Below, piece by piece: positions 1-64,000 of a DNA stretch of 64,000 bases (its first letter is position 1; every line of letters starts with the position of its first letter). The DNA is from Phycisphaerales bacterium. Lineage in GTDB: Bacteria; Planctomycetota; Phycisphaerae; Phycisphaerales; UBA1924. The notes beneath the pieces were generated by a model. It saw only the letters and a program-made list of their open reading frames with translations. It did no database searches and was not told where the DNA came from. The translations under genes were made by a program, and so were the position numbers. Location: assembly GCA_029260435.1 (NCBI GenBank), contig JAJDDG010000010.1, forward strand, positions 1-64,000. Direction: 5' to 3'.

Positions 1-50
1 GGGGGGGCGGGGGTTCCGGGGTCGCCCCCCTTCTTTTTTTTTTTTTTTTT
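1..50 (+). terminator. Rho-independent terminator of an upstream gene
   Basis: An 8-bp GC stem (2-9 pairs with 23-30) is followed at once by TTC and a run of 17 T. This is a textbook intrinsic terminator reading rightward, so a + strand gene or operon ends just left of the window. Confidence 0.8.
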
Positions 51-96
51 GTTGTCTTACTCGTGGGCGTCCACCCACGGCACCTGGCATGAAGAT

Positions 97-120
97 CACT
101 GACCGGAAGACCGGTCAGTG
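97..120. repeat. Perfect inverted repeat (10-bp stem, 4-nt loop)
   Basis: CACTGACCGG and CCGGTCAGTG face each other across AAGA. There is no T-run on either side, so it is not a standard terminator. It lies between two convergent terminators and could be an operator or part of an intergenic repeat; the role is unknown. Confidence 0.6.
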
Positions 121-135
121 GCACGAAGAAAAGAC

Positions 136-200
136 CCCCTCATCCGGTCTCACTTCGTTCGACCACCTTCTCCCCGGAGAGGAGAAGGGGCGTGGGGATC
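136..200. repeat. Possible short interspersed intergenic repeat
   Basis: The stretch contains CCCTCATCCGG followed by a palindromic TTCTCC..GGAGAA core. This resembles the short palindromic intergenic repeats scattered through many high-GC bacterial genomes. Only one copy was noticed in this window, so its repeat status rests on resemblance. Confidence 0.35.
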
Positions 201-216
201 GATGAGTCTTCGCAAT

Positions 217-242
217 AAAAAAACCCCCGGGGTGCGGGGGCT
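217..242 (-). terminator. Rho-independent terminator of hppA
   Basis: Read on the minus strand, CCCCC and GGGGG form a stem around a 7-nt loop, followed by seven T. It lies about 125 nt past the hppA stop codon. Confidence 0.75.
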
Positions 243-365
243 CAAGGTAGTTGAGTTGTTCTGAGCACGCCTTGCCCTGCGGGCCAAGGCGTGGCACCCG
301 ACGATGTTTTGATCGTGGTTCACGACTTCGTCGTGTACCACGGCACCCGGATGGGTGCTCGTCGG

Positions 366-3068
366 TTAGTTGAGGCCGAGGAGGGAGCCGATGACGGGGC
401 CGAAGGCGACGGTAAGCCCGGCGAAGACGACAGAGACGATGGAGATGAGTTTGATGAGGATGTTGAGGGAGGGGCCCGAGGTGTCCTTGAAGGGGTCGCC
501 GACGGTGTCGCCCACGACGGTTGCCTTGTGGTCTTCGGAGCCCTTGCCGTAGACGATGAGGTCTGCGTTGCCTGCGGCGACGGCTTCTTGGGCGCGGGCC
601 ATGATGGCGGCTTTGATTGTGTCGGGGACCTTGTCGGCGTTGCCGGTGTTGTTGACCATGTCGGAGGCGGTGATCTTGCCGTACGACTCGAGGAGCTTCT
701 TGGCGTTGTCCCATGCGCCGCCCGCGTTTGCCATGAAGATGGCGACGGCGAAGCCGCAGGTGAGCCCGCCGGCGAGCATGCCGACGACACCGGGGACGGA
801 GAGGGTAAGGCCGACAACGATGGGGATCGTGATGGCGAGGATCGCGGGGGCGACCATTTCCTTCTGGGCGCCAGCGGTGGAGATATCGACGCAGGTGGCG
901 TAGTCGGGGTAGTGGGTGCCTTCGAACTCGACGCCCTGCATGGGCCAGTTGTCTGAGTTGTTGACGTCTTCCTCGCTCATGCCCTGGGCGCGGAGAGCGT
1001 CACGCATTTTGGCGAACTGTCGGCGGGCTTCCTGCATCATTGCGTATGCGGCGCGGCCGACGGCGTTCATGGTCATTGCGCAGAAGAGGAAGACGAGGAG
1101 GACGCCCAAGAAGATGCCGCCGAGGAGGCGGGGGTTGACGAGGGTGACGTCGTAGAAGATGAGGATATCGTTGAGGGTGGATTTTGAGGCGAGGGTTGCC
1201 TTGATCTTGCCTGCTGCGTGCCCGTGGCCTTCGTGCTCGGCGGTGAAGGTGATGGTGCGACCATCATCGGACAGCTCGACACCGGTGTAGGTCTGATTGA
1301 CCACGAGTTCATCGATATCGTGATCGATGGTATCGGTGACATCGATGAAGGCGCCGTCGATGTTGGGCTCGTCGGTTTCGCTGGTGTTGACGGCGAACTT
1401 GCCGTAGCCGGTGTAGAGGGCGTGCATGGGGGCGATGGTCAGGTCGCTTGCGGCGTTGACGGCCTGCTGGCCGATCTGGACTTGGACGATCTGGAGGAAG
1501 GCGGCGAAGAGGGCGAGGGCGGTGAGGGCTGCGGAGCCGATTGCGAAGCCCTTGCCGGTCGCGGCGGTGGTGTTGCCGAGGGAATCGAGCAGGTCGGTGC
1601 GTTCACGGACATGGGGCGGCTGAGAGGTCATCTCCGCGTTGCCGCCTGCGTTGTCTGCGATGGGGCCGTAGGCGTCTGTGGCGAGTGTGATGCCGAGTGT
1701 TGCGAGCATGCCAACGGCGGCGATGCCGACGCCGTAGAGACCCATGAGCATATTGTCACCGCCGCCTGCGAAGATGAAGGCGGCGAGGATCGCGACGACA
1801 ACGGTGAGGAGTGAGGCCCATGTGGACTTCATGCCTTCGGCGATGCCGGCGATGATGACGGTCGCGGGTCCGGTGAGGGCCTGCTCGGCGATGCGTCTGG
1901 TTGGGGCGTGCTCGTAAGAGGTGTAGTGCTCGGTGGCGTGGGCGATGACGAGGCCCGCGGTGAGACCCGAGAGGATTGAGAAGCCGAGGCCGAACCACGT
2001 AAAGGGGAGGGTGATGTCTTCGCCCATGGTTCCGAAGAGCATGTAGAGGAGCGCGAATGCACCAACGACGATGAGCGCGGAAGCGGCGTACACGCCGAAA
2101 TGCAGGCTCTTGAGGAGTTGGGCGAAGTTCGCACCTTCCTTTGCCTTGACAGTGAAGATGCCGAGGACGGAGCAGAAGATGCCGATCCCGGCGAGCGCGA
2201 GGGGGGCTGTTGCCAATTTGAGGGCGACTTCTGTAGAAAGGCCTTCTGTATCGAAGCCCATTGTCATTGCTGCGGCGGCGCCGAGCGCCATGGTTGCGAG
2301 CATTGAGCCGTAGTAGGACTCGTAGAGGTCTGCGCCCATGCCGGCGACATCGCCGACGTTGTCGCCGACGTTGTCGGCGATGGTTGCGGGGTTGCGGGGA
2401 TCGTCTTCGGGGATGCCGGCTTCGACTTTTCCGACGAGGTCGGCGCCGACGTCGGCGGCCTTGGTGTAGATGCCGCCGCCCACGCGGGCGAAGAGGGCCT
2501 GGGTTGAGGCGCCCATGCCGAAGGAGAGCATGATGGTTGTGAGTTCGACGACGGTGAAGTCTGTGTAGTTGTTGAAGACGAAGAACCACGCGGAGACATC
2601 AAGAAGGGCGAAACCGACGACGACGAGGCCCATGACTGCGCCGGCGCGGAATGCGACGGTGAGCCCTTCGTTGAGGGAACTCTTGACGGCGTGGGTTGTT
2701 CTTGCGGAGGCGTTGGTTGCCATTTTCATGCCGAACCAGCCGCAGAGCCCGGAGAAGAGCCCGGCGATGGGGACGCCGATGAGAGCGAATTGTGGTTGGA
2801 GTTTGAGCCCGAAGGAGAGGATCGCGAGTACGACGATGAGGGCGATGAAGACGCCGAAAACGACTTTGTATTGGCGTGTGAGGTATGCCATTGCACCGTC
2901 GCGGACTGCCTGCGCGATGCGGATCATTTCGGGATCGCCTTCGGAACATTTCATGACCGAGCGGGAGAAGACGAAGGCCATGATGAGCGCGAGTACGGCA
3001 CCGACGGGTGCGAGGAAATACGCGGGGTGTAGGTCCGCGGCGAGCGTGAGCATCGGATCTGTCAACAC
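366..3068 (-). CDS. hppA: Membrane-bound K+-dependent ion-translocating pyrophosphatase
   Basis: Integral membrane pyrophosphatase: hydrolyses PPi and pumps H+ and/or Na+ out of the cytoplasm. Family signatures are clear: DVGADLVGKVE (about 206-216), EDDPRNPATIADNVGDNVGD (221-240), DNAGG (472-476), and near the C terminus NAGGAWDNAKK and GDTVGDPFKDTSGP. The GNTTAATGK motif (498-506) has Ala where K+-independent enzymes have Lys, which indicates the K+-dependent class; the pumped ion cannot be decided by eye. At 900 residues it is longer than the usual 650-770, because of an extra segment at about 535-640 (see findings). The GTG start at 3068 is favoured by AGGAG 8 nt upstream; an ATG five codons in is the alternative. 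Monocistronic, with its own terminator. Confidence 0.95.
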   Translation of the reverse strand: MLTDPMLTLAADLHPAYFLAPVGAVLALIMAFVFSRSVMKCSEGDPEMIRIAQAVRDGAMAYLTRQYKVVFGVFIALIVVLAILSFGLKLQPQFALIGVPIAGLFSGLCGWFGMKMATNASARTTHAVKSSLNEGLTVAFRAGAVMGLVVVGFALLDVSAWFFVFNNYTDFTVVELTTIMLSFGMGASTQALFARVGGGIYTKAADVGADLVGKVEAGIPEDDPRNPATIADNVGDNVGDVAGMGADLYESYYGSMLATMALGAAAAMTMGFDTEGLSTEVALKLATAPLALAGIGIFCSVLGIFTVKAKEGANFAQLLKSLHFGVYAASALIVVGAFALLYMLFGTMGEDITLPFTWFGLGFSILSGLTAGLVIAHATEHYTSYEHAPTRRIAEQALTGPATVIIAGIAEGMKSTWASLLTVVVAILAAFIFAGGGDNMLMGLYGVGIAAVGMLATLGITLATDAYGPIADNAGGNAEMTSQPPHVRERTDLLDSLGNTTAATGKGFAIGSAALTALALFAAFLQIVQVQIGQQAVNAASDLTIAPMHALYTGYGKFAVNTSETDEPNIDGAFIDVTDTIDHDIDELVVNQTYTGVELSDDGRTITFTAEHEGHGHAAGKIKATLASKSTLNDILIFYDVTLVNPRLLGGIFLGVLLVFLFCAMTMNAVGRAAYAMMQEARRQFAKMRDALRAQGMSEEDVNNSDNWPMQGVEFEGTHYPDYATCVDISTAGAQKEMVAPAILAITIPIVVGLTLSVPGVVGMLAGGLTCGFAVAIFMANAGGAWDNAKKLLESYGKITASDMVNNTGNADKVPDTIKAAIMARAQEAVAAGNADLIVYGKGSEDHKATVVGDTVGDPFKDTSGPSLNILIKLISIVSVVFAGLTVAFGPVIGSLLGLN

Positions 3069-3221
3069 GGGTGTTGCTCCTGTCCTGGTTGGACGGTGGG
3101 CGTGCGGCGGGCGGCCACTGTTTGGTGGGCGCTATCCGTCGCGTGGAACGGTACGAGAATGGTTACACATCGAGCGGCGCGGCGGTCGGCCGCAAGAAAT
3201 GCGGGAGCGCTGGCCGCTGTA

Positions 3222-3250
3222 GAACAACAAACCCCCGTTTTCACGGGGGC
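3222..3250 (-). terminator. Rho-independent terminator of rpsU
   Basis: On the minus strand a 7-bp stem CCCCCGT/ACGGGGG with a GAAA tetraloop is followed by TTTGTTGTT, about 10 nt past the rpsU stop. Confidence 0.8.
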
Positions 3251-3259
3251 ATGCTTTAT

Positions 3260-3460
3260 TTATCTTGTGGGCCTTGGCGGTCTTGGGGTGACCGGGCGGC
3301 TCGACTTGCGCGCGGCGCGGTTTCTTCGTTCGGAAGGCTTCTCGTAGAACGCCTTGCGTTTGATGTCTTTGGTGAGGCCTTCTTTTTCGCAGAGTTTCTT
3401 GAACCTGCGCAGCATGCCCTCGACACTTTCGCCGCCTCTAGCTTTGACTCGGATCGCCAT
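3260..3460 (-). CDS. rpsU: 30S ribosomal protein S21
   Basis: A 66-residue basic protein beginning MAIRVKARGGESVEGMLRRF, the conserved start of bS21, followed by the KRKAFYEKPSERRNR helix typical of the family. bS21 binds the 30S platform and helps mRNA selection at initiation. The open frame extends further upstream, but the ATG at 3460 is chosen because the homology starts there and GAGGA lies about 9 nt upstream. A sigma-70-like promoter and a strong terminator flank it, so it is probably transcribed alone. The C-terminal tail is rich in Arg and Pro. Confidence 0.93.
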   Translation of the reverse strand: MAIRVKARGGESVEGMLRRFKKLCEKEGLTKDIKRKAFYEKPSERRNRAARKSSRPVTPRPPRPTR

Positions 3461-3501
3461 GTTGGCTGGTCCTCTTTCGCGTTTCTGTACGGTATACGTT
3501 C

Positions 3502-3529
3502 GATATAGTGAGTTGGGCAGTATCGTCAA
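3502..3529 (-). promoter_or_regulatory. Sigma-70-like promoter of rpsU
   Basis: On the minus strand TTGACG (3524-3529) and TATATC (3502-3507) are separated by 16 nt, about 40 nt upstream of the S21 start codon. Spacing and sequence are close to the housekeeping consensus. Confidence 0.6.
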
Positions 3530-3543
3530 TCGTTGTGCCTTTG

Positions 3544-3611
3544 GCAACCCCCCACCCCCTCCACCACCCTGCTCTCCCACCCCCACCACCTCTCCCCCCG
3601 ATACTCCCCCC
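3544..3611 (+). other. C-rich low-complexity tract
   Basis: A strongly C-rich stretch with C-runs of three to six, interrupted by A and T, in the gap between the divergent rpsU promoter and the NYN gene. It has no coding character and its function is unknown. Confidence 0.5.
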
Positions 3612-3685
3612 CGCGTCTTGGTGCGCATTGAGGGTGAGGGTGGATATTCTCCGAGAGAAGTATTGCTTGATGGAGGGCCCGGGCC

Positions 3686-4234
3686 TTGCGGGTGATCGTG
3701 GATACGTACAACGTGCTACACCTGCCGAGTGCTCATGAGCTCCCGGATGGGGTCGAGGGGATTGCGCGGCTGTCTGAATTGATCGCGGGGAGCCGATTCG
3801 GGCAGGGGAAAGTGGTGCTGGTGTGCGACGGGCGGACCCCGGGGGATTTGCGTGGGCGGATAGCCCGGGGGATACGGGTGGTGTTTTCGGGGCAGCGGAT
3901 CAACGCGGATACGGTGATTCAGAAAGAGGTCGCGAAGGACTCGGGGGCTCGGGATCTGCTCGTGGTGAGTTCGGATCGGGAGGTCCAGCGGGATGCGAAG
4001 CGGGGTGGGGCGCGGGTGGTGGACAGTGAGGTGTTTCTTGCGGGGTTGCTGGGGGGAGGCGGGGGTGGGCTGCGGCGGGACGGGGAGGAACGATCCGGGG
4101 AGGATGACGCGAGTGCGAGTTGGTGGATGCGGGCGTTCGGGTTTGAGAGCGATGAGAGTGAATCGGAGGGTGGGCTAGACCCTGAGGATCCGAGCGGGTG
4201 GGGCGTGGACGGGGACTGGTGGGTGGATGGGTAG
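3686..4234 (+). CDS. NYN-domain ribonuclease-like protein (YacP/Rae1 family)
   Basis: The N-terminal 110 residues match the YacP-type NYN (PIN-like) fold: IVDTYNVLH with the first acidic residue, LVCDGR, NADTVIQKEV and LVVSSDREVQRDAKRGGARVV. In Bacillus the relative Rae1 cleaves mRNA on the ribosome, and the neighbours rpsU and rsfS fit a translation-linked role, but the substrate here is unknown. The C-terminal 70 residues are Gly-rich, then acidic, and look disordered. The start is taken as TTG at 3686, with GGAGG about 9 nt upstream; a GTG two codons on is possible. Confidence 0.75.
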   Translation: MRVIVDTYNVLHLPSAHELPDGVEGIARLSELIAGSRFGQGKVVLVCDGRTPGDLRGRIARGIRVVFSGQRINADTVIQKEVAKDSGARDLLVVSSDREVQRDAKRGGARVVDSEVFLAGLLGGGGGGLRRDGEERSGEDDASASWWMRAFGFESDESESEGGLDPEDPSGWGVDGDWWVDG

Positions 4235-4291
4235 CGTGCGAGAGGTATCGGGGTGTTGAGTGGGGCGGGCGGTGTGGGTAGTGTTGTTCGG

Positions 4292-4828
4292 ATGGGTTCT
4301 TCAAAGCCGGAAAAAAGTGGGGATCGCGAAGCGATGCTCGGTGTTGATCGCAGCGGTATTGATGATGCTGCGCGTACGCTGCAGATGGAGGAGGCGCGCG
4401 CGATGTCGATCGAGGCTGCGCGGAGTCTGAGCGATGACAAGTGCGAGGATGTGGTTGTGCTGGATCTTCGGGGGCTGAGCCAGATCACGGACTTCTTTGT
4501 GATCGCGAGCGGCACGAGCGAGACGCAGATGCGCAGTTCCGGGCAGCACGCTGTCGAGATCGGGGAGCGGATGGGGCTCGGGGTGCATCACTCGAACCTG
4601 CGGGGCGGGCCGACGCAGTGGTTCGTGATCGACTTTGTGAATGTGGTGGTGCATATATTCGATCCAGAGGAGCGGGCGTACTACGACCTGGAGATGCTCT
4701 GGGGCGATGCGGATCGGGTGGGTTGGTCGCGCGAAGGCGGCGGGGCTGGAGGGCAACTGGGGGATGCGGGTCGGAACCTCGCGGGGCTTCGAGAGGACGA
4801 GGTGCTGCCTGGTCAGGAAGAGAACTGA
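4292..4828 (+). CDS. rsfS: Ribosomal silencing factor RsfS
   Basis: Contains the RsfS/YbeB/Iojap core: DVVVLDLRGLSQITDFFVIA followed by SGTSETQMRS, then a GGPTQWFVIDFVNVVVHIF stretch ending in YYDLEMLWGDA. RsfS binds uL14 and blocks subunit joining during starvation. The protein is about 178 residues, longer than the usual 110-130, with an extra N-terminal region of some 45 residues and a Gly-rich C-terminal tail. The ATG at 4292 is chosen; a GTG at 4253 and an ATG at 4334 are in frame, and none has a strong ribosome binding site. It follows the NYN gene closely and may share its transcript. Confidence 0.88.
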   Translation: MGSSKPEKSGDREAMLGVDRSGIDDAARTLQMEEARAMSIEAARSLSDDKCEDVVVLDLRGLSQITDFFVIASGTSETQMRSSGQHAVEIGERMGLGVHHSNLRGGPTQWFVIDFVNVVVHIFDPEERAYYDLEMLWGDADRVGWSREGGGAGGQLGDAGRNLAGLREDEVLPGQEEN

Positions 4829-4863
4829 GCAGCCGGGTGGGATCGGGCGTGTAGACTTCCCGG

Positions 4864-6477
4864 ATGTCGCGCGGGATATCACTTGCGAATAAATGCCAGT
4901 TGTTGTTTGGTCTTGCTACGCTGTTGATCATCGTTGCTGCGCTGCTGATCCCGTGGGTGCGGTATGCGCAGCTGGTGGATGACGCGCAGCTGGAGACCTC
5001 GCGGCAGGTCGCGAAACTGTGGGCGGAGAACACGGTGTTGGAGCCGAAACTGGTGTGGGTTCTGCACTCCGGAGACGCGGGTCGCGAGGAGGGCGGGAGC
5101 GATGTGAGTATTCGGTATTGGCCGAGCGGGGAGTGGTCGGCGGGTGCGTTCGGGGAGGACGTCAGCGGGGTGTATGGGACGTTTCTCGACTCGGCGCGGG
5201 AGCGGGTGGGGGTTGAGGAGTCGATCGAGCACAGCGAAGCGGTGTGGGACGGTGAGGATCGGGTGTACCGGTATGCGCGTCTGTTGCGGGATGACGAGGG
5301 GATAGACGTTGGGGTGGTTGTGGTGGAGCGGCGGAGCGCTTCGGCGGCGGGGCAGCTGCTGATCAACCGGGCGTATCTGGTTGTTGCGGGGTTGCTGGCG
5401 GGCGCGCTTGCGGTGTTGGTGTTCTACATCATCACCATGCGGATTATTCTTGGGCCGGTGCGATCGCTCCGGGATACGGCGGAGTTGGTGCGCGAGGGGA
5501 ACCTGCACATCCGGGCGGATATCCAGACGGGGGATGAGTTTGAGCAGTTGTCCGACACGTTTAACGCGATGCTTGAGGAGATTGTTTCGCAGCAGGTCGA
5601 GCTGCGGGGGATTAATCGATCGCTCGATCTGAAGATGACGGAGCTCGCTGAGCAGAATGTGCGGCTGTACGAGGCGGCGCGGATGAAGAGCGAGTTCCTT
5701 GCGAATATCAGCCACGAGTTGCGTACGCCGTTGAACTCGATCATCGGGTTCACGGAGATCCTGCACGACATCGCGGGCAAGGATTTGGAAGCGGTGGGTG
5801 TTGAACACGCGCCATCGGTATTAGAGAAACGGGGTCGGTATCTGGATCACATTCTGACAGCGGGGCGGAGCCTGCTTGTGATGATCAACGAGCTGCTGGA
5901 GATGGCGAAGATCGAGGCGGGGAAGGTTGAGCTGCATGTGCAATCGATGAATGTCGCGGAGACGTGCGAGGGGCTGCTTGCGCTGATCCGCCCTCTGGCG
6001 GATCGGAAGGGGATCGGCACAGAGCTTGCGCTGGTGGCGGCGGGCGGGGGGTTCACCTCGGACGCGGGGGGCGCGGATGTGCCGGTGATCGAGACGGATC
6101 AGCAGAAATTCCAGCAGGTTGTGTTTAATTTTCTGAGCAACGCGGTGAAGTTCACGGCGAGCGGTGGGCGTGTGACGCTGCGGGCTGAGCGGGTTGTCGG
6201 GGGGGATGAGGCGGAGTGGGTGCGGGTGAGTGTGCTGGATACGGGTGCGGGGATCCCGGAAGATCAGCAGGAGACGATCTTCGAGAAGTTCTCACAGGTG
6301 GACAGCGGGCACACACGGGAGTTTGCGGGGACGGGGCTCGGGCTTGCGATCGCCAAGGAGTTTGCGGGGTTGATCGGCGGCGAGGTGGTGATGGAGAGCG
6401 AGGTTGGGCGGGGGTCGATGTTCAGCTTGATCGTGCCGATTGTGTTCGCGGGTGCCTCGAAGACGATCAGCGAGTGA
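4864..6477 (+). CDS. Membrane sensor histidine kinase
   Basis: A 537-residue hybrid-free sensor kinase. It has an N-terminal membrane segment (about 9-30), an extracytoplasmic sensing region with no recognised fold, a second membrane segment near 165-195, a HAMP linker, and a coiled coil leading to the phosphoacceptor box SEFLANISHELRTPLNSIIG. The ATP-binding domain has the N box (FNFLSNAVKFT), G1 (DTGAGIPEDQ), F box (IFEKFSQVD) and G2 (GTGLGLAIAKE). No response regulator is adjacent, so it is an orphan and its partner is unknown. Its 3' end overlaps the convergent yraN by 11 nt. Confidence 0.92.
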   Translation: MSRGISLANKCQLLFGLATLLIIVAALLIPWVRYAQLVDDAQLETSRQVAKLWAENTVLEPKLVWVLHSGDAGREEGGSDVSIRYWPSGEWSAGAFGEDVSGVYGTFLDSARERVGVEESIEHSEAVWDGEDRVYRYARLLRDDEGIDVGVVVVERRSASAAGQLLINRAYLVVAGLLAGALAVLVFYIITMRIILGPVRSLRDTAELVREGNLHIRADIQTGDEFEQLSDTFNAMLEEIVSQQVELRGINRSLDLKMTELAEQNVRLYEAARMKSEFLANISHELRTPLNSIIGFTEILHDIAGKDLEAVGVEHAPSVLEKRGRYLDHILTAGRSLLVMINELLEMAKIEAGKVELHVQSMNVAETCEGLLALIRPLADRKGIGTELALVAAGGGFTSDAGGADVPVIETDQQKFQQVVFNFLSNAVKFTASGGRVTLRAERVVGGDEAEWVRVSVLDTGAGIPEDQQETIFEKFSQVDSGHTREFAGTGLGLAIAKEFAGLIGGEVVMESEVGRGSMFSLIVPIVFAGASKTISE

Positions 6478-6892
6478 CGGCGCGCTGGTAGTGGCGGATG
6501 GCGGGCTTGCCTTTGGGGGGGATGTCTATCGCGACGACATCAATACGGATGGGACGGTCTTGCCAATGGTGTTTTTTGGCGAGGGTTTCGGCGATCTGGA
6601 TGAGCTTGCGGCATTTGTGTGAGGTGATTGCTGCTTCGGGCTTTCGATCGGTAGGAGTGGTGTTGGGAGAGAGCCGGCGCGCTTTGACTTCAACCACAAC
6701 GATAGTGAAGTGATCGGGTGCGAGGCAGACCAGGTCCGCTTCGCCCGGTGCGACTCGTGCGTTTTTCAGGAGGGTTTTGTACCCGCGGCGGCGGAGGTAT
6801 CTGTGTGCGATGCGTTCGCCGCGGGGGCCGAGAGGATCGCGCTTTGATTTGTTCTTTGGGAGAAAGAGGGCGGTGAGGAGCCTCGGAGACAT
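6467..6892 (-). CDS. YraN family (UPF0102) endonuclease-like protein
   Basis: A 141-residue protein with the YraN pattern: GERIAHRYLRRRGYKTLLKN, then GEADLVCL, IVVVEVKAR, and a C-terminal RIDVVAIDI. The spaced Glu/Asp and the EVK motif match the restriction-endonuclease-like fold of UPF0102. The cellular role of the family is poorly defined. Its start lies 9 nt after the stop of the upstream SurA-like lipoprotein gene, so the two are probably one operon. The 3' end overlaps the convergent sensor kinase gene. Confidence 0.85.
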   Translation of the reverse strand: MSPRLLTALFLPKNKSKRDPLGPRGERIAHRYLRRRGYKTLLKNARVAPGEADLVCLAPDHFTIVVVEVKARRLSPNTTPTDRKPEAAITSHKCRKLIQIAETLAKKHHWQDRPIRIDVVAIDIPPKGKPAIRHYQRAVTR

Positions 6893-6901
6893 CTGCGGTT
6901 A

Positions 6902-8176
6902 TCAGCGTTGGCTGTGGGTTGGGGTGTACCGCGCGAGAGCGAAGTCGTACAAGCGTTGGGCCATGAGTTCGATATCGGAGTAGGAGCCGCGGTCGTAGAG
7001 CTCCTGGAAATACCGCGTGCTTTCTTCGCGCTGGCGGCGCTCGAGGAGGGAGTCTTCGAGTTCGAGTTGGACGTCGTAGAGGGTGATTTCTGGGGGGGTG
7101 TTGATGTCTTCGAGGTGGATCCACCAGTTGGCGTCGTTGAACTCGATGCGTTCGGTTGTTTCGCCCGGCATGAGTTTGCGGGCGGGGTCGTTGAGCTCTG
7201 GGGCGCTGAACAGGGAGACGTCCTCGATGGTTGTGTCCTTGAGCTGGACCTCGCGGAGCCCACCCTGCTCCCTGCGCCATGAGCCGAAGTCCTCGACGAT
7301 CTCTGCGAATGGTGCCCCCTGCTCTATGTCGTGGGAGACGATGGAGATGAGGGGGATATATCCCTCTTCTTTGGGGATCATGAGGACGCGGAAACGGGCG
7401 GTGGGGTCTGGGTTGAAGTCGTCGTAGTGGCGGTCGAACTCCTGTTGGATCTCGCGGAAGGAGACCTGGACGCGGTCGCCGATCTCGCGGCGGAGTTGTT
7501 CGCGGACGAACTGGACCTTTGTGATGTCGTCCACCTTTTCGTCGAGGGTCATGCCTTCTTCGTCTTTCAGTCTGCGCTCGGCGAGGTCTTCGGCGCCGTA
7601 GTTCCGCGAAACGATACGGTCGCGGATCTCCTGGATGAATGCGAAGACGCCCATCTTCTTTTCGGGTGTCATCTGCGCTTCGAATTCGGCGAGCGCGAGT
7701 TCGTCTGCGAGCCTGCCGCGGAGCGCTTCCCAGATATCTTGCTGGAGTTTGCGCGCGAAACGGTTTGAGTCGAGTGTTTTGGCTTCGCGGCGGAGGCGGG
7801 CGTCCATCGGGGCAAAGAATTCGTGGGCGTAGATCGGGCGGCCGTTGATCTGCCCGACCATCTGGTCAACGGAGTATGCCCGGGTCGGCGCGGGGGAGAG
7901 CGTTGGGATTGGTTCGGGCGCGGCGGTCGTGGGTGGGCCGAGGAGGACGGTTGCCTTGGGCGCGGGGTCCGGCTGCATTGCTTCGGCAAGGAGAGGTGTT
8001 GCGGGTTTGGATTGGGCGGGCGCTGGCTCGGGGATGTCTTGCGCGCGGAAGTCATCTGGGGTAATGACCTGGGCACGCTGCTTCGGTGCCGCGTCTGGGG
8101 AGGTTGTGCAGGCAGCGAAACAGCAGGCGAGGGCGGCGGTGGTGATTGCGATATAGTTGCGGGTGGACGTGTTCAT
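6902..8176 (-). CDS. SurA/PpiC-like periplasmic chaperone lipoprotein
   Basis: About 424 residues. The ATG at 8176 is chosen because it gives a short basic n-region, a hydrophobic core and a lipobox-like FAAC. A Pro/Ala-rich linker (about 30-110) precedes the segment VGQINGRPIYAHEFF, which resembles the start of SurA N-terminal domains, followed by long charged helices and a region around FRVLMIPKEEGYIP that could be a degenerate parvulin domain. The likely role is outer-membrane or exported-protein folding. Cyclophilin- and parvulin-type catalytic residues were not confirmed, so it may be a chaperone only. Transcribed with yraN. Confidence 0.6.
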   Translation of the reverse strand: MNTSTRNYIAITTAALACCFAACTTSPDAAPKQRAQVITPDDFRAQDIPEPAPAQSKPATPLLAEAMQPDPAPKATVLLGPPTTAAPEPIPTLSPAPTRAYSVDQMVGQINGRPIYAHEFFAPMDARLRREAKTLDSNRFARKLQQDIWEALRGRLADELALAEFEAQMTPEKKMGVFAFIQEIRDRIVSRNYGAEDLAERRLKDEEGMTLDEKVDDITKVQFVREQLRREIGDRVQVSFREIQQEFDRHYDDFNPDPTARFRVLMIPKEEGYIPLISIVSHDIEQGAPFAEIVEDFGSWRREQGGLREVQLKDTTIEDVSLFSAPELNDPARKLMPGETTERIEFNDANWWIHLEDINTPPEITLYDVQLELEDSLLERRQREESTRYFQELYDRGSYSDIELMAQRLYDFALARYTPTHSQR

Positions 8177-8373
8177 GGTTGTTTGGATCGGCGAGATCTG
8201 CGCGGGAGCATTGATCTCGATTGCCCCATGGTAAAGGGAATGGTGGGCTTGCTTGGTTGTGGATGATCCTACGCTCGGTTCGCGGCGGTCACAAAGGGGA
8301 CGTAGACTGGAGTGTTTGGTGGAGAATTGGGGTTCACAGGCAACGGGCGTAGCGGGGGAGGAGGTCGGCACGC

Positions 8374-8862
8374 ATGAACGAGGGCGAGCAGAAGCCAGAG
8401 ATACTGGTCGATAGCGACTGGAAGAACCAGGCGCAGGCGGAGAAGGAGAAGCTCGCGGAGGCAGAGCAGCAGGCTGAGGCGGAGCGGACGGAGGGCGGCG
8501 GCAAGGGCGAACTGCCGGCGGCGGACTTCCGTGGGCTCGTGGGGACGATGGCGAGCCAGGCGATCATGTACCTCGGCGGGATGGTGGACCCGAAGACGGG
8601 CGGAGCGATGGTGGATCTTGAGATCTCACGGCTCTACATCGATCTGCTGGGGGTGGTCGAGGAGAAGACGAAGGGGAACCTGACAAAGGAAGAAGAAGAT
8701 GAGCTGAAAGTCGTGCTGCACGAGCTCCGCTCGCGGTATGTGGAAATCGGGCAGTTGCTGGCGGCGCAGATGGCGCAGCACCCCCCCACCCCCGGTGCGC
8801 CCCCCACGGGTACTTCCCCCACTGCTGGCACGGGTGGTGGATCGCCGATTATTCAGGCGTAA
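8374..8862 (+). CDS. DUF1844 domain protein
   Basis: A 162-residue soluble protein. A charged, coiled-coil-like N terminus rich in Glu, Ala and Gln (about 15-45) precedes the DUF1844 core: DFRGLVGTMASQAIMYLGG, SRLYIDLLGVVEEKTKGNLT and LKVVLHELRSRYVE. The C-terminal tail is Pro/Gly/Thr-rich. DUF1844 proteins are small conserved proteins of unknown function, common in planctomycetes and deltaproteobacteria. It starts just upstream of sdhC on the same strand and is divergent from the SurA-like gene, with about 200 nt between them for two promoters. Confidence 0.8.
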   Translation: MNEGEQKPEILVDSDWKNQAQAEKEKLAEAEQQAEAERTEGGGKGELPAADFRGLVGTMASQAIMYLGGMVDPKTGGAMVDLEISRLYIDLLGVVEEKTKGNLTKEEEDELKVVLHELRSRYVEIGQLLAAQMAQHPPTPGAPPTGTSPTAGTGGGSPIIQA

Positions 8863-8915
8863 GAGTTTGATTCGGATCGTTCGGGGTGTGCGGGGTTCGG
8901 AAACCTGGACGAAGG

Positions 8916-9764
8916 ATGAACACGGTGAACGAGAACGAATCGTTCCTTGAGCGGCACCACTACCTGCTGCGACGGCTGCACAGCCTGAGCGGGATCGTGC
9001 CAATCGGCACGTTCCTGATGATCCACCTGACGACGAACTCGTCGATCGTGTGGGGGCTGATGGACGGGAAGTATCCGAACATGCATGGCGGTGCGGCGAC
9101 GTACCAGCACGAGGTGAACTTCATTCACTCGTTGCCGCTGTTGTTGTTGATCGAGATCTTTGGGTTGTGGCTGCCGATCGCGTTTCACGCGGGGCTGGGT
9201 GTGGTCTACGCGTTGAGCGGTTCGAACAACGTGCGGCGGTACAAGTACCAGGCGAACTGGCGGTACGCGCTGCAGCGGCTCAGCGGGTACATCGGTGTGC
9301 TGTTCCTCTTCTATCATGTGGCGACGCTGCGGTGGGGGTGGACGTTCCTGATGCCGGGCAATACGAAGTGGGATTCGGAGTTCGCGGCGTCCACGATGGC
9401 GCTCGCGCTTCGGGGTGAGACGGATGGGTTCACGGCGGTGGGGATGGCGGTCGCGCTGTTCTACATGGTCGGGGTGTCATTGCTGGTGTTCCACATGGCG
9501 AACGGTGTGTGGACTGCGGCGATCACGTGGGGGCTAACGGTCACAGAGACGGCGCAGAAGCGCTGGGGTTATGTGTGCGCGGGGTTGGGCGCGGGGTTGA
9601 TGGCTGCGGCGTGGGCGTCGGTGATCGGGTTTGCGACGCTTGATTACGACAAGGCGCGCGAGGCGGAAGAGTACATCGGGGGCGGGCACGGTTCGCAGAT
9701 CCTCGAGGCGGAAAACGAGAGCGTGCGGCACTCGGGTGCGGCGGGATCGGAGGCGGTTCGATGA
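8916..9764 (+). CDS. sdhC: Succinate dehydrogenase cytochrome b subunit
   Basis: About 282 residues with five predicted membrane helices, of the single-polypeptide cytochrome b558 type. The opening RLHSLSGIVPIGTFLMIHLTTN and later HAGLGVVY, YHVATLRWGW and FHMANGVWTA carry the family's conserved histidines for two b hemes. It anchors SdhAB and passes electrons to menaquinone or a similar quinone. The ATG at 8916 is chosen, although GAAGG lies directly before it, so a GTG three codons on with better spacing is possible. The end overlaps sdhA by 4 nt (ATGA). Confidence 0.92.
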   Translation: MNTVNENESFLERHHYLLRRLHSLSGIVPIGTFLMIHLTTNSSIVWGLMDGKYPNMHGGAATYQHEVNFIHSLPLLLLIEIFGLWLPIAFHAGLGVVYALSGSNNVRRYKYQANWRYALQRLSGYIGVLFLFYHVATLRWGWTFLMPGNTKWDSEFAASTMALALRGETDGFTAVGMAVALFYMVGVSLLVFHMANGVWTAAITWGLTVTETAQKRWGYVCAGLGAGLMAAAWASVIGFATLDYDKAREAEEYIGGGHGSQILEAENESVRHSGAAGSEAVR

Positions 9765-11752
9765 GTGGTTCTGATCGTCAGCGTGTGCTTGTTGTTGGCG
9801 GTGGGCTTGCGGGTCTTGCGGCGACGATCCGGATCGCGGAGGCGGGCATACCCGTTGATCTGTTCTCTCTGGTCCCGGTGAAGCGGTCGCACTCGGTGTG
9901 CGCGCAGGGGGGGATCAATGCGTGCAACGAGGTTGCGCGGCAGCAGGGGTACAGCGAGTACGAGCATTTCGATGAGACGGTTTATGGCGGGGATTTCCTG
10001 CAGCACCAACCGCCGGTGTACGAGATGGCGCATTGGGCGCCGAAGGTGATCGATCTGCTGGATCGGATGGGTGTGCCGTTCAACAGGACGGCGGAGGGGC
10101 AGCGGCAGCTGCGGTTGTTTGGCGGGTCGCTCTACAAGCGGACACACTTCGCGGGCGCGACGACGGGGCAGCAGTTGATGTATGCGCTGGACGAGCAGGT
10201 GCGGCGGTACGAGGCTGAGGGGCGGGTGAACAAGTACGAGTTCTGGGAGTTTTTACGCCCGGTGATCGACGAGGATGGGCGGACGCAGGGGATCATCGCG
10301 CAGGACATGCGGACGATGCAGATCCGTGGGTTCCGCGGGGATGCGGTGGTGATGGCGACGGGCGGGTGCGGGCTTGTGTTCGGCAAGAGCACAAACTCGG
10401 TGATGTGCACGGGTGCGGCGGCGGCTCGGTGCTACAAGCTGGGTGTGCAGTACGGGAACCCGGAGTTTGTACAGGTACACCCGACGGCGATCCCGGGGGC
10501 GGACAAGCTGCGGCTCATGAGTGAGAGTGCGCGTGGTGAGGGGGGACGGGTGTGGGTGCCAGCGAAGAAGAATTCGAGCGGGCAGTGGGAGCCGCACCCG
10601 AACTCGGGCATGGACCCGAGGCAGGTGCCGCAGGATGAGCGGTGGTACATCCTCGAAGAGAAGTACCCGGCGTACGGGAACATCGTGCCTAGGGACATCG
10701 CGACTCGGGAGATCTTCAGCGCATGTATGGACGGGTTCGGCGTGGGCGGCGGGAACATGGTGTACCTGGATCTCACGCACAAATCGCCCGAGTTCCTGGA
10801 GACGCGGCTCGGCGGGATCATGGAGATCTACCGGAAGTTTGTGGGCGAAGATCCGGTGGAAGTGCCCATGAAAATCTTCCCCGGTGTGCATTACTCGATG
10901 GGCGGGCTTTGGACGCGGTACTCGGCGGACGCGGATTACGCGCGGGTGAAGGGCGGGTCGATGGCGTTCGATCTGGATCGCGAGTGGGATCCGGATGAGC
11001 GGCCGGCTTGCGGGCTTGATCCGGAAGCGACGGACAACATGATGACGAACGTGGACGGGCTATACGCGTTTGGCGAGGTGAACTACCAGTACCACGGTGC
11101 GAACCGGCTCGGCGCGAACGCGCTGTTGAGCTGCATATTTGATGGTTTGTTCTGCGGGCAGGGTGTGGTGAAGTATGTGCAGGGTCGGTCGTCGTCGCCG
11201 GCGGCGGAGGTGAGCGCGGCGATCTTCGAGCGGGGCGAGCGGGATGAAGAGGAGATTGTTCGGCGGCTCATTGATTCGAGCGGGGGCGAGAATGCTTATG
11301 ACATCGGGCGCGAACTCGGCGAAGAGATGACCGCAGCATCGACTGTTGTGAAGAGCGGCGGGCGTCTTGAATCCGCGCTGGTGCGGCTCGGAGAATTGCG
11401 GGCTCGATACGACAAGCTCTCGTTGGCGGACACGGGGATGTGGACGAATCAGAATCTGTCGTACTCGCGGGCGGTGGGCGACATGCTGCTGATCGCGGAC
11501 GCGGTGCTGCGGGGCGGGCTCAACCGGAAGGAATCCCGCGGTTCACACTACCGAGAGGATTTCCCGACACGCGATGATGCGAACTACCTGAAGACGACGG
11601 TAGCGACGTACAACACGGGCACGGGGCAGGCAGATATCTCGCTTGAGGATGTGGAGATCGGGCTGGTCGAGCCTCGATTGCGGACGTATGGCGCTGTGGA
11701 GAGCGGCGAGAAGGAAGAAGAAAAGGCAACGGCAGGCGCGAGCGGCGCCTGA
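9761..11752 (+). CDS. sdhA: Succinate dehydrogenase/fumarate reductase flavoprotein subunit
   Basis: A 663-residue flavoprotein. The FAD dinucleotide motif VVGGGLAGLAA is at the N terminus. KRSHSVCAQGGINAC contains the histidine that carries covalent FAD in this family. The catalytic region includes HPTAIPG, SARGEGGRVW and HYSMGGLW, and near the end HGANRLGANALLSCIFDG. It oxidises succinate to fumarate in the TCA cycle and respiratory complex II. Translationally coupled to sdhC and 32 nt upstream of sdhB; the C-terminal tail is rich in Glu, Lys and Ala. Confidence 0.96.
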   Translation: MSGSDRQRVLVVGGGLAGLAATIRIAEAGIPVDLFSLVPVKRSHSVCAQGGINACNEVARQQGYSEYEHFDETVYGGDFLQHQPPVYEMAHWAPKVIDLLDRMGVPFNRTAEGQRQLRLFGGSLYKRTHFAGATTGQQLMYALDEQVRRYEAEGRVNKYEFWEFLRPVIDEDGRTQGIIAQDMRTMQIRGFRGDAVVMATGGCGLVFGKSTNSVMCTGAAAARCYKLGVQYGNPEFVQVHPTAIPGADKLRLMSESARGEGGRVWVPAKKNSSGQWEPHPNSGMDPRQVPQDERWYILEEKYPAYGNIVPRDIATREIFSACMDGFGVGGGNMVYLDLTHKSPEFLETRLGGIMEIYRKFVGEDPVEVPMKIFPGVHYSMGGLWTRYSADADYARVKGGSMAFDLDREWDPDERPACGLDPEATDNMMTNVDGLYAFGEVNYQYHGANRLGANALLSCIFDGLFCGQGVVKYVQGRSSSPAAEVSAAIFERGERDEEEIVRRLIDSSGGENAYDIGRELGEEMTAASTVVKSGGRLESALVRLGELRARYDKLSLADTGMWTNQNLSYSRAVGDMLLIADAVLRGGLNRKESRGSHYREDFPTRDDANYLKTTVATYNTGTGQADISLEDVEIGLVEPRLRTYGAVESGEKEEEKATAGASGA

Positions 11753-11784
11753 GCCGGTTTTCATAGAAGCAGGAGCGCGATTCG

Positions 11785-12609
11785 ATGGCTTCCTCGAACG
11801 GCACAGTACAGGCGACGACACGGACGGTCAGGTTCCGCATCGAGCGGAGCGACGGGCCCGGCAGGGGGACGCGGTGGGAGATATTTGACGTCCCTGTCGC
11901 GAGCGGCGGGGAGGGGAGCGGGAGCGCGAACGTGATCTCCTGTCTGCAGTGGATCGCGGCGCATCCGGTGACAGTTGAGGGGCGCGAAACCACCCCGATT
12001 ACATTTGACTGTGGTTGTCTTGAGGAGGTGTGCGGGGCATGCACAATGGTGATCAACGGGAAGGTGCGGCAGGCTTGCTCGTGCCTGATCGATGACTACG
12101 CGCCGAACGAGGGTGATGAGATCACTCTCGAGGCGATGAGCAAGTTCCCGACGGTGAAGGATCTGTTTGTTGACCGCACACGGCTGTTCAATGACCTGAA
12201 ACGGATCAAAGGTTGGGTGCCGATCGATGGGTCGTACAATCTTGGGGCTGGGCCTCGCGAGACGCCCGACACGCAGCAGGTGCGGTACAAGCTGAGCGAA
12301 TGCATGAGTTGCGGGTGCTGTCTTGAGGCGTGCCCGCAGTACACGCTTGAGGTTGAGCCGAGCGGCAAGGGGTTTGTGGGCGCGGCGGTGATCAGCCAGG
12401 CACGGTATTTCAACGAGCACGGCACGGGATCGACGCTCAAGAAGGATCGGCTTGACGTGATGAGCGGTGTCGGCGGTGTGAGCGACTGCGGGAACGCGCA
12501 GAACTGCGCGAAGGCGTGCCCGAAGGAGATCCCGCTGACCGAATCGATCGCGGCGATCGGGCGATCGACGACATTCCACCGGATCAAGCAGTTCTTCAGC
12601 GGCAAATAA
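11785..12609 (+). CDS. sdhB: Succinate dehydrogenase iron-sulfur subunit
   Basis: A 274-residue iron-sulfur protein. The plant-type [2Fe-2S] ligands are in FDCGCLEEVCGACTMVINGK and the following QAC. The C-terminal ferredoxin domain has CMSCGCCLEACP and CGNAQNCAKACPKEIPL for the [4Fe-4S] and [3Fe-4S] clusters. It relays electrons from SdhA to SdhC. Third gene of the sdhCAB operon, the order found in menaquinone-using bacteria. Confidence 0.95.
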   Translation: MASSNGTVQATTRTVRFRIERSDGPGRGTRWEIFDVPVASGGEGSGSANVISCLQWIAAHPVTVEGRETTPITFDCGCLEEVCGACTMVINGKVRQACSCLIDDYAPNEGDEITLEAMSKFPTVKDLFVDRTRLFNDLKRIKGWVPIDGSYNLGAGPRETPDTQQVRYKLSECMSCGCCLEACPQYTLEVEPSGKGFVGAAVISQARYFNEHGTGSTLKKDRLDVMSGVGGVSDCGNAQNCAKACPKEIPLTESIAAIGRSTTFHRIKQFFSGK

Positions 12610-12746
12610 CCCCCCCCCACCGCACCCCCCACCGTCACGCCTATTTTTAAACGGAGCGGGTCAAGCGGCACTCGGTGTGGCTTGTTTTTTGCGCTGCGGG
12701 CGGGTGTGCAGCTTTGGGAGGACATCCGGGTAGCATGAGGAGATAC

Positions 12747-13796
12747 ATGGAGGATCGAGCCTTGCGTGGGATGCATATGTGGTTGATTGTTTTGGTTGGG
12801 TGGGTGGTGTCGCTTGCGGTTGGTACGGGTGCGCTCGGGCAGGTGCGTGTGCCGGCGGGGTTCCCGCTCCAGCCCGAGACGGAAACCGTGTCGTTCGATT
12901 TCGTGAAGCCGAAGGAAGTGAAGCAGTTCGATCTGTGGTTCACGAACACGAGCGATGAAGCGGTGACCATCAGCAAGGCGCAGCCGAGCTGCCCGTGCAT
13001 GGTGACGAGCATCGCGACGAAGGTGGTAGCGGCGGGTGAGCGGGGGAAGGTGGTGATCATCATCGAGGGGCCGGAGAACGAGATCGGGCCTCTGAGTAAA
13101 AAGTTTGTAAATGTGTTTGTGGAGGGGATCCGTGAGCCTGCGCAGATCTGGGTGAGCGGTGAGCTGACGCATGGCGCTCGGGTGCTATTCGATGGTTCGT
13201 ACTCGATCACCGGGCGCAGGGGGACGCTGGTTGTCGAGTCGGTGGCGGGCGAGTCGTTCCGCGTGTTGGGGGTTGGAGGCGAGCCGGCGGGGTCGGTCGT
13301 TGTGGAAGGAGTTGATGGTGAAGCGAGGGTGCGGCACGAGTTGGATCTAGAGATTCAGGGCAAGAGTGTGGATACGGTGGCTCGGTGGGTGATCGTGGAG
13401 ACGGATCTGGGGGGGTCGGAGGTTGTGGAGATCCGGGCGGACATCTCCGGGGTGTGGCGTCAGTGGCGTCCGATCCGTCGGTGGAAGTGGCACACGAAGC
13501 GGGAGCGGGTGGACGATGTCCGGGTGGGCGAAGCGAAGCGGTTTTCGGCGGTGATCACCGGGATGAAGTTTGAAGAGGGGCTCGCTTTTGAGCTTGCCTC
13601 CCTTACTCCGGGGGTTCGAGTGGTACTTGTCGAGGCAAAGGATCCGCCCAAGGGGCAGGGCGTGGAGGTTGTGATCGACCTGACGGTTGACGAGGGGGGT
13701 GTGCTTGGCGGTGGGATGGGGTATGCGTGCGTAGTGGAAATCCAGCACGGGAAGCTGCGTTCGGGGCTGGATGTATTCGGGGCGATCGAGCGGTGA
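12747..13796 (+). CDS. Secreted DUF1573 domain protein
   Basis: About 349 residues with an N-terminal signal peptide ending near ALGQ. The DUF1573 region begins ETVSFDFVKPKEVKQFDLWF and contains the typical ISKAQPSCPCM, an Ig/PapD-like beta-sandwich found in many planctomycete and Bacteroidetes exported proteins. A second beta-rich half has no recognised motif. The ATG at 12747 is preceded closely by AGGAG; another ATG at 12735 is in frame. It follows sdhB by about 140 nt with a C-rich gap, so it may or may not be cotranscribed. Function unknown; probably periplasmic. Confidence 0.75.
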   Translation: MEDRALRGMHMWLIVLVGWVVSLAVGTGALGQVRVPAGFPLQPETETVSFDFVKPKEVKQFDLWFTNTSDEAVTISKAQPSCPCMVTSIATKVVAAGERGKVVIIIEGPENEIGPLSKKFVNVFVEGIREPAQIWVSGELTHGARVLFDGSYSITGRRGTLVVESVAGESFRVLGVGGEPAGSVVVEGVDGEARVRHELDLEIQGKSVDTVARWVIVETDLGGSEVVEIRADISGVWRQWRPIRRWKWHTKRERVDDVRVGEAKRFSAVITGMKFEEGLAFELASLTPGVRVVLVEAKDPPKGQGVEVVIDLTVDEGGVLGGGMGYACVVEIQHGKLRSGLDVFGAIER

Positions 13797-14069
13797 TCGT
13801 GCAGCGAGCATATCCGTACTTTTGGTGAGGGGGTGTCCGATATCGTGTATCCGGACGTCGGGAGGGGGATGTTTTATCGGGCGGAAAAAAGAGTCTCCGA
13901 TTGGGCAGTAGTGGGCGAGCTGGGTAGTCGATAGCTCACTTCGCGGCGCGAGTGAGTGAATAGGTGCCGCACGACTTAAAGAAATAATGGGCGATCAGCG
14001 CGCGCCGCGTGGGCGCGATCGGTGTCGCTCGTCGTGGGCTGACGGGCTCAACGATCAGGAGATTCGAAC
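13797..14069 (+). other. Intergenic leader with hairpins before the low-complexity gene
   Basis: No gene is seen. A 9-bp hairpin with one bulge lies at about 13936-13957 (CTCAC..GTGAG outer stem, TCGC/GCGA inner stem), and a second GC-rich inverted repeat at about 13990-14022. The last 15 nt hold AGGAG 8 nt before the ATG at 14070. The hairpins could belong to a long structured 5' UTR or to a terminator of the DUF1573 gene. Confidence 0.4.
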
Positions 14070-14813
14070 ATGTTCTGGAATAACTTCCCGTACTCGTACA
14101 ACTGTGGCAATTTCAATACTCCGTTTAACGGCACGCCCGGCTACAACAGCTGGATGCCTGGGCAGTTCCCGAATTGGAACAACTTTGGCGGCTTCAACAG
14201 CTCTTACCCGCAGAACTTCCACGGCTGGAACACCCCCGCGTGGAACTACGCCCAGTCCTGCTCCGGCGGTTCCTGTACACCATGGTCGTCCTACGGCTCG
14301 CCCTGGAATTACTCTGCTCAGATGCAGAACAACTGGGGCTCCAACTGGTCGATGCCGAACTCGTTCATGGGTTCCAACTACGACTGGAACTGCTCCACCC
14401 CGCAGCAGTTCGGGTGGAACGGGTACAGCGCGCCGCAGTTCGGGTACGGCTCCTTCCCGCATGGGTGGGACCAGTCGTCGTTCGGCGGATTCGACCAGCA
14501 GAACAGTTTCGGCGGTCAGCAGTTCCCCTACAGCTCGCAGATCCCGTTCGGGACCGGTGAGTTCCAGGGCATGGGCGGCTTCGGCGGTCAGCAGTTCCCA
14601 TACAGCTCGCAGATCCCGTGCGGCACCGGTGAGTTCCAGGGCATGGGCGGCTTCGGCGGGTTCCCTTACGGGTACCAGCACGGCATGGGGTTCGGCGGCT
14701 TCGGGATGCACCAGCACCCCGGTTTCGCGTCCGCACAGAGCTGCGCCCCGGGCTTCGCGGGTCAGGCGACTCCCGGCGGGTTCAACCCTGCCGTGGTCCG
14801 CGACGCTGCCTAA
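14070..14813 (+). CDS. Aromatic, Gly/Asn/Gln-rich low-complexity protein of unknown function
   Basis: A 247-residue protein built almost entirely of Gly, Phe, Asn, Gln, Ser, Tyr, Trp and Pro, with very few charged residues and six or so Cys. It begins MFWNNFPYSYNCGNFNTPF and has no signal peptide or membrane segment. A 24-residue unit (FGGQQFPYSSQIP.GTGEFQG plus MGG) is tandemly repeated at about 147-194. Two facts support this frame over an overlapping open frame at 13987-14844: a good ribosome binding site (AGGAG, 8-nt spacing), and codons ending almost only in C or G, as in a well-expressed gene. The composition is that of prion-like or phase-separating proteins; no homologue is recognised. 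Confidence 0.7.
   Translation: MFWNNFPYSYNCGNFNTPFNGTPGYNSWMPGQFPNWNNFGGFNSSYPQNFHGWNTPAWNYAQSCSGGSCTPWSSYGSPWNYSAQMQNNWGSNWSMPNSFMGSNYDWNCSTPQQFGWNGYSAPQFGYGSFPHGWDQSSFGGFDQQNSFGGQQFPYSSQIPFGTGEFQGMGGFGGQQFPYSSQIPCGTGEFQGMGGFGGFPYGYQHGMGFGGFGMHQHPGFASAQSCAPGFAGQATPGGFNPAVVRDAA
14508..14651 (+). repeat. Two tandem 72-bp coding repeats
   Basis: Units 14508-14579 and 14580-14651 encode 24 residues each and differ by one residue (Phe versus Cys after SSQIP), with only a few nucleotide differences. A partial third unit (FGGFPYG) follows. Confidence 0.85.
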
Positions 14814-14862
14814 TCTGACTCGATCGGAGGGATCCGCCCTCTGAGAAAATACGAATGATGTG

Positions 14863-14897
14863 TAGCGGCGGCCTAGCGGTCGCCGCTATGCTTTTGG
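14863..14897 (+). terminator. Possible terminator after the low-complexity gene
   Basis: TAGCGGCG and CGCCGCTA form an 8-bp stem with a 10-nt loop, followed by TGCTTTTGG. The T-tract is weak. It is the only hairpin of this kind between 14814 and 15015; the rest of that gap shows nothing clear. Confidence 0.4.
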
Positions 14898-15015
14898 TGG
14901 ACAAGGGGTTGGGGGGGATGGCGCCTGATGGGATCTTGAGGCGTCTTCGCCCACGACAAGCCGATGAGAGATGGATCCGGGCGGTGTTATCGTTCGTTTT
15001 GAGGGAGGCTGATCG

Positions 15016-18000
15016 ATGGGTCTTTTGCGTTGGATAGTCGGGCGTGGTGGCGAGACGGTGGAACCGGCGGTGCTCGAGGCGATGGAGCGTCGGGTGCTGT
15101 TGGCTGCGGACTGCCCGGTGATCGATGACATCACGGCGGACAATCGCGGTTTGGTCGTGATGCATGTGGATCGGGATCTGGTCTCGAGCAGCGTGAACTC
15201 GACGAGTGTGAAGATCTTCACTGCGGGTGCGGATGGGCTGTTGGGGACGGTGGACGATGTGGATACCGGGGCGTCGGTGGTGTATGACGACGGGACGGAT
15301 CTGATCACCGTGAAATCGGGGCTCGACGCGGACACGCGGTACATGGTGCGGCTAGACGCCTCGATGGTGGTCGGGACAAACGGGCGGCTGCTCGACGGTG
15401 AGTTCAACGGATCGGGGCTGGCGAGTGGTGACGGGGCTGAGGGTGGGAACTACGAGGTGTTCTCGCGCACCCCGACGACACTGATCGCGCGGTTCGTGAC
15501 ATCCTCGGGAACGATCAATGTGGAGTTGTTCCAGGAGGACACGCCGATCACGGTGGCGAACTTCCTGCGGTACGCGAACGAGGGGATCTGGGACGGGACG
15601 TTTTTCCATCGTTCTGCGGACTCGGGGGGCGTGCCCTTTATTGTTCAGGGTGGCGGTTTCTCTTCGACGACCCTCGACGCGCTGGAGAATTTCGGCGGCA
15701 TTCTCAACGAGTTCGGGATCTCGAACACGCGCGGCACGATCGCGATGGCGAAGCTCGGCGGCGATCCGGACTCCGGTTCGAACCAGTGGTTTTTCAACAA
15801 CGGTGACAACAGCGCGAATCTGGATAATCAAAACGGCGGGTTCACGGTTTTCGGGACGATTGTTGGTACGAGCGGGCTGGATGTGATGGACGCGATCGCG
15901 GCGCTGGACAAGGTCAACGCGGCGGGGCAGGGTGGGGCGTTCAACGAGGTGCCGGTGCTGGATGAGCAGACGGTCATTGATAATGGTGGCACGGTGACAG
16001 CGGGTGATCTGGTTGTTGTCTCACGGCTCTCGATCCTGGTGGATCTTTCTGGCGAGGCGTTCGGGCAGCTTGATGACACCGGTGCGGTGGTGATTACGAA
16101 CAACTCCGGGGAGGTGACGATCACGATCTACGATCTGACGCAGTCGGGGGCGCTGCTTGCGAGCTCGGACTTCGTGAAGGTCAAGTTCAACGGACGGCGG
16201 GTGCAGTCGATCGTGCTGCAGGATCCGTTCCCGGAGGCGACGGTGGGGATTTATATCGCGGGGGCGAAGAATGTGGGGACGGTGAAGGACAATCGGAAGT
16301 CGGGGGATGGCGATATCGCGTTTGTCGTGAGCGATTCGGACATTGGCACGATCAGCTTCCGGAATACGCTGGTGGGGTTCGATCTGAACGGGTTCGTGTT
16401 GCCGGGCGGGCTGCTGCTCGGTGAGGATGTAGACGGCGACGGGTCTGGCGATGACATGGTTGCGGTCTTTGTGACTGGCTCGCTTGGCAAACTGGTCATG
16501 AAAGATGGGCTGACGGGATCGGTCGTTAGTGGTGAGGGGATGCGGGCGGTGCAGGTGAAGGGGACCGTGGTTGATGCGGACTTCAACATCGGCGCTGATG
16601 AGACAGCGAATGGGCGGCGGACTTCGTTCGTCTTTGAGCGGGTGGAAGACACGAGCATCCGCACGGAGAACGAGATCAAGTCATTGAAGGCGGTTGACTG
16701 GCGCGAGATTGTTGACCCTGACGGGATGGTGATCCGGGCGGATTCGCTGGGCACGCTGAAGATTACCGGGAAGAAGCAGATCAATGTGGAGGGTTTGTTC
16801 GGCGCGGACATTGTGCTGCGTGGTGCCGAGACTGGGCTGACGCTTGGGTCGGCGAAGATCGCGGGAGTGATCCTGTTGTCTGACTGGTCGGTGGAAGGGG
16901 ATGCGGGCCGGGTGAAGGCGGGGGCGGACATCAGCCAGTGGGATTATTTGGTAACGGGTAATGCGGCACCGATCACGGCGTCGAGGATCTTCGCCGCGGA
17001 GATCCGGGTGGGTGGTGTGCTGAGTTCTCTGACGGCAACGGACTTCAATGGCGGCACGATCCTGGCGGGAACGGTGGGCAAAGTCCTGATGAAGGGCGAC
17101 AAAGATCGCGATGGGGATTTCGATGGGAACATGATCGTGATCGGGCTTCCCGATGAAGCGATCGTGATGAAGAAGTTTGATATCCGTGGTGATTTTATAA
17201 ATGGGGGCATAGATATTACGGGGGATTCGAGGGACTTCATTATCCATGGTGATGTGATCGACGCTTCGATCACGACGGCGGGCGACGTGAGACAGATCCG
17301 GGCGCGACGGTTCGACCAGGCGACGCTGATTATTGACGGGCAGCTCGACAAGCTCCAGGCTGAGCGTTTTCGGGATGGAGCGATCCAGGGTCGGACATTC
17401 CTGAGCATGGTGATGACGGGGAACAAGAAGGACGGCATCAACGGCGATCTCGACGCGGTGTTTTCCGTAAGCCGCGTTGACAAGATGCGCCTTGAGCGCG
17501 AAGGGAACATGAGTGGGATTTACCGGTTCACCGCGACGTTTGACATGATCATTGAGGGGAACATGGAAGATGCAAGGATCATCTACACCATTGATCTTGG
17601 ACCCAATCAGGCCATCTCCAAGCTCTGGGATGTTCGGGGTGGGATGATCAATAGCCAGATGTTCTCGCTTTCCGGCATGGGCTCGATGCAGGTCGGATGG
17701 ATGGAGGATTCCTATGTGTACGCCGGGGCAACGGAGGCGGCGAACGGGATCCCGGATCGGGATGAGCTGCCGTTGGATGGGAACACATCGCTCATCTATC
17801 GCGTGGATCGTGGGATGCAGAAATTCGTGGTGAAGGGGCGGAGTGACGGGGGTGCATCGTTCATCAACAGTGTTGTATACGCTGGCGCGGTTGGTGATGT
17901 GACGATTGTTCGTCCCGGAGTACAGAACTTCGGGACGCCGTTTGGGCTGGCGTTTGGCAGCGTGAGCGGGAACATCGTGACCAAGTTTGAGGACGGGACT

Positions 18001-18081
18001 GTTCGGGTGCGGACGGGTGATCCGGCGCCTCCTGCTGTCGGCGACTATCAGGTCCGGATGGATTTCCAGGAACCGGTCTAA
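15016..18081 (+). CDS. Large surface protein with LEPR-type N terminus and cyclophilin domain
   Basis: A 1021-residue exported protein. Near the N terminus LEAMERRVLLAAD matches the planctomycete LEPR-XLL motif of giant extracellular proteins. Residues of about 35-140 look like an SbsA-type Ig-like domain (SSVNSTSVKIF, DLITVKSGLDADTRYMV). A cyclophilin-type peptidyl-prolyl isomerase domain follows at about 150-300: INVELFQEDTPITVANFL, FFHRS, FIVQGGGFS, GTIAMAKLGGDPDSGSNQWF. The remaining 700 residues are beta-rich and repetitive, with alternating Gly/Asp turns and no recognised domain, perhaps a beta-helix. ATG with GGGAGG upstream. Monocistronic, by its wide flanking gaps. Confidence 0.82.
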   Translation: MGLLRWIVGRGGETVEPAVLEAMERRVLLAADCPVIDDITADNRGLVVMHVDRDLVSSSVNSTSVKIFTAGADGLLGTVDDVDTGASVVYDDGTDLITVKSGLDADTRYMVRLDASMVVGTNGRLLDGEFNGSGLASGDGAEGGNYEVFSRTPTTLIARFVTSSGTINVELFQEDTPITVANFLRYANEGIWDGTFFHRSADSGGVPFIVQGGGFSSTTLDALENFGGILNEFGISNTRGTIAMAKLGGDPDSGSNQWFFNNGDNSANLDNQNGGFTVFGTIVGTSGLDVMDAIAALDKVNAAGQGGAFNEVPVLDEQTVIDNGGTVTAGDLVVVSRLSILVDLSGEAFGQLDDTGAVVITNNSGEVTITIYDLTQSGALLASSDFVKVKFNGRRVQSIVLQDPFPEATVGIYIAGAKNVGTVKDNRKSGDGDIAFVVSDSDIGTISFRNTLVGFDLNGFVLPGGLLLGEDVDGDGSGDDMVAVFVTGSLGKLVMKDGLTGSVVSGEGMRAVQVKGTVVDADFNIGADETANGRRTSFVFERVEDTSIRTENEIKSLKAVDWREIVDPDGMVIRADSLGTLKITGKKQINVEGLFGADIVLRGAETGLTLGSAKIAGVILLSDWSVEGDAGRVKAGADISQWDYLVTGNAAPITASRIFAAEIRVGGVLSSLTATDFNGGTILAGTVGKVLMKGDKDRDGDFDGNMIVIGLPDEAIVMKKFDIRGDFINGGIDITGDSRDFIIHGDVIDASITTAGDVRQIRARRFDQATLIIDGQLDKLQAERFRDGAIQGRTFLSMVMTGNKKDGINGDLDAVFSVSRVDKMRLEREGNMSGIYRFTATFDMIIEGNMEDARIIYTIDLGPNQAISKLWDVRGGMINSQMFSLSGMGSMQVGWMEDSYVYAGATEAANGIPDRDELPLDGNTSLIYRVDRGMQKFVVKGRSDGGASFINSVVYAGAVGDVTIVRPGVQNFGTPFGLAFGSVSGNIVTKFEDGTVRVRTGDPAPPAVGDYQVRMDFQEPV

Positions 18082-18344
18082 TTCCTAAATCACTTCGAAG
18101 ATTTGGATAGGTGTATTGCCCTTGGATCCATTGGGGAGGCACAATCCCCGGTTGGGGATATGGGGTTGGGGAAAAAAAATAAATCTGGGGAACTGTTCTG
18201 TGGTAGTCGGCGGATACGCTATTGCTAGTGGTTCGGTTGCACCGCTGTACCTCGGCACATGTGGATCGGGGGCGGGATGGTGTGTGGGAGGCGTGTCTGG
18301 TTCTGCGGGACACAATCTGCTGCGGTTTGATGAGGAGTCCTGAG

Positions 18345-20813
18345 ATGTCCCGGTATCGCATTGCAGCTTTGGTGTTGCTGGGAGTGGCGGGAGTTGTCGA
18401 TCTGGCGGCTGCGCGGGGTGAGCAGCCTGTGCGTGTGGCAGCAAAGGGGGAGATTGACGAGATGCGTCTGGCGGTCGATGTCGCTGATGAGGCGAACCGG
18501 GTGCTCGGGCTTGAGCGGAGCAAAGCGATCCGGATTGGGTTGCCCGAGCGGGTGGATCGCGCCGGTCGGTACATGATCCGGATGGCAGACGGGACGGGGT
18601 TGGAGATTGAGCTTGAGCCACATTCGATCCGCGGGGATCGGTTTGAGGTTCGGTTGATGCGTGGGGAGCGGGACTATGTGTTGTTCGATCCCGGGCCCGC
18701 GACGACGGTGCGTGGGCGGGTAGTGGGCGAGGCGGATCGGACGATCGCAGGCTCGGTTGAGCGGGGTGTGTTTCGGGGCGTGATCCGAGATGCGGATGGC
18801 GGGCGGATCTTTATTGAGCCCGTGTGGGGGCGCTCGCAGGCGGCGGATATCGATCACCATGTGATGTACGACGAGGATGATGTGATTCCCAATGGTGGGG
18901 TATGTGTCGCTCTGGGAGAGCAAGTCGGGCATCGGCACGATGGGGCACGGGGTGGAGGAACGATTACGGAATGCGCGGAGTTGGTTTGTGTGGTTGATCT
19001 TGCTGTAGACGCGGACTTCGACTATTTGCTGGCGTGGGGCGACGAAGCCGCGACGGTCCAGCAGATCGAGCGTGTGATTAACACGGTGAACCAGCAGTAC
19101 GAGGCGGACATTTCGATCCGGCACGCGCTGCAGACTGTCCTGATCCGGACAGAGCCGTTCTACCGTGTCACGGATGCGGTTCGTCTGCTGACCACCCTCC
19201 GAGCGAAATGGCTCTCGAATCACGGCGATATTGATCGGGGCATCACGCATATGTTCACGGGCAAAGAGATCGACTCAAATATCATCGGGATCGCATGGCT
19301 CGGCGCGATTTGCGACAGGAACATCGGCTACGGATTGAGTCAATCGGATTGCTGCGGAACCTTTGCGGCGGCGACGGATCTGACGGCACACGAGCTTGGG
19401 CACAACTGGAATGCGGATCATTGCGATTGCGTGGGGTGGACGATGAATCCGTTCATTACGGTTGCGAATCGGTTTCACCCAGAATTCACGGTTGACGACA
19501 TCAGGCGGTTCCGTACCGGGCTGAATTGCCTGTCTTCCGGGCTGCCGACCCCGACCGAGCTGCCTTTCTTTGATGATTTCGAGAGTGGGTTGATCGACCG
19601 AGGATTATGGTCAACGGTGCGCGGAGCGGGTGTGAACACCGACGGTTTGTTCGAGCCGAGCGGGGACTTTGCCGCGAATCTGGATGGCGCGGAGCAGATA
19701 GCGACTGCTTCGCTTGATACATCCACCAGTATGAATCTGCGGTTCGAGTACTGGTGGCAGCGGGAAGGGTTAGCGGATGCTCCGGAGGAGGGGGATGATT
19801 TGTTCGTCGAGTACCTTGGTCCTGACGGGCGCAATGACTGGATCCTCCTACGGCAACACCTTGGCGATGGGCCCGACATCCAGGGATTCCGGCAGGAAAC
19901 GATCGAGCTGCCGAGCGACGCGGAGCACTCCGGATTCCGTGTTCGATTTCGCACGGTTTCAGAGATTCTCGATGAGGATGGTCGCCCGCAGATCAATGAC
20001 GGGTTCGATGACTGGTTCGTCGATAATGTGCTGATCGCGGGAGATCCAGCGGTGCCGCAGGCGTTTGATTTACTGTTTCCGGATGATGGCGCGGTCGCGG
20101 TCGCGCTCCCTCTCAGGCTGCGTTGGGGGTTTTCTGAGCGTTCGAATTTATACGTTGTCGAGGTTTCGGAGAGTGAGTCATTTGTACCGATTGCGTATCG
20201 GAATACGATCGAGCACACCAATATCCTGATTGATGACGAACTGGATCCGGACACTCGGTACTACTGGCGTGTCACTTCGTCGAACCCGAGGGGGATGTTT
20301 GAGACCGAGACGGGCACGTTTGTGACGACGTTGGGCTTGCCGCAAGCTTTTGAGGCGGTCACGCCGGGATTAAACGGGAGTGTTACGGCGCGGCGTCCGT
20401 TGTTGACGTGGAGCGCATCGGAGGACGCGGAGCGGTATGACCTTGTGGTGGCACGGGATTCGGAGTTCACCGATCCTGTTGTAACGCACTTTCAGTTTGC
20501 ATCTGCAGGCGCGAGCACGGAATCGTATCTCATGGCGGGTGAGTTATTGACGAACTCGACGGCGTACTTCTGGAAGATGAGCGCGACGAATATTGCCGGA
20601 GAAACGGCATGGTCGTCCGGCGTTCGGATATTCGTTACGTCGTGGTCGTGCCTCGGTGACGTGGATGGCGACGGCGTGGTGAGCGTCACAGATCTAAGTT
20701 ATGTGCTTGCTCGGCTTCACTCAGCGGACATGACTGCGGATGCCAACGGCGATGGAATTGTCGATGCGAATGACATCTCGTTCGTGCTATTCCGGCTTGG
20801 GGAATGCGGATAG
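18345..20813 (+). CDS. Secreted zinc metalloprotease with C-terminal dockerin-like repeats
   Basis: 822 residues. The ATG at 18345 has GAGGAG 7 nt upstream and opens a signal peptide (RIAALVLLGVAGVVDLAAA). After a propeptide-like region, the metzincin-type zinc site HELGHNWNADH lies at about 349-359, preceded by a reprolysin-like (M12B) catalytic domain (VVDLAVDADFDYLLAWGD and the following helices). FFDDFESGLIDRGLW starts a jelly-roll-like module (about 405-565), then two fibronectin-III-like modules. The C terminus has two calcium-binding dockerin-like repeats, DVDGDGVVSVTDLSYVLARL and DANGDGIVDANDISFVLFRL. Probably an extracellular or surface protease; the substrate is unknown. Confidence 0.88.
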   Translation: MSRYRIAALVLLGVAGVVDLAAARGEQPVRVAAKGEIDEMRLAVDVADEANRVLGLERSKAIRIGLPERVDRAGRYMIRMADGTGLEIELEPHSIRGDRFEVRLMRGERDYVLFDPGPATTVRGRVVGEADRTIAGSVERGVFRGVIRDADGGRIFIEPVWGRSQAADIDHHVMYDEDDVIPNGGVCVALGEQVGHRHDGARGGGTITECAELVCVVDLAVDADFDYLLAWGDEAATVQQIERVINTVNQQYEADISIRHALQTVLIRTEPFYRVTDAVRLLTTLRAKWLSNHGDIDRGITHMFTGKEIDSNIIGIAWLGAICDRNIGYGLSQSDCCGTFAAATDLTAHELGHNWNADHCDCVGWTMNPFITVANRFHPEFTVDDIRRFRTGLNCLSSGLPTPTELPFFDDFESGLIDRGLWSTVRGAGVNTDGLFEPSGDFAANLDGAEQIATASLDTSTSMNLRFEYWWQREGLADAPEEGDDLFVEYLGPDGRNDWILLRQHLGDGPDIQGFRQETIELPSDAEHSGFRVRFRTVSEILDEDGRPQINDGFDDWFVDNVLIAGDPAVPQAFDLLFPDDGAVAVALPLRLRWGFSERSNLYVVEVSESESFVPIAYRNTIEHTNILIDDELDPDTRYYWRVTSSNPRGMFETETGTFVTTLGLPQAFEAVTPGLNGSVTARRPLLTWSASEDAERYDLVVARDSEFTDPVVTHFQFASAGASTESYLMAGELLTNSTAYFWKMSATNIAGETAWSSGVRIFVTSWSCLGDVDGDGVVSVTDLSYVLARLHSADMTADANGDGIVDANDISFVLFRLGECG

Positions 20814-20826
20814 AACACGGGCTCTG

Positions 20827-20857
20827 GAAAAAAACAGCCCACGCTGGGCGTGGGCTG
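20827..20857 (-). terminator. Rho-independent terminator of the PEP-CTERM-like gene
   Basis: On the minus strand a 9-bp stem AGCCCACGC/GCGTGGGCT with a 3-nt loop is followed by G and a T-run. It lies about 33 nt past the stop codon at 20890. It could also help insulate the convergent protease gene. Confidence 0.85.
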
Positions 20858-20889
20858 CGGTAAAAAACTTGTTGAAATCAGTTGCGCGG

Positions 20890-21687
20890 TCAGCGGCGGC
20901 GGCGGAGTGTGTAGAGCCCGGATACCCCGAGCAGAGCGATAGTCGATGGAGTTGGGACCGGGATGAACGTGAGGTCGTCAAAGATGGCTTCGCCCTTGAC
21001 GATTTCGACGGAACCGATTCTGACATTTGATTCCGGGTTCATGGCAAAGCCCATGAAGCCGTAGTTCACGATCGATCCGCCGACGTTAAATGTGCCATCG
21101 TGGAAGATGCCCGAGTTGAAGTCGAGGACTTCGATAATCTGCCCCTGTGTGTCCTTGACGGTGAAGATTGGTTGAGTGCCGGTACCGGGGGTGTCGTTGT
21201 CGGCGACCCAGAACCCGAATGATATGACGGGAGAAGTGAATGAAACCTCGAAGTTATCGATGTTTGCTGAGGGGATGCCGTTCTCTGCAGAAGCAAAGGC
21301 ATCGAGGATGTTGTCGAACAGGTTCCCGTCGTTCACCCAGTTGACCTGGGGCGAGAACGACACACCGGTTGTGAAAGCGAAGTCGTCGTTGGGATCATAA
21401 TCGGCGTACTCGGCGGTGGGCATTGAGAGTGTCTGGCCGTCGAGCAGGTCAACGGGGACTCCCGATCCGTTCGTCTCGAAATCGATCAAGACTACTGTTT
21501 CCTTAGCGAAGAATGAAATATCGAAAATAGGTACACCCTGACTCGATGCTCCGCCGGCGAGTGCTGATCCCGTGGTCAGCGCGATCGTGGATGTGACAAG
21601 GCAGCATGTGCCGTGCCTCAGACGATAGGCTGTTGGGGCGTGGTGATGGCGCGGCAGACTGCGCGCGCCCGATGGTGCGATGCTCAT
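20890..21687 (-). CDS. Exported protein with PEP-CTERM-like C-terminal anchor
   Basis: About 265 residues from the ATG at 21687, which has GGGAG about 8 nt upstream. An unusually long basic n-region precedes the hydrophobic signal (CLVTSTIALTTGSALAGG). The middle is a beta-rich domain (VVLIDFETNGSGVPVDLLDG, FGFWVADNDTPG, VRIGSVEIVKG) like those of PEP-CTERM proteins. The C terminus is PTPSTIALLGVSGLYTLRRRR: a motif, a hydrophobic helix and an Arg cluster, as in PEP-CTERM sorting signals handled by exosortase, but with PTP in place of PEP. No exosortase gene is in the window. Confidence 0.75.
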   Translation of the reverse strand: MSIAPSGARSLPRHHHAPTAYRLRHGTCCLVTSTIALTTGSALAGGASSQGVPIFDISFFAKETVVLIDFETNGSGVPVDLLDGQTLSMPTAEYADYDPNDDFAFTTGVSFSPQVNWVNDGNLFDNILDAFASAENGIPSANIDNFEVSFTSPVISFGFWVADNDTPGTGTQPIFTVKDTQGQIIEVLDFNSGIFHDGTFNVGGSIVNYGFMGFAMNPESNVRIGSVEIVKGEAIFDDLTFIPVPTPSTIALLGVSGLYTLRRRR

Positions 21688-21869
21688 CTCTAACTCCCTG
21701 CTTTCTGTGCGATACCAACGACGGACTGTGCGGTCCGCGTGGGATCTACTCAACTGATACATTTGTCTCCCGGCTTGTGCGAGCCGAGAGATTCAATTGC
21801 AAGGTATGCGCGCAGGGGGGCGCGTCAAGCAGATATCTGGAAATAGTCACCAAAAAGTGCGGGGCGAGA

Positions 21870-22214
21870 TCAGTCGATGGGCACTGCGGTCAGATCCCAC
21901 GAAATGGGGGTTCCGGCGATGGCGTGATCTGCGTAGCGGACCCGTACGCCGAGGGCATCGCCTGCTCCGAGTGAGATGAAGCCTGGAGAGGCGTTCTCGG
22001 AGAGGGCCGCGGAGCGGTACCGGGAGGCGATTCTCGGCATTGTGACGATTTGAGAAGCCTCGTACATCGAGATGGGAGCGAAGAAGTCCTCGCCCATGGC
22101 ACTCCGGTAGGAATCGTTAGGGGTCGATGGGATCTCCGCTGTGCGCTGGGAGGATGCGCAGCTGGCGGTTGCGACGGCGGCAATGATGGTTATGAGCAAT
22201 GATGCACGTTTCAT
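21870..22214 (-). CDS. Small putative lipoprotein of unknown function
   Basis: A 114-residue protein. The ATG at 22214 is chosen over a longer frame because it opens a classic signal (MKRASLLITIIAAVATASC) ending in a lipobox-like TASC, and GAGGAG stands upstream. The mature part is about 95 residues with no recognised domain; it includes DFFAPISMYEASQIV and SPGFISLGAGDALGVRV. It lies upstream of the PEP-CTERM-like gene on the same strand, about 180 nt away. Confidence 0.65.
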   Translation of the reverse strand: MKRASLLITIIAAVATASCASSQRTAEIPSTPNDSYRSAMGEDFFAPISMYEASQIVTMPRIASRYRSAALSENASPGFISLGAGDALGVRVRYADHAIAGTPISWDLTAVPID

Positions 22215-22624
22215 GGAGGATCTCCTCGCTGCGGTATCTCCAGTAATGGGCATCGACCGGGTTAGAGGGGAACTCCATGCGGGGTAAGCTGAGTTTGACA
22301 GGAGGGATTGCTTATCGGGCCATGGATTGCCTGTGCGGACTCGATTCTGGCGTATGAAGAGGGTCGGATGGGAAGGTGTGAGAAATATGGGGTGTGGAGG
22401 AGGTTTTCGCTTTGGGCGGTCCGGATCGGGTGTAGGGTTCAGAAGCACAGAGGTTTGCATCCTGGCGAGCTATACGTCCCGGGGTATGCGGACATTGATC
22501 TCGGCACGAGAGTGTCGGTTTTAGGGTATTTTGTGGTTGCTGCTGGTGCTCATTTGGGCACAGGCTCGTTCACGGAAACTGCACAGTCCGGGGCGACGTT
22601 TTTCAGCGGTGAAAGGACCACATT
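22215..22624. other. Intergenic region before tpsB
   Basis: About 410 nt between the divergent lipoprotein and tpsB genes. Open frames here lack a good start, coding composition or recognisable product. AAAGGA 7 nt before the GTG at 22625 is the tpsB ribosome binding site. No clear promoter or stem-loop was recognised. Confidence 0.4.
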
Positions 22625-24523
22625 GTGAGGTATGCACGGTTGCATCGAGTGAACTGGAAAAGCTGGGCGTTTGCTCTTTGCGGCGCGATCTTTGTGGCAC
22701 CGGCGGTGCACGCACAAGATGGTGTCGTTCTTGGGGAAGCACGCACCATTACGGGATATACCTTTGAGTATGTACGCGAACATCCGCAGCACCCCGCGGT
22801 TGATGAGTTGGGTGAAGCGCAGGTGACGCTTGTGTGGGATGGCACCGCCTGGGGACCCGAGGGGGTGGTCGAGGGTGATATCTCGACCTTCCTCGTCGGC
22901 TCGGTTGGTTCGATGGCGCGGCAGACGTTTTATGACGCGGCGCTGCAGGATGTATCGGTGGCGGTTGTTGAACGGCTGAAAGAGTTCGGGTTGCTTGGCG
23001 TGTACGTCGAGCCGGATCCGGCGCAGCTTCGCGTGGTAAATGGGCGGATTGTTGACGCTCGGGCTGCGGGGGAGACTGGGCTAACGCTGTTGATCACGAC
23101 ATCGGTGGCGACAGACGTGCGCACGGTTGGGTTGCTCGAACGGGTTGAGACGGACGAGACGCTGGACAACCGGGTCCACCGACGGATTATCGAGCGATCG
23201 CCTGTACAGGTGTTTACGGGCGAGGAACCGCGGCGGGATCTGTTGCTCGGCGATGAGATTGATGACTACATCTTCCGGTTGAATCGTCAGCCGGGTCGGC
23301 GGGTGGATGTTGCGCTTGCTGCGGGCGGTGATGAACCGGGCGGTGTGACTCTGGACTACATCGTGACGGAGAACCGCCCGTGGTTGTTCTTCGCGCAGGC
23401 CTCGAATACGGGCTCCGCTGCGACAAATGCGTGGCGTGAGCGGTTTGGGTTTATCCATAACGACCTGACGAACAACGACGACATCTTCATGATCGATTAC
23501 TTGACGGCGAACTTCAGCGATATTCACGCGCTGCTGGCGTCGTACGAAGCGCCAATCGGGGAATCGGAGCGGTGGCGCTGGCGGGTGTATGGGAGCTGGT
23601 ACCAGTACGACGCGCAGGAGATCGGGCTGCAGGACTCGAATTTCGATGGACGGGGTTGGGGCGCGGGCGGCGAGGTGATCTGGAACTTCTTCCAGGACCG
23701 CGAGTTGTTCCTGGACGCGGTCGGCGGTGTGCGGTGGGACTGGGTTGAGGTTGAGAATGAACTCGCATTGCTTGACGGCGACGAGAATTTCCTGACGCCT
23801 TACGTGGGGCTCAAGCTGGAGCGCGAGACCGAGGCGGCCACGACGTTGGGCTCCGTGATCTTTGAGTTTCAGGTTGGGGACGTGGACGGAGACACGATCG
23901 ATCTGCTTGGGCGGACGGATACGGACGAGGACTGGACGGTCATGTTGTATGACCTGAGCCACTCGTTCTACCTTGAGCCGCTGTTTAGCGACAAGGACGG
24001 GGACGGGGAAGATCTGGCGCTTGCGCACGAGTTGTATTTATCTTTGCGGGGGCAGGTGGCCTTCGGGAATCGACTCACGCCGACGGCGCAGCAGCCTGTC
24101 GGCGGGTTGTACTCGGTGCGTGGGTACCCGCAGGCCGAGGTGGCGGGTGACACGGTGATCGTTGCGACGGCGGAATATCGGTACCACATCCCGCGTGGGA
24201 TGACACCGGACGCGAAGCCGGGGCAGTTCATGGGCGGCCCTTTCCGGTGGGTGCCTCAGTACCCCGCGGGTCCGGTGGATTGGGATTTGATTCTGAAGGC
24301 GTTTGTTGATGTTGGGCGGGTGGAGCAGAGCGACAAGCTCTTCTTCGAAACTGATCACACACTGCTGGGCGCCGGGGTCGGCGTTGAGCTTGCATTGACG
24401 AGACGGTTCAACATCCGGGCGGAGGTTGCCTGGGCGTTGGAAGAGATATCTGATTCGTCCGGCGGGACGCCGGTCGATGTAGGGCACACGGAGTTCCACT
24501 TCGTTGCCACGGTGATTTTCTGA
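22625..24523 (+). CDS. Two-partner secretion outer-membrane transporter (TpsB/FhaC-like)
   Basis: A 632-residue Omp85-superfamily protein with a signal peptide ending PAVHAQ. Two divergent POTRA-like regions (about 40-135 and 135-225) lead into a beta-barrel domain. LNRQPGRRVDVALAAGGDEPG is the typical end of the TpsB POTRA2, GGLYSVRGYPQAEVAGD (about 493-510) carries the VRGY motif, and the last residue is Phe, as needed for BAM-mediated insertion. It translocates its TpsA partner, encoded 115 nt downstream, across the outer membrane. The start is GTG with AAAGGA upstream; the barrel is divergent from proteobacterial FhaC. Confidence 0.85.
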   Translation: MRYARLHRVNWKSWAFALCGAIFVAPAVHAQDGVVLGEARTITGYTFEYVREHPQHPAVDELGEAQVTLVWDGTAWGPEGVVEGDISTFLVGSVGSMARQTFYDAALQDVSVAVVERLKEFGLLGVYVEPDPAQLRVVNGRIVDARAAGETGLTLLITTSVATDVRTVGLLERVETDETLDNRVHRRIIERSPVQVFTGEEPRRDLLLGDEIDDYIFRLNRQPGRRVDVALAAGGDEPGGVTLDYIVTENRPWLFFAQASNTGSAATNAWRERFGFIHNDLTNNDDIFMIDYLTANFSDIHALLASYEAPIGESERWRWRVYGSWYQYDAQEIGLQDSNFDGRGWGAGGEVIWNFFQDRELFLDAVGGVRWDWVEVENELALLDGDENFLTPYVGLKLERETEAATTLGSVIFEFQVGDVDGDTIDLLGRTDTDEDWTVMLYDLSHSFYLEPLFSDKDGDGEDLALAHELYLSLRGQVAFGNRLTPTAQQPVGGLYSVRGYPQAEVAGDTVIVATAEYRYHIPRGMTPDAKPGQFMGGPFRWVPQYPAGPVDWDLILKAFVDVGRVEQSDKLFFETDHTLLGAGVGVELALTRRFNIRAEVAWALEEISDSSGGTPVDVGHTEFHFVATVIF

Positions 24524-24638
24524 GTTGAAGCGGAGCGCGGTCGGGTGTCGCCGGTTGTGTTCTGCGGTATCTAGATGAAAGAGGATCTTCCGCTTTTCCG
24601 AGGGGAAGTCTGAGAGAGCGAGAGAAGGGAATCGAGCT

Positions 24639-27600
24639 ATGAACAAACGGACCAAGATGATTGCGCGCCGGGCTCTGGTGTTGGCGGTCGCGGCGGGAAC
24701 GGTACTGAGTGTGGGCGCGGTCGATGCGATCGGCGCTCCGAAGGGTATGAAGGTCCGTAAAGGGCGTGCCCATGTATCTACACAAGGTCATCTGACGACG
24801 ATCAAAGTCGGTCGGAAGGCGATCCTGGATTTCGACTCGTTCAACATCCTCGACGGCGAGACGGTGCAGTTTATTCAGCCCGGCAAGAGATCCAGGGTGC
24901 TGAACCGTGTGCACAGCGTGGACCAGACGATGATCGATGGGACGCTTGAGGCGAACGGGCGGGTTTACATTACGAACAGCGCGGGTGTTGTTTTTGGGGC
25001 GGGCTCGATCGTTGATGTGGGGCAGTTGTTCGCGACGGCGGGCAATATATCCAACAAGGATTTCCTGCGCGGCGTGAATCGGTTCTCGAACGTGACGGGT
25101 GATATTCGAGCGGAAGGGTTTATCACCGCGGACGCGGTGCATCTGATCGGGCGGCATGTCTCGAACCACGGGCAGATCGTGGCGCACGACGGCATGGTGT
25201 CGATGCTCGTGGGCGGGGACGTGATGCTGCGCGAGAAGAAGGGGCAGATCATGGTCCGGCTTGACGGCGGCGCACCCGAAGCGGGTGTGTACGGCGTTGA
25301 GAACATCGGCTCGATCGACGTGGCGGGTGGGTTTGTCTCGCTCGGTGCGGGTGATACCTACTCGCTCGCGGTGCGCAACTCCGGGTCGATCAATGCGCCG
25401 GGTGGTGTGATCGATGTTTCCGGCATGGGCGGTGTGGTTGCAAACGACGGCTCGCTCGATGCGAGTGTGCTTGATGGCAGCGCGGGCGGGGTGTTTGTCT
25501 CGGCGGACGAGATCATTCATACCGGGTCTGTTTCCGCGAATGCCGAGAGCGGCAAGGCGGGGCATGTTGAACTGCTCGCGACTACGAACCTTGTGCTTGC
25601 GGATGGCAGCACGGTGACCGCGGCGGGCGGGAGCGGTGTCGCGGCGGGCGGGAGCCTGCTGGTCTTTGCACTCGACGGCGATACATACATGGAATCCGGT
25701 GCGTTGGTGGACATCTCCGGCGGTGCGCTTGGCGGCGACGGTGGCAACGGTGAGATCAGCGCGAAGGGGCGTCTGGGCATTCTCGGCACGCTCGATGGCG
25801 ATGCGGCGGAGGGGTACAAGCGTGCTTCGTTGCTGCTGGATCCGAGCGATATCGTGATCAGCGTGGTTGGGATCGACGACGGCGAGGTCGCGGATGGCGA
25901 GGTAAACGCGGGCGACGGGCTGCCGACGGATGTGTTTCGTATCTCCCCCACTGCGATCGAAGGGTTCGCGGGGGATATGTCGCTCGAAGCGACGAACGAT
26001 ATTTTCATTACGTCGTCTATCAGCAAAACAAACGGCGGGCTCACACTCGATGCGGGACGGGACATCCTGTTCAGCGACGAGTTCGGCGGGCTGCTCACCG
26101 AACTGGAAGTGAAAGCGGATCACCTGACATTCACGGCGAACCGCGACATTATTGACCGTGTGCTGACTGGTGCTCGGCTGGTCGCGAACACGGGCGATAT
26201 CAATCTGACTGCGACGAACGGGAATGTGAAGTTCACGATGGCGGACGTGCAGGCTGGGCGCACGGTGCGGATCACGCAGGCGGACAGCCGGTTTGTCGGG
26301 GCTGGTCCCTTCGGGTTCCTGGCGAACCCCGAGACAACGAATCTGATTGTTCGCATCACGGATGGCTTCCTGATTCTGGGCGGAGACTTCGGTGGTGTGA
26401 CTGGCACACAGGACATTCTCAGTATTGATGCGCACGCGACTCAGTTCCTGCGTGTTGAGGATAATCTGACGATCGGTACCTTCGCGGACCTACGTGCGGA
26501 CGACAATGTTGAGGTCGCGGGGTTCATCCATTCGAACAACCTGCTCAACCTGCACTCGGGGATGGACGGGACGGGTGACGTGGTGTTCGAGCGTGGTGAG
26601 AAACCCAACCTGGACCTCTGGGCGAGCACAATCAACCTTCGTGCGGGCAACAACACCGGGCTCGCGACAGCGCGGGTTCGTCTCGATACGGCTGGCGGCT
26701 CGGCGCCGCTGCTGCGGGGTTCGGGCGGCGGCGCGACACGCCCCACCAGCCTTCGATATCAGCAGGATGCGCCTGTCGCGGATGCGAATCTGCCAGCGAA
26801 CACGCGGTTTGGCTCTGGTGATCCCACCGGTATGACGTACTGGATCGAATCGAATGATTCGAGCGTGGTGCTTTCGACGCCGGGCAAGGTGGTCGGCACG
26901 ACGCTGACACTCGCGAGCGAGACGGGCTCGACGGTGGAGGAGCACATCCTGCCGGAATCGTTAACGGTGTTTGGATCGGCGAAGCTGAACGGCGATGTAA
27001 CGAGCAACACGTTCCAGATGTATCACGGCCCGGTAGTGATCGGCGGCGATCGCAACCTTACCGGTACAACCGTGACGTTCAACAGCATCCTCGACGGCAT
27101 GACAAACGGCGGCGAGGCACTGGTGGTGAATGCATCTTCGTTGTTCCACGGCGCGACGGGTGATCTGAACAAACTGAAATCGCTTGAGGTGAATGGCACG
27201 AGCTTCCTGAACGGGCAGCGCGTGACGACGCTCCACGGGCAGCGGTACAACGGTGCGGTGACGCTCGGCGTTGATGCATCGCTCGAGAGCACTGATGCCG
27301 GGACGATCCGGTTTGGCTCTACGGTGGACGGCGCGTATGACATAGATGTGCTGACCACGCCGGGCGGGTTGATTGTGTTTGCGGGCGATGTCGGTATGGA
27401 CGAGAAACTCGTTGATATTCATCTGAGCACCGCGGGCCCGAGCGGCAGCCGGGGCATCCCGGACGTGGCGACGATCGTGGGTGAGACTGATCTGAATATC
27501 CGAAGCCGCAACTTCACGATGAACCAGCACGAGAAATTCACGACACTCGGCTCGCTCGATCTGCGTGCGGATCAGAGCGTGACGCTCGGCGACCTTGTGA

Positions 27601-28514
27601 CCATTGGCGATATGTTGGTGCAGGCACCGACAATCACGCTGCTGCTGCGGCAGGCGGAAGATCTGACGCGGTTCAACGGCAATTTCACCGATGATCGCGG
27701 GCTGGATTATGTAGCGGGTGGCGACATCAACTTCGTGGGGAACATTGTCCTTGGCGGCGAGGCGGGTGCCCCGCTTCCGACCTTCGGCAACCCTGCGGGG
27801 AATGTGTTCGGCTTGTCGCTTAACTCGTTCGGCTTTGAGATCTCCAACAGCGGCGAGCATCGGGCTTCGGATCTTGAGCTGCACTTCGGCGATATTGTGC
27901 TGGACCAGAAGACGTTGATCGTCCCGCCCCCGTCAGAGAATGAGAGTTTCGTGAGCCAGAGGCCGCGTGACCCGCTGTTCCGGGATACGGTTCAGCCCGA
28001 GGTGTACGACATCGCGCTGCTGAACCGTCTTTCGGTTGCATCGCAGGGCGTTAGTGGGAAGACCTCGCTCGACGGGATGATGGGGCGGCTTATCTACGGC
28101 GATGAGCCGGAAACACAAGGCGATTACGGTACGGGTGCCACGATGCACGCGACGCGGTTTGATATCCACACTGCGATGGAGATTGCCGAGCGGTACGACG
28201 CGCTGTTTGGCAGCGACGAGGCACCGACTGGTAACAATGTTCGAAGTCAGGTCGCTGCGGCGATGCAGGGTGACGCGGGCGATGGTGTGACCATCGCCGA
28301 GCTTCGTGCTCTGCTGAGCGAACTCCGCGGGATGGGCATTCCGACGACGGAGTACCAGACAACCTGCCGGATTCTTTGCGAGCGGGTGACGCCCGAGGGG
28401 CAGAGCGTGGAGGATGTTGAGCAGATGCTGCTCGAAACCCCGGACGTGGAGCAGAGCGAGAGCTTTGGCATGCTCGACCTGCGTGATACGTACCGAAGCG
28501 GGCCTGTGCAATAA
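24639..28514 (+). CDS. Two-partner secretion exoprotein (TpsA, filamentous haemagglutinin-like)
   Basis: A 1291-residue secreted protein with a long signal peptide (about 1-33). The TPS domain spans about 35-280: FDSFNILDGETVQFIQPG, RVLNRVHSVDQTMIDGTL, then EANGRVYITNSAGVVFG, where NSAG stands for the usual NPNG motif. The rest is a beta-helix-like repetitive passenger rich in Gly, Asp, Ala and Val, and a C-terminal helical region (about 1190-1291) holding a Cys pair (TTCRILCERV). It is probably a surface-displayed or released adhesin exported by the TpsB encoded just upstream. GAAGGGA precedes the ATG; an intrinsic terminator follows. Confidence 0.88.
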   Translation: MNKRTKMIARRALVLAVAAGTVLSVGAVDAIGAPKGMKVRKGRAHVSTQGHLTTIKVGRKAILDFDSFNILDGETVQFIQPGKRSRVLNRVHSVDQTMIDGTLEANGRVYITNSAGVVFGAGSIVDVGQLFATAGNISNKDFLRGVNRFSNVTGDIRAEGFITADAVHLIGRHVSNHGQIVAHDGMVSMLVGGDVMLREKKGQIMVRLDGGAPEAGVYGVENIGSIDVAGGFVSLGAGDTYSLAVRNSGSINAPGGVIDVSGMGGVVANDGSLDASVLDGSAGGVFVSADEIIHTGSVSANAESGKAGHVELLATTNLVLADGSTVTAAGGSGVAAGGSLLVFALDGDTYMESGALVDISGGALGGDGGNGEISAKGRLGILGTLDGDAAEGYKRASLLLDPSDIVISVVGIDDGEVADGEVNAGDGLPTDVFRISPTAIEGFAGDMSLEATNDIFITSSISKTNGGLTLDAGRDILFSDEFGGLLTELEVKADHLTFTANRDIIDRVLTGARLVANTGDINLTATNGNVKFTMADVQAGRTVRITQADSRFVGAGPFGFLANPETTNLIVRITDGFLILGGDFGGVTGTQDILSIDAHATQFLRVEDNLTIGTFADLRADDNVEVAGFIHSNNLLNLHSGMDGTGDVVFERGEKPNLDLWASTINLRAGNNTGLATARVRLDTAGGSAPLLRGSGGGATRPTSLRYQQDAPVADANLPANTRFGSGDPTGMTYWIESNDSSVVLSTPGKVVGTTLTLASETGSTVEEHILPESLTVFGSAKLNGDVTSNTFQMYHGPVVIGGDRNLTGTTVTFNSILDGMTNGGEALVVNASSLFHGATGDLNKLKSLEVNGTSFLNGQRVTTLHGQRYNGAVTLGVDASLESTDAGTIRFGSTVDGAYDIDVLTTPGGLIVFAGDVGMDEKLVDIHLSTAGPSGSRGIPDVATIVGETDLNIRSRNFTMNQHEKFTTLGSLDLRADQSVTLGDLVTIGDMLVQAPTITLLLRQAEDLTRFNGNFTDDRGLDYVAGGDINFVGNIVLGGEAGAPLPTFGNPAGNVFGLSLNSFGFEISNSGEHRASDLELHFGDIVLDQKTLIVPPPSENESFVSQRPRDPLFRDTVQPEVYDIALLNRLSVASQGVSGKTSLDGMMGRLIYGDEPETQGDYGTGATMHATRFDIHTAMEIAERYDALFGSDEAPTGNNVRSQVAAAMQGDAGDGVTIAELRALLSELRGMGIPTTEYQTTCRILCERVTPEGQSVEDVEQMLLETPDVEQSESFGMLDLRDTYRSGPVQ

Positions 28515-28556
28515 TCCCCCGATCTCCCTTCTCTCCCAATCGATAACCAATCCACA

Positions 28557-28592
28557 AGAGTCCGGCTCGCCGCCGGGCTCTTTTTCTTTTTG
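28557..28592 (+). terminator. Rho-independent terminator of the tpsBA operon
   Basis: A 10-bp stem (AGAGTCCGGC with GCCGGGCTCT, one G-T pair) with a short loop is followed by TTTTTCTTTTT, about 45 nt past the tpsA stop. Confidence 0.85.
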
Positions 28593-28658
28593 GAAGGTCG
28601 AGATCATCTGCAATGGTGAACGCCAGACTCCCAACAGATAGGATGTTGGGCGAGAGAT

Positions 28659-29606
28659 TTGCGTTCAGAGGATGTGGCATTGATTGTGACCAAAGATATT
28701 CGCGTTGATTACGACGGTACGACGGCGGTTCGTGATCTGTCGTTCGAGGTCGGGGCGGGGGAGGTATTCGGCTTGATCGGGCCGAACGGGGCGGGCAAGA
28801 GTTCGACGATCCGTGTGCTGGCGACGATCCAGGAGCCGACGTACGGGGATGTGCGGATCGCGGGGCGGGACGTTGTGACGGAGACGGCGCGGGCGCGGGA
28901 AGCGGTCGGGTATATGCCCGATCTGGCTCCGGTTGATGACAATCTGCGGTGCTGGGAGTTTCTTGATCTGTTCGCGGCGGCGTACGGGATGCCACGTCGG
29001 CAGCGGCAGATACGGGTGGACGAGGTGCTGGACGAGGTGGGGCTTGGAGAGAAGCGGGATGCGAAATCGGGGACTCTTTCACGGGGGATGAAGCAGCGGC
29101 TGGTGCTTGCGAAGACAGTGCTGGTCGAGCCGAGTGTGCTGCTCCTTGATGAACCGGCGAGTGGTCTCGATCCGATGGCGCGGATCCAGTTGCGGGACAT
29201 GCTCCAGCGGCAGACGGAGATGGGGCGGACGGTGCTGATCTCGTCGCATATTTTGAGCGAGCTGTCTGGTTTCTGCACGTCCATCGGGATCATGGAAAAG
29301 GGACGGATGGTGGTGAGTGGGCGGCTCGATGAGATTGTCCGCGGGATGCACTCCGGGTTGCGGGTGGTGGTGGAACTGCTCGATGCGCCTCCGGATGCGG
29401 CGACGCTCGCGGCGGGGTGCGCCGGGGTAACGAATGCTGTTGCGGATCGGAACCGGCTCATGATTGAAATGGAGGGCGGAGACGAGGAGGCTGCGGCGCT
29501 GTTGCGTGAGCTGATCGGCAAGGGGCTGAGCGTTATTGGTTTCCGAGAGGAGAAGCTGGACATCGAGGCGATTCTGCTACGGGTTGGCGCGAAGGAGGTT
29601 TCGTGA
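28659..29606 (+). CDS. ABC transporter ATP-binding protein
   Basis: About 315 residues. It has Walker A GPNGAGKSS (about 41-49), signature LSRGMKQRL, Walker B VLLLDEPASGLDP and the H-loop SSH. Overall it is like the CcmA/NatA/DrrA exporter ATPases. It energises the permease encoded next, whose GTG overlaps its stop by 4 nt. The substrate is unknown. The start is uncertain: TTG at 28659 is used, but GTG at 28674 and TTG at 28680 (6-7 nt after AGAGGA) are plausible. Confidence 0.9.
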   Translation: MRSEDVALIVTKDIRVDYDGTTAVRDLSFEVGAGEVFGLIGPNGAGKSSTIRVLATIQEPTYGDVRIAGRDVVTETARAREAVGYMPDLAPVDDNLRCWEFLDLFAAAYGMPRRQRQIRVDEVLDEVGLGEKRDAKSGTLSRGMKQRLVLAKTVLVEPSVLLLDEPASGLDPMARIQLRDMLQRQTEMGRTVLISSHILSELSGFCTSIGIMEKGRMVVSGRLDEIVRGMHSGLRVVVELLDAPPDAATLAAGCAGVTNAVADRNRLMIEMEGGDEEAAALLRELIGKGLSVIGFREEKLDIEAILLRVGAKEVS

Positions 29607-31315
29607 GTGCTCGCGATGCATCGTGGAAGCGCCAGTGGGTGAACCCCATCATGGTGAAGTGCGCGCGCTCACGGCTGCGGTGGCAGCACATGTTGAGCTG
29701 GGGGGTCGTGTTGTTCACGATCACGGCGTTTTTCGCATCGGTCGTGTATTTCCCGATGGTCGAGCGGAATTTTACGGAACCAAAGATAGCTGCGCGGGCG
29801 ATCTTGATGCCTGTGATCATCATCCAGGCGGTCATCCTGATGCTCTCGGGGACGGGTGCGGTGGCGTCAGGGATGGCGCGGGAGCGACTCAAGGAGTTGG
29901 TGGACTACCACCGGATGACACCCATGTCGCCCGGTCGGAAGCTGGTGGGTTTTCTGTTCGGGCTGCCGGCACGGGAGTATTTTCTGTTTGCGTTGACCCT
30001 GCCGTTCGTGGCGTTTGCGGTGATCGTGGGCGAATTCCCGCTCGGCACGCTGGCGCATTTTTATGTGGTATTTTTTAGTTCGGTGATGGTGTATCACCTT
30101 GTGGGTCTTGTGGCGGGGATGGTGGTGCCCAAGCCATACTTTGCGCTGGTGCTCTCTCAGGGGCTGGTGCTGATGCTGTATCTGATTCTGCCCCAACTCT
30201 CGCGGTTCGGGATCACGTTCTTCGAGTTCCTGACGATCCGCCCGACATTGATGGGGCTGATCGCGCAGGAGATCGAGTCTGTCAGCCCGGGTGCTGCGTT
30301 GGTGGCTTCGGATCGTATCGCGAGTTTGGACGGCTTCCGAAATGTGCCTGTGTTCGACACGCTGGTGCATCCGACGGCGTACACATTCATAGTGCAGTCT
30401 TTCCTGATCGTGCTGCTGGTGACGGTGCTGCTCCGCAAGTGGAAGAGTGAGCAGGCGCACCTTTACAGCAAATTGCAGGGATTTTTCGCGTTTGGTGGGC
30501 TCGGGGCGTTTGTGATCGCGAGTGTGTGGGCGATGCTCTCACGCGATGACATGATCCCTGAGGAATTGCTTGAAGTCATGTCTGAGAACGTTGCCTATCC
30601 GGCGACGTACGTTTTCGAGATTCTTCTGGTGATCATGATCGCGCTGATGGGGACGGCTTCGGTTGTTTTCTCGGGGGCGTTCACGTCGAGCAAGCTGACT
30701 TTCGAGCGCGGGATCAGGCGGATACTAAAGCTAGGCAGGAGCCGGCTGCATCCTGATAGCGATGCATCGAGCGGGTTACCCGCTACGTTCGGGATGATTG
30801 GGGCATTTGTTGTCTGTATCGCGCTCATGGTTTGGGTTGCTGCGCGGAAGGGCGAAGCGTTTGAGGCACCGCCGTCGGTTGCCGCGTGGATTCCACTCGT
30901 GTTCACGGTTGGCGGCGCGGTGCTGTTTGCGCAGGGGGTGCGTGAGCGGTTCGGGATGCGCGCGGTGCTGGTCGGGATGTTTGTGGTGTGGTGCATCCCG
31001 TTCTTTGTTGGGATCATCGTGATCGGCGCGTTTGAGCGGCACACGCTCGGGACATACGTCTGTCTGCCTTGCCCGGTGATGGCGGTGCTTGTGGGGATGC
31101 AGGATGTGGTATCGAATGCGACGTTCGAATCGGGGATTGTGCCCGAGAGCGTAGTCTTCATGGACGAGATCGAGAGCGATATCAGCAAGATGATGATCGT
31201 CTCTGCGGTGTTCCACGGCGGGCTGGCGCTGGCGGTGCATCTCGAAAACTGGCGGTATCGTCGTCAGATCGCGGCGCGGGAACGGGGCGCGTGGGCGACT
31301 CGGGAAGCCACGTGA
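29603..31315 (+). CDS. ABC transporter permease
   Basis: A 570-residue membrane protein with about 12 hydrophobic segments starting near residue 30 (MLSWGVVLFTITAFFASVVYF). It follows the ATPase with a 4-nt overlap, so the pair forms one exporter of the ABC-2 type. There is no soluble binding protein, which fits export rather than import. Substrate unknown. Confidence 0.8.
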   Translation: MSARDASWKRQWVNPIMVKCARSRLRWQHMLSWGVVLFTITAFFASVVYFPMVERNFTEPKIAARAILMPVIIIQAVILMLSGTGAVASGMARERLKELVDYHRMTPMSPGRKLVGFLFGLPAREYFLFALTLPFVAFAVIVGEFPLGTLAHFYVVFFSSVMVYHLVGLVAGMVVPKPYFALVLSQGLVLMLYLILPQLSRFGITFFEFLTIRPTLMGLIAQEIESVSPGAALVASDRIASLDGFRNVPVFDTLVHPTAYTFIVQSFLIVLLVTVLLRKWKSEQAHLYSKLQGFFAFGGLGAFVIASVWAMLSRDDMIPEELLEVMSENVAYPATYVFEILLVIMIALMGTASVVFSGAFTSSKLTFERGIRRILKLGRSRLHPDSDASSGLPATFGMIGAFVVCIALMVWVAARKGEAFEAPPSVAAWIPLVFTVGGAVLFAQGVRERFGMRAVLVGMFVVWCIPFFVGIIVIGAFERHTLGTYVCLPCPVMAVLVGMQDVVSNATFESGIVPESVVFMDEIESDISKMMIVSAVFHGGLALAVHLENWRYRRQIAARERGAWATREAT

Positions 31316-31327
31316 GATGGATCGGGC

Positions 31328-32164
31328 TCACACGCCGACAGTGGGGTGATATCCGATCGCGGCAAGTGCGCCATCCGGACAGCGCGAGAGCAGTTCGTGC
31401 TGGTGCTCCTCGGACATGCCTTCCGATCCGTCCCAGCGGTTGAGACTCTCTGTGTGCGGTGCGGCGTGACGACGGGTGTTCTCGTCGCCGTAACCCTCGT
31501 GGTGATGATGCGAGCCGTACTGCACCATGGCGGGATCGGATGGCACATCGAGGAATTTACAAATAGCACTTGCCTGTTCGGAGGGGTGTGCACAGAGATC
31601 CTCGTAGCGGGCAACGATCGATGTATGCGAGTGGTTGGAGAAGAACGTGGCGAGGGTTGAAAAATCCTGCGCGACTTGATCGAAGTGCTCGGTGACGCAT
31701 CCGCTCGATGCGTGGCGCCATGTATGACGACTCCACGCGATCGCGCGCGGATCGCGAGCGAGAATGATGAAGCGGGCCCGCGGGAATAGGAGCGGGAGGT
31801 ATTCGGCGATCTGTGTGTACAGCGGGGTTTTGTCCACGAAGATGGCCGCGTTTTTCTGTCCGGCGCGGCGAGCGGCGGAGGCGTACACGCTCGCGGCAAA
31901 TGCGGCGCACGCCTGTGTAAAATCGGGTGCCGCGATGTGTTGCTGCAGTGCTGCGGCTGCCTGCTTCGGGTTGTAGGTGGGATGCTCGCCCAACCCGCTC
32001 CAGAGGTTGGTGAGCGGGAGCATGAACCACGTTTCGGCGGAGGCGTAGATCGCGGGGTGGGTGTCGAGGATCTTGCGCAGGAGGGTGGTCCCGGAGCGGA
32101 AGGCACCGAGGACGAACACAAGCTGTTCACCCGAGCGGAGGGTGGTTTCGGAGAGGTGTGGCAT
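31328..32164 (-). CDS. Sulfotransferase family protein
   Basis: About 278 residues from the ATG at 32164; a GTG at 32242 would add 26 residues that do not look conserved. FVLGAFRSGTTLLRKILDTHP is the 5'-phosphosulfate-binding loop for the PAPS donor. FVDKTPLYTQIAEYL and FIILARDPRAIAWSR match the 3'-phosphate-binding region of bacterial sulfotransferase_3 proteins. It would transfer sulfate from PAPS to a carbohydrate or protein acceptor that is not identifiable. Single gene, convergent with the ABC permease and next to tRNA-Gly. Confidence 0.85.
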   Translation of the reverse strand: MPHLSETTLRSGEQLVFVLGAFRSGTTLLRKILDTHPAIYASAETWFMLPLTNLWSGLGEHPTYNPKQAAAALQQHIAAPDFTQACAAFAASVYASAARRAGQKNAAIFVDKTPLYTQIAEYLPLLFPRARFIILARDPRAIAWSRHTWRHASSGCVTEHFDQVAQDFSTLATFFSNHSHTSIVARYEDLCAHPSEQASAICKFLDVPSDPAMVQYGSHHHHEGYGDENTRRHAAPHTESLNRWDGSEGMSEEHQHELLSRCPDGALAAIGYHPTVGV

Positions 32165-32247
32165 AGAACTCTGATCGACCGGGTCAGCGGCGGAGTATGA
32201 CCGGCGGCTCTGCTGCGTCGGGAAGGCGGTATGATGGAACACTCCTC

Positions 32248-32319
32248 GCGGGCGTAGCTCAATGGTAGAGCGTCAGCCTTCCAAGCTGAATGTTGAGGGT
32301 TCGAGTCCCTTCGCCCGCT
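32248..32319 (+). tRNA. tRNA-Gly(TCC)
   Basis: A full cloverleaf: acceptor GCGGGCG/CGCCCGC, D-arm GCTC/GAGC, anticodon stem TCAGC/GCTGA with loop CTTCCAA (anticodon TCC), 5-nt variable loop, T-arm GAGGG-TTCGAGT-CCCTT, discriminator T; no encoded CCA. Its 3' half is duplicated 8 kb downstream. Confidence 0.95.
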
Positions 32320-32322
32320 TTG
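32274..32322 (+). repeat. Left 49-bp direct repeat (attachment-site-like, within tRNA-Gly)
   Basis: From the anticodon stem through the tRNA 3' end plus TTG, this 49-nt stretch is identical to 40269-40317. Integration at the 3' half of a tRNA gene normally leaves the intact gene at one end and a copy of the 3' half at the other. Confidence 0.85.
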
Positions 32323-32659
32323 TCTTGTGGTGTTCGGGTAGACGCCAGAACACCCGATGGCTCGGCTTGTTCGATGGCCGAACTCCCCCACTCTTGTTGA
32401 TGTGCTGACCCTTTAGTTGTGCTGCCTTGTGCTCATTGACGGGGGGGGCACGGGTTCCAGCTGCGCGGGTCGGAGGCGGAAGATGCGTGCGGGAGCGGTG
32501 GGATCAGCGGTGCGCGGGAATCCCCCGGGGTTGCTTCCACAATCACGGGGGTATGAGGGAGTTTCGGGCAGTGTCCGCGCCCGAGAATTTTGAATGTGTA
32601 ATCACCGGAGCGAAATGGCCCGGGAGATCGGGCAACAATGATCGACTCGGCGTGCTTGC
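32320..32659. other. Intergenic region after tRNA-Gly
   Basis: About 340 nt. A GGTGTTC/GAACACC inverted repeat lies at about 32329-32354, then GC-rich sequence, then the imperfect repeat copy described separately. No intact gene is supported. Confidence 0.5.
32516..32656 (-). pseudogene. Decayed 3' end of a 33687-type small secreted protein gene
   Basis: On the minus strand one frame reads ESIIVARSPGPFRS, which lines up with DSISVGPISGTFTSR, the C terminus of the protein encoded at 33687-34109. The similarity continues past the stop position at nucleotide level (32516-32633 versus 33600-33718). Only this terminal piece remains, directly after the dockerin gene's stop. Confidence 0.45.
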
Positions 32660-33505
32660 TCAGCACGGTTGTCCCAGGCGGAACAGCACGAAGCTGATGT
32701 CGTTGACATCGATAGCGCCGTCGGAATTGGCGTCGGCGTCGCACCCCGTGGCACCGCAAGGATCCCCGAGGCGGAAGATGACAAACGAGATGTCGTTGAC
32801 ATCAACAACGGCATCGGCGTTGACGTCACCGTCGCATGTTGATGGGAGGGACTGCGAGCCGGCGTAGAGCCCCACGTGATCGATCCACAGCGTTTTGGGT
32901 GTTGTGACAAGTCCGCCCGGGTAGGAGGTCCGTGATTCGATGGTCAGGAAGAATGCCAATCGGTTTACGGTGGTGAAATTCTGCAGCCCGTTGCCAGATC
33001 CGAAGCCGGTATCAACGAAACTGGCGACGGGGATATTGTAGACATTGGTGCCGGGAGAGAGCATCAGCAATGGGCTTTCCCACTCGTCGTCGCCGAGGTC
33101 GATGTTGATGATTCCGTCGTTGTTGTCGTCTTCTCGGATGGTGACGAACACGCTCAGCGAGGCGTCTGTGGGCGCGTCGATCGTCATGCTCCATGTGTCC
33201 GCACTCGGTGATGCCGCGAGTTCGGGTGCGCTTACGCCCAGCGTCCCGATGCCGACACCGGAGACACCGAAGAAGGGTGTGGGTTGAAAAGCGATATCGA
33301 GTTGCATGCTGTCGCCGGAGTGGACTGTTGTTGCGGACTGGGTCACGGCGTAGCTCGCCACACCGCCGAAGAATGAAAAGAGCTTGTCGTACAGGCCGGT
33401 GGCGGTCTCACATTCTGCTGGCATCTCTGGAGCTGCGTGAGCTGATGGTGCCATCAGTATCGAGGCGAGTGACAAGGCGATGAACGAGCGATTGGTGGAT
33501 GGCAT
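32660..33505 (-). CDS. Secreted protein with C-terminal dockerin-like repeats
   Basis: 281 residues with a signal peptide (FIALSLASILMAPSAHAA). The middle (about 27-215) is a beta-rich domain with no recognised family (LYDKLFSFFGGVASY, WSMTIDAPTDASLSVFVTI). The C-terminal 60 residues are two calcium-binding repeats, DVNADAVVDVNDISFVIFRL and DANSDGAIDVNDISFVLFRL, each with Asp/Asn loops and a hydrophobic helix, set between cysteines. Such repeats occur widely in Phycisphaerae exported proteins; no cohesin is seen, so the partner is unknown. The gene sits between two copies of an imperfect repeat of about 120 bp. Confidence 0.82.
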   Translation of the reverse strand: MPSTNRSFIALSLASILMAPSAHAAPEMPAECETATGLYDKLFSFFGGVASYAVTQSATTVHSGDSMQLDIAFQPTPFFGVSGVGIGTLGVSAPELAASPSADTWSMTIDAPTDASLSVFVTIREDDNNDGIINIDLGDDEWESPLLMLSPGTNVYNIPVASFVDTGFGSGNGLQNFTTVNRLAFFLTIESRTSYPGGLVTTPKTLWIDHVGLYAGSQSLPSTCDGDVNADAVVDVNDISFVIFRLGDPCGATGCDADANSDGAIDVNDISFVLFRLGQPC

Positions 33506-33599
33506 TGCGAGCCCTTTTTAATGACATGGTGGTTCGGCGGATCTTCATCTCCGGTTGCCCGGGGATTGGCGGGGTTGAGCGAACGAAGATTCGCGGTTC

Positions 33600-33718
33600 T
33601 GGAAACCCCCGGGATTGCTTCCACAATCTCGTGGGGTATGAGGGAGCTTCGGGCAGCGTCTGCGCCCGAGAGGAATGCGTGTGCACTCACCGAGAGGTGA
33701 AGGTCCCGGAGATCGGGC
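33600..33718. repeat. Right copy of imperfect ~120-bp direct repeat
   Basis: Matches 32516-32633 at most positions by eye, including TTGCTTCCACAATC, GGTATGAGGGAG and GAGATCGGGC. It covers the last codons of the gene at 33687 and its 3' flank. The two copies bracket the dockerin gene at 32660-33505. Confidence 0.7.
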
Positions 33719-34109
33719 CGACGGAGATCGAATCGCCGGGCTGCACGGGGGGGAAGTCGCCGCCGATCGGGGTGCCGTCGCCTGGATCGTCGATGAATGC
33801 CGAGGTGCGGAACTGCAACTCGGCTACGCCGAGATCATTCGCGGTCACGGTGCCGAGCATGGAGCCGTTGAGCATGATGGTGAGCTCTTGACCGGGCGCG
33901 AAGTCTTCGACCTGAACCTTGAATCGCTGCTGCACCAAGTTGCCCTTCTGGCGCTCTTCGTACTTGGCCTTCCCGGAAGCCAGAGTCTTGCCTGACATGC
34001 GTGCTTCGAGTTTGACGTCGTTGTTGCCACCGCCAGCGACTGCCGTGCTCTGCATGCCAAAGGCAACAGCAAGGGCCGCACACACAAGGATGCTCAGTAA
34101 ACGTTTCAT
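33687..34109 (-). CDS. Small secreted protein of unknown function
   Basis: 140 residues with a signal peptide (LLSILVCAALAVAFG, cleavage near TAVAG). The mature part is one beta-rich domain: DVKLEARMSGKTLASGKAKY, FKVQVEDFAPGQELTIMLNG, SMLGTVTANDLGVAELQF and a final DSISVGPISGTFTSR. Similar single-domain secreted proteins are known in planctomycetes, but no function is assigned. The ATG at 34109 has GGAG 7 nt upstream. A decayed 3' fragment of a relative lies at about 32516-32656. Confidence 0.75.
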   Translation of the reverse strand: MKRLLSILVCAALAVAFGMQSTAVAGGGNNDVKLEARMSGKTLASGKAKYEERQKGNLVQQRFKVQVEDFAPGQELTIMLNGSMLGTVTANDLGVAELQFRTSAFIDDPGDGTPIGGDFPPVQPGDSISVGPISGTFTSR

Positions 34110-34587
34110 AGTTGTACTCCTCGGAATCAGTTCTTCTCTTCGTGTTGCAACTCACAGCGAGTCGCTAGCGGAGAGCTGTTATGCAATCGTCGTGCCAGTG
34201 TTCCAACATGTCGCGGATACTCGACTTGCGCAGCGGAATGCGTCTGCGCTGGTTGAGTTCAGGAACGATGCTCCGGATCAGCCGGTTGATCTCGCGCAAG
34301 AATCAAGAGTGCATGACAGCGTGCGGGCGGATCGAGAGTCGAGCTGAGAGCCCTATGTGTGCAAATCGTTTTTGCAATTACGGTGCGCGTGAGTCCGCGT
34401 TCAACTGAGCGATACGTGCCCGTATTGCGCTGCGGGCAGCAATGTACTCATCTAACGCGCCAGGAATGGCGGATCTCAAGCGGGATGGCTGAGATCGACC
34501 GGCCTTTCAAAGATAATTGGTGTTGAGGATTGGAATTGTTCCGATTAGATTGGTGCTAGCGAAACGGTTCAGAGGGATCTTGTCTGA
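34110..34587. other. Divergent intergenic region
   Basis: About 480 nt between the divergent genes at 33687 and 34588. No gene is supported. It is richer in A and T than its surroundings near 34500-34560, where a promoter-like pair is seen (listed separately). Confidence 0.5.
34523..34551 (+). promoter_or_regulatory. Sigma-70-like promoter for the pseudopilin operon
   Basis: TTGAGG (34523-34528) and TAGATT (34546-34551) with a 17-nt spacer, about 36 nt before the start at 34588. The spacer holds an imperfect palindrome, ATTGGAATTGTTCCGAT, which could be an operator. Confidence 0.45.
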
Positions 34588-35403
34588 GTGGATACCAAGC
34601 GGCACATTTCACATTGTTTCGATGTCGCCTCGCGGCGCAGCGCCGGGAGACGGGTGCGGCCGCGCGCATTTACGATGATCGAACTCCTCGTCGTGATCTC
34701 TGTGATTGTGATCCTGCTCTCGCTTTTGATGCCTGCGCTCGGGAAGGGGCTTGAGGCGGCGCGTTCCTTTAAATGCCAGACGACCGTCCGCGGGATTGCG
34801 TTTGATTTCGCGATGTTCGCCGACAAGCAACTGCACGGCTCGCGCGGCAACGACTCGGCGATCTACGGCCCGAACCGGTTCTCGCTTGAAACATTTATCG
34901 AGAGCGAATACTGCATCGACGAGTTCTGGTGCTTCGGCGACGTCCCGTTGTATGAGAACACTTCGTCGGATGATCGGATGCGTTGTTCGGAGGTATCCGG
35001 ACCGGTGACACTCCGCAAAGACGTGCCCTGCAGAGAGGGGGCGGTCGGTCCGTCTCAGAATGTGTCCTATGCGTTTAATCTCCGCCTGCTCCGGGCGGAG
35101 TACAAGGGCCCACGCGGTCGCCCGCGTATGCGGGAGGTGCAGTTGAGTTCGTTGATTCTTGCTCGCTCCGATGTGCCTCTGGTGATCGATGCGGACGGTG
35201 AGGCTGCGGCGGTTCGCGATGCTCTGCCGCACTATGTTGCCCCTTCGCTCGATTCCCAAGGCCCCCTCGCCGGAGACCGCTACTGGTTCCCCTCGTCGCG
35301 ACACTCCAAGAAGACGAATGTCGGCTTCGTGGATGGGAGCGTTCGATCCAGTTTCAATCCCGAGGCATTCTCCGGGTGGAGCTATAAACCACCCCGGATG
35401 TAA
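34588..35403 (+). CDS. Type II secretion/type IV pilin-like pseudopilin
   Basis: 271 residues. FTMIELLVVISVIVILLSLL is the prepilin cleavage/methylation signal with Glu at +5, preceded by a basic leader of about 28 residues from a GTG start. The C-terminal part has HSKKTNVGFVDGSVR, the H-X9-DG element of planctomycete DUF1559-like pseudopilins. It would be processed by a prepilin peptidase and act in secretion or pilus assembly, or be an exported protein using that signal. It heads a run of four same-strand genes with a two-component system. Confidence 0.85.
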   Translation: MDTKRHISHCFDVASRRSAGRRVRPRAFTMIELLVVISVIVILLSLLMPALGKGLEAARSFKCQTTVRGIAFDFAMFADKQLHGSRGNDSAIYGPNRFSLETFIESEYCIDEFWCFGDVPLYENTSSDDRMRCSEVSGPVTLRKDVPCREGAVGPSQNVSYAFNLRLLRAEYKGPRGRPRMREVQLSSLILARSDVPLVIDADGEAAAVRDALPHYVAPSLDSQGPLAGDRYWFPSSRHSKKTNVGFVDGSVRSSFNPEAFSGWSYKPPRM

Positions 35404-35451
35404 GCGAAGGGATCCCGGGGTATTGGTCGGGCGGGGTATGCTTATTGATCT

Positions 35452-36927
35452 ATGAGACTCCAGCGGAAGTTTGCGGTTCTTGCGCTGATGAGCGGGCTCG
35501 CGGCGACGTTCGGGCTCGGCGCGGCATTCGCATTCGGAGAGTTCGTCGATCGCCAGCTCACTCGCCCGTACAAAGAGACGACGGGCGTGCTGCTCGCCCT
35601 CGCGGATGTGAAGCATATGGTTGGGGAGCTCACGCGCACCCTGCCTGGTCCGGGCAGGGATGAGCCCGGTATCACCGCGATTGTGCTCCCGGATCCGGAT
35701 TCGCAATCTGTCCTCGTTTACGATGAACACACCAGGGTGCTCCACGGCGCTGTAGAACACCTGCGGGCGCTGCCAGCGTTCGAGAGGTTGTGTGGTGTAT
35801 CGACAGCCCGCAATCTTCTTCTGCGGATCGATGCTGCTGAAGCGATCGCCTATGAATGGTTCGATACTGGCGACTCGAAAACTGGCATCGATGCCGGGTT
35901 CCACCATTACGAGATCCACGAGATCATCGAGCGTATCGAATCGCGGGTGCTCGCTGAGTCGGAAGAAGTCATCGCCCTATCGGGCACGCTGCGCGCCCTG
36001 CACCGGTTGATCGTCGGATCGGGTATCGGCGCGGTCATTCTGCTCGCACTGCTGACGGTGATGCTGATCCGGCGGTGGGTCGTGCGACCGGTGGCATCGT
36101 TGCGTGTCGCGGCGTCCGAGATCGCCAAGGGGCACTACGAGTATCGGGCACCTGTTGCGGGGTCCGACGAACTGTCGCTGCTCGCACGAGAGGTGAACGA
36201 GATGGCGGGGCGTATTGTAACCATGCAGGAAGAGGCTGTGAGCCGCGAACGTCTCGCGTCCGTCGGTGAGATGGTTCGGCGGATCGCACACAACATCCGC
36301 AACCCGTTGGCGGGTATTCGTGGCACCGCAGAGCTATCAATCCGGCGTGCTGGTGAACAGGACCGGATCGTCGCTGACCAGCGCGAGATCATCGCTGCTG
36401 TAGATCAATTCAATACATGGATCACAGAACTCCTGCGGACAACCACGCCGGCAAAGGTTCTGATCGCGCTGCATGATGTCGGACCATGGCTCACGGGGCA
36501 GGCAGAGGCGATCCACCCGCTCGCGTCGATGCGGGGTGTGACCCTGCACCTCGATCTCGGACGTGCGCCCGAAGCGGTTTTTTTTGACCCGGTTCACCTC
36601 GGGCATGCGATGAGTGCTGTCATCACGAACGCTGTCCAGGTTGCACCCGGCGGTTCGGAAGTCGAGATCGAGTGTGTCGCAGGACAGGACGATGATTGGT
36701 GGGTGGTCCGTGTGAGTGATCGTGGGCCCGGGATTCCGCTGGATCTACGGGAGTCTATTTTTCGCCCGTATTTCACGACGAAGCCTGATGGGACTGGCAT
36801 CGGTCTTGCAGTTGCAAGGGAGGTCGCCCTGAAACACGGTGGCTCGATCGGTGTTCTCGAGCGTGAAGGAGGGGGCATGACCTTCGAGTTTCGCTTGCCC
36901 ATGCGGGCTGAGACGCCAGAATGGTGA
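35452..36927 (+). CDS. Membrane sensor histidine kinase (NtrB-like)
   Basis: 491 residues. It has an N-terminal membrane segment, an extracytoplasmic region (about 35-180), a second membrane segment (IGAVILLALLTVMLI), a HAMP domain, and the H box VRRIAHNIRNPLAGIRGTAEL, of the AtoS/NtrB type that pairs with sigma-54 activators. ATP-binding motifs: VITNAVQVAPGG, DRGPGIPLDLRESIF and GTGIGLAVAREVA. It lies 58 nt before the response regulator gene and very probably phosphorylates its product. The signal sensed is unknown. Confidence 0.92.
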   Translation: MRLQRKFAVLALMSGLAATFGLGAAFAFGEFVDRQLTRPYKETTGVLLALADVKHMVGELTRTLPGPGRDEPGITAIVLPDPDSQSVLVYDEHTRVLHGAVEHLRALPAFERLCGVSTARNLLLRIDAAEAIAYEWFDTGDSKTGIDAGFHHYEIHEIIERIESRVLAESEEVIALSGTLRALHRLIVGSGIGAVILLALLTVMLIRRWVVRPVASLRVAASEIAKGHYEYRAPVAGSDELSLLAREVNEMAGRIVTMQEEAVSRERLASVGEMVRRIAHNIRNPLAGIRGTAELSIRRAGEQDRIVADQREIIAAVDQFNTWITELLRTTTPAKVLIALHDVGPWLTGQAEAIHPLASMRGVTLHLDLGRAPEAVFFDPVHLGHAMSAVITNAVQVAPGGSEVEIECVAGQDDDWWVVRVSDRGPGIPLDLRESIFRPYFTTKPDGTGIGLAVAREVALKHGGSIGVLEREGGGMTFEFRLPMRAETPEW

Positions 36928-36985
36928 TAAGAACCGGCTTATTTCAGCCGGAGGTTGAAATCAACCAACGAGTGAGGATGTTTCG

Positions 36986-38419
36986 GTGTCATTCATAATC
37001 GTTCTCGAAGACGAGCCCCGCCTGCGAGCCTCCATCTGCGAGGGGCTTGAGATGGATGGGCATACCGTCCGTGGGTTCGAGTCCGTGAGCGATGCGTGGG
37101 ATGCGATCGTCCAGAACGAACCGAATGCCCTGCTGACGGATGTGAACCTGCCCGATGGCAATGGCATTGATCTGCTCAAGCGTGTCCGCGAGAGAGAGAT
37201 GTCTTGTGCGGTGATCGTGCTCACCGCGTACGGGTCGGTCGAGAACGCGGTTGAGGCGATGCGCGCCGGTGCGGATGATTATCTTGAGAAGCCGGTCGCG
37301 CTAGACGAACTCACGCTCGTGGTCGAGCGGCGTATCCAGGACACTCGGACACGCGCGAAGGTACGGATATTCGAACGGATGGAGCGGCTGCGCTCGGGGG
37401 TGCAGAGCGGCCCAATCGGCGAGAGTGCCGCGTGGCAGAATGCCGTAACTCTTGCGGAGCGCTTTGCGAATGTCCCCGTGCCGGGCAAGGGTGAGAACGA
37501 TGCGTGTCCGGCTATTTTGGTGCTCGGCGAGACCGGATCTGGCAAGGGGGAAATCGCTCGACTCATCCATCGCGCTTCACCCGAAGCGGCGTCTACAGAT
37601 GAGCCACCGTTTGTGCATGTGAACTGCGCCGCGTTGCCGCCGACGCTTGTGGAATCCGAATTATTCGGGCACGAGAAGGGTGCGTTTACCGACGCCAAAT
37701 CATCGCGTAAAGGGTTGTTCGAGCTCGCAGAGGGCGGCACGATCTTCCTCGACGAGATCGGCGAACTCTCCCCGGGGATCCAGGCGAAGCTGCTGTTGGT
37801 TGTTGAGGATGGCCTGTACCGCCCGGTGGGGTCGGTCACTGAGAGAAGGGTTCGGACTCGTCTTATCGCGGCGACGAACCAGCGTCTTGATGAACGCGTG
37901 GAACGTGGCGAGTTTCGGGAAGACCTGCTGTACCGCCTGAATGCACTCACAATCCGAGTCCCGCCTTTACGCGAACGGGAGGATGATGCACTGCTCATCG
38001 CGAGAGTGCTGCTCGATCGTGCCGCCGAATCGCGGGGCGTTGTCCCCTTTACACTTACCGAAGACGCCAAACACGCGATCAGAAACTACCCGTGGAGGGG
38101 CAACGTCCGCGAGTTGATCAATGTGATCAAACGGATCAGTATCGTCTGTCACGGAACAGAACTGACCGCCGCAGACTTCGACCTTGGCGACATTCGCCCG
38201 CGTGAATCGCCCAACGCCGCCGTCGTATCCACACTCTCTGAAAACGGAACATTGCCGACGCTCGAAGACATGGAGCGACATCTCATCGAAGAAGCGCTCA
38301 AGAACGCGAGCGGGAACATCTCCGCGGCCGCCAACAGCATCGGGCTCAACCGCGGGGCGCTGCGATACAGGATCGATCGCCTCGGCATCAAGGCATCCGG
38401 TGTGGGAGGACTGTCGTGA
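36986..38419 (+). CDS. Sigma-54-dependent response regulator (NtrC family)
   Basis: 477 residues. The receiver domain (1-120) has phosphoacceptor Asp in ALLTDVNLPDGNG and the conserved Lys in LEKPV. The AAA+ domain has Walker A LGETGSGKGEIAR, the sigma-54 contact loop GHEKGAFTDA (Asp where GAFTGA is usual), Walker B GTIFLDEIGEL and the sensor region AATNQRLDE. The C-terminal Fis-type helix-turn-helix is ISAAANSIGLNRGALRYRI. It activates sigma-54 promoters on phosphorylation by the kinase encoded upstream. GTG start with GAGGA upstream; its stop overlaps the start of the next gene. Confidence 0.93.
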   Translation: MSFIIVLEDEPRLRASICEGLEMDGHTVRGFESVSDAWDAIVQNEPNALLTDVNLPDGNGIDLLKRVREREMSCAVIVLTAYGSVENAVEAMRAGADDYLEKPVALDELTLVVERRIQDTRTRAKVRIFERMERLRSGVQSGPIGESAAWQNAVTLAERFANVPVPGKGENDACPAILVLGETGSGKGEIARLIHRASPEAASTDEPPFVHVNCAALPPTLVESELFGHEKGAFTDAKSSRKGLFELAEGGTIFLDEIGELSPGIQAKLLLVVEDGLYRPVGSVTERRVRTRLIAATNQRLDERVERGEFREDLLYRLNALTIRVPPLREREDDALLIARVLLDRAAESRGVVPFTLTEDAKHAIRNYPWRGNVRELINVIKRISIVCHGTELTAADFDLGDIRPRESPNAAVVSTLSENGTLPTLEDMERHLIEEALKNASGNISAAANSIGLNRGALRYRIDRLGIKASGVGGLS

Positions 38420-39897
38420 TGACGATGCGTTCGAAATGGATTATCGCGATCGCTGTATGCACTCAGCCAGGAGCTGCATTGGGATCGTCGGAGTGTGAGT
38501 TCGACCCTGCGGGCGATGCGGTTATCCGCAGGACCGATCCTGGCGCAGATGGCGTGCTTGGCGTGGGTGCTGTGCTGCCGGATATCGTCCGGGTGAGCGT
38601 CGAGGGCTGGAGTCCAATCGCCCCAGCGGTTGACCCGTACACCGGGATCGAAAACCCGAGCCAGACACCCGACTTCGTCCGTTTGGAACTGGTGTTCGAC
38701 GGGTTGGTCAACCCGCCGGGGACGCTCGGGCTCGGCGCAACACCGTTCGAACCGTTCGCGTTCGGCCCCAGCCCGGTGTATGGGTTTGTCGAGATCGATG
38801 TCGATCGGAACCGCGATACCGGGGGGGAACTCGGCGGCGCTGCAGCACTCCGGGTGCTGGCGACTCTCGCGCGTTTGGGGGAGATTCCTTCGAGTTCTTT
38901 GTCATCTCGGATGGCGTTCAACTCCGGCGAGATTGATTCGAATTTCAATACGCAGCCGCAGTACGAGCGTTCGGGGCAGGATTTCTCGCTCAATCTTTGC
39001 GGGTGTTTCAACGTGAGTGTGGTCGATACCTTCGGTGATGTCGATGGCTCGTTCGACACAGACGATATGTGGGTTGTCCGTGGGCGTTTTTTCCAGCGTG
39101 CCACCGGGTACGAGGAAGCCAGCGCCGCGTTCGGCGGGAGTTTCTTTGGGCTCTACGATCCGCGGGTTGATCTCCGTTTTCGGCACGACTCGCAATCGGA
39201 TGAAACAACGGTGACGCTGGTCTACCCGCTCACGATGCAGGGCGCGGCGGATCTTGCGGGTGAGCCTGTCCAGGTGATTGATCTGGATGTCGCCAACCAC
39301 AATTCGATGATCGAGGCGCTGGATGACATCGTCATCGGTGCTGGATTCCCGCTGTTCGGGCCTGTCGCGACCCTCACTTCCGAATGGGCAAACCAGGATC
39401 CCATTGATTCGATTGACCCGACGCGCTGGCGCATCAACGCGGTCTTCGCGACCACATACGCAAACATCGAGCCGACGTTGTACGTCTGGACCGACGCGTT
39501 TGGCGATATACGCGCGGGCGACTTCGACGCCAGCGGGCTGATCACACAATCAGATGTCGATGATTTGAATTCCGAGATCGCGTCGCTGGATGGCTCGATT
39601 TCTGATGCAGATGGGGTCACCAACGGCGTCGTACAGTTCTGGAATCCGGGCACCGATTTTTCCGTGTTCGATCTGGACGGCAGCGGAGCGATCGGAGCGC
39701 CGGATGTCGCGGCGATCTCGCTCGATTGCCTCGGCGACGCGAATCTGGACGGCACGGTCGATGTGAATGACATCTCGTTTGTGCTGTTCCGTCTGGGTGA
39801 TGCAGACTGTTCATCCGCTGATGTGAATGCGGATGAAGCCCTGGATGTCAACGACATCTCGTTCGTGCTGTTCCGTCTAGGGAACGCGTGCCCTTGA
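38419..39897 (+). CDS. Secreted protein with C-terminal dockerin-like repeats, coupled to the regulator gene
   Basis: About 492 residues. A signal peptide (IIAIAVCTQPGAALG) is followed by a large domain without a recognised family (about 25-430), with EF-like acidic stretches such as DIDGSGAIG-type turns. The end is two dockerin-like repeats, DANLDGTVDVNDISFVLFRL and DVNADEALDVNDISFVLFRL, with flanking cysteines. Its start (ATG at 38419, or the GTG at 38416) overlaps the sigma-54 regulator stop, so the two are translationally coupled. That coupling suggests the protein is part of, or senses for, the pathway this two-component system controls. Confidence 0.82.
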   Translation: MTMRSKWIIAIAVCTQPGAALGSSECEFDPAGDAVIRRTDPGADGVLGVGAVLPDIVRVSVEGWSPIAPAVDPYTGIENPSQTPDFVRLELVFDGLVNPPGTLGLGATPFEPFAFGPSPVYGFVEIDVDRNRDTGGELGGAAALRVLATLARLGEIPSSSLSSRMAFNSGEIDSNFNTQPQYERSGQDFSLNLCGCFNVSVVDTFGDVDGSFDTDDMWVVRGRFFQRATGYEEASAAFGGSFFGLYDPRVDLRFRHDSQSDETTVTLVYPLTMQGAADLAGEPVQVIDLDVANHNSMIEALDDIVIGAGFPLFGPVATLTSEWANQDPIDSIDPTRWRINAVFATTYANIEPTLYVWTDAFGDIRAGDFDASGLITQSDVDDLNSEIASLDGSISDADGVTNGVVQFWNPGTDFSVFDLDGSGAIGAPDVAAISLDCLGDANLDGTVDVNDISFVLFRLGDADCSSADVNADEALDVNDISFVLFRLGNACP

Positions 39898-40268
39898 TCA
39901 GCGATAAACCCATTTACTGCCCCCCACCGCGAAAATGGTGGATATACGGTGGCCACCTCACCTGCTAACAGGTGTGGATCAGGTAGCTGCACATCAGGGC
40001 GGTTACAGGGGAAGAACAGGCGAGCCCTCTGAGGAACAGTGAGAATACAGTGAGAAGCAGGCTCTACTCACTGCGTTACCCGACCGAGCGAACGAGAGCC
40101 TTCACCGCCGCGCGGATGTGCTCTGGCAGGGTCGGCCACGCATCGATCACGGCGGCGAGGTCGGGGTCAGAGGGATGATTCTCGCTGCAACTGCCGGGAC
40201 TACTGCTGGGCGCAGAATCTAGCCCCTAATAAGTCCCTGTTGTGCAAGGGGTTTGCGATGAGGGCTGG
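39898..40268. other. Right-end non-coding stretch of the island
   Basis: About 370 nt. A small hairpin CACCTG-CTAA-CAGGTG lies at about 39958-39974, then the integrase-tail-like remnant on the minus strand. No intact gene is supported. Confidence 0.45.
40076..40225 (-). pseudogene. Remnant resembling the C-terminal tail of an integrase
   Basis: Open on the minus strand from an in-frame TAG (40226-40228) to TAA (40076-40078), 49 codons with no start. It includes DPDLAAVIDAWPTLPEHIRA and ends AAVKALVRSVG. That tail pattern (D-L-A-x-V-I-x-A-W-P-x-L-P-E-x-I-R) recurs at the C termini of planctomycete site-specific recombinases and nearby proteins, from memory rather than a search. Its position directly inside the right attachment-like repeat fits an integrase relic. 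Confidence 0.4.
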
Positions 40269-40317
40269 CAGCCTTCCAAGCTGAATGTTGAGGGTTCGAG
40301 TCCCTTCGCCCGCTTTG
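40269..40317 (+). repeat. Right 49-bp direct repeat (3' half of tRNA-Gly)
   Basis: Identical to 32274-32322, covering the anticodon arm, T-arm and acceptor 3' strand of tRNA-Gly plus TTG. The 5' half is absent, so this copy is not a functional tRNA. Confidence 0.9.
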
Positions 40318-40736
40318 ATGCATAGGGTGCGGAGGGGCATAAGTGGAGTGGTTCTACGCTGAGTCGTGCGTGTCGGCACCACGCCTCTCGCTCTCTGGCG
40401 CGAGCAAGCCGAACGACCTACCGAAGCGCAGTAGTCCGAACCTGAATAGCGCACAGGAGATGTCGCGGATGTCTATCACGGCATCATCTATTTGCGTCGT
40501 CACCACACGGATAGGCAAACTGCACGAGATTGGGTGGGTTATCGACGACGCCTTCCAGAATGAGTACCGCAGTACCGACACCAACAATTCAACTGCTGTC
40601 ACGAAAAGAGCCGTTGGCACGCGGTTTGGAAATAGTTGTTGCGCCGTTTGTTGCGTGTTGTTGCGATGGCTGTGCGCTCCGGTGCATACATGCGAGCGTA
40701 AATCGCATCACACGCTCAAATAAACGCGATTATAAG
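40318..40736. other. Intergenic region between island end and tRNA-Lys
   Basis: About 420 nt. Two overlapping open frames on opposite strands look non-coding, apart from the dockerin-like relic listed separately. AT-rich toward 40700. Confidence 0.4.
40436..40497 (-). pseudogene. Possible degraded dockerin-like repeat
   Basis: On the minus strand one frame reads DDAVIDIRDISCALFRFG, close to the DAVVDVNDISFVIFRLG element of the dockerin proteins in this window. The surrounding frame has no signal peptide or second repeat. It may be the 3' remnant of a lost dockerin gene outside the right repeat, or chance. Confidence 0.35.
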
Positions 40737-40809
<73 letters not shown>

Positions 40810-41182
40810 ACTGCGGGCTCGCGGTGCGATGCACCCGTCCCAGCAGAAGCCAGAGTGTAACAATCAGGGTGATTGCGTCCACCCGCTCGGGCCCGGGCTA
40901 GAACCCCAAGCGCACGAGAAGTTACCCTCTATATAAGGGTGGTGCAGAGGTTCGCTGTGAAGCGGAGTTCTCAAAATCTGTAAAATCGGAGGCGTATGAG
41001 GGCGTATTGCGGAGCAGATTGACAAAAACATGGATCGGGCCTACCTTGCTCGGCCTCTTCTGGGCTTCTGGAAGGGGTTATCGAGCCCGTGAGGGCTGAT
41101 TCCTGCCCCACTGAAGCGGGGTATACTGGTGGATCTGCTGGCCTGGCGATTGTCCGGGCATGCTTGTTGAGGAAACGAACCC
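40810..41182. other. Intergenic region between tRNA-Lys and rpmF
   Basis: About 370 nt between the divergent tRNA-Lys and the rpmF-fab operon, so it should hold both promoters. ACCCTCTATATAAGGGT near 40933-40949 is an inverted repeat with a TATA-like centre, but no matching -35 was found on either strand. GAGGAAA 8 nt before 41183 is the rpmF ribosome binding site. Confidence 0.4.
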
Positions 41183-41383
41183 ATGCATCCCACTCATCGC
41201 ACAAGCCCCGGACGCACCCGCAGACGCCGCAGCCACCACGCGATCGAGGGTGAGAAACCCACGATGTGCCCGCTTTCCGGGCAACCCAAGCTACACCATC
41301 GTGCGTGCAAAGAGTCTGGGTATGTCCGCCCTGGGTTGGTGATCTCGGTGCCGAAACTCGGGATCGGGCCTGATCGGGACTAA
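41183..41383 (+). CDS. rpmF: 50S ribosomal protein L32
   Basis: 66 residues. HRTSPGRTRRRRSHHAI matches the basic N-terminal segment of bL32 and CPLSGQPKLHHRACKESGYV the former zinc-ribbon half. Only one Cys remains in each of the two positions that are CxxC in the zinc-binding form, so it looks like a zinc-free variant. bL32 lies near the peptide exit region of the 50S. GAGGAAA stands 8 nt upstream of the ATG. It heads the fatty acid operon, five nucleotides before plsX, the classic rpmF-plsX order. Confidence 0.85.
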   Translation: MHPTHRTSPGRTRRRRSHHAIEGEKPTMCPLSGQPKLHHRACKESGYVRPGLVISVPKLGIGPDRD

Positions 41384-41388
41384 TCCTG

Positions 41389-42423
41389 ATGCGCATCGCA
41401 GTCGACGTGATGGGCGGTGACAACGCGCCCGACGCGGTGATTCACGGCTGTATTAATGCTCTGGATCAGATCGCGGGAGATGACGAGATCGTCATGGTTG
41501 GCGACCGCGCTGTGGTTGAGGACGTACTTCGCGAGCGGGGTGTCAAAGACGACCGCCTCACGATTGTCCATGCCAGCGAGGTGATCGAAATGCACGAATC
41601 GCCCGTCGAGGCGGTGCGTGCAAAGAGCGAATCCTCTCTCGTCAAAATGATGCTGCTCGGATCAAGCCGGAAGACGAAAGATCCCGTTGATGTCGTGATT
41701 TCCGCGGGGAATACCGGGGCGTGTGTGTCTGCGGCGACGATGTACATGAAACGCCTGCCGGGCATCCACCGTCCGGGTATCGCGTGCACGATCCCGACGT
41801 TCCATGGGCCGGTCGTGGTCTGTGATGTCGGCGCGAACCCCGAGCCGCGGGCATCACACCTGGCGCAGTACGCGCTGATGGCTGAAACCTACTCGGAATT
41901 AGTACTGGGCATCGAGAAGCCGCGGGTGGCGCAGATGAATATCGGTGCGGAGGAGGGTAAGGGAACGGGGATAACCAAGGAGGTCCGCGAGTTGATCCGG
42001 GGCGCTCCGAACATGAATTACATCGGGTACATCGAGGGGCGGGATCTGTTCGAGGGGGGAGCTGATGTCGTCGTCACGGACGGCTTTGTGGGCAACACGA
42101 TGCTCAAACTCGCGGAGGGACTCGCCAAAAGTATCTTCAAGGCGCTGCTGCACGAGGTGATGAACTCGGACCCGGCGCTGGCGATGCAGATGGAACCGAT
42201 CCTCAAGCAGATGTTCAAGAAGAACGATTACCACGAGTACGGCGGAGCCCCACTGCTGGGCGTAAACGGCGGGTGCGTGATCTGCCACGGCTCGAGCGAG
42301 AGTCGGACAATCACGAACACCATTCGCAACGCACGCGAGTCCGTCTCGGCGCATGTGAACGAGGCGATCGTCGAGCGGATCAAGCTTATGGAAGCGAAGA
42401 CAATGTGCGGGGGTGCGGCGTGA
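41389..42423 (+). CDS. plsX: Phosphate acyltransferase PlsX
   Basis: 344 residues. It begins MRIAVDVMGGDNAPDAVIHG, the PlsX signature, and has ISAGNTGACVSAATMYMKRL, VVCDVGANPEPRASHLAQYA and VTDGFVGNTMLKLAEG. PlsX converts acyl-ACP and phosphate to acyl-phosphate for PlsY, the first step of phospholipid synthesis in most bacteria. Its end overlaps the fabH start by 4 nt, so expression is coupled to chain initiation. Confidence 0.96.
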   Translation: MRIAVDVMGGDNAPDAVIHGCINALDQIAGDDEIVMVGDRAVVEDVLRERGVKDDRLTIVHASEVIEMHESPVEAVRAKSESSLVKMMLLGSSRKTKDPVDVVISAGNTGACVSAATMYMKRLPGIHRPGIACTIPTFHGPVVVCDVGANPEPRASHLAQYALMAETYSELVLGIEKPRVAQMNIGAEEGKGTGITKEVRELIRGAPNMNYIGYIEGRDLFEGGADVVVTDGFVGNTMLKLAEGLAKSIFKALLHEVMNSDPALAMQMEPILKQMFKKNDYHEYGGAPLLGVNGGCVICHGSSESRTITNTIRNARESVSAHVNEAIVERIKLMEAKTMCGGAA

Positions 42424-43421
42424 ACACGAGCATGATGGGTGTTGAGATCCTGGGCACGGGCTCGGCGGTTCCCGAAGGGCGCGTGACCAACGCGGACCTC
42501 GAGAAGATCATGGACACTTCGGATGAGTGGATTGTTCAGCGGACAGGCATCCGCGAACGATGCATCTCCGACCCGGGTAAGGGAGAAACGACTGTCTCCC
42601 TCTCGACCGAGGCGCTCGAGAATGCACTGGAATCTGCGGGCATATCGGGCGCGGAGTTGGACATGGTGATCCTCGGCTCTGTGACCGGCGAGATGCGCTG
42701 CCCGGCGACAGCCTGCCGCATCGCGGCGAATGTCGGCGCGAAGAATGCAGGGGCGTTCGACATCCTCGCGGCGTGCTCCGGGTGGCTCTACGGGCTGAAC
42801 GTAGCAACAGGGATGATCACCACGGGGCAGTACAAGACAATCGCGGTGATCGGGTGCGACCTGATGAGCCGCATTATCGACTACGAAAACCGAGGAGTAT
42901 CCATCCTGTTCGGCGACGCGGGCGGTGCGGTCATCCTCCGCGCCACAGACGACAGAACCAAGGGCTCGATCGCCTCATGCATGTACGCGGACGGCAGCAA
43001 ATGGGACAACCTCTATCTGCCCGAGACGACCTCTGATTACCCAGCGTGCGCGGATCTCTCGATCGCGCGACCGGGGACGCTTCAGATGAACGGGCGCGAG
43101 GTGTACAAGTTCGCGGTGGGGACATTCTCGAAGGTGATCGCACAGACGCTGGAGCGCGGCGGTGTGAGCGCGGACGACGTGGATATGTTTATCTGCCACC
43201 AGTCCAACGCGCGAATGCTTGAGTCGGCACGGGATCGGTTCGGGGTGCCCGAAGAGAAGTTTTACATGAACATCGACCGCCACGGGAACTGCTCGTCGGG
43301 ATCGGTCCCCCTCTGCCTCGATCAACTTGTTCGTGCTGGCAGGTGCAAGAAGGGTGATCTGGTGCTGTTCGTCGCGTTCGGCGGCGGATTGACGTGGGCG
43401 GCGAATCTCTGGCGGCTGTGA
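42420..43421 (+). CDS. fabH: 3-oxoacyl-ACP synthase III (FabH)
   Basis: About 333 residues, close to the usual 320-330. The catalytic triad is visible: Cys in FDILAACSGWLYGL, His in DMFICHQSNARML and Asn in NIDRHGNCSSGSVP. DEWIVQRTGIRER is the conserved N-terminal motif. It condenses acetyl-CoA (or a branched starter) with malonyl-ACP to start fatty acid synthesis. The GTG at 42420, overlapping the plsX stop, is used; ATG at 42432 or 42435 is possible. Confidence 0.95.
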   Translation: MNTSMMGVEILGTGSAVPEGRVTNADLEKIMDTSDEWIVQRTGIRERCISDPGKGETTVSLSTEALENALESAGISGAELDMVILGSVTGEMRCPATACRIAANVGAKNAGAFDILAACSGWLYGLNVATGMITTGQYKTIAVIGCDLMSRIIDYENRGVSILFGDAGGAVILRATDDRTKGSIASCMYADGSKWDNLYLPETTSDYPACADLSIARPGTLQMNGREVYKFAVGTFSKVIAQTLERGGVSADDVDMFICHQSNARMLESARDRFGVPEEKFYMNIDRHGNCSSGSVPLCLDQLVRAGRCKKGDLVLFVAFGGGLTWAANLWRL

Positions 43422-43456
43422 TCGTCGGACGTGGCACGGAGCGATATTTGACTGGC

Positions 43457-44395
43457 ATGAATGGTGAAAACGCGGTGATCCTTTGCCCCGGACAAGGTGC
43501 GCAGGCGGTCGGTATGGGCAAGGGATGGTTCGATGCATCTCCCGACGCGGCACGCACGTTCGGTGCTGCCGATGAGATTGTTGGCGATCGATTCGGTGCC
43601 AAGCTTAGCACGCTCTGTTTCGATGGTCCGGTAGACGCACTCAACCGGACAGACATCGCGCAGCCCGCGCTGTTTGTTGCTGGTGTCGCGAGTTTTCAAG
43701 CGATGCTGAGCGGAACGGATCCGACAAAACTCGGCGCGATCGCCGGGTTGAGCCTCGGCGAGTACACGGCGCTGCATCTTGCGGGCGCGATCTCGTTTGC
43801 CGATTGTCTGGAGTTGGTGCTCGTGCGAGGACGGGCGATGCAGGATGCCGCGGAAGCGAGCGAGGGGAGCATGGTCGCGCTTATCGGTGCGGACGAGGAA
43901 CAAGCCAACGCAGTCTGCCTGTCGGCACGGGGCGACGAGGTGCTCGTGGCGGCGAACTACAATGCGCCGGGGCAGATCGTCCTGAGCGGATCAAAGGACG
44001 CTTGCGCACGGGCGCTGGATGCGGCTGGAGAAGTCGGGGTGAGAGCGACAGCGTTGTCCGTCGCGGGGGCGTTCCATTCGCCCTTGATGGCACCGGCCGC
44101 GGCTCGCCTTGACGAAACACTCTCGGGCACTCAAATCGATGAACCGAGGTGCACCGTGATGTCCAATGTGAGCGGCGAACCCCACGCCCCTGCTGAAGGT
44201 GGCGATATCGCAGCAAGTATCCGCGAACGCCTGGTCAAGCAGCTCGTGAGTCCCGTATTATGGAGCCAGGGGTGTGGGTGGCTCGCGCAGCATTGCGAGG
44301 GAGAATTCCACGAGTTGGCACCGGGTAAAGTACTCGGCGGGCTGATGCGTCGGATCAACCGAACGATCAAGGTGGTGAACCATGACCAACCGTAA
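43457..44395 (+). CDS. fabD: Malonyl-CoA:ACP transacylase (FabD)
   Basis: About 312 residues. LCPGQGAQAVGMGKGW, the nucleophile elbow GLSLGEYTAL with the catalytic Ser, and VAGAFHSPLM with the catalytic His mark the FabD family. It loads malonate onto ACP for FabH and FabF. The ATG at 43457 is used; a TTG at 43448 has better spacing from GGAG and may be the true start. The end overlaps the following lipoprotein gene by 14 nt. Confidence 0.94.
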   Translation: MNGENAVILCPGQGAQAVGMGKGWFDASPDAARTFGAADEIVGDRFGAKLSTLCFDGPVDALNRTDIAQPALFVAGVASFQAMLSGTDPTKLGAIAGLSLGEYTALHLAGAISFADCLELVLVRGRAMQDAAEASEGSMVALIGADEEQANAVCLSARGDEVLVAANYNAPGQIVLSGSKDACARALDAAGEVGVRATALSVAGAFHSPLMAPAAARLDETLSGTQIDEPRCTVMSNVSGEPHAPAEGGDIAASIRERLVKQLVSPVLWSQGCGWLAQHCEGEFHELAPGKVLGGLMRRINRTIKVVNHDQP

Positions 44396-45056
44396 GTGTG
44401 TCGTACTGGTGTCAGGTCTGCGGGCGTTTGCATTGCTCGGGATTGGCGCTGGATTGCTCTCGGGGTGCTCGAAGGAAGAGCAGAAGGCTCCAGCGCCCAT
44501 CAAACAGACATACACCGCGCCCGAGCCGGAGGTCGGTCCTCTGGACGAGATCGATCTGGATTCGCGCGTTGAATTCCCAGAGGATCGCGCCCCTCAAAAT
44601 CGTGAAGCCGCAGTTGCGGTCGCGGGTCTTGCCTCGGCGATCGCGAGTGGCGATTCGGATGGACTCGGAGTCTGGCTATCGCCCGGGTTTATGCCCGTGC
44701 TGAGTGACCTCGTAGACGATGGCTCGTGGAATTCCTCGACAGGAGAGATCGAAGTTGTCCGCGTCTGCTCGCTCGATCACGACGAAGACCACATGCGTCT
44801 GGCACTTGGCATTCAGGATTCCGAGGGTGCATATCTTCTCGGATGGGATGGCTCTCTCAAGGGCACACGGTGGCGCTTCGAGCCAATCGCCATTGAATCG
44901 CAATATGCGATGGCGGCGAGCGACCTGGACGACGCCCCGCTGATCGGCCCGATGATTGCCGAAACAGCTTTCGAGGTTGCTCCGGAACCGGTTGAAGAAA
45001 AGGAAGAAGCGAAGAAAAAAGCTTCGGGTAAACGACGCGGCGGCGGGCTTCGGTAA
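44382..45056 (+). CDS. Putative lipoprotein inside the fab operon
   Basis: 224 residues with a signal and lipobox (GIGAGLLSGC). A Pro/Glu-rich linker follows (about 30-70), then one domain (AAVAVAGLASAIASGDSDGLG, VLSDLVDDGSWNSSTGEIEVV) of no recognised family, and a Lys/Glu/Arg-rich C-terminal tail. It overlaps fabD by 14 nt and precedes fabG by about 45 nt, so it is cotranscribed with the fatty acid genes. Its role is unknown; such an insertion is not in the E. coli cluster. Confidence 0.72.
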   Translation: MTNRKCVVLVSGLRAFALLGIGAGLLSGCSKEEQKAPAPIKQTYTAPEPEVGPLDEIDLDSRVEFPEDRAPQNREAAVAVAGLASAIASGDSDGLGVWLSPGFMPVLSDLVDDGSWNSSTGEIEVVRVCSLDHDEDHMRLALGIQDSEGAYLLGWDGSLKGTRWRFEPIAIESQYAMAASDLDDAPLIGPMIAETAFEVAPEPVEEKEEAKKKASGKRRGGGLR

Positions 45057-45099
45057 CGGGATCAATCAGCGAACATCCATCTTTGTGAAGGAAAGTGCT

Positions 45100-45849
45100 A
45101 TGGGTGCAGATACGGAGCGGCGGGTCGCGATGGTGACCGGAGCAAGCCGTGGGATAGGTAAGGCGATCGCGAAACGTCTCGCGTGTGATGGTCGGCGTGT
45201 GATCCTTGTTGCCAGGAATGAAGACACGCTGTTGAGCGTGCAGGGCGAGATCGAATCGGCTGGCGGCAGCGCGGGGGTGCTGGCTGTAGATGTTGGTCAC
45301 ACAGATGCTTGGCGGGAAGGGATCGAAGGAGTTATCGCGAACGAGGGCCGCCTGGATGTGCTGGTGAACAACGCTGGGGTGACGCGGGACAACCTTATGC
45401 TCCGGATGAGCGATGAAGAGTTCGACGATGTCATTCGGATCAACCTCAAATCCGCCTTTGTTTCGATGCGGGCTGCGTCCCGGGCAATGATGCGGCAGAA
45501 ATTCGGGCGGATGGTCAATATCGGCTCGACTTCGGGCGTTGTAGGGAATCCCGGACAGGCGAACTACGCGGCGTCGAAGGCCGGGCTGACGGGGATGACC
45601 CGCTCGATTGCGAGAGAACTGGGCGGCAAGGGGATCACTGCAAATGTGATCGCACCGGGGTACATTCAGACGGATATGACGTCATCACTCCCTGACGAGG
45701 TGAAACAGAAGGTGCTCGGGGCGATGGCGCTGCGTCGGCTGGGCGAACCGGAGGACATCGCAGCAGCGGTGTCGTACGTGAGTTCGGACGAAGCTGGCTT
45801 CCTGAGCGGACAGGTGATATGTGTGGATGGTGGGCTGACGATGAGCTAA
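45100..45849 (+). CDS. fabG: 3-oxoacyl-ACP reductase (FabG)
   Basis: 249 residues, the usual FabG length. [18 protein letters not shown] is the NADPH-binding TGxxxGxG motif, [14 protein letters not shown] follows, and the catalytic Ser-Tyr-Lys lie in [20 protein letters not shown] plus the next Lys. It reduces 3-oxoacyl-ACP in each elongation cycle. The ATG at 45100 is chosen for AAGGAAA about 7 nt upstream, although the frame is open further back. Confidence 0.95.
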
Positions 45850-45992
45850 AGGGCCCCGGCCCGAACATGATGCGAACGAATTCCCGCTACGCTGTGTGGC
45901 GGTGTGCACGCGGGCAACCTATATTGCCCGCATTCGACCAACTCGGCCGCGAGGGCGTTTCCCCAAATAGGCCGCAGACGGAGATTCTCGAC

Positions 45993-46250
45993 GTGACCGA
46001 GCAGGAAATCGAATCGAAGGTGATGGACATCGTCGCCGAACAAATGAGCGTGGACAAAAGCGAACTCACTCGTGAGACCAGCTTCATCAACGACCTAAAC
46101 GCTGACAGTCTCGACACTGTCGAACTCGTAATGGAGTTCGAGGACGAGTTCGAGACATCGATCCCGGACGACAAGGCCGAGCAGATCAAGACTGTTGGTG
46201 AAGCGGTCGAGTTCATCGTTGAAGCGAAGAAGGCCGCGAGTTCGGCCTGA
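45993..46250 (+). CDS. acpP: Acyl carrier protein
   Basis: 85 residues, acidic. The phosphopantetheine site is in [20 protein letters not shown] (Ser of DSL), followed by [19 protein letters not shown]. It carries growing acyl chains for FabH, FabG and FabF. The GTG at 45993 is chosen because CGGAGA lies about 8 nt upstream and the homology begins there. Between fabG and fabF, as in most bacteria. Confidence 0.95.
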
Positions 46251-46397
46251 TCCGTTGCTTGTCGCAGTGTGAGCGTGCGGCTTTGCTGCGCGTTGACATC
46301 CTGCGTTTTTGCCTGAGTACATCGCGCGGTTGTAACACTTGCTCACGGCTCATACGGCGCACGAGCCGGACGGGCTCTGATCACAGACAGGAAGTTT

Positions 46398-47666
46398 ATG
46401 CAACGGGTTGTCGTCACCGGTCTCGGTGGTATCACAAACATCGGACATGACGCACCGTCGATCTGGCGAGCGATGTCGGAAGGGCGCAGCGGGATTTCTG
46501 TTTTCGATCTTCCCGAGTTCAAGCAGTGGCCCGATGACCAGTGGTCGGTCAAAATCGCCGGTCAGATCCGCGATTGGGAACCAACTTCGTGCATGGACAA
46601 ACGCGAGGTCCGGCGCTTGGATCGATTCGCGGTGCTCGGCATCACAGCTTCTATTGAGGCCGTGGCATCATCCGGGATCGATTTCTCCAAGGAAAACGAC
46701 GCCAGATGCGGAGTCGTGATCGGCTCAGGCGTAGGCGGGATCCAGACCATTGAGCAGAGCGTGCTGGTTCTTCACGAGAAGGGGCCGAGACGCCTCAGCC
46801 CGTTCACTGTCCCTCGGCTGATGGCGAACGCCATCGCGGGCGATGTAGCGATCCGCTTCGGTCTGCGCGGGCCTTCTTCAGCACACACCACTGCCTGCGC
46901 CTCCTCCGGGCACTCCATCGGCGACGCGATGCGCATTATCCGGCGTGGCGAGGCGGACATCATGCTTGCCGGCGGGAGCGAAGCCGCTGTGTCGCCGCTG
47001 TGCCTGGGTTCGTTCATGACAATGAAGGCGCTCTCCACGCGCAACGACGAACCGCAGAAAGCTTCGCGTCCGTTTGATGTCGATCGGGACGGGTTTGTGC
47101 TCTCCGAGGGTGCCGCGGTGCTCGTGCTCGAGAGCGAGGAGCACGCGAAGGCACGCGGAGCGGAGATCCTCTGCGAGTTGCTCGGGTGCTGCACGACAAC
47201 CGATGGTGGGCACATCACCGCGCCCGACCCCGAAGGTGCGGGGGCTGCACGGGCGATGAGCGGTGCGCTCAAAGACGCCGGGCTCAACCCGGAGGATGTT
47301 GGATATATCAACGCCCACGGCACCTCGACCCCGCTCGGTGATAAAGCCGAACTCACCGCGGTCAAGAGCGTGTTCGGAGATCACGCCCGGCAATCCAAGG
47401 GCGGGCGGCTGCTCATGTCGTCCACAAAGTCGATGATCGGGCACTGTCTCGGGGCATCCGGCGGAGTGGAATCCATCGCATGCATCAACGCGATCCGCAC
47501 CGGAATCATCGCGCCGACGATTAATCTTGACACCCCCGAACCGGACGCGGATCTGGATCTCGTGCCCCATGAGGCTCGACAGGCTCCGGTGAAATACGTG
47601 CTGAACAACACCTTCGGGTTCGGCGGGCACAATGTGACGCTCGTCTTTGCCCAATACGACGGCTAA
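46398..47666 (+). CDS. fabF: 3-oxoacyl-ACP synthase II (FabF)
   Basis: 422 residues, typical FabF. The catalytic Cys is in TTACASSGHSIGDAMRIIR, the two histidines in NAHGTSTPLGD and SMIGHCLGASGGVE, and FGFGGHNVTLVF closes the fold. It elongates acyl-ACP by condensation with malonyl-ACP. It is about 150 nt past acpP, in a gap with no clear terminator, so it is probably the last gene of the operon. Confidence 0.95.
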   Translation: MQRVVVTGLGGITNIGHDAPSIWRAMSEGRSGISVFDLPEFKQWPDDQWSVKIAGQIRDWEPTSCMDKREVRRLDRFAVLGITASIEAVASSGIDFSKENDARCGVVIGSGVGGIQTIEQSVLVLHEKGPRRLSPFTVPRLMANAIAGDVAIRFGLRGPSSAHTTACASSGHSIGDAMRIIRRGEADIMLAGGSEAAVSPLCLGSFMTMKALSTRNDEPQKASRPFDVDRDGFVLSEGAAVLVLESEEHAKARGAEILCELLGCCTTTDGGHITAPDPEGAGAARAMSGALKDAGLNPEDVGYINAHGTSTPLGDKAELTAVKSVFGDHARQSKGGRLLMSSTKSMIGHCLGASGGVESIACINAIRTGIIAPTINLDTPEPDADLDLVPHEARQAPVKYVLNNTFGFGGHNVTLVFAQYDG

Positions 47667-47764
47667 ATCACGCTGTGCAAACCAGTTAGATTCCGTTTGC
47701 GGCGATTCCTCCTTCAGATGCTCCTGTTCACGGGGGGAACGGGATCGCGCCGATAGCTACAGGG

Positions 47765-48094
47765 ATGTCAACTGATCTCGATCGGATCATGCAGATTGAG
47801 GTGCCGATCATTGTGCGCCTCGGAGAGCGGGCTATGACCCTCGGGGAGGTTCTTGCGCTCGTGCCGGGGACGATCATCGAACTCCCCAACCACTCGGACG
47901 ACGAGCTCAGCCTGCTTGTGAACAACAAAGCGATCGGGCAGGGGACGGCGGTGAAAGTAGGCGAGAACTTCGGTATCTGTATCAGTGTGATCGGAGATCT
48001 CTCCCAGCGCGTCGAAGCGATGGGTTCCGAGGACACCTCCGAGGACGACGAAGCAGCCGCTCTCGCCGAGGCGATGCTTGCTGGGCAACTCTGA
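47765..48094 (+). CDS. FliN/SpoA-domain protein
   Basis: 109 residues consisting of one SpoA (FliN/FliM C-terminal) domain: IEVPIIVRLGERAMTLGEVL, VPGTIIELP, ELSLLVNNKAIGQGTAVKVG, then an acidic tail. FliN forms the flagellar switch ring; related proteins occur in type III secretion. No other flagellar gene is adjacent, as is common in planctomycetes. Its length fits a stand-alone FliN. fliN is likely, but the missing context keeps the symbol open. Confidence 0.78.
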   Translation: MSTDLDRIMQIEVPIIVRLGERAMTLGEVLALVPGTIIELPNHSDDELSLLVNNKAIGQGTAVKVGENFGICISVIGDLSQRVEAMGSEDTSEDDEAAALAEAMLAGQL

Positions 48095-48219
48095 CCCCTC
48101 CTGCCCCCGAACAATCCAACAGATCCCCAGAACATCGCCTGTGCTTGTCGTGCGGGGGATGATCCGTCACCATAGTGGGTTCCAAGACCAGACCTAGGCG
48201 CTCAGCAGGAGGCTACCCA

Positions 48220-50340
48220 ATGGCAGACCCCCCCACCGACCCCCCCACCCCGTCTGATTCCTCGGAGCCCCATCTGGCGTTCTCTTCGGGCGGGGACAGA
48301 AAACGCCTGCTCCAGAAGAGCTACCGGGAGATTACGCTCAGCGCGTTCCTGTTCGCGATCGTGATCGGCATCGTCATGAACGCCGCCATCACCTACGCGG
48401 GGCTCAAAATCGGCTTCACAATCGGCGGGTCGGCGATCGCGGCGGTGCTGGGCTTCGGCGTGCTGCGGGGGGTGCTCCGCAGGGGCACGATCCTCGAGAC
48501 CAACCTCGCCCAGACCTGCGCAAGCGCGATCAATACCTCCAACTCGGGCATCATCTTTACGGTGCCAGTGTTGTTCCTGCTGGGCATCCCACTCACCGTG
48601 GGCTCCAAGGATTTCTGGCTGATCACCCTTGCCGCGGTCGGCGGGGCAATCCTCGGAGCGGCATTCATCATCCCACTCCGCAAGCAGATGATCGAGATCG
48701 ATCGACTGCGGTTCCCGACGGGGATGGGCGTGGCAGCGATCCTCAAGTCACCCGGGGCTGGGCCTAAGAAATCGATCGTACTGCTCGCGGGGATTGCGAT
48801 AGCGGCACTCTTCTACTGGCCCGCCGCAGCACCCGCTCTCGGGTTCTGGGGGTACGCCGATATTGGCAACCAGTTCCTGACGAACGAGGAGTTCAATGCT
48901 GGCGGGCTGTTCGGATTCGCTCCGCAGATCGAACTGATTTTCGGGCTCGCACCGTTTGCACTTGGCGCGGGGTACATCACCGGGCGAGCGGGGTTGCTTG
49001 TGCTCGCGGGCGGCGTTCTCGCTTATCACCTGCTGACACCGATGGCGTTTGCCCTCGGGTGGATGCCGGACGTTGTCCTTGCGGATCCTCATTCAGCACC
49101 GGGCTACGGCTTTCAGGCGTTCAACCGCCCGCTAGGAATCGGGCTGCTGCTGGGCGGGGCGATGATGGGCATCCTTGTCTCGCTCCCGGCTATCAAAGAA
49201 GCGCTCAAGAGCGTCGCCTCCGCGGGCAAAATCAAGGGCGGGGGTGATGAGCTAGGACTTAAGGTGCTCGTGATCGCGGTGCTCGGGGCGTTTGTACTGC
49301 TGTTCGCGGCGGCGAGCGTCGTGGGCGACAAGCCGCTCAACCGGATCGATCCGGTAACCGGAGCATGGGTCGCGGAAGTCACAGCGGCAGACTTCGGGGA
49401 TCTTGATTCAACGGAGGCAAGGAAGGCTGAGGCGAAGCAGGTGAACGCCTCGCTTACCTCGCTGGATACAGACACACGCCGATATCAGGGGTACGTCATC
49501 CTCTTTGTCAGCGCGGAAACCGCAACGCAGTGGGACGGGTGGGACACGGCGGAGCGCGCGGTATTCATGGCGTCACAGAACGCGAAGCCGGGGTGGCTCG
49601 CAAGCTTCCCACCGATGCTGAAGGCATTTGTCATCGCGATCGTGGGCGTAGCGTGGATCTGGCTCGCGGGGATCATCATCGCCCAGTGCACGGGCATGAC
49701 CGACTGGTCGCCAATCTCCGGGATGGCTCTGCTTACGGTGGTGCTCGTGATGCTGTTGGGCGGCACGGGTGCAGTGGTCGGTGCTGTGCTGATTGGTGCG
49801 GCATTGTGCGTCGCGATCACGCTCGCGGCTGACATGATGCAGGATCTGCGAACCGGGCACATGGTCGGTGCGCAACCCAAACGCCAGCAGATGATGGAAC
49901 TCATCGTCGTCGGCATCGGGCCGCTGATCGCGATGCTGACCGTGCTGCTCATCGCGCAGGCGAATATCAAACAAACGGGCGTACCTTTCGGACCCGAGAC
50001 ATCCACCTCGGCGCCGCAGGCGCAGGCCCTGCAAGCGGTGATCACCGGAGTGCAGGGCGGCGAGATGCCCTACGCCCTATACGGCTTCGGTGCCCTGATC
50101 GGCGGGCTGCTCGGGCTCGGGGCGTTCTCCGGGCTTGGCGTGCTGGTCGGACTCTCGATGTACCTGCCGTTCGAGGCGATCGCAACATACGGCGTCGGGT
50201 GCATCATCATGATGCTCGTCTCGAAATGGAAAGGCAGAGTCTGGGCGGAGGAATGGGGCGTGCCGTTCGCGGCGGGGTTGATCGTGGGCGAGTCGATGCT
50301 CGCGATGATCATCAATATGATCGTGTTGGGGCAGGGCTAG
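48220..50340 (+). CDS. OPT family oligopeptide transporter
   Basis: About 706 residues with 15-16 membrane segments. After a Pro-rich N terminus (residues 1-30), SYREITLSAFLFAIVIGIVM and LETNLAQTCASAINTSNSG are the family's conserved opening. OPT proteins import oligopeptides or metal chelates, driven by protons. The ATG at 48220 has AGGAGG 8 nt upstream and is preferred over the more upstream start. A small membrane protein gene follows 22 nt later and is probably a partner. Confidence 0.88.
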   Translation: MADPPTDPPTPSDSSEPHLAFSSGGDRKRLLQKSYREITLSAFLFAIVIGIVMNAAITYAGLKIGFTIGGSAIAAVLGFGVLRGVLRRGTILETNLAQTCASAINTSNSGIIFTVPVLFLLGIPLTVGSKDFWLITLAAVGGAILGAAFIIPLRKQMIEIDRLRFPTGMGVAAILKSPGAGPKKSIVLLAGIAIAALFYWPAAAPALGFWGYADIGNQFLTNEEFNAGGLFGFAPQIELIFGLAPFALGAGYITGRAGLLVLAGGVLAYHLLTPMAFALGWMPDVVLADPHSAPGYGFQAFNRPLGIGLLLGGAMMGILVSLPAIKEALKSVASAGKIKGGGDELGLKVLVIAVLGAFVLLFAAASVVGDKPLNRIDPVTGAWVAEVTAADFGDLDSTEARKAEAKQVNASLTSLDTDTRRYQGYVILFVSAETATQWDGWDTAERAVFMASQNAKPGWLASFPPMLKAFVIAIVGVAWIWLAGIIIAQCTGMTDWSPISGMALLTVVLVMLLGGTGAVVGAVLIGAALCVAITLAADMMQDLRTGHMVGAQPKRQQMMELIVVGIGPLIAMLTVLLIAQANIKQTGVPFGPETSTSAPQAQALQAVITGVQGGEMPYALYGFGALIGGLLGLGAFSGLGVLVGLSMYLPFEAIATYGVGCIIMMLVSKWKGRVWAEEWGVPFAAGLIVGESMLAMIINMIVLGQG

Positions 50341-50362
50341 GCGCCACGGAGAGGACAGACCT

Positions 50363-51130
50363 ATGAAGCTGATCGGCTACCTGATCATTACCGTGTGCGT
50401 GATAACCGGCGCACTCTCCACGATCACCGCGTACCACGTGGACGTGCAGAAATACACCGACGAGCAGTTCAAGATCTCCGACAACGAGTATGCGCACCTC
50501 AACCACGGCGGAGGGCTTAAGGAAACCGAACACGCGGATGGCACCGCACACGCTCCGGAGCCGCTCTACGAGCAGGGCACGGAGCTCACTCCTGATGTGC
50601 TCGCGTCGCTCCGCGAAGCGGGAGTACACCGCGTGCGCGTAAAGGAATTCACTTTCGCGCGATGGGATATGTGGTGGCTGTTCCTGCTCTCGGTCATCGG
50701 GCTGACCGCCGGGGGCATGCTGGTGAAGGCAACTGTGCGAAAGCAGATCGCGGCAGCGGACGCGGCGCACGCGGCTCACCCATCGGGCAGCCCCTCCGGT
50801 GCACTCACTCGGATACTGGAGATTGTCGCAAGCCTCGAACGCGACCTACCCGGCATGGCAAGCGACGAAGATCGCATGCAAGCCATCATCGATCGTCTCG
50901 ATGAGATGCAGAAAGAACTCGTGCTGCAGATCGTCGAGGGACGCACCATGCTCATCGGAAAACTCGGCATGCGGAGGTTCGCGGAGTTCATGGACGCCTT
51001 CTCCAGGCTCGAGCGCACTCTAAACCGCGCGTGGTCCGCTTCGGCCGACGGCGTGTGCGAGGAAGCACTGATCTGCCTCGACGAGGCGTTCGCCATGACA
51101 GATTTGGTGCGCAGCAAACTCCCGGAGTAA
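50363..51130 (+). CDS. Membrane protein of unknown function next to the OPT transporter
   Basis: 255 residues with two membrane segments (about 5-22 and 105-125), a periplasmic stretch between them rich in acidic residues and His, and a cytoplasmic helical C terminus (ILEIVASLERDLPGM, MQAIIDRLDEMQKELVLQI). It starts 22 nt after the OPT gene with GGAG upstream, so the two are cotranscribed. No family is recognised. Convergent with alaS. Confidence 0.68.
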   Translation: MKLIGYLIITVCVITGALSTITAYHVDVQKYTDEQFKISDNEYAHLNHGGGLKETEHADGTAHAPEPLYEQGTELTPDVLASLREAGVHRVRVKEFTFARWDMWWLFLLSVIGLTAGGMLVKATVRKQIAAADAAHAAHPSGSPSGALTRILEIVASLERDLPGMASDEDRMQAIIDRLDEMQKELVLQIVEGRTMLIGKLGMRRFAEFMDAFSRLERTLNRAWSASADGVCEEALICLDEAFAMTDLVRSKLPE

Positions 51131-51148
51131 ATACGCCCGGTGGGCTCC

Positions 51149-54100
51149 CTATCCCACTTGGCTCTCTGCGAATTGGATCGCCTCAGCGATCGCGTCATCA
51201 ACCTTCGACGGATCGGTGCCGCCACCCTGCGCTGCATCGGGGCGCCCGCCGCCCTTGCCGCCGACCACAGTTGAAACAGCGCGAACCCAATCCCCGGCTT
51301 TCAATCCCTTCGCAATCAGATGATCCGGTACAGCGGCGGCGATCGTGACCTTGCCCTCCGCTTCGTCTGTGGACAGCAACATGATCGCGCACTCTGAGTG
51401 GTGCGCCCGCGCGGTGTCCATCGCGGCGAGCAGCGCCTGACGATCCGAACCGGAGGGGATTTTCCCGAGCACGACCGGTACACCATCGGTCTGACTCAAC
51501 TGCTTCGCGGATTCGACTGCACCCTGTCGCACATCGCCGGCAGCGGCTTTGTGGGCCTGTTTGGCGCGGTCATGTAATGGTTTGGCAAATTCACGCAACA
51601 CGGCGCGATCAGCGAGCGGCAACACGGCCCGCTCCAACTCTCGCTCGATCTCCTTGACCTCATCAACAAGGTGCTTGTCGTCGAGCGTAGCTGCGCCCTC
51701 GATGCGGGATCGCACCCGCGCGGACTCGGCGATCGCCTGTTCCGCGGCTTCTCCGGTCACGCCGATGACGCGACGCACACCTTTCGATACCGCCTCTTCT
51801 GAGAGCAGCACGAATGCCCGGCACTTCCCTGTGGAAACCAGGTGCGTGCCGCCACAGAACTCGATCGAGGTACTCATCCACTCGGGGTTCTCGGGTGTCG
51901 CGAGCAAATCATCTACCGATGGTCCGACCGAAACTACACGCACAGGATCGGGGTAGGTCTCGCCGAATACGGCACGGAGCCCGTTGATCGCCTGACTCGT
52001 TTCGAGCGGCGCCTCCTGGCAATACACGCCCAGATCCCGATCGATCGAATCCCGCACGCCCTTCTGTACCGACATCGCCTCGTCGAGCGACATCGCATGA
52101 CCGTGTGAGTAGTCAAACCGCAGACGGTCCGGTGCAACCAGCGAGCCACGCTGGTCGATATTGTTACCCAATGTCTCGCGGAGCGCGAGGTTGAGCAGGT
52201 GGGTCGCGGTGTGGTTCGAGGCGATAGCAAGACGCCGCGGCTCATCGAGACGCAATTCGACCTCGTCCCCGACGCGCAGCTCGCCCTTCGGAAGGCACCC
52301 GGCGTGCACGATGTACCCGCCGGTATTTCCCACGCTTTCGACAAGGAACTCCGTCCCGGTCTTCGTGCCCTTGATCACGCGGAACTTCCCGGTGTCCGCG
52401 ACCTGCCCGCCCATCTCGGCGTAAAACACAGTCTTATCAAGGATCACGACGAATCGGGTGTCCGGCCGCGTGTTGGCAGCGGAGATATTTTCGTCGAAGT
52501 CCGTCCCGTTCCAGATCGCGCAGACCCTGGCACGCATCTTCTTCGGGTCGAACTTGAACGAGTCGTCGGTCGGCTTGATGTTGAGCGAACGCAGACTCGA
52601 TACCGCCCTCGGGGTGAGCGCAAGCCCTGCACTCTCGCGGCTCGTGCCTGCTCGAGATCGTTCGCGTGCCTCTTCCATGAGACGGTAGAAACCCTCCACA
52701 TCGACCGTTAGCCCGCGCTCCTCGGCCATGAGCTGGGTTAGGTCGATTGGGAAACCGTAGGTGTCGTGTAACCTAAACGCATCCTTAGCAGAAACGACCT
52801 CGTGTGACTCCATCTCATTCCAGATTGAATAGAACTCGGTCGCTGGGAAGTGCTCAAAAACCAGCATCGCTTGCTCGCGAGCTTGTAGATCTGGAATCTG
52901 CTTGATGCTCACTTTCAGATGCTCCAATTCCTCGCTTAGATTTCGGAGTGCTTCTGATATCTGTGGCAAGTTCTGCACAATCGCGTCTATTGTTGATCGA
53001 TTTGTTTCTAGGAATGTATTAACTGCCGTATTAATTCGTTCAATAGGTTCTCGAAGAACGTTTAAAGACTTATTCACTGCCGTATTGAGTTCTAGGATTC
53101 TACGGTTGACATCGACTCGGATCGGCTCAATCACTTCTGCAAGTTGACTCGTGTACGGCTTGATTGATCGCGCTGCTCCAGTCACAGATTGCTCGAAGTG
53201 CATCACGCCTTGATTAAGCGTCCGCCCGAATGCCTCTTCCTCATCCTTAATGATCGCGATCACATGGTCTGCTTTCCCTTTGATTTCAGGAAAAGCATCG
53301 CCCATCGATTCGACAACCGTCGGCACCAACTCATGCAGGAACGCGCCATCAACGCCGAGCGTCTGCCTGCCGTAACGCACCGCACGACGGAGGATGCGAC
53401 GGAGCACGTACCCACGCCCATCATTACTCGGCTCGGTGCCATCGGTGATCGCGAATGTAAGTGTGCGCGCATGGTCCGCGAGCACGCGGTAGGCGATATC
53501 CACCGGCTCGGTGAGTGAGCCGGTATACGCAGGAGCGTTGCATACCTCTCGGATGCGTGCAAACAGTGGTGTAAAAACATCGGTGTCGTAATTCGAGGTC
53601 TTGCCTTGCAACACACGCACAATCCGTTCGAACCCCATGCCTGTATCGACGTGCTTTGCGGGGAGTGGTTCAAGTTCGGTCTTGCCCAGGCGGTTGAACT
53701 GGATGAACACAAGGTTCCAGATCTCGATCACATCCGGCGATTCGCGGTTGACGAGTTGGAACCCGGGGACTGACGCACGCTCCTCATCGGAACGGCCGTC
53801 GAAATGGATCTCCGAGCATGGGCCGCACGGCCCGGTATCACCCATCTCCCAGAAGTTATCCTTCGTGTTGCCCGGCAAGATCCGCTCTGCGGGGAGGTAC
53901 TTGCACCACAGGTCGTACGCCTCGCGATCCGGGTCGAGACCGAGTGCCTTGTCACCCTCGAAGTACGTTGCGTACAACCGCTCGGGATCAACCCCCCAAA
54001 GATCCGTCAGCAATTCCCACGCCCACTGGATCGCTTCTGTCTTGAAGTAATCGCCGAACGACCAATTGCCGAGCATCTCGAAAAACGTGTGGTGGTATGT

Positions 54101-54385
54101 GTCCTTGCCGACGTCATCGAGGTCGTTGTGCTTGCCCCCGGCGCGGATGCACTTCTGAGAATTCACCGCACGCTTGAGCCCCTCGAAGGGCGAACCGGGG
54201 CGGACCTGCCCGAGGAAGATCGGCTTGTACTGGTTCATCCCGGCATTGGTGAACAATAGCGTCGGATCGTCGTGCGGGACCACGGGCGATGATGGCACGT
54301 AATTATGCCCGGCGCGCTGCGCAAAGAAATCGATGAATTGCTGGCGTACCTGAGCCGAACTCAGCATTTGTTCCACCTGCGGCAT
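51149..54385 (-). CDS. alaS: Alanyl-tRNA synthetase with a large central insertion
   Basis: 1078 residues from the ATG at 54385 (GAAAGGAA upstream), versus about 870 in most bacteria. The class II aminoacylation core begins SSAQVRQQFIDFFAQRAGHN with FTNAGMNQYKPIFLG, KCIRAGGKHNDLDDVG, THHHFF-type TYHHTFFEMLGNWSFGDYFK and HVDTGMGFERI. The editing domain has NHTATHLL and later EFCGGTHLVSTG, and a C-terminal DHHA1-like domain contains LGKIPSGSDRQALLAAMD. It charges tRNA-Ala and clears mischarged Ser/Gly. Residues of about 400-530 form an extra coiled-coil-like segment (listed separately). No sign of frameshift, so it should be functional. Confidence 0.95.
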   Translation of the reverse strand: MPQVEQMLSSAQVRQQFIDFFAQRAGHNYVPSSPVVPHDDPTLLFTNAGMNQYKPIFLGQVRPGSPFEGLKRAVNSQKCIRAGGKHNDLDDVGKDTYHHTFFEMLGNWSFGDYFKTEAIQWAWELLTDLWGVDPERLYATYFEGDKALGLDPDREAYDLWCKYLPAERILPGNTKDNFWEMGDTGPCGPCSEIHFDGRSDEERASVPGFQLVNRESPDVIEIWNLVFIQFNRLGKTELEPLPAKHVDTGMGFERIVRVLQGKTSNYDTDVFTPLFARIREVCNAPAYTGSLTEPVDIAYRVLADHARTLTFAITDGTEPSNDGRGYVLRRILRRAVRYGRQTLGVDGAFLHELVPTVVESMGDAFPEIKGKADHVIAIIKDEEEAFGRTLNQGVMHFEQSVTGAARSIKPYTSQLAEVIEPIRVDVNRRILELNTAVNKSLNVLREPIERINTAVNTFLETNRSTIDAIVQNLPQISEALRNLSEELEHLKVSIKQIPDLQAREQAMLVFEHFPATEFYSIWNEMESHEVVSAKDAFRLHDTYGFPIDLTQLMAEERGLTVDVEGFYRLMEEARERSRAGTSRESAGLALTPRAVSSLRSLNIKPTDDSFKFDPKKMRARVCAIWNGTDFDENISAANTRPDTRFVVILDKTVFYAEMGGQVADTGKFRVIKGTKTGTEFLVESVGNTGGYIVHAGCLPKGELRVGDEVELRLDEPRRLAIASNHTATHLLNLALRETLGNNIDQRGSLVAPDRLRFDYSHGHAMSLDEAMSVQKGVRDSIDRDLGVYCQEAPLETSQAINGLRAVFGETYPDPVRVVSVGPSVDDLLATPENPEWMSTSIEFCGGTHLVSTGKCRAFVLLSEEAVSKGVRRVIGVTGEAAEQAIAESARVRSRIEGAATLDDKHLVDEVKEIERELERAVLPLADRAVLREFAKPLHDRAKQAHKAAAGDVRQGAVESAKQLSQTDGVPVVLGKIPSGSDRQALLAAMDTARAHHSECAIMLLSTDEAEGKVTIAAAVPDHLIAKGLKAGDWVRAVSTVVGGKGGGRPDAAQGGGTDPSKVDDAIAEAIQFAESQVG
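52796..53188 (-). other. In-frame coiled-coil insertion of AlaRS (AT-rich)
   Basis: Encodes residues of about 400-530 of AlaRS, between RTLNQGVMHFEQ and AKDAFRLHDTYGFP, where other bacterial enzymes have a short hinge. The middle (52921-53100) is near 40% GC by count, against about 60-70% in the flanking alaS sequence. The protein is helical with heptad-like hydrophobics and two related units starting EPIRVDVNRRILELNTAVNK and EPIERINTAVNTFLETNRST. Confidence 0.8.
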
Positions 54386-54461
54386 TGTTCTCGGTTCCTT
54401 TCGGGGCCTGCTCACAGCCCACAGAACCGGCATTGTACCGCCCCGCGGCTCCTTCTACTCG

Positions 54462-55232
54462 TCATTCGGCTGAGACAGGATTGACGAGTTCGCCCAACAG
54501 ATGAGGCTCGGATTCGGTGCCGATCGTGATGCGAACCTCGTCTCCCGCCCGCAGGAACCGCTGCGGATCGCGGGCCATCCCAACACCCGCAGGGGTACCG
54601 GTCAGGATCACCGTGCCGGGCTGGAGCGTCATCCCTCGGGAGAGCTCGGAGATGAGTTGGGCAACGGGGAAGATCATCTGCGAGGTGGGAGCATCCTGAA
54701 CGACCGCACCGTTGAGCCTTGTCATGATCCGGAGGCCCTGTGGATCATCAATGAGTGAAGCTGGCGTCACCCAAGGGCCAAGCGGACAGAAAGTGTCAAA
54801 CGACTTACCTCTGAAGAACTGCCCGCCCGCCCCCTGCTTCTGCCACCACCGAGCAGAGACATCATTCGCGACACAGTACCCCAGCACGACCCCCCCACCC
54901 CCCCCACTCTGGATCGGATCGAGTGCGCGATCGATCGGGACGTCCTTCGCAGGTGCGCCGATGATGACGCCCAACTCCCCCTCGTAATCCACTTGCTCGC
55001 GGTTTGCACATGCTCGGGGAATCACGATCGATTCTCCGGTGAGAGATGCCGCGTTCACATTCTTCGAAAAAACCATCGGGCGCTCAGGGATCTCGGCCCC
55101 CTGCTCGGTGGCGTGCTCCGCGTAGTTCCGCCCGATGCCGATGATCTGGCGGATAGGAAGTTCTTGCTCACCGTTCAGATCAACAGAAACACGAGCATCG
55201 ACAGCGCGAATAAGTCCATGCCGTTCAGCCAT
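54462..55232 (-). CDS. Fumarylacetoacetate hydrolase family protein
   Basis: 256 residues. IGRNYAEHATEQG, DYEGELGVIIG and YCVANDVSARWWQK match the FAH fold, with metal-binding Glu residues in the YEGELG segment and a catalytic His in the first. Members cleave or hydrate 2-oxo acids such as acylpyruvates or fumarylpyruvate. The exact substrate cannot be named. AGGAGG lies immediately before the ATG at 55232, which is unusually close. It sits between the TPR-like gene and alaS on the same strand. Confidence 0.85.
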   Translation of the reverse strand: MAERHGLIRAVDARVSVDLNGEQELPIRQIIGIGRNYAEHATEQGAEIPERPMVFSKNVNAASLTGESIVIPRACANREQVDYEGELGVIIGAPAKDVPIDRALDPIQSGGGGGVVLGYCVANDVSARWWQKQGAGGQFFRGKSFDTFCPLGPWVTPASLIDDPQGLRIMTRLNGAVVQDAPTSQMIFPVAQLISELSRGMTLQPGTVILTGTPAGVGMARDPQRFLRAGDEVRITIGTESEPHLLGELVNPVSAE

Positions 55233-55247
55233 CCTCCTGCATGCTCC

Positions 55248-57272
55248 CTACTGCTGAGTAAATTCGATCTGGCGCCTGTACCACTCGTCGGAATTGAATT
55301 CCTGGGTTCGGATCAACTCACGCCAACGCTCCATCCCCTCGGGCTCCGGGAACATATTGTTGAACGTCGCCTGATCGACCCCGCGCCGAGTGACATATTC
55401 CGCGAGCAGATCGTCGTACACCGCCCGTTGTAGATCAGACGGCACCTTCTGGTACAGCGAGGCCGACTGCATCGGTCCCATCGTGCCCGCGCCACCCGCC
55501 TGCGTACCGATTCGACCACCGAGGAGTATCCGGGAGAGCGAGCGGATCACGATATCTGCGAAATCCTCGCCGATGTACTCCCACATCCGGTTCGCCTCTG
55601 CGTCCGGCGACGTGCGAACGTCCTGGTACTCGCGGTACGCGTCCCAAGCCTTTTTCGCATACTCCAACTGCTTGCGGAATACGCCACGCTTCCCCTTGAG
55701 CACGCCATCGAGGAACGCCATATGCAGCGCGGCCTCGATCTCGGAGTTCGCGACGTGAGGGATCGTGATCCGGTCTTCGAGCTGTTTCTCTACGAATTCT
55801 TCCAGTGTCAGCTCCGAAAGCTCGTAGTACACGTCCGGATCGTTTGCGTTCCGCCACAATCCTTCAACCAGCATCGTGTGGTAGTGCGCTGCTCCCTCGA
55901 TATCGCCACGGTTGTACAGGATCCGGATCACCTCGCGCAGGAAATTCTCGTACCCAGCCGAGTAGGTCGTGAAACCCTTCTTCTGGTCGTCCTGTGTGAA
56001 CCCACCCCTTGGGCGGAGTTGCGCGAGCGTATCACCATACGTGTCGGTAAAATCGAAGTTCGGAAGCGTGAAGTATTCCTCGGTGAGCAGGTCGAACTGG
56101 ATATCACCGAAGCGGAACAACTCCTGGATCGAATGAAGCGTCACACGATCAGTATTGAGCGTGGAGAACTCGGTGTTGCCCTGACGCTCAAGCCCCTCCT
56201 CGACGCCCCGGACCGACCAGTACAACGAATGCGTCGCGGGGTGGCGCCAGTCCAACGGACCGAACCGCGCGGTATATCGCGACATCCTCTCCGGCTCCAT
56301 ATTGTATTCGCGTGCCAGCACAACCCGGCGGACGTGCGGCAATAAGCGCTCCCAGGCATCAGCGTATTTTTCATCATCCAACAAAATACCGATAGCCTTA
56401 GACCGCTCAGAAAAGCCGTCCTGCCCGCTTGATTCTTGCGTGTACCAGGCAGCATTGAACGCCTGCTTGAACGCGACAAAGCTGAGCAGGTCGTACCCCA
56501 GATCAAGCCCCGCCTCCCTCTTGATCCGATCCACAAGTTCCTGAACCAGCGATTCACTGGGCGCGACGCCATCGCTCTCGTGAACCCGATCCGCCATCTC
56601 ACGCGAAACAACGACTTCGAGCGCACGCGGAGCATCAACAATCGGTTGGAGCCACGCGATCATCCCATCCATCGCGTCGACTCTTGTTTCGAAGGACTGG
56701 CGGTCGGGCGGCGCACCGAGCAGGATGTGCCACTCACGCGCGATCTGTCGCTTGTAGTAATGGTTCGCGTCATCGGACCACCCCTGGACCTTATGGATGA
56801 AGATCCATGCGAGTTCTTTGTGCAGGAGTGTGTCGTTCGGGTTCCGCCGAAGCCCCTGATTGCGCAGCAGATCGATGCCAGCTTTCACCCATGTCCACCG
56901 CTCGCTGGCGGTGTTTGTCGCAACGGATATGTTGTACGACATGTTCCATGCATGGAATGCCCAGACCCGCGGAAACCGGGGCTGCAGACGGGTGATCGCC
57001 TTGCTGAGCTCGATCGCCTCGTAGAACTTCCCATCCTCTTTGAGTTTGTTAGCGCGGAGCCAGAGGTAGTTCACAAAGAGCCCGCGGAATGCGCCCATCG
57101 CAACACCCAGCGCAACCTCCGGTGGGTCGCCCTCCTGCGCTTCGTCCGTGTAGACCAACTGGGAACGCCCGGCTTCCGCGGTCATCGCGTTGGTCAGCAC
57201 CGCACCCAGACCGATACACACAGCCATCAGGCCCATCGCCACCCACTGCACCATGGAATCGGAACGCGTCAT
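55248..57272 (-). CDS. Membrane-anchored TPR-like protein of the ABC exporter cluster
   Basis: 674 residues. One N-terminal membrane segment (about 8-30) is followed by helical repeats resembling tetratricopeptides (KLKEDGKFYEAIELSKAITR, LRRNPNDTLLHKELAWIFIH) and a long helical C terminus. No catalytic motif is seen. It lies 37 nt after the ABC permease gene on the same strand and probably works with it as a scaffold or auxiliary. AGGA precedes the ATG at 57272. Confidence 0.65.
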   Translation of the reverse strand: MTRSDSMVQWVAMGLMAVCIGLGAVLTNAMTAEAGRSQLVYTDEAQEGDPPEVALGVAMGAFRGLFVNYLWLRANKLKEDGKFYEAIELSKAITRLQPRFPRVWAFHAWNMSYNISVATNTASERWTWVKAGIDLLRNQGLRRNPNDTLLHKELAWIFIHKVQGWSDDANHYYKRQIAREWHILLGAPPDRQSFETRVDAMDGMIAWLQPIVDAPRALEVVVSREMADRVHESDGVAPSESLVQELVDRIKREAGLDLGYDLLSFVAFKQAFNAAWYTQESSGQDGFSERSKAIGILLDDEKYADAWERLLPHVRRVVLAREYNMEPERMSRYTARFGPLDWRHPATHSLYWSVRGVEEGLERQGNTEFSTLNTDRVTLHSIQELFRFGDIQFDLLTEEYFTLPNFDFTDTYGDTLAQLRPRGGFTQDDQKKGFTTYSAGYENFLREVIRILYNRGDIEGAAHYHTMLVEGLWRNANDPDVYYELSELTLEEFVEKQLEDRITIPHVANSEIEAALHMAFLDGVLKGKRGVFRKQLEYAKKAWDAYREYQDVRTSPDAEANRMWEYIGEDFADIVIRSLSRILLGGRIGTQAGGAGTMGPMQSASLYQKVPSDLQRAVYDDLLAEYVTRRGVDQATFNNMFPEPEGMERWRELIRTQEFNSDEWYRRQIEFTQQ

Positions 57273-57309
57273 CGCCTGATAGTCCTACGTTTCTGCCTGC
57301 CCACGGGTT

Positions 57310-59451
57310 CTACTTGCCCGAATACAACGCTAGTTCTCTGTTTCTGAACAGAAGCCAACCAAAGCCCAGCATGGCTAGCGTCCATCCACCTATCACACCG
57401 ACCGCTTTGAGCAACATGCCCCAACCGACGAGCCTGCCATCGACAAGATTCGCGGCTGGTCGCAACTCGGCAAATGTCTGAAAAGTCCACGCGACCGGTG
57501 CCGCGATGCTCTGGATGAACAGTGATTTAATGTCAATATCCCCTTGGGCGTCCTTGATGGAATACTGCCCAAGCGAATCAGAGAGAAAAACAGCACTCTC
57601 GGCTGCGAATAACACCGCGAGCGCAACAAGGCTCGCGACCGGAAAACTCAGGAACGTAGACGCCATCAGCGCAACCGATGCCACGAAACCCAGTTTGATC
57701 CAGATCACAATCATGATGCGCGCGAAGTTCACCGCGTACGAGCCGACCGGGTAGAGAATCTCCAACCCGTCGGGAGGAAAAGTGATCGAGAATGGATTGG
57801 ACGGGCGAGACGCGTGCCCGTTTACAACCGTCAACTCCAGAATACCCCGCGAATCGACAAAGCCTGTATCCATCCCGTTGAAGCGAAGCGGCAACGACAA
57901 CGTCTGGGCCGACCCGAGCGAGACCTGCCGTAACCCGTAGCGCTCCGGCGGCAACGAGCGTCCGTCCCCGTCCATGACCGGCCAAGGCTGGGTGTTGAAG
58001 AACAGCGAGAGGCTGTACATCGCTGCGGGGTCGTTCGACCCCGCGTTCACCTTGTAGATGAGCGCCACCTCGTCTCCAAAGTCCGCCGCATGCTCAAGCC
58101 CGAGGAAATAATACTGCTTGTATTGCCCCGGTTCGATTGTCTTGAACTGGAGTTCGATCTCGTGGATGATTTCTTTCTCGATTTTGTCGAGATTCTGTCT
58201 GTTGCTGACCATCCGCGGGTCACGCTGCTTCATCTCATCGAAACGTTGATCGATCATGTCATCCAGAGCTTCTCTATAGCTCCGGATGATTGCCGCTCGC
58301 ATCTCCCTGCGCAGAGAGGGCGTGTCACGGAGATTGGATTCCGTTTCCTGACGCTGCTTGATCATCTCCGTCACAATCATGTCCGTGCGCGCCGGTGTTG
58401 GCGCATACGGCTGCGCCTTTTCACCGACCCGCGCGACGAGCACCTGGCTTTCCAGGATCCGGCGGTCTTCGGTGATCGAGATGTTTCCGTCTGAAGGCAC
58501 GCGGTACACCACCTCACCGTCTGCCGGCAGGCGCCGAAGGTACTCGGTGAACATGTACACGCCGCCCGCGGTGACACCGAGCAGCACAGCATTGATGCCC
58601 ATGATCCCGATCCACTTGCCGAGGATGTAGTGCCACGGCGAGGTCGGTTTGGACATCGTCTGCCAGATCACACGATCGCGTTGCTCGGTGGTGACGGACC
58701 CTACCGCGAGAAACAGCGTCAATAGTGCCATAATCGCGTACGACAACCCAACACCGTACTGCAACCACTGCTGCACCCTGTATCGCAACGGCTGGTCATC
58801 GTCTAATACGCCCGGGACGATCGCAAGCAACAGGATCAGCAAAACAATAAACACAACAGAAATTTTCATCCGGATCGCTTCGTTCACCAGGTTCCTGGCG
58901 ATCGACGCGACCGGGTGGGACCACGAGAGGAGAGCTCGCAGCAGTTGCACGCCGGTCAGAAACAGAAGTGTCAGCGGCACCACCGCGAAAATCAGTCGCC
59001 CTAACCCGGAGAGAGCGGGCACCAGCATCAGCAGGCTCGCCGCCCCCCACCCGAATACAAGCGCCATCAGAAAACTCAGCCCGACACCCAACTGCATCAC
59101 AAAGACACCCGCCGAGACCACCAGAACAAACCCGATACCCACCGTTGCGAATCCGCGTCCAAACCCCTCGCCATCAGCGCCGCTTCCCAGCATGATCAGC
59201 GCGGCATCAACCCCCTGACGGACGAGTTGGACCGGACCGACCTCGGCCGAAGCACCCGTGAGCGCACGCTGCTGAGCACGATCGAACGCTCGGGCTTGCA
59301 GTTCATCCCCCATCGCGTCATCGTTCGCGAGCAACACCAGCCCGCCGAATACGAGCGCAGCAATACCGGCCAGAGCGATCGAGGCGATGAGCTTGAACCG
59401 CTTGCCCCGCTGCACCTGATCGATGCGACGAATGAACGCCCAAAAGTTCAC
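57310..59451 (-). CDS. ABC transporter permease
   Basis: 713 residues with a basic N terminus, about five membrane segments to residue 290, a large extracytoplasmic domain (about 290-560) with charged helices and beta strands, and further membrane segments near the C terminus. The order matches ABC-2 type exporters. The GTG at 59451 overlaps the ATPase stop by 4 nt, so the two are translationally coupled. Substrate unknown. Confidence 0.8.
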   Translation of the reverse strand: MNFWAFIRRIDQVQRGKRFKLIASIALAGIAALVFGGLVLLANDDAMGDELQARAFDRAQQRALTGASAEVGPVQLVRQGVDAALIMLGSGADGEGFGRGFATVGIGFVLVVSAGVFVMQLGVGLSFLMALVFGWGAASLLMLVPALSGLGRLIFAVVPLTLLFLTGVQLLRALLSWSHPVASIARNLVNEAIRMKISVVFIVLLILLLAIVPGVLDDDQPLRYRVQQWLQYGVGLSYAIMALLTLFLAVGSVTTEQRDRVIWQTMSKPTSPWHYILGKWIGIMGINAVLLGVTAGGVYMFTEYLRRLPADGEVVYRVPSDGNISITEDRRILESQVLVARVGEKAQPYAPTPARTDMIVTEMIKQRQETESNLRDTPSLRREMRAAIIRSYREALDDMIDQRFDEMKQRDPRMVSNRQNLDKIEKEIIHEIELQFKTIEPGQYKQYYFLGLEHAADFGDEVALIYKVNAGSNDPAAMYSLSLFFNTQPWPVMDGDGRSLPPERYGLRQVSLGSAQTLSLPLRFNGMDTGFVDSRGILELTVVNGHASRPSNPFSITFPPDGLEILYPVGSYAVNFARIMIVIWIKLGFVASVALMASTFLSFPVASLVALAVLFAAESAVFLSDSLGQYSIKDAQGDIDIKSLFIQSIAAPVAWTFQTFAELRPAANLVDGRLVGWGMLLKAVGVIGGWTLAMLGFGWLLFRNRELALYSGK

Positions 59452-60692
59452 TCTCTCTTGCCCTCGTCGTCGCGTAGCAGAGAACTGATCACGTCATCAT
59501 CAACATCAACATCGCCCGACTTCGCAGACGAGCCTCTCGCTGGCTTGCTCGACTCGGGAAGTGGCGTCAGAGGATCACTCTCGCCGGACTCATCGACAGC
59601 GAGCAATTCATCAATCACTTCGGATTCCGACTCGGAGGAGTCTTCACTCGGCGTACTCGGTGTCTGTTCGATCTGGATCTCTGTGTGCTCTGCAACTTCG
59701 TGTGAGACGAGCTGGTCGATCAACTCCGCTCCCTCGCTCGCCGCTGAAGGGGCAGCACGCAGGAACGAGGCGGTCTCTCCACCGGCTATCGCGCCACTCG
59801 TCGTAGCCTGTTCCATTCGAGCATGTTCGACGATATCCAGGAAAAGTTCCTCGAGCCGCTGACGAGGCTTTGAGACATTGATCACCTTTCGATCATGCAT
59901 GGAGAGCACCTCACGCAACTCGGCGAGCGTGCCTTCGTCTAGCGCATCTGTCTCGATCACGCTCTTGGACTGCGCAGTCAGCAATGAGTCGCAGGTTCCC
60001 TCCGCTCGGATGCGTCCGCCATACAGGATGACCATGCGGTCCACGCAATCCTCAACATCAGACAATAGGTGGCTCGAGAGCAGGATGGTCTTGCCGCGCT
60101 GCCCGAGTTCGATGATCAAGTCTTTGATCTGGCGCGTCCCGATCGGGTCGAGCCCCGTTGTGGGCTCGTCAAGGATGAGGAATTCGGGGTCGTTGATCAA
60201 CGCCTGCGCGATCCCGATACGGCGCTGCATCCCTTTGGAGTACTCACGCACCTGGCGGGTCTGCACACCCGTGAGCCCGACCATGTCTAGCAATTCATCG
60301 ATACGGCGTTTTCTGGCTTTCGAGTCGAGCTGGAAGATCTTCGCGTAATAGTCGAGCGTCTCACGAGCGTTGAGGTACGGGTACAGGTACGACTCTTCCG
60401 GGAGGTACCCGATCCGTTTCTTGACACCAACATCGGACGGCGGGCGACCAAACACCGCGAGACGTCCGCGAGATTTCTTCAGAAGCCCAAGAAGAAGTTT
60501 GATCGTCGTGGACTTCCCCGATCCGTTTGGCCCGAGCAGACCGAACACCTCGCCCGAGCGGATCTCGAAGGAGATGTCGTCCACGGCTCTCGCGCGATCG
60601 CGCAACCAGAAATCCTTGAAAATCTTGACCAGCCCGTGCGCAACCACAACCGGCGTGCCCGTAGTAGCTTGATTCCCTTGCTCGATCTTCAT
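59448..60692 (-). CDS. ABC transporter ATP-binding protein with acidic C-terminal tail
   Basis: About 414 residues from the ATG at 60692. Walker A GPNGSGKST, Q-loop YLPEES, signature YSKGMQRR, Walker B LILDEPTTGLDP and SSH are all present. The tail beyond residue 310 is Ser/Glu/Asp/Pro-rich and looks disordered (SEDSSESESEVIDELLAVDE), which is unusual for an ATPase subunit. It forms an exporter with the permease and TPR-like genes downstream. Confidence 0.9.
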   Translation of the reverse strand: MKIEQGNQATTGTPVVVAHGLVKIFKDFWLRDRARAVDDISFEIRSGEVFGLLGPNGSGKSTTIKLLLGLLKKSRGRLAVFGRPPSDVGVKKRIGYLPEESYLYPYLNARETLDYYAKIFQLDSKARKRRIDELLDMVGLTGVQTRQVREYSKGMQRRIGIAQALINDPEFLILDEPTTGLDPIGTRQIKDLIIELGQRGKTILLSSHLLSDVEDCVDRMVILYGGRIRAEGTCDSLLTAQSKSVIETDALDEGTLAELREVLSMHDRKVINVSKPRQRLEELFLDIVEHARMEQATTSGAIAGGETASFLRAAPSAASEGAELIDQLVSHEVAEHTEIQIEQTPSTPSEDSSESESEVIDELLAVDESGESDPLTPLPESSKPARGSSAKSGDVDVDDDVISSLLRDDEGKRE

Positions 60693-60723
60693 GCTGCTCA
60701 GTCTTCCCGCCAGATACGTGAAT

Positions 60724-62154
60724 CTACTTCTCGCCCGGTGCCTTGCCCGCGCGGTAGGCACGCTGTTTCTCGCTGCTCCGATCAATCTCTTGTCGCCTAA
60801 ATTCCAGTTCCATATCGCGTGCGGTCTGCGGATCAGGGTTGAGACGGATATTGAGCGGCTCCATGCCCGCGTCGATCCGGTACGTCTCGACCGTCGTTCG
60901 CCCGAGAAACTCGATCATCGCGCTTGTCCACTCACTCGTCAGGAACACCTTCGGGTTCGCTCGGTACTCTTCGAGCTTCGATAAATAATCTTCGACGCGA
61001 TTCTGGGCTCTGGCAACAACCGCCGACCTGTATTGGTTCGCTCGGCTGATCTTCGACGATATCTCACCCGATAGACGCACCCGCTCGAATGACCGATCCC
61101 CGACCCTCACCGGTTGGCCGTTCAACTCGCCGTTGAGCAATTTCCGGATCTCCGCCATCACTCCTTCGGCCGCGTCCTGCCCATCGATGTCCAGCACACG
61201 CTCGTATTCATCGATCATCGCGAGCATCGGTCGGTACCCGCTCCCCGCGACGGAGGTCAACAACTCTTCGCGCTCACGATCCGCCTCCTCACGCAGGCGT
61301 GCAGCCGCGGTCACCGCTTCATTCACTCTGTTGAATTCATCCGCGGTGGAGGGTGGCGGGCGGACCTCACGCAGCGTCACCCGATCGATGATCAGCCCGG
61401 ACTCTACGCCATCCAATGATCGCTGAGCAACCCCGCGAATCCTTGCCTCGATATCCGAACTCTCCTGCCCGCCGACCTGATCCGTACTGCGCCCGCGCTT
61501 GAGCATTTCGTCGATCGGCGTGGAAGCGACCACCTGCACCGTCGCCCGTTCGACGTTCGCACGGATCATCGCCGCGAGATGGTCGGTATAAATATTGCGT
61601 ATAAACTGCCCCGCGTCCTCGCGATGGTACGAGACCGTCAACTGCACGTGCACGATGTTGTGATCCGCCGTGAGCAGCGAGCCGTCATCGCCGGGCTTGA
61701 GACTCCGCTTGTGTTTCCCCGAATCCGCCCTCGATGGATCGAGCCCCTCGGGCCAGAACGAGTCGAGCAGATCGATCGAGTCGGTGCCCGTCGGGATCTT
61801 GACGACCTCGCCGATCGGGTGCGGAAAACTCATCACAAAGCCCGGCTCGATCTCATTCGCGCTCGCTTTGCCGAATGTCAGCAGCACGCCCCGCTCACCC
61901 TCGTTCACCTGCTGCAACCCGCTCAGAATAAACAGCAACACCAACGCAATCATGACAACCTGCAACAGGCGAAACACGATCCGCAGCGCGTCGGCGAGCG
62001 ATTGGTTCGCGATCTCCATCGATGCACTACGGGATGCAGCGGCATCGTCATCGCGCAGCGTGATCGACGCCGCTCGACGCGGTTCTTCGACCGGCATCGA
62101 TTCGATCTGCCCCTCGCCCTCCTGACCCGTGATGGGCGCCTGGTCGTCGCTCAT
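60724..62154 (-). CDS. SPFH/band 7 protein, HflK-like
   Basis: 476 residues. A disordered N terminus is followed by one membrane segment (LLQVVMIALVLLFILSGLQQ), then the SPFH domain (NEGERGVLLTFGKA, EIEPGFVMSFPHPIGEV, VHVQLTVSYHREDAGQFI) and a helical C terminus with AARLREEADREREELL. HflK modulates FtsH protease at the membrane. Its ATG overlaps the end of the hflC-like gene. Exact hflK orthology cannot be shown here. Confidence 0.82.
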   Translation of the reverse strand: MSDDQAPITGQEGEGQIESMPVEEPRRAASITLRDDDAAASRSASMEIANQSLADALRIVFRLLQVVMIALVLLFILSGLQQVNEGERGVLLTFGKASANEIEPGFVMSFPHPIGEVVKIPTGTDSIDLLDSFWPEGLDPSRADSGKHKRSLKPGDDGSLLTADHNIVHVQLTVSYHREDAGQFIRNIYTDHLAAMIRANVERATVQVVASTPIDEMLKRGRSTDQVGGQESSDIEARIRGVAQRSLDGVESGLIIDRVTLREVRPPPSTADEFNRVNEAVTAAARLREEADREREELLTSVAGSGYRPMLAMIDEYERVLDIDGQDAAEGVMAEIRKLLNGELNGQPVRVGDRSFERVRLSGEISSKISRANQYRSAVVARAQNRVEDYLSKLEEYRANPKVFLTSEWTSAMIEFLGRTTVETYRIDAGMEPLNIRLNPDPQTARDMELEFRRQEIDRSSEKQRAYRAGKAPGEK

Positions 62155-63146
62155 CGCCCGCTCTCCGATTCATCCGCATCGCTCACGACTGTGAACGCCG
62201 GGATCTGTCCATCGCGGATCGCGGCCGCAGCAGCCTCGGAGAACAACCCGAGACCCGGCGAAGCTGTATTCAAAATCAGATTCGTCCGTTTGCCGAGCCC
62301 TTCACGCAGCAACTGCAAGTTCAGCAGGAATACCGCCAGTTCGGGCTCTTCGTTGAGCTTCGCGAGGTAGCGAGCCGCCTCGCGCCCACCTTCGGATTCG
62401 ATCTCCGCAGCTCGGACACTCGCGAAATCGCGGATCCGCTGGGCCGAATTCTGGGCATCGCTGCGGATCCCCTCCGCGACCGCCATCCCTTCGCTCTCCG
62501 CGGAAGCCGCGATGCGCCGCCGAGTCTCCTGCATCCGCGCGAAGACTTCTGTCGTCGTTTTTTCGGGCAACTCCATCTTGTTCACACCGACGAGCAATAT
62601 CTCCACGCCGTACGTGCTCACGCTCACGGTGCCATCGTCCGCCACCCCCTTCATGCGCGCAAGTACATCAGATTCGAGTTGCGCGAGGCGCGACTCCTGC
62701 TGATCGACGCTGAGTAAATCCGACAGAGCGTACTTGGACACTTCGGACATCGAACTCCGCAGGAGCGGAAGCAGGATCTGTTCCGCATCCTTGTACTGAT
62801 CCTCCGCGCTTGTGCCGGACGCCGTGCGGAATTTTTGGTAGAAAACCAGCGGATCAGAAACCTTCCACGTCAAAAACGTCTCGACGATCACCTGTCGATC
62901 GTCGCGCGTCTGCTGCTGCTCGAGCCTCGCATTGAGGAATCGGGCACGCGTGTCGTACACCGTCACCGACTGCACCGGCGGCGGGAATTTGAACTTCAGC
63001 CCTGGGTTGACCACAACACTGTCCTGGTCCGCCTTCCCGAACGTGGTAACGACCGCCGCTTCGGTAAAGCGAACCGTGAACGACATCATGTTCACCAGCA
63101 GACCCAGCGCCAGCAGCAAACCCCCGATGACAAGCAAACTTCTCAC
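62151..63146 (-). CDS. SPFH/band 7 protein, HflC-like
   Basis: 331 residues. A short membrane anchor (LLVIGGLLLALGLLVNMMSF) is followed by the SPFH domain: FTEAAVVTTFGKADQDSVVV, PGLKFKFPPPVQSVTVYDTR, FLTWKVSDPLVFYQKF. The helical tail has ESEGMAVAEGIRSDAQ. It resembles HflC, the partner of HflK in FtsH regulation. GTG start with AGGAG upstream. It overlaps the HflK-like gene at its 3' end. Confidence 0.83.
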   Translation of the reverse strand: MRSLLVIGGLLLALGLLVNMMSFTVRFTEAAVVTTFGKADQDSVVVNPGLKFKFPPPVQSVTVYDTRARFLNARLEQQQTRDDRQVIVETFLTWKVSDPLVFYQKFRTASGTSAEDQYKDAEQILLPLLRSSMSEVSKYALSDLLSVDQQESRLAQLESDVLARMKGVADDGTVSVSTYGVEILLVGVNKMELPEKTTTEVFARMQETRRRIAASAESEGMAVAEGIRSDAQNSAQRIRDFASVRAAEIESEGGREAARYLAKLNEEPELAVFLLNLQLLREGLGKRTNLILNTASPGLGLFSEAAAAAIRDGQIPAFTVVSDADESESGR

Positions 63147-63163
63147 GGACGACTCTCCTGCAT

Positions 63164-64000
63164 CTACTCCTCAGAACCACCGAGATCCGGGCCGAACCCG
63201 TACACCGCGGCCTGTTCTTCGAAGAAGTCAATATCAATCCTGATCGACTGGTCCGGGACAATCCAGACCCGCGCCGCCCGCGCCGAATCACTCAGCGCAG
63301 ACAAATACTGTTCCACCTTAAATGGCAGCGGTGCCGCCTTGTACGCCGCGATCTGCCCGACACTCTGAACGAGCTGTGACCGCGCGGACATATGCCGAGA
63401 CCACCGCTTTGTTCGAGCACTGGACATCACAATCGATGCCTCGCCCTTGGAGTCGAGGATCAGATCCGTTGCCTCAAGTTCTTTGGACGCAATCTCTTCA
63501 TCAGACCCACCGCCCGCCCTGAGAGCGTCAAGTTCGTCGAGCACCGCGATAATCCGCCCCGCATTCTCAACGCTCCCCGCGACGCTCGCAAGACGAGAAA
63601 TCCGCTCTGCCTCGGCTCGCTCAATCGCCGACTCACGCCGCTGATCCGCGTTCACGACCTCCTCGAATGCACCGGCAACTTCTTTCTTCGGATGCACCCC
63701 CGCAACCCCCGCGAACTGCAGGCTCACGCCCCAGTCCAGCTCGTCGTATCGCGTCTGGATCGCCTTGCGGATCGCGCCATTCATCTCGGAACGATCCCCG
63801 CCGAGCACCTCGTCCACACTCCGCGTCGCGAGATACTGCATCACCACACCAGACGCTGCTGCGCCGAGCAAATCTTTGCGCATCTTGTCCGGATCGCCGT
63901 ACTCGGCGTCCTGCGCGATCCGCAGATACTTGTTCAGATCTCCCACCGAGTAGTGCAGCGAGATTTCCGCGACGAGCAGCGCGTAGTCACGCGATTCCGC
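63164..64000 (-). CDS. SPFH/band 7 protein (5' end outside window)
   Basis: Partial: 279 codons, open to the right edge with no start. The visible N-terminal part SRDYALLVAEISLHYSVGDL belongs to an SPFH domain, followed by LGAAASGVVMQYLATRSVDE and a helical region. The C terminus carries SIRIDIDFFEEQAAVYGFG. It lies 17 nt upstream of the HflC-like gene and gives a third SPFH member in the operon. Confidence 0.75.
   Translation of the reverse strand, partial: AESRDYALLVAEISLHYSVGDLNKYLRIAQDAEYGDPDKMRKDLLGAAASGVVMQYLATRSVDEVLGGDRSEMNGAIRKAIQTRYDELDWGVSLQFAGVAGVHPKKEVAGAFEEVVNADQRRESAIERAEAERISRLASVAGSVENAGRIIAVLDELDALRAGGGSDEEIASKELEATDLILDSKGEASIVMSSARTKRWSRHMSARSQLVQSVGQIAAYKAAPLPFKVEQYLSALSDSARAARVWIVPDQSIRIDIDFFEEQAAVYGFGPDLGGSEE

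Follow-up and report, generated by a model that had tools for sequence, protein, structure and literature searches.

The DNA analysed here, referred to as the window, comprises positions 1 to 64,000 of Phycisphaerales bacterium contig JAJDDG010000010.1 (64,000 nt). Between a DUF1573 gene and a large cyclophilin gene with a LEPR-XLL-like N-terminus, it carries a gene for a 247-residue protein of low complexity that is almost uncharged and rich in aromatic residues. This gene extends from an ATG at 14070 to a TAA at 14813; the sequence 5′ of 14070 contains no in-frame upstream start. The features of the locus are as follows:

14057-14061, forward strand: Shine-Dalgarno sequence AGGAG, 8 nt 5′ of the start codon
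14070-14813, forward strand: gene encoding the 247-aa low-complexity protein, uncharged and aromatic, characterized by frame, coding score, composition, spacing and protein-family membership
14385-14444, forward strand: weaker 30-nt tandem duplication, 80% identical
14508-14651, forward strand: two tandem 72-nt (24-aa) repeats, FGGQQFPYSSQIP[F/C]GTGEFQGMGG
14799-14810, forward strand: C-terminal R-D-A-A codons, the signature of the protein family's C-terminus
14860-14895, forward strand: terminator-like hairpin of 14 bp followed by TTTT, z −3.6 (hairpin proper, 14860-14891)

The open reading frame is a genuine coding gene. In a codon model whose training set was 126 long ORFs within 328 kb of the host genome, its frame scores +40. 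The overlapping frame at 13987-14844, which an earlier sequence-only reading of the locus had named as the competitor, scores −113 and is not conserved in its stead. The GC content at codon positions 1, 2 and 3 is 47, 54 and 86% in the gene, the last value being comparable with that of adjacent genes, versus 56, 83 and 50% in the overlapping frame. The ribosome-binding site is good, not exceptional: the AGGAG that had been described as strong is present, but ranks just 30th among the 125 ATG-start genes of the host. The structured leader proposed in the same reading did not hold up, as neither the 191-nt leader (z −1.6) nor its main hairpin (z −0.7) was more stable than dinucleotide shuffles. 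The leader DNA had no further copy in the host genome and no match in Rfam. Codon use is the sole indicator of expression level. The codon adaptation index of 0.71 resembles the ribosomal-protein mean of 0.69, but the gene ranks 57th of 235 once amino-acid content is allowed for, so the high expression suggested earlier is possible.

The protein has a highly unusual composition (G, 18.6%; F, 11.3%; S, 10.9%; N, 9.7%; Q, 9.3%; P, 8.9%; Y, 5.7%; W, 4.9%; K+R+D+E, 2.8%). Polar residues make up 56% of it (65% if Pro is included) and aromatics 21.9%; it possesses six Cys and lacks Leu and Lys throughout its 247 residues; at the Leu frequency of the host genome, the absence of Leu has a chance probability of 7e-11. 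Of the 235 genes modelled in 328 kb of the host, it is the most extreme for low charge, aromatics and N+Q, and it diverges furthest from the genome mean composition. This composition is no by-product of the base composition of the GC-rich genome: the protein is rich in Phe, Asn, Tyr and Trp, the codons of which are AT-rich in position 1 or 2, and the GC3 of the gene is still 86%. The ORF and composition given in the sequence-only reading were confirmed, as was its 24-residue tandem repeat, the two copies of which (14508-14579 and 14580-14651) are 96% identical in DNA and differ by a single amino-acid change, F to C. The reported absence of a signal peptide also stands, the N-terminus having no upstream start, no basic n-region and no hydrophobic stretch (N-terminal 15-residue Kyte-Doolittle maximum, −0.5). 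AlphaFold yielded no confident structure (mean pLDDT 34), although predictions from a single sequence are frequently poor in any case.

The aromatic residues of the protein are dispersed. Its 54 aromatics form one adjacent pair, versus 11.6 expected, and none of 5000 shuffles was as low; the dispersion persists once the second repeat copy is removed. In a control set of 154 host genes, adjacent aromatic pairs occurred at 0.997 of expectation. The aromatics are also evenly spaced (z −3.2), with a fraction of at most 0.0003 of shuffles being equally even. Asn, Gln, Ser and Gly showed no comparable dispersion. Prion-like low-complexity domains have been described as 60-70% polar and 15-20% aromatic with uniformly spaced aromatics, the remainder being ionizable, and as having glycine blocks segregated from polar residues (PMC9748015). 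The protein agrees with this description in its polar and aromatic content and in the uniformity of its aromatics; its Gly-polar segregation has a z of +1.4 and its charged residues amount to 2.8%. The prion-like character claimed from composition is therefore strengthened by an even spacing of which the sequence-only reading was unaware.

Similarity searches with the protein yielded nothing credible in the host genome, in 163, 400, 397 and 392 genomes of its taxonomic family, order, class and phylum, respectively, about 1,000 Planctomycetota genomes overall, or in GTDB contigs, IMG/VR and phages. The only matches were weak (E 0.003-0.006), and those inspected, at L002, L003, L044, L154 and L155, either overlapped ordinary genes on the opposite strand or in another frame, or were short chance matches. 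No annotated homologue or domain was found in Pfam, PHROGs, NCBIfam, the PDB, or phage, plasmid and viral collections, the PDB matches being due to chance only. The negative similarity searches carry no weight, since in a profile search over 91 genomes the protein-family profile, which included the gene, failed to recover the window's own copy. By contrast, searches of the 163 genomes of the host's taxonomic family for codon patterns (spaced Trp-Asn or Phe-Gly-Gly-Phe), followed by reading of the loci, revealed 25 relatives, spread over 15 further genera of that same family of Phycisphaerales. This count is a lower bound, as the patterns detect only Trp-Asn- or Phe-Gly-rich members; the window's gene was itself not caught by the triple codon pattern. 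The homologue search among Phycisphaerae proposed earlier failed by similarity and succeeded by codon pattern, bringing to light a family across at least 16 genera and a conserved Ala-Ala C-terminus, both of which the sequence-only reading had missed. The possibility that the gene is an orphan was ruled out on these grounds. No second such gene occurs in the ~0.89 Mb read of the 3.12-Mb host genome. Standard annotation overlooks protein families of this kind, no member being visible to Pfam or profile search.

The 25 relatives range from 145 to 456 residues, the shortest (in G005) being possibly partial. Most are 16-29% aromatic and 0.8-5% charged, the relatives have a high GC3 (mostly >75%), and most of the relatives are preceded by a purine-rich, Shine-Dalgarno-like motif. 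A charged-plus-hydrophobic N-terminal signal was visible in none of the 26 N-termini, and no member matched any Pfam family. Summed over the family, adjacent aromatics occur at 0.31 of expectation, and 22 members are individually more aromatic-dispersed than shuffles (p < 0.02). Against a profile built from the other members, the window's protein scores 16.4 bits, whereas 300 shuffles reach −2.9 at best; its best partner, from G091, aligns with a z of 10.2 versus shuffles. Its likeness to the relatives therefore exceeds shared composition. As a separate observation, the genome of relative G075 contains repeats with a 21-nt period, TGGAACGCGGTCATTGCTCCG and variants, in several places and on both strands (for example, C1:445297-445428 and C4:79228-79393).

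Sequence conservation in the family is concentrated at the C-terminus. In the four closest within-genus pairs, the last 20 residues are 80-95% identical, versus 54-76% overall. Twenty-one members, including the window's protein, end in Ala-Ala, as compared with nine of 235 host genes. The residue preceding Ala-Ala is Asp, Glu, Gln or Cys, and 11 of the 26 have the form Arg-Asp/Glu-Ala-Ala; the window's protein, ending RDAA, matches the family form [RNT][DEQ]AA. The five exceptions end in GV (G001 and G002), TI (G071 and G072) or VA (G106). Across close pairs, dN/dS is mostly about 0.3-0.6, the two exceptions being 0.9 and 1.3. The protein family is fast-evolving, its members lying in one taxonomic family of Phycisphaerales. 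The best explanation is that selection maintains composition, aromatic dispersion and the short Arg-Asp/Glu-Ala-Ala tail, not alignable sequence.

The order sdhA-sdhB-DUF1573-cyclophilin is conserved in close relatives of the host, which carry the names of Phycisphaerae/Phycisphaerales metagenome-assembled genomes, mostly with no insert and never with the low-complexity gene, so the flanking genes are little informative about its function. The neighbours read (sdhAB, DUF1573 and cyclophilin) include no modifying enzyme of the kind that would accompany a RiPP precursor. The cyclophilin gene (window 15016-18081) encodes a 1021-residue protein with a cyclophilin-type isomerase domain, a LEPR-XLL N-terminus near threshold and a long uncharacterised C-terminal region, and it adjoins sdhB/DUF1573 in several Phycisphaerales. 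In Co_bin.225 (G098), the place of the low-complexity gene is occupied by a gene for a 698-residue TPR protein resembling O-GlcNAc transferase (SPINDLY-like; L074 14084-16180), and a sulfotransferase-like gene lies on the opposite strand between DUF1573 and cyclophilin.

Elsewhere, the context of the family differs. In 11 of the 25 relatives, from seven genera, the low-complexity gene is arranged head-to-head with one encoding an exported protein that has a signal-like N-terminus and, in one case, a weak match to STN (secretin/TonB N-terminal) at E 0.004, below the curated cut-off. This exported family comprises L258 8068-9123 and its orthologues from 10 further relatives, and is a candidate partner of the low-complexity protein. 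It was not encountered at the window's locus, and the only STN-like match in the host genome falls within a 1267-residue protein with no low-complexity gene beside it. In other relatives, the low-complexity gene adjoins metallo-hydrolase or kinase genes. Low-complexity genes that share a context are probably orthologous despite their poor alignment.

The explanation we favour, to which we give an even chance, is that the gene encodes a cytoplasmic, self-associating sticker-and-spacer protein with an Ala-Ala tail that is perhaps a ClpXP degron. The whole protein would be disordered and reside in the cytoplasm; its evenly dispersed Phe, Tyr and Trp would act as weak mutual stickers and its Gly, Ser, Asn, Gln and Pro as soluble spacers, which together would drive self-association into a condensate or gel. 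The conserved tail probably serves as a recognition signal at the C-terminus. The most economical guess is a ClpXP-type Ala-Ala degron, which could limit the accumulation of a self-associating protein. Candidate physiological roles for the protein include those of a scaffold, a stress granule or a means of viscosity control. The sequence-only reading had proposed a cytoplasmic condensate or structural protein: its compositional basis is borne out and extended by the even aromatics, whereas the condensate and its location are still conjectural. Several observations count against parts of the favoured explanation. The exported neighbour in 11 relatives hints at an envelope role, and six Cys are unusual in a purely cytosolic disordered protein. 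The two pairs with dN/dS of 0.9-1.3 sit poorly with the explanation. Finally, the degron assignment is uncertain, as Asp, Glu, Gln or Cys replaces the Leu that precedes Ala-Ala in ssrA, and five of the 26 members lack the Ala-Ala end.

The strongest alternative, although we consider it unlikely, is that the family constitutes structural or adhesive surface or matrix material, silk-, cement- or curli-like, exported without an N-terminal signal and with the C-terminus serving in export or anchoring. Extracellular structural proteins can be rich in G, Y, W, N and Q and contain Cys; the signal-bearing head-to-head neighbour with its single weak STN match, and a short conserved C-terminus that could serve secretion, are likewise consistent with export. 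However, none of the 26 N-termini shows a charged-plus-hydrophobic signal, no upstream start could supply one to the window's protein, and no known secretion signal matching R[DE]AA-COOH was identified. Moreover, the neighbour is divergently transcribed, and is absent from the window's locus and from the other relatives.

That the protein is prion-like in the sense of assembling into solid amyloid or a heritable switch, as opposed to liquid condensates, is more doubtful still. The Asn/Gln-rich and Gly/aromatic segments would suit such a protein, and bacterial prion-like domains exist, as in Rho of C. botulinum (PMC4703818, PMC6400439). Those domains, however, are attached to folded proteins, whereas in the present case the domain makes up the entire protein; according to the literature, strong aromatic dispersion and abundant Pro and Gly would favour soluble assemblies over β aggregates. 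That the ORF is spurious or decaying is very improbable: the tandem duplications and the absence of annotated homologues or domains in the collections searched would be compatible with this, but it is contradicted by the codon-position composition, coding score, Shine-Dalgarno sequence and terminator, and by 25 relatives with GC3 mostly >75% and dN/dS mostly well below 1.

Returning to the sticker-and-spacer explanation, a tentative and less probable extension is that this taxonomic family of Phycisphaerales widely carries a stand-alone, prion-like organiser of the cytoplasm that phase-separates and is curbed by an encoded Ala-Ala degron. If true, bacteria would here have a counterpart to the condensate scaffolds of eukaryotes, concealed by a composition-based evolution that defeats similarity searches.

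Comparison with known systems places the protein as follows. Ala-Ala-COO− is what matters most in the ssrA degron, and similar ClpXP degrons with Ala-Ala occur in cellular proteins (PMC7652416). The window's protein shares this terminus with ssrA-tagged ClpXP substrates, and the host has a tmRNA gene (L061 15778-16126, contig C9; predicted tag ANTQYALAA). It differs in that Asp precedes Ala-Ala in place of the Leu that contributes modestly to an ssrA-like degron, and in that its tail is gene-encoded, not added by tmRNA. With curli CsgA it has in common a Gly/Asn/Gln/Tyr-rich composition, but neither a signal peptide nor a regular curlin repeat. As in FG nucleoporins, its spacers are uncharged and Phe-Gly-rich (10 FG dipeptides); however, there are no FxFG or GLFG motifs and no pore context, and an FG nucleoporin was rejected on the basis of the missing motifs.

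Prion-like proteins with dispersed aromatics are a hallmark of eukaryotic condensates; the known bacterial cases are mostly short segments appended to folded enzymes. Like the low-complexity domains of hnRNPA1 and FUS, the window's protein is polar and Gly-rich, about one-fifth aromatic and uniform in its aromatic dispersion, and its family diverges in sequence while retaining composition and patterning (PMC9748015). By contrast, it is a whole protein with no folded RNA-binding domain attached, is Trp-rich and bacterial, ends in Ala-Ala, and has far fewer charges. It has almost no Arg, so neither Arg-Tyr stickers nor direct nucleic-acid binding is expected. With the bacterial prion-like domains of Clostridium botulinum Rho and Ssb, which are sporadically conserved, it shares Asn/Gln-rich disorder and patchy conservation (PMC6400439, PMC4703818). 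Theirs are segments of folded housekeeping proteins, whereas the protein described here stands alone, has a conserved tail and belongs to a whole-protein family in at least 16 bacterial genera. A family whose body sequence is free to drift but whose aromatic dispersion and four-residue tail persist offers a natural experiment on the features required for self-association.
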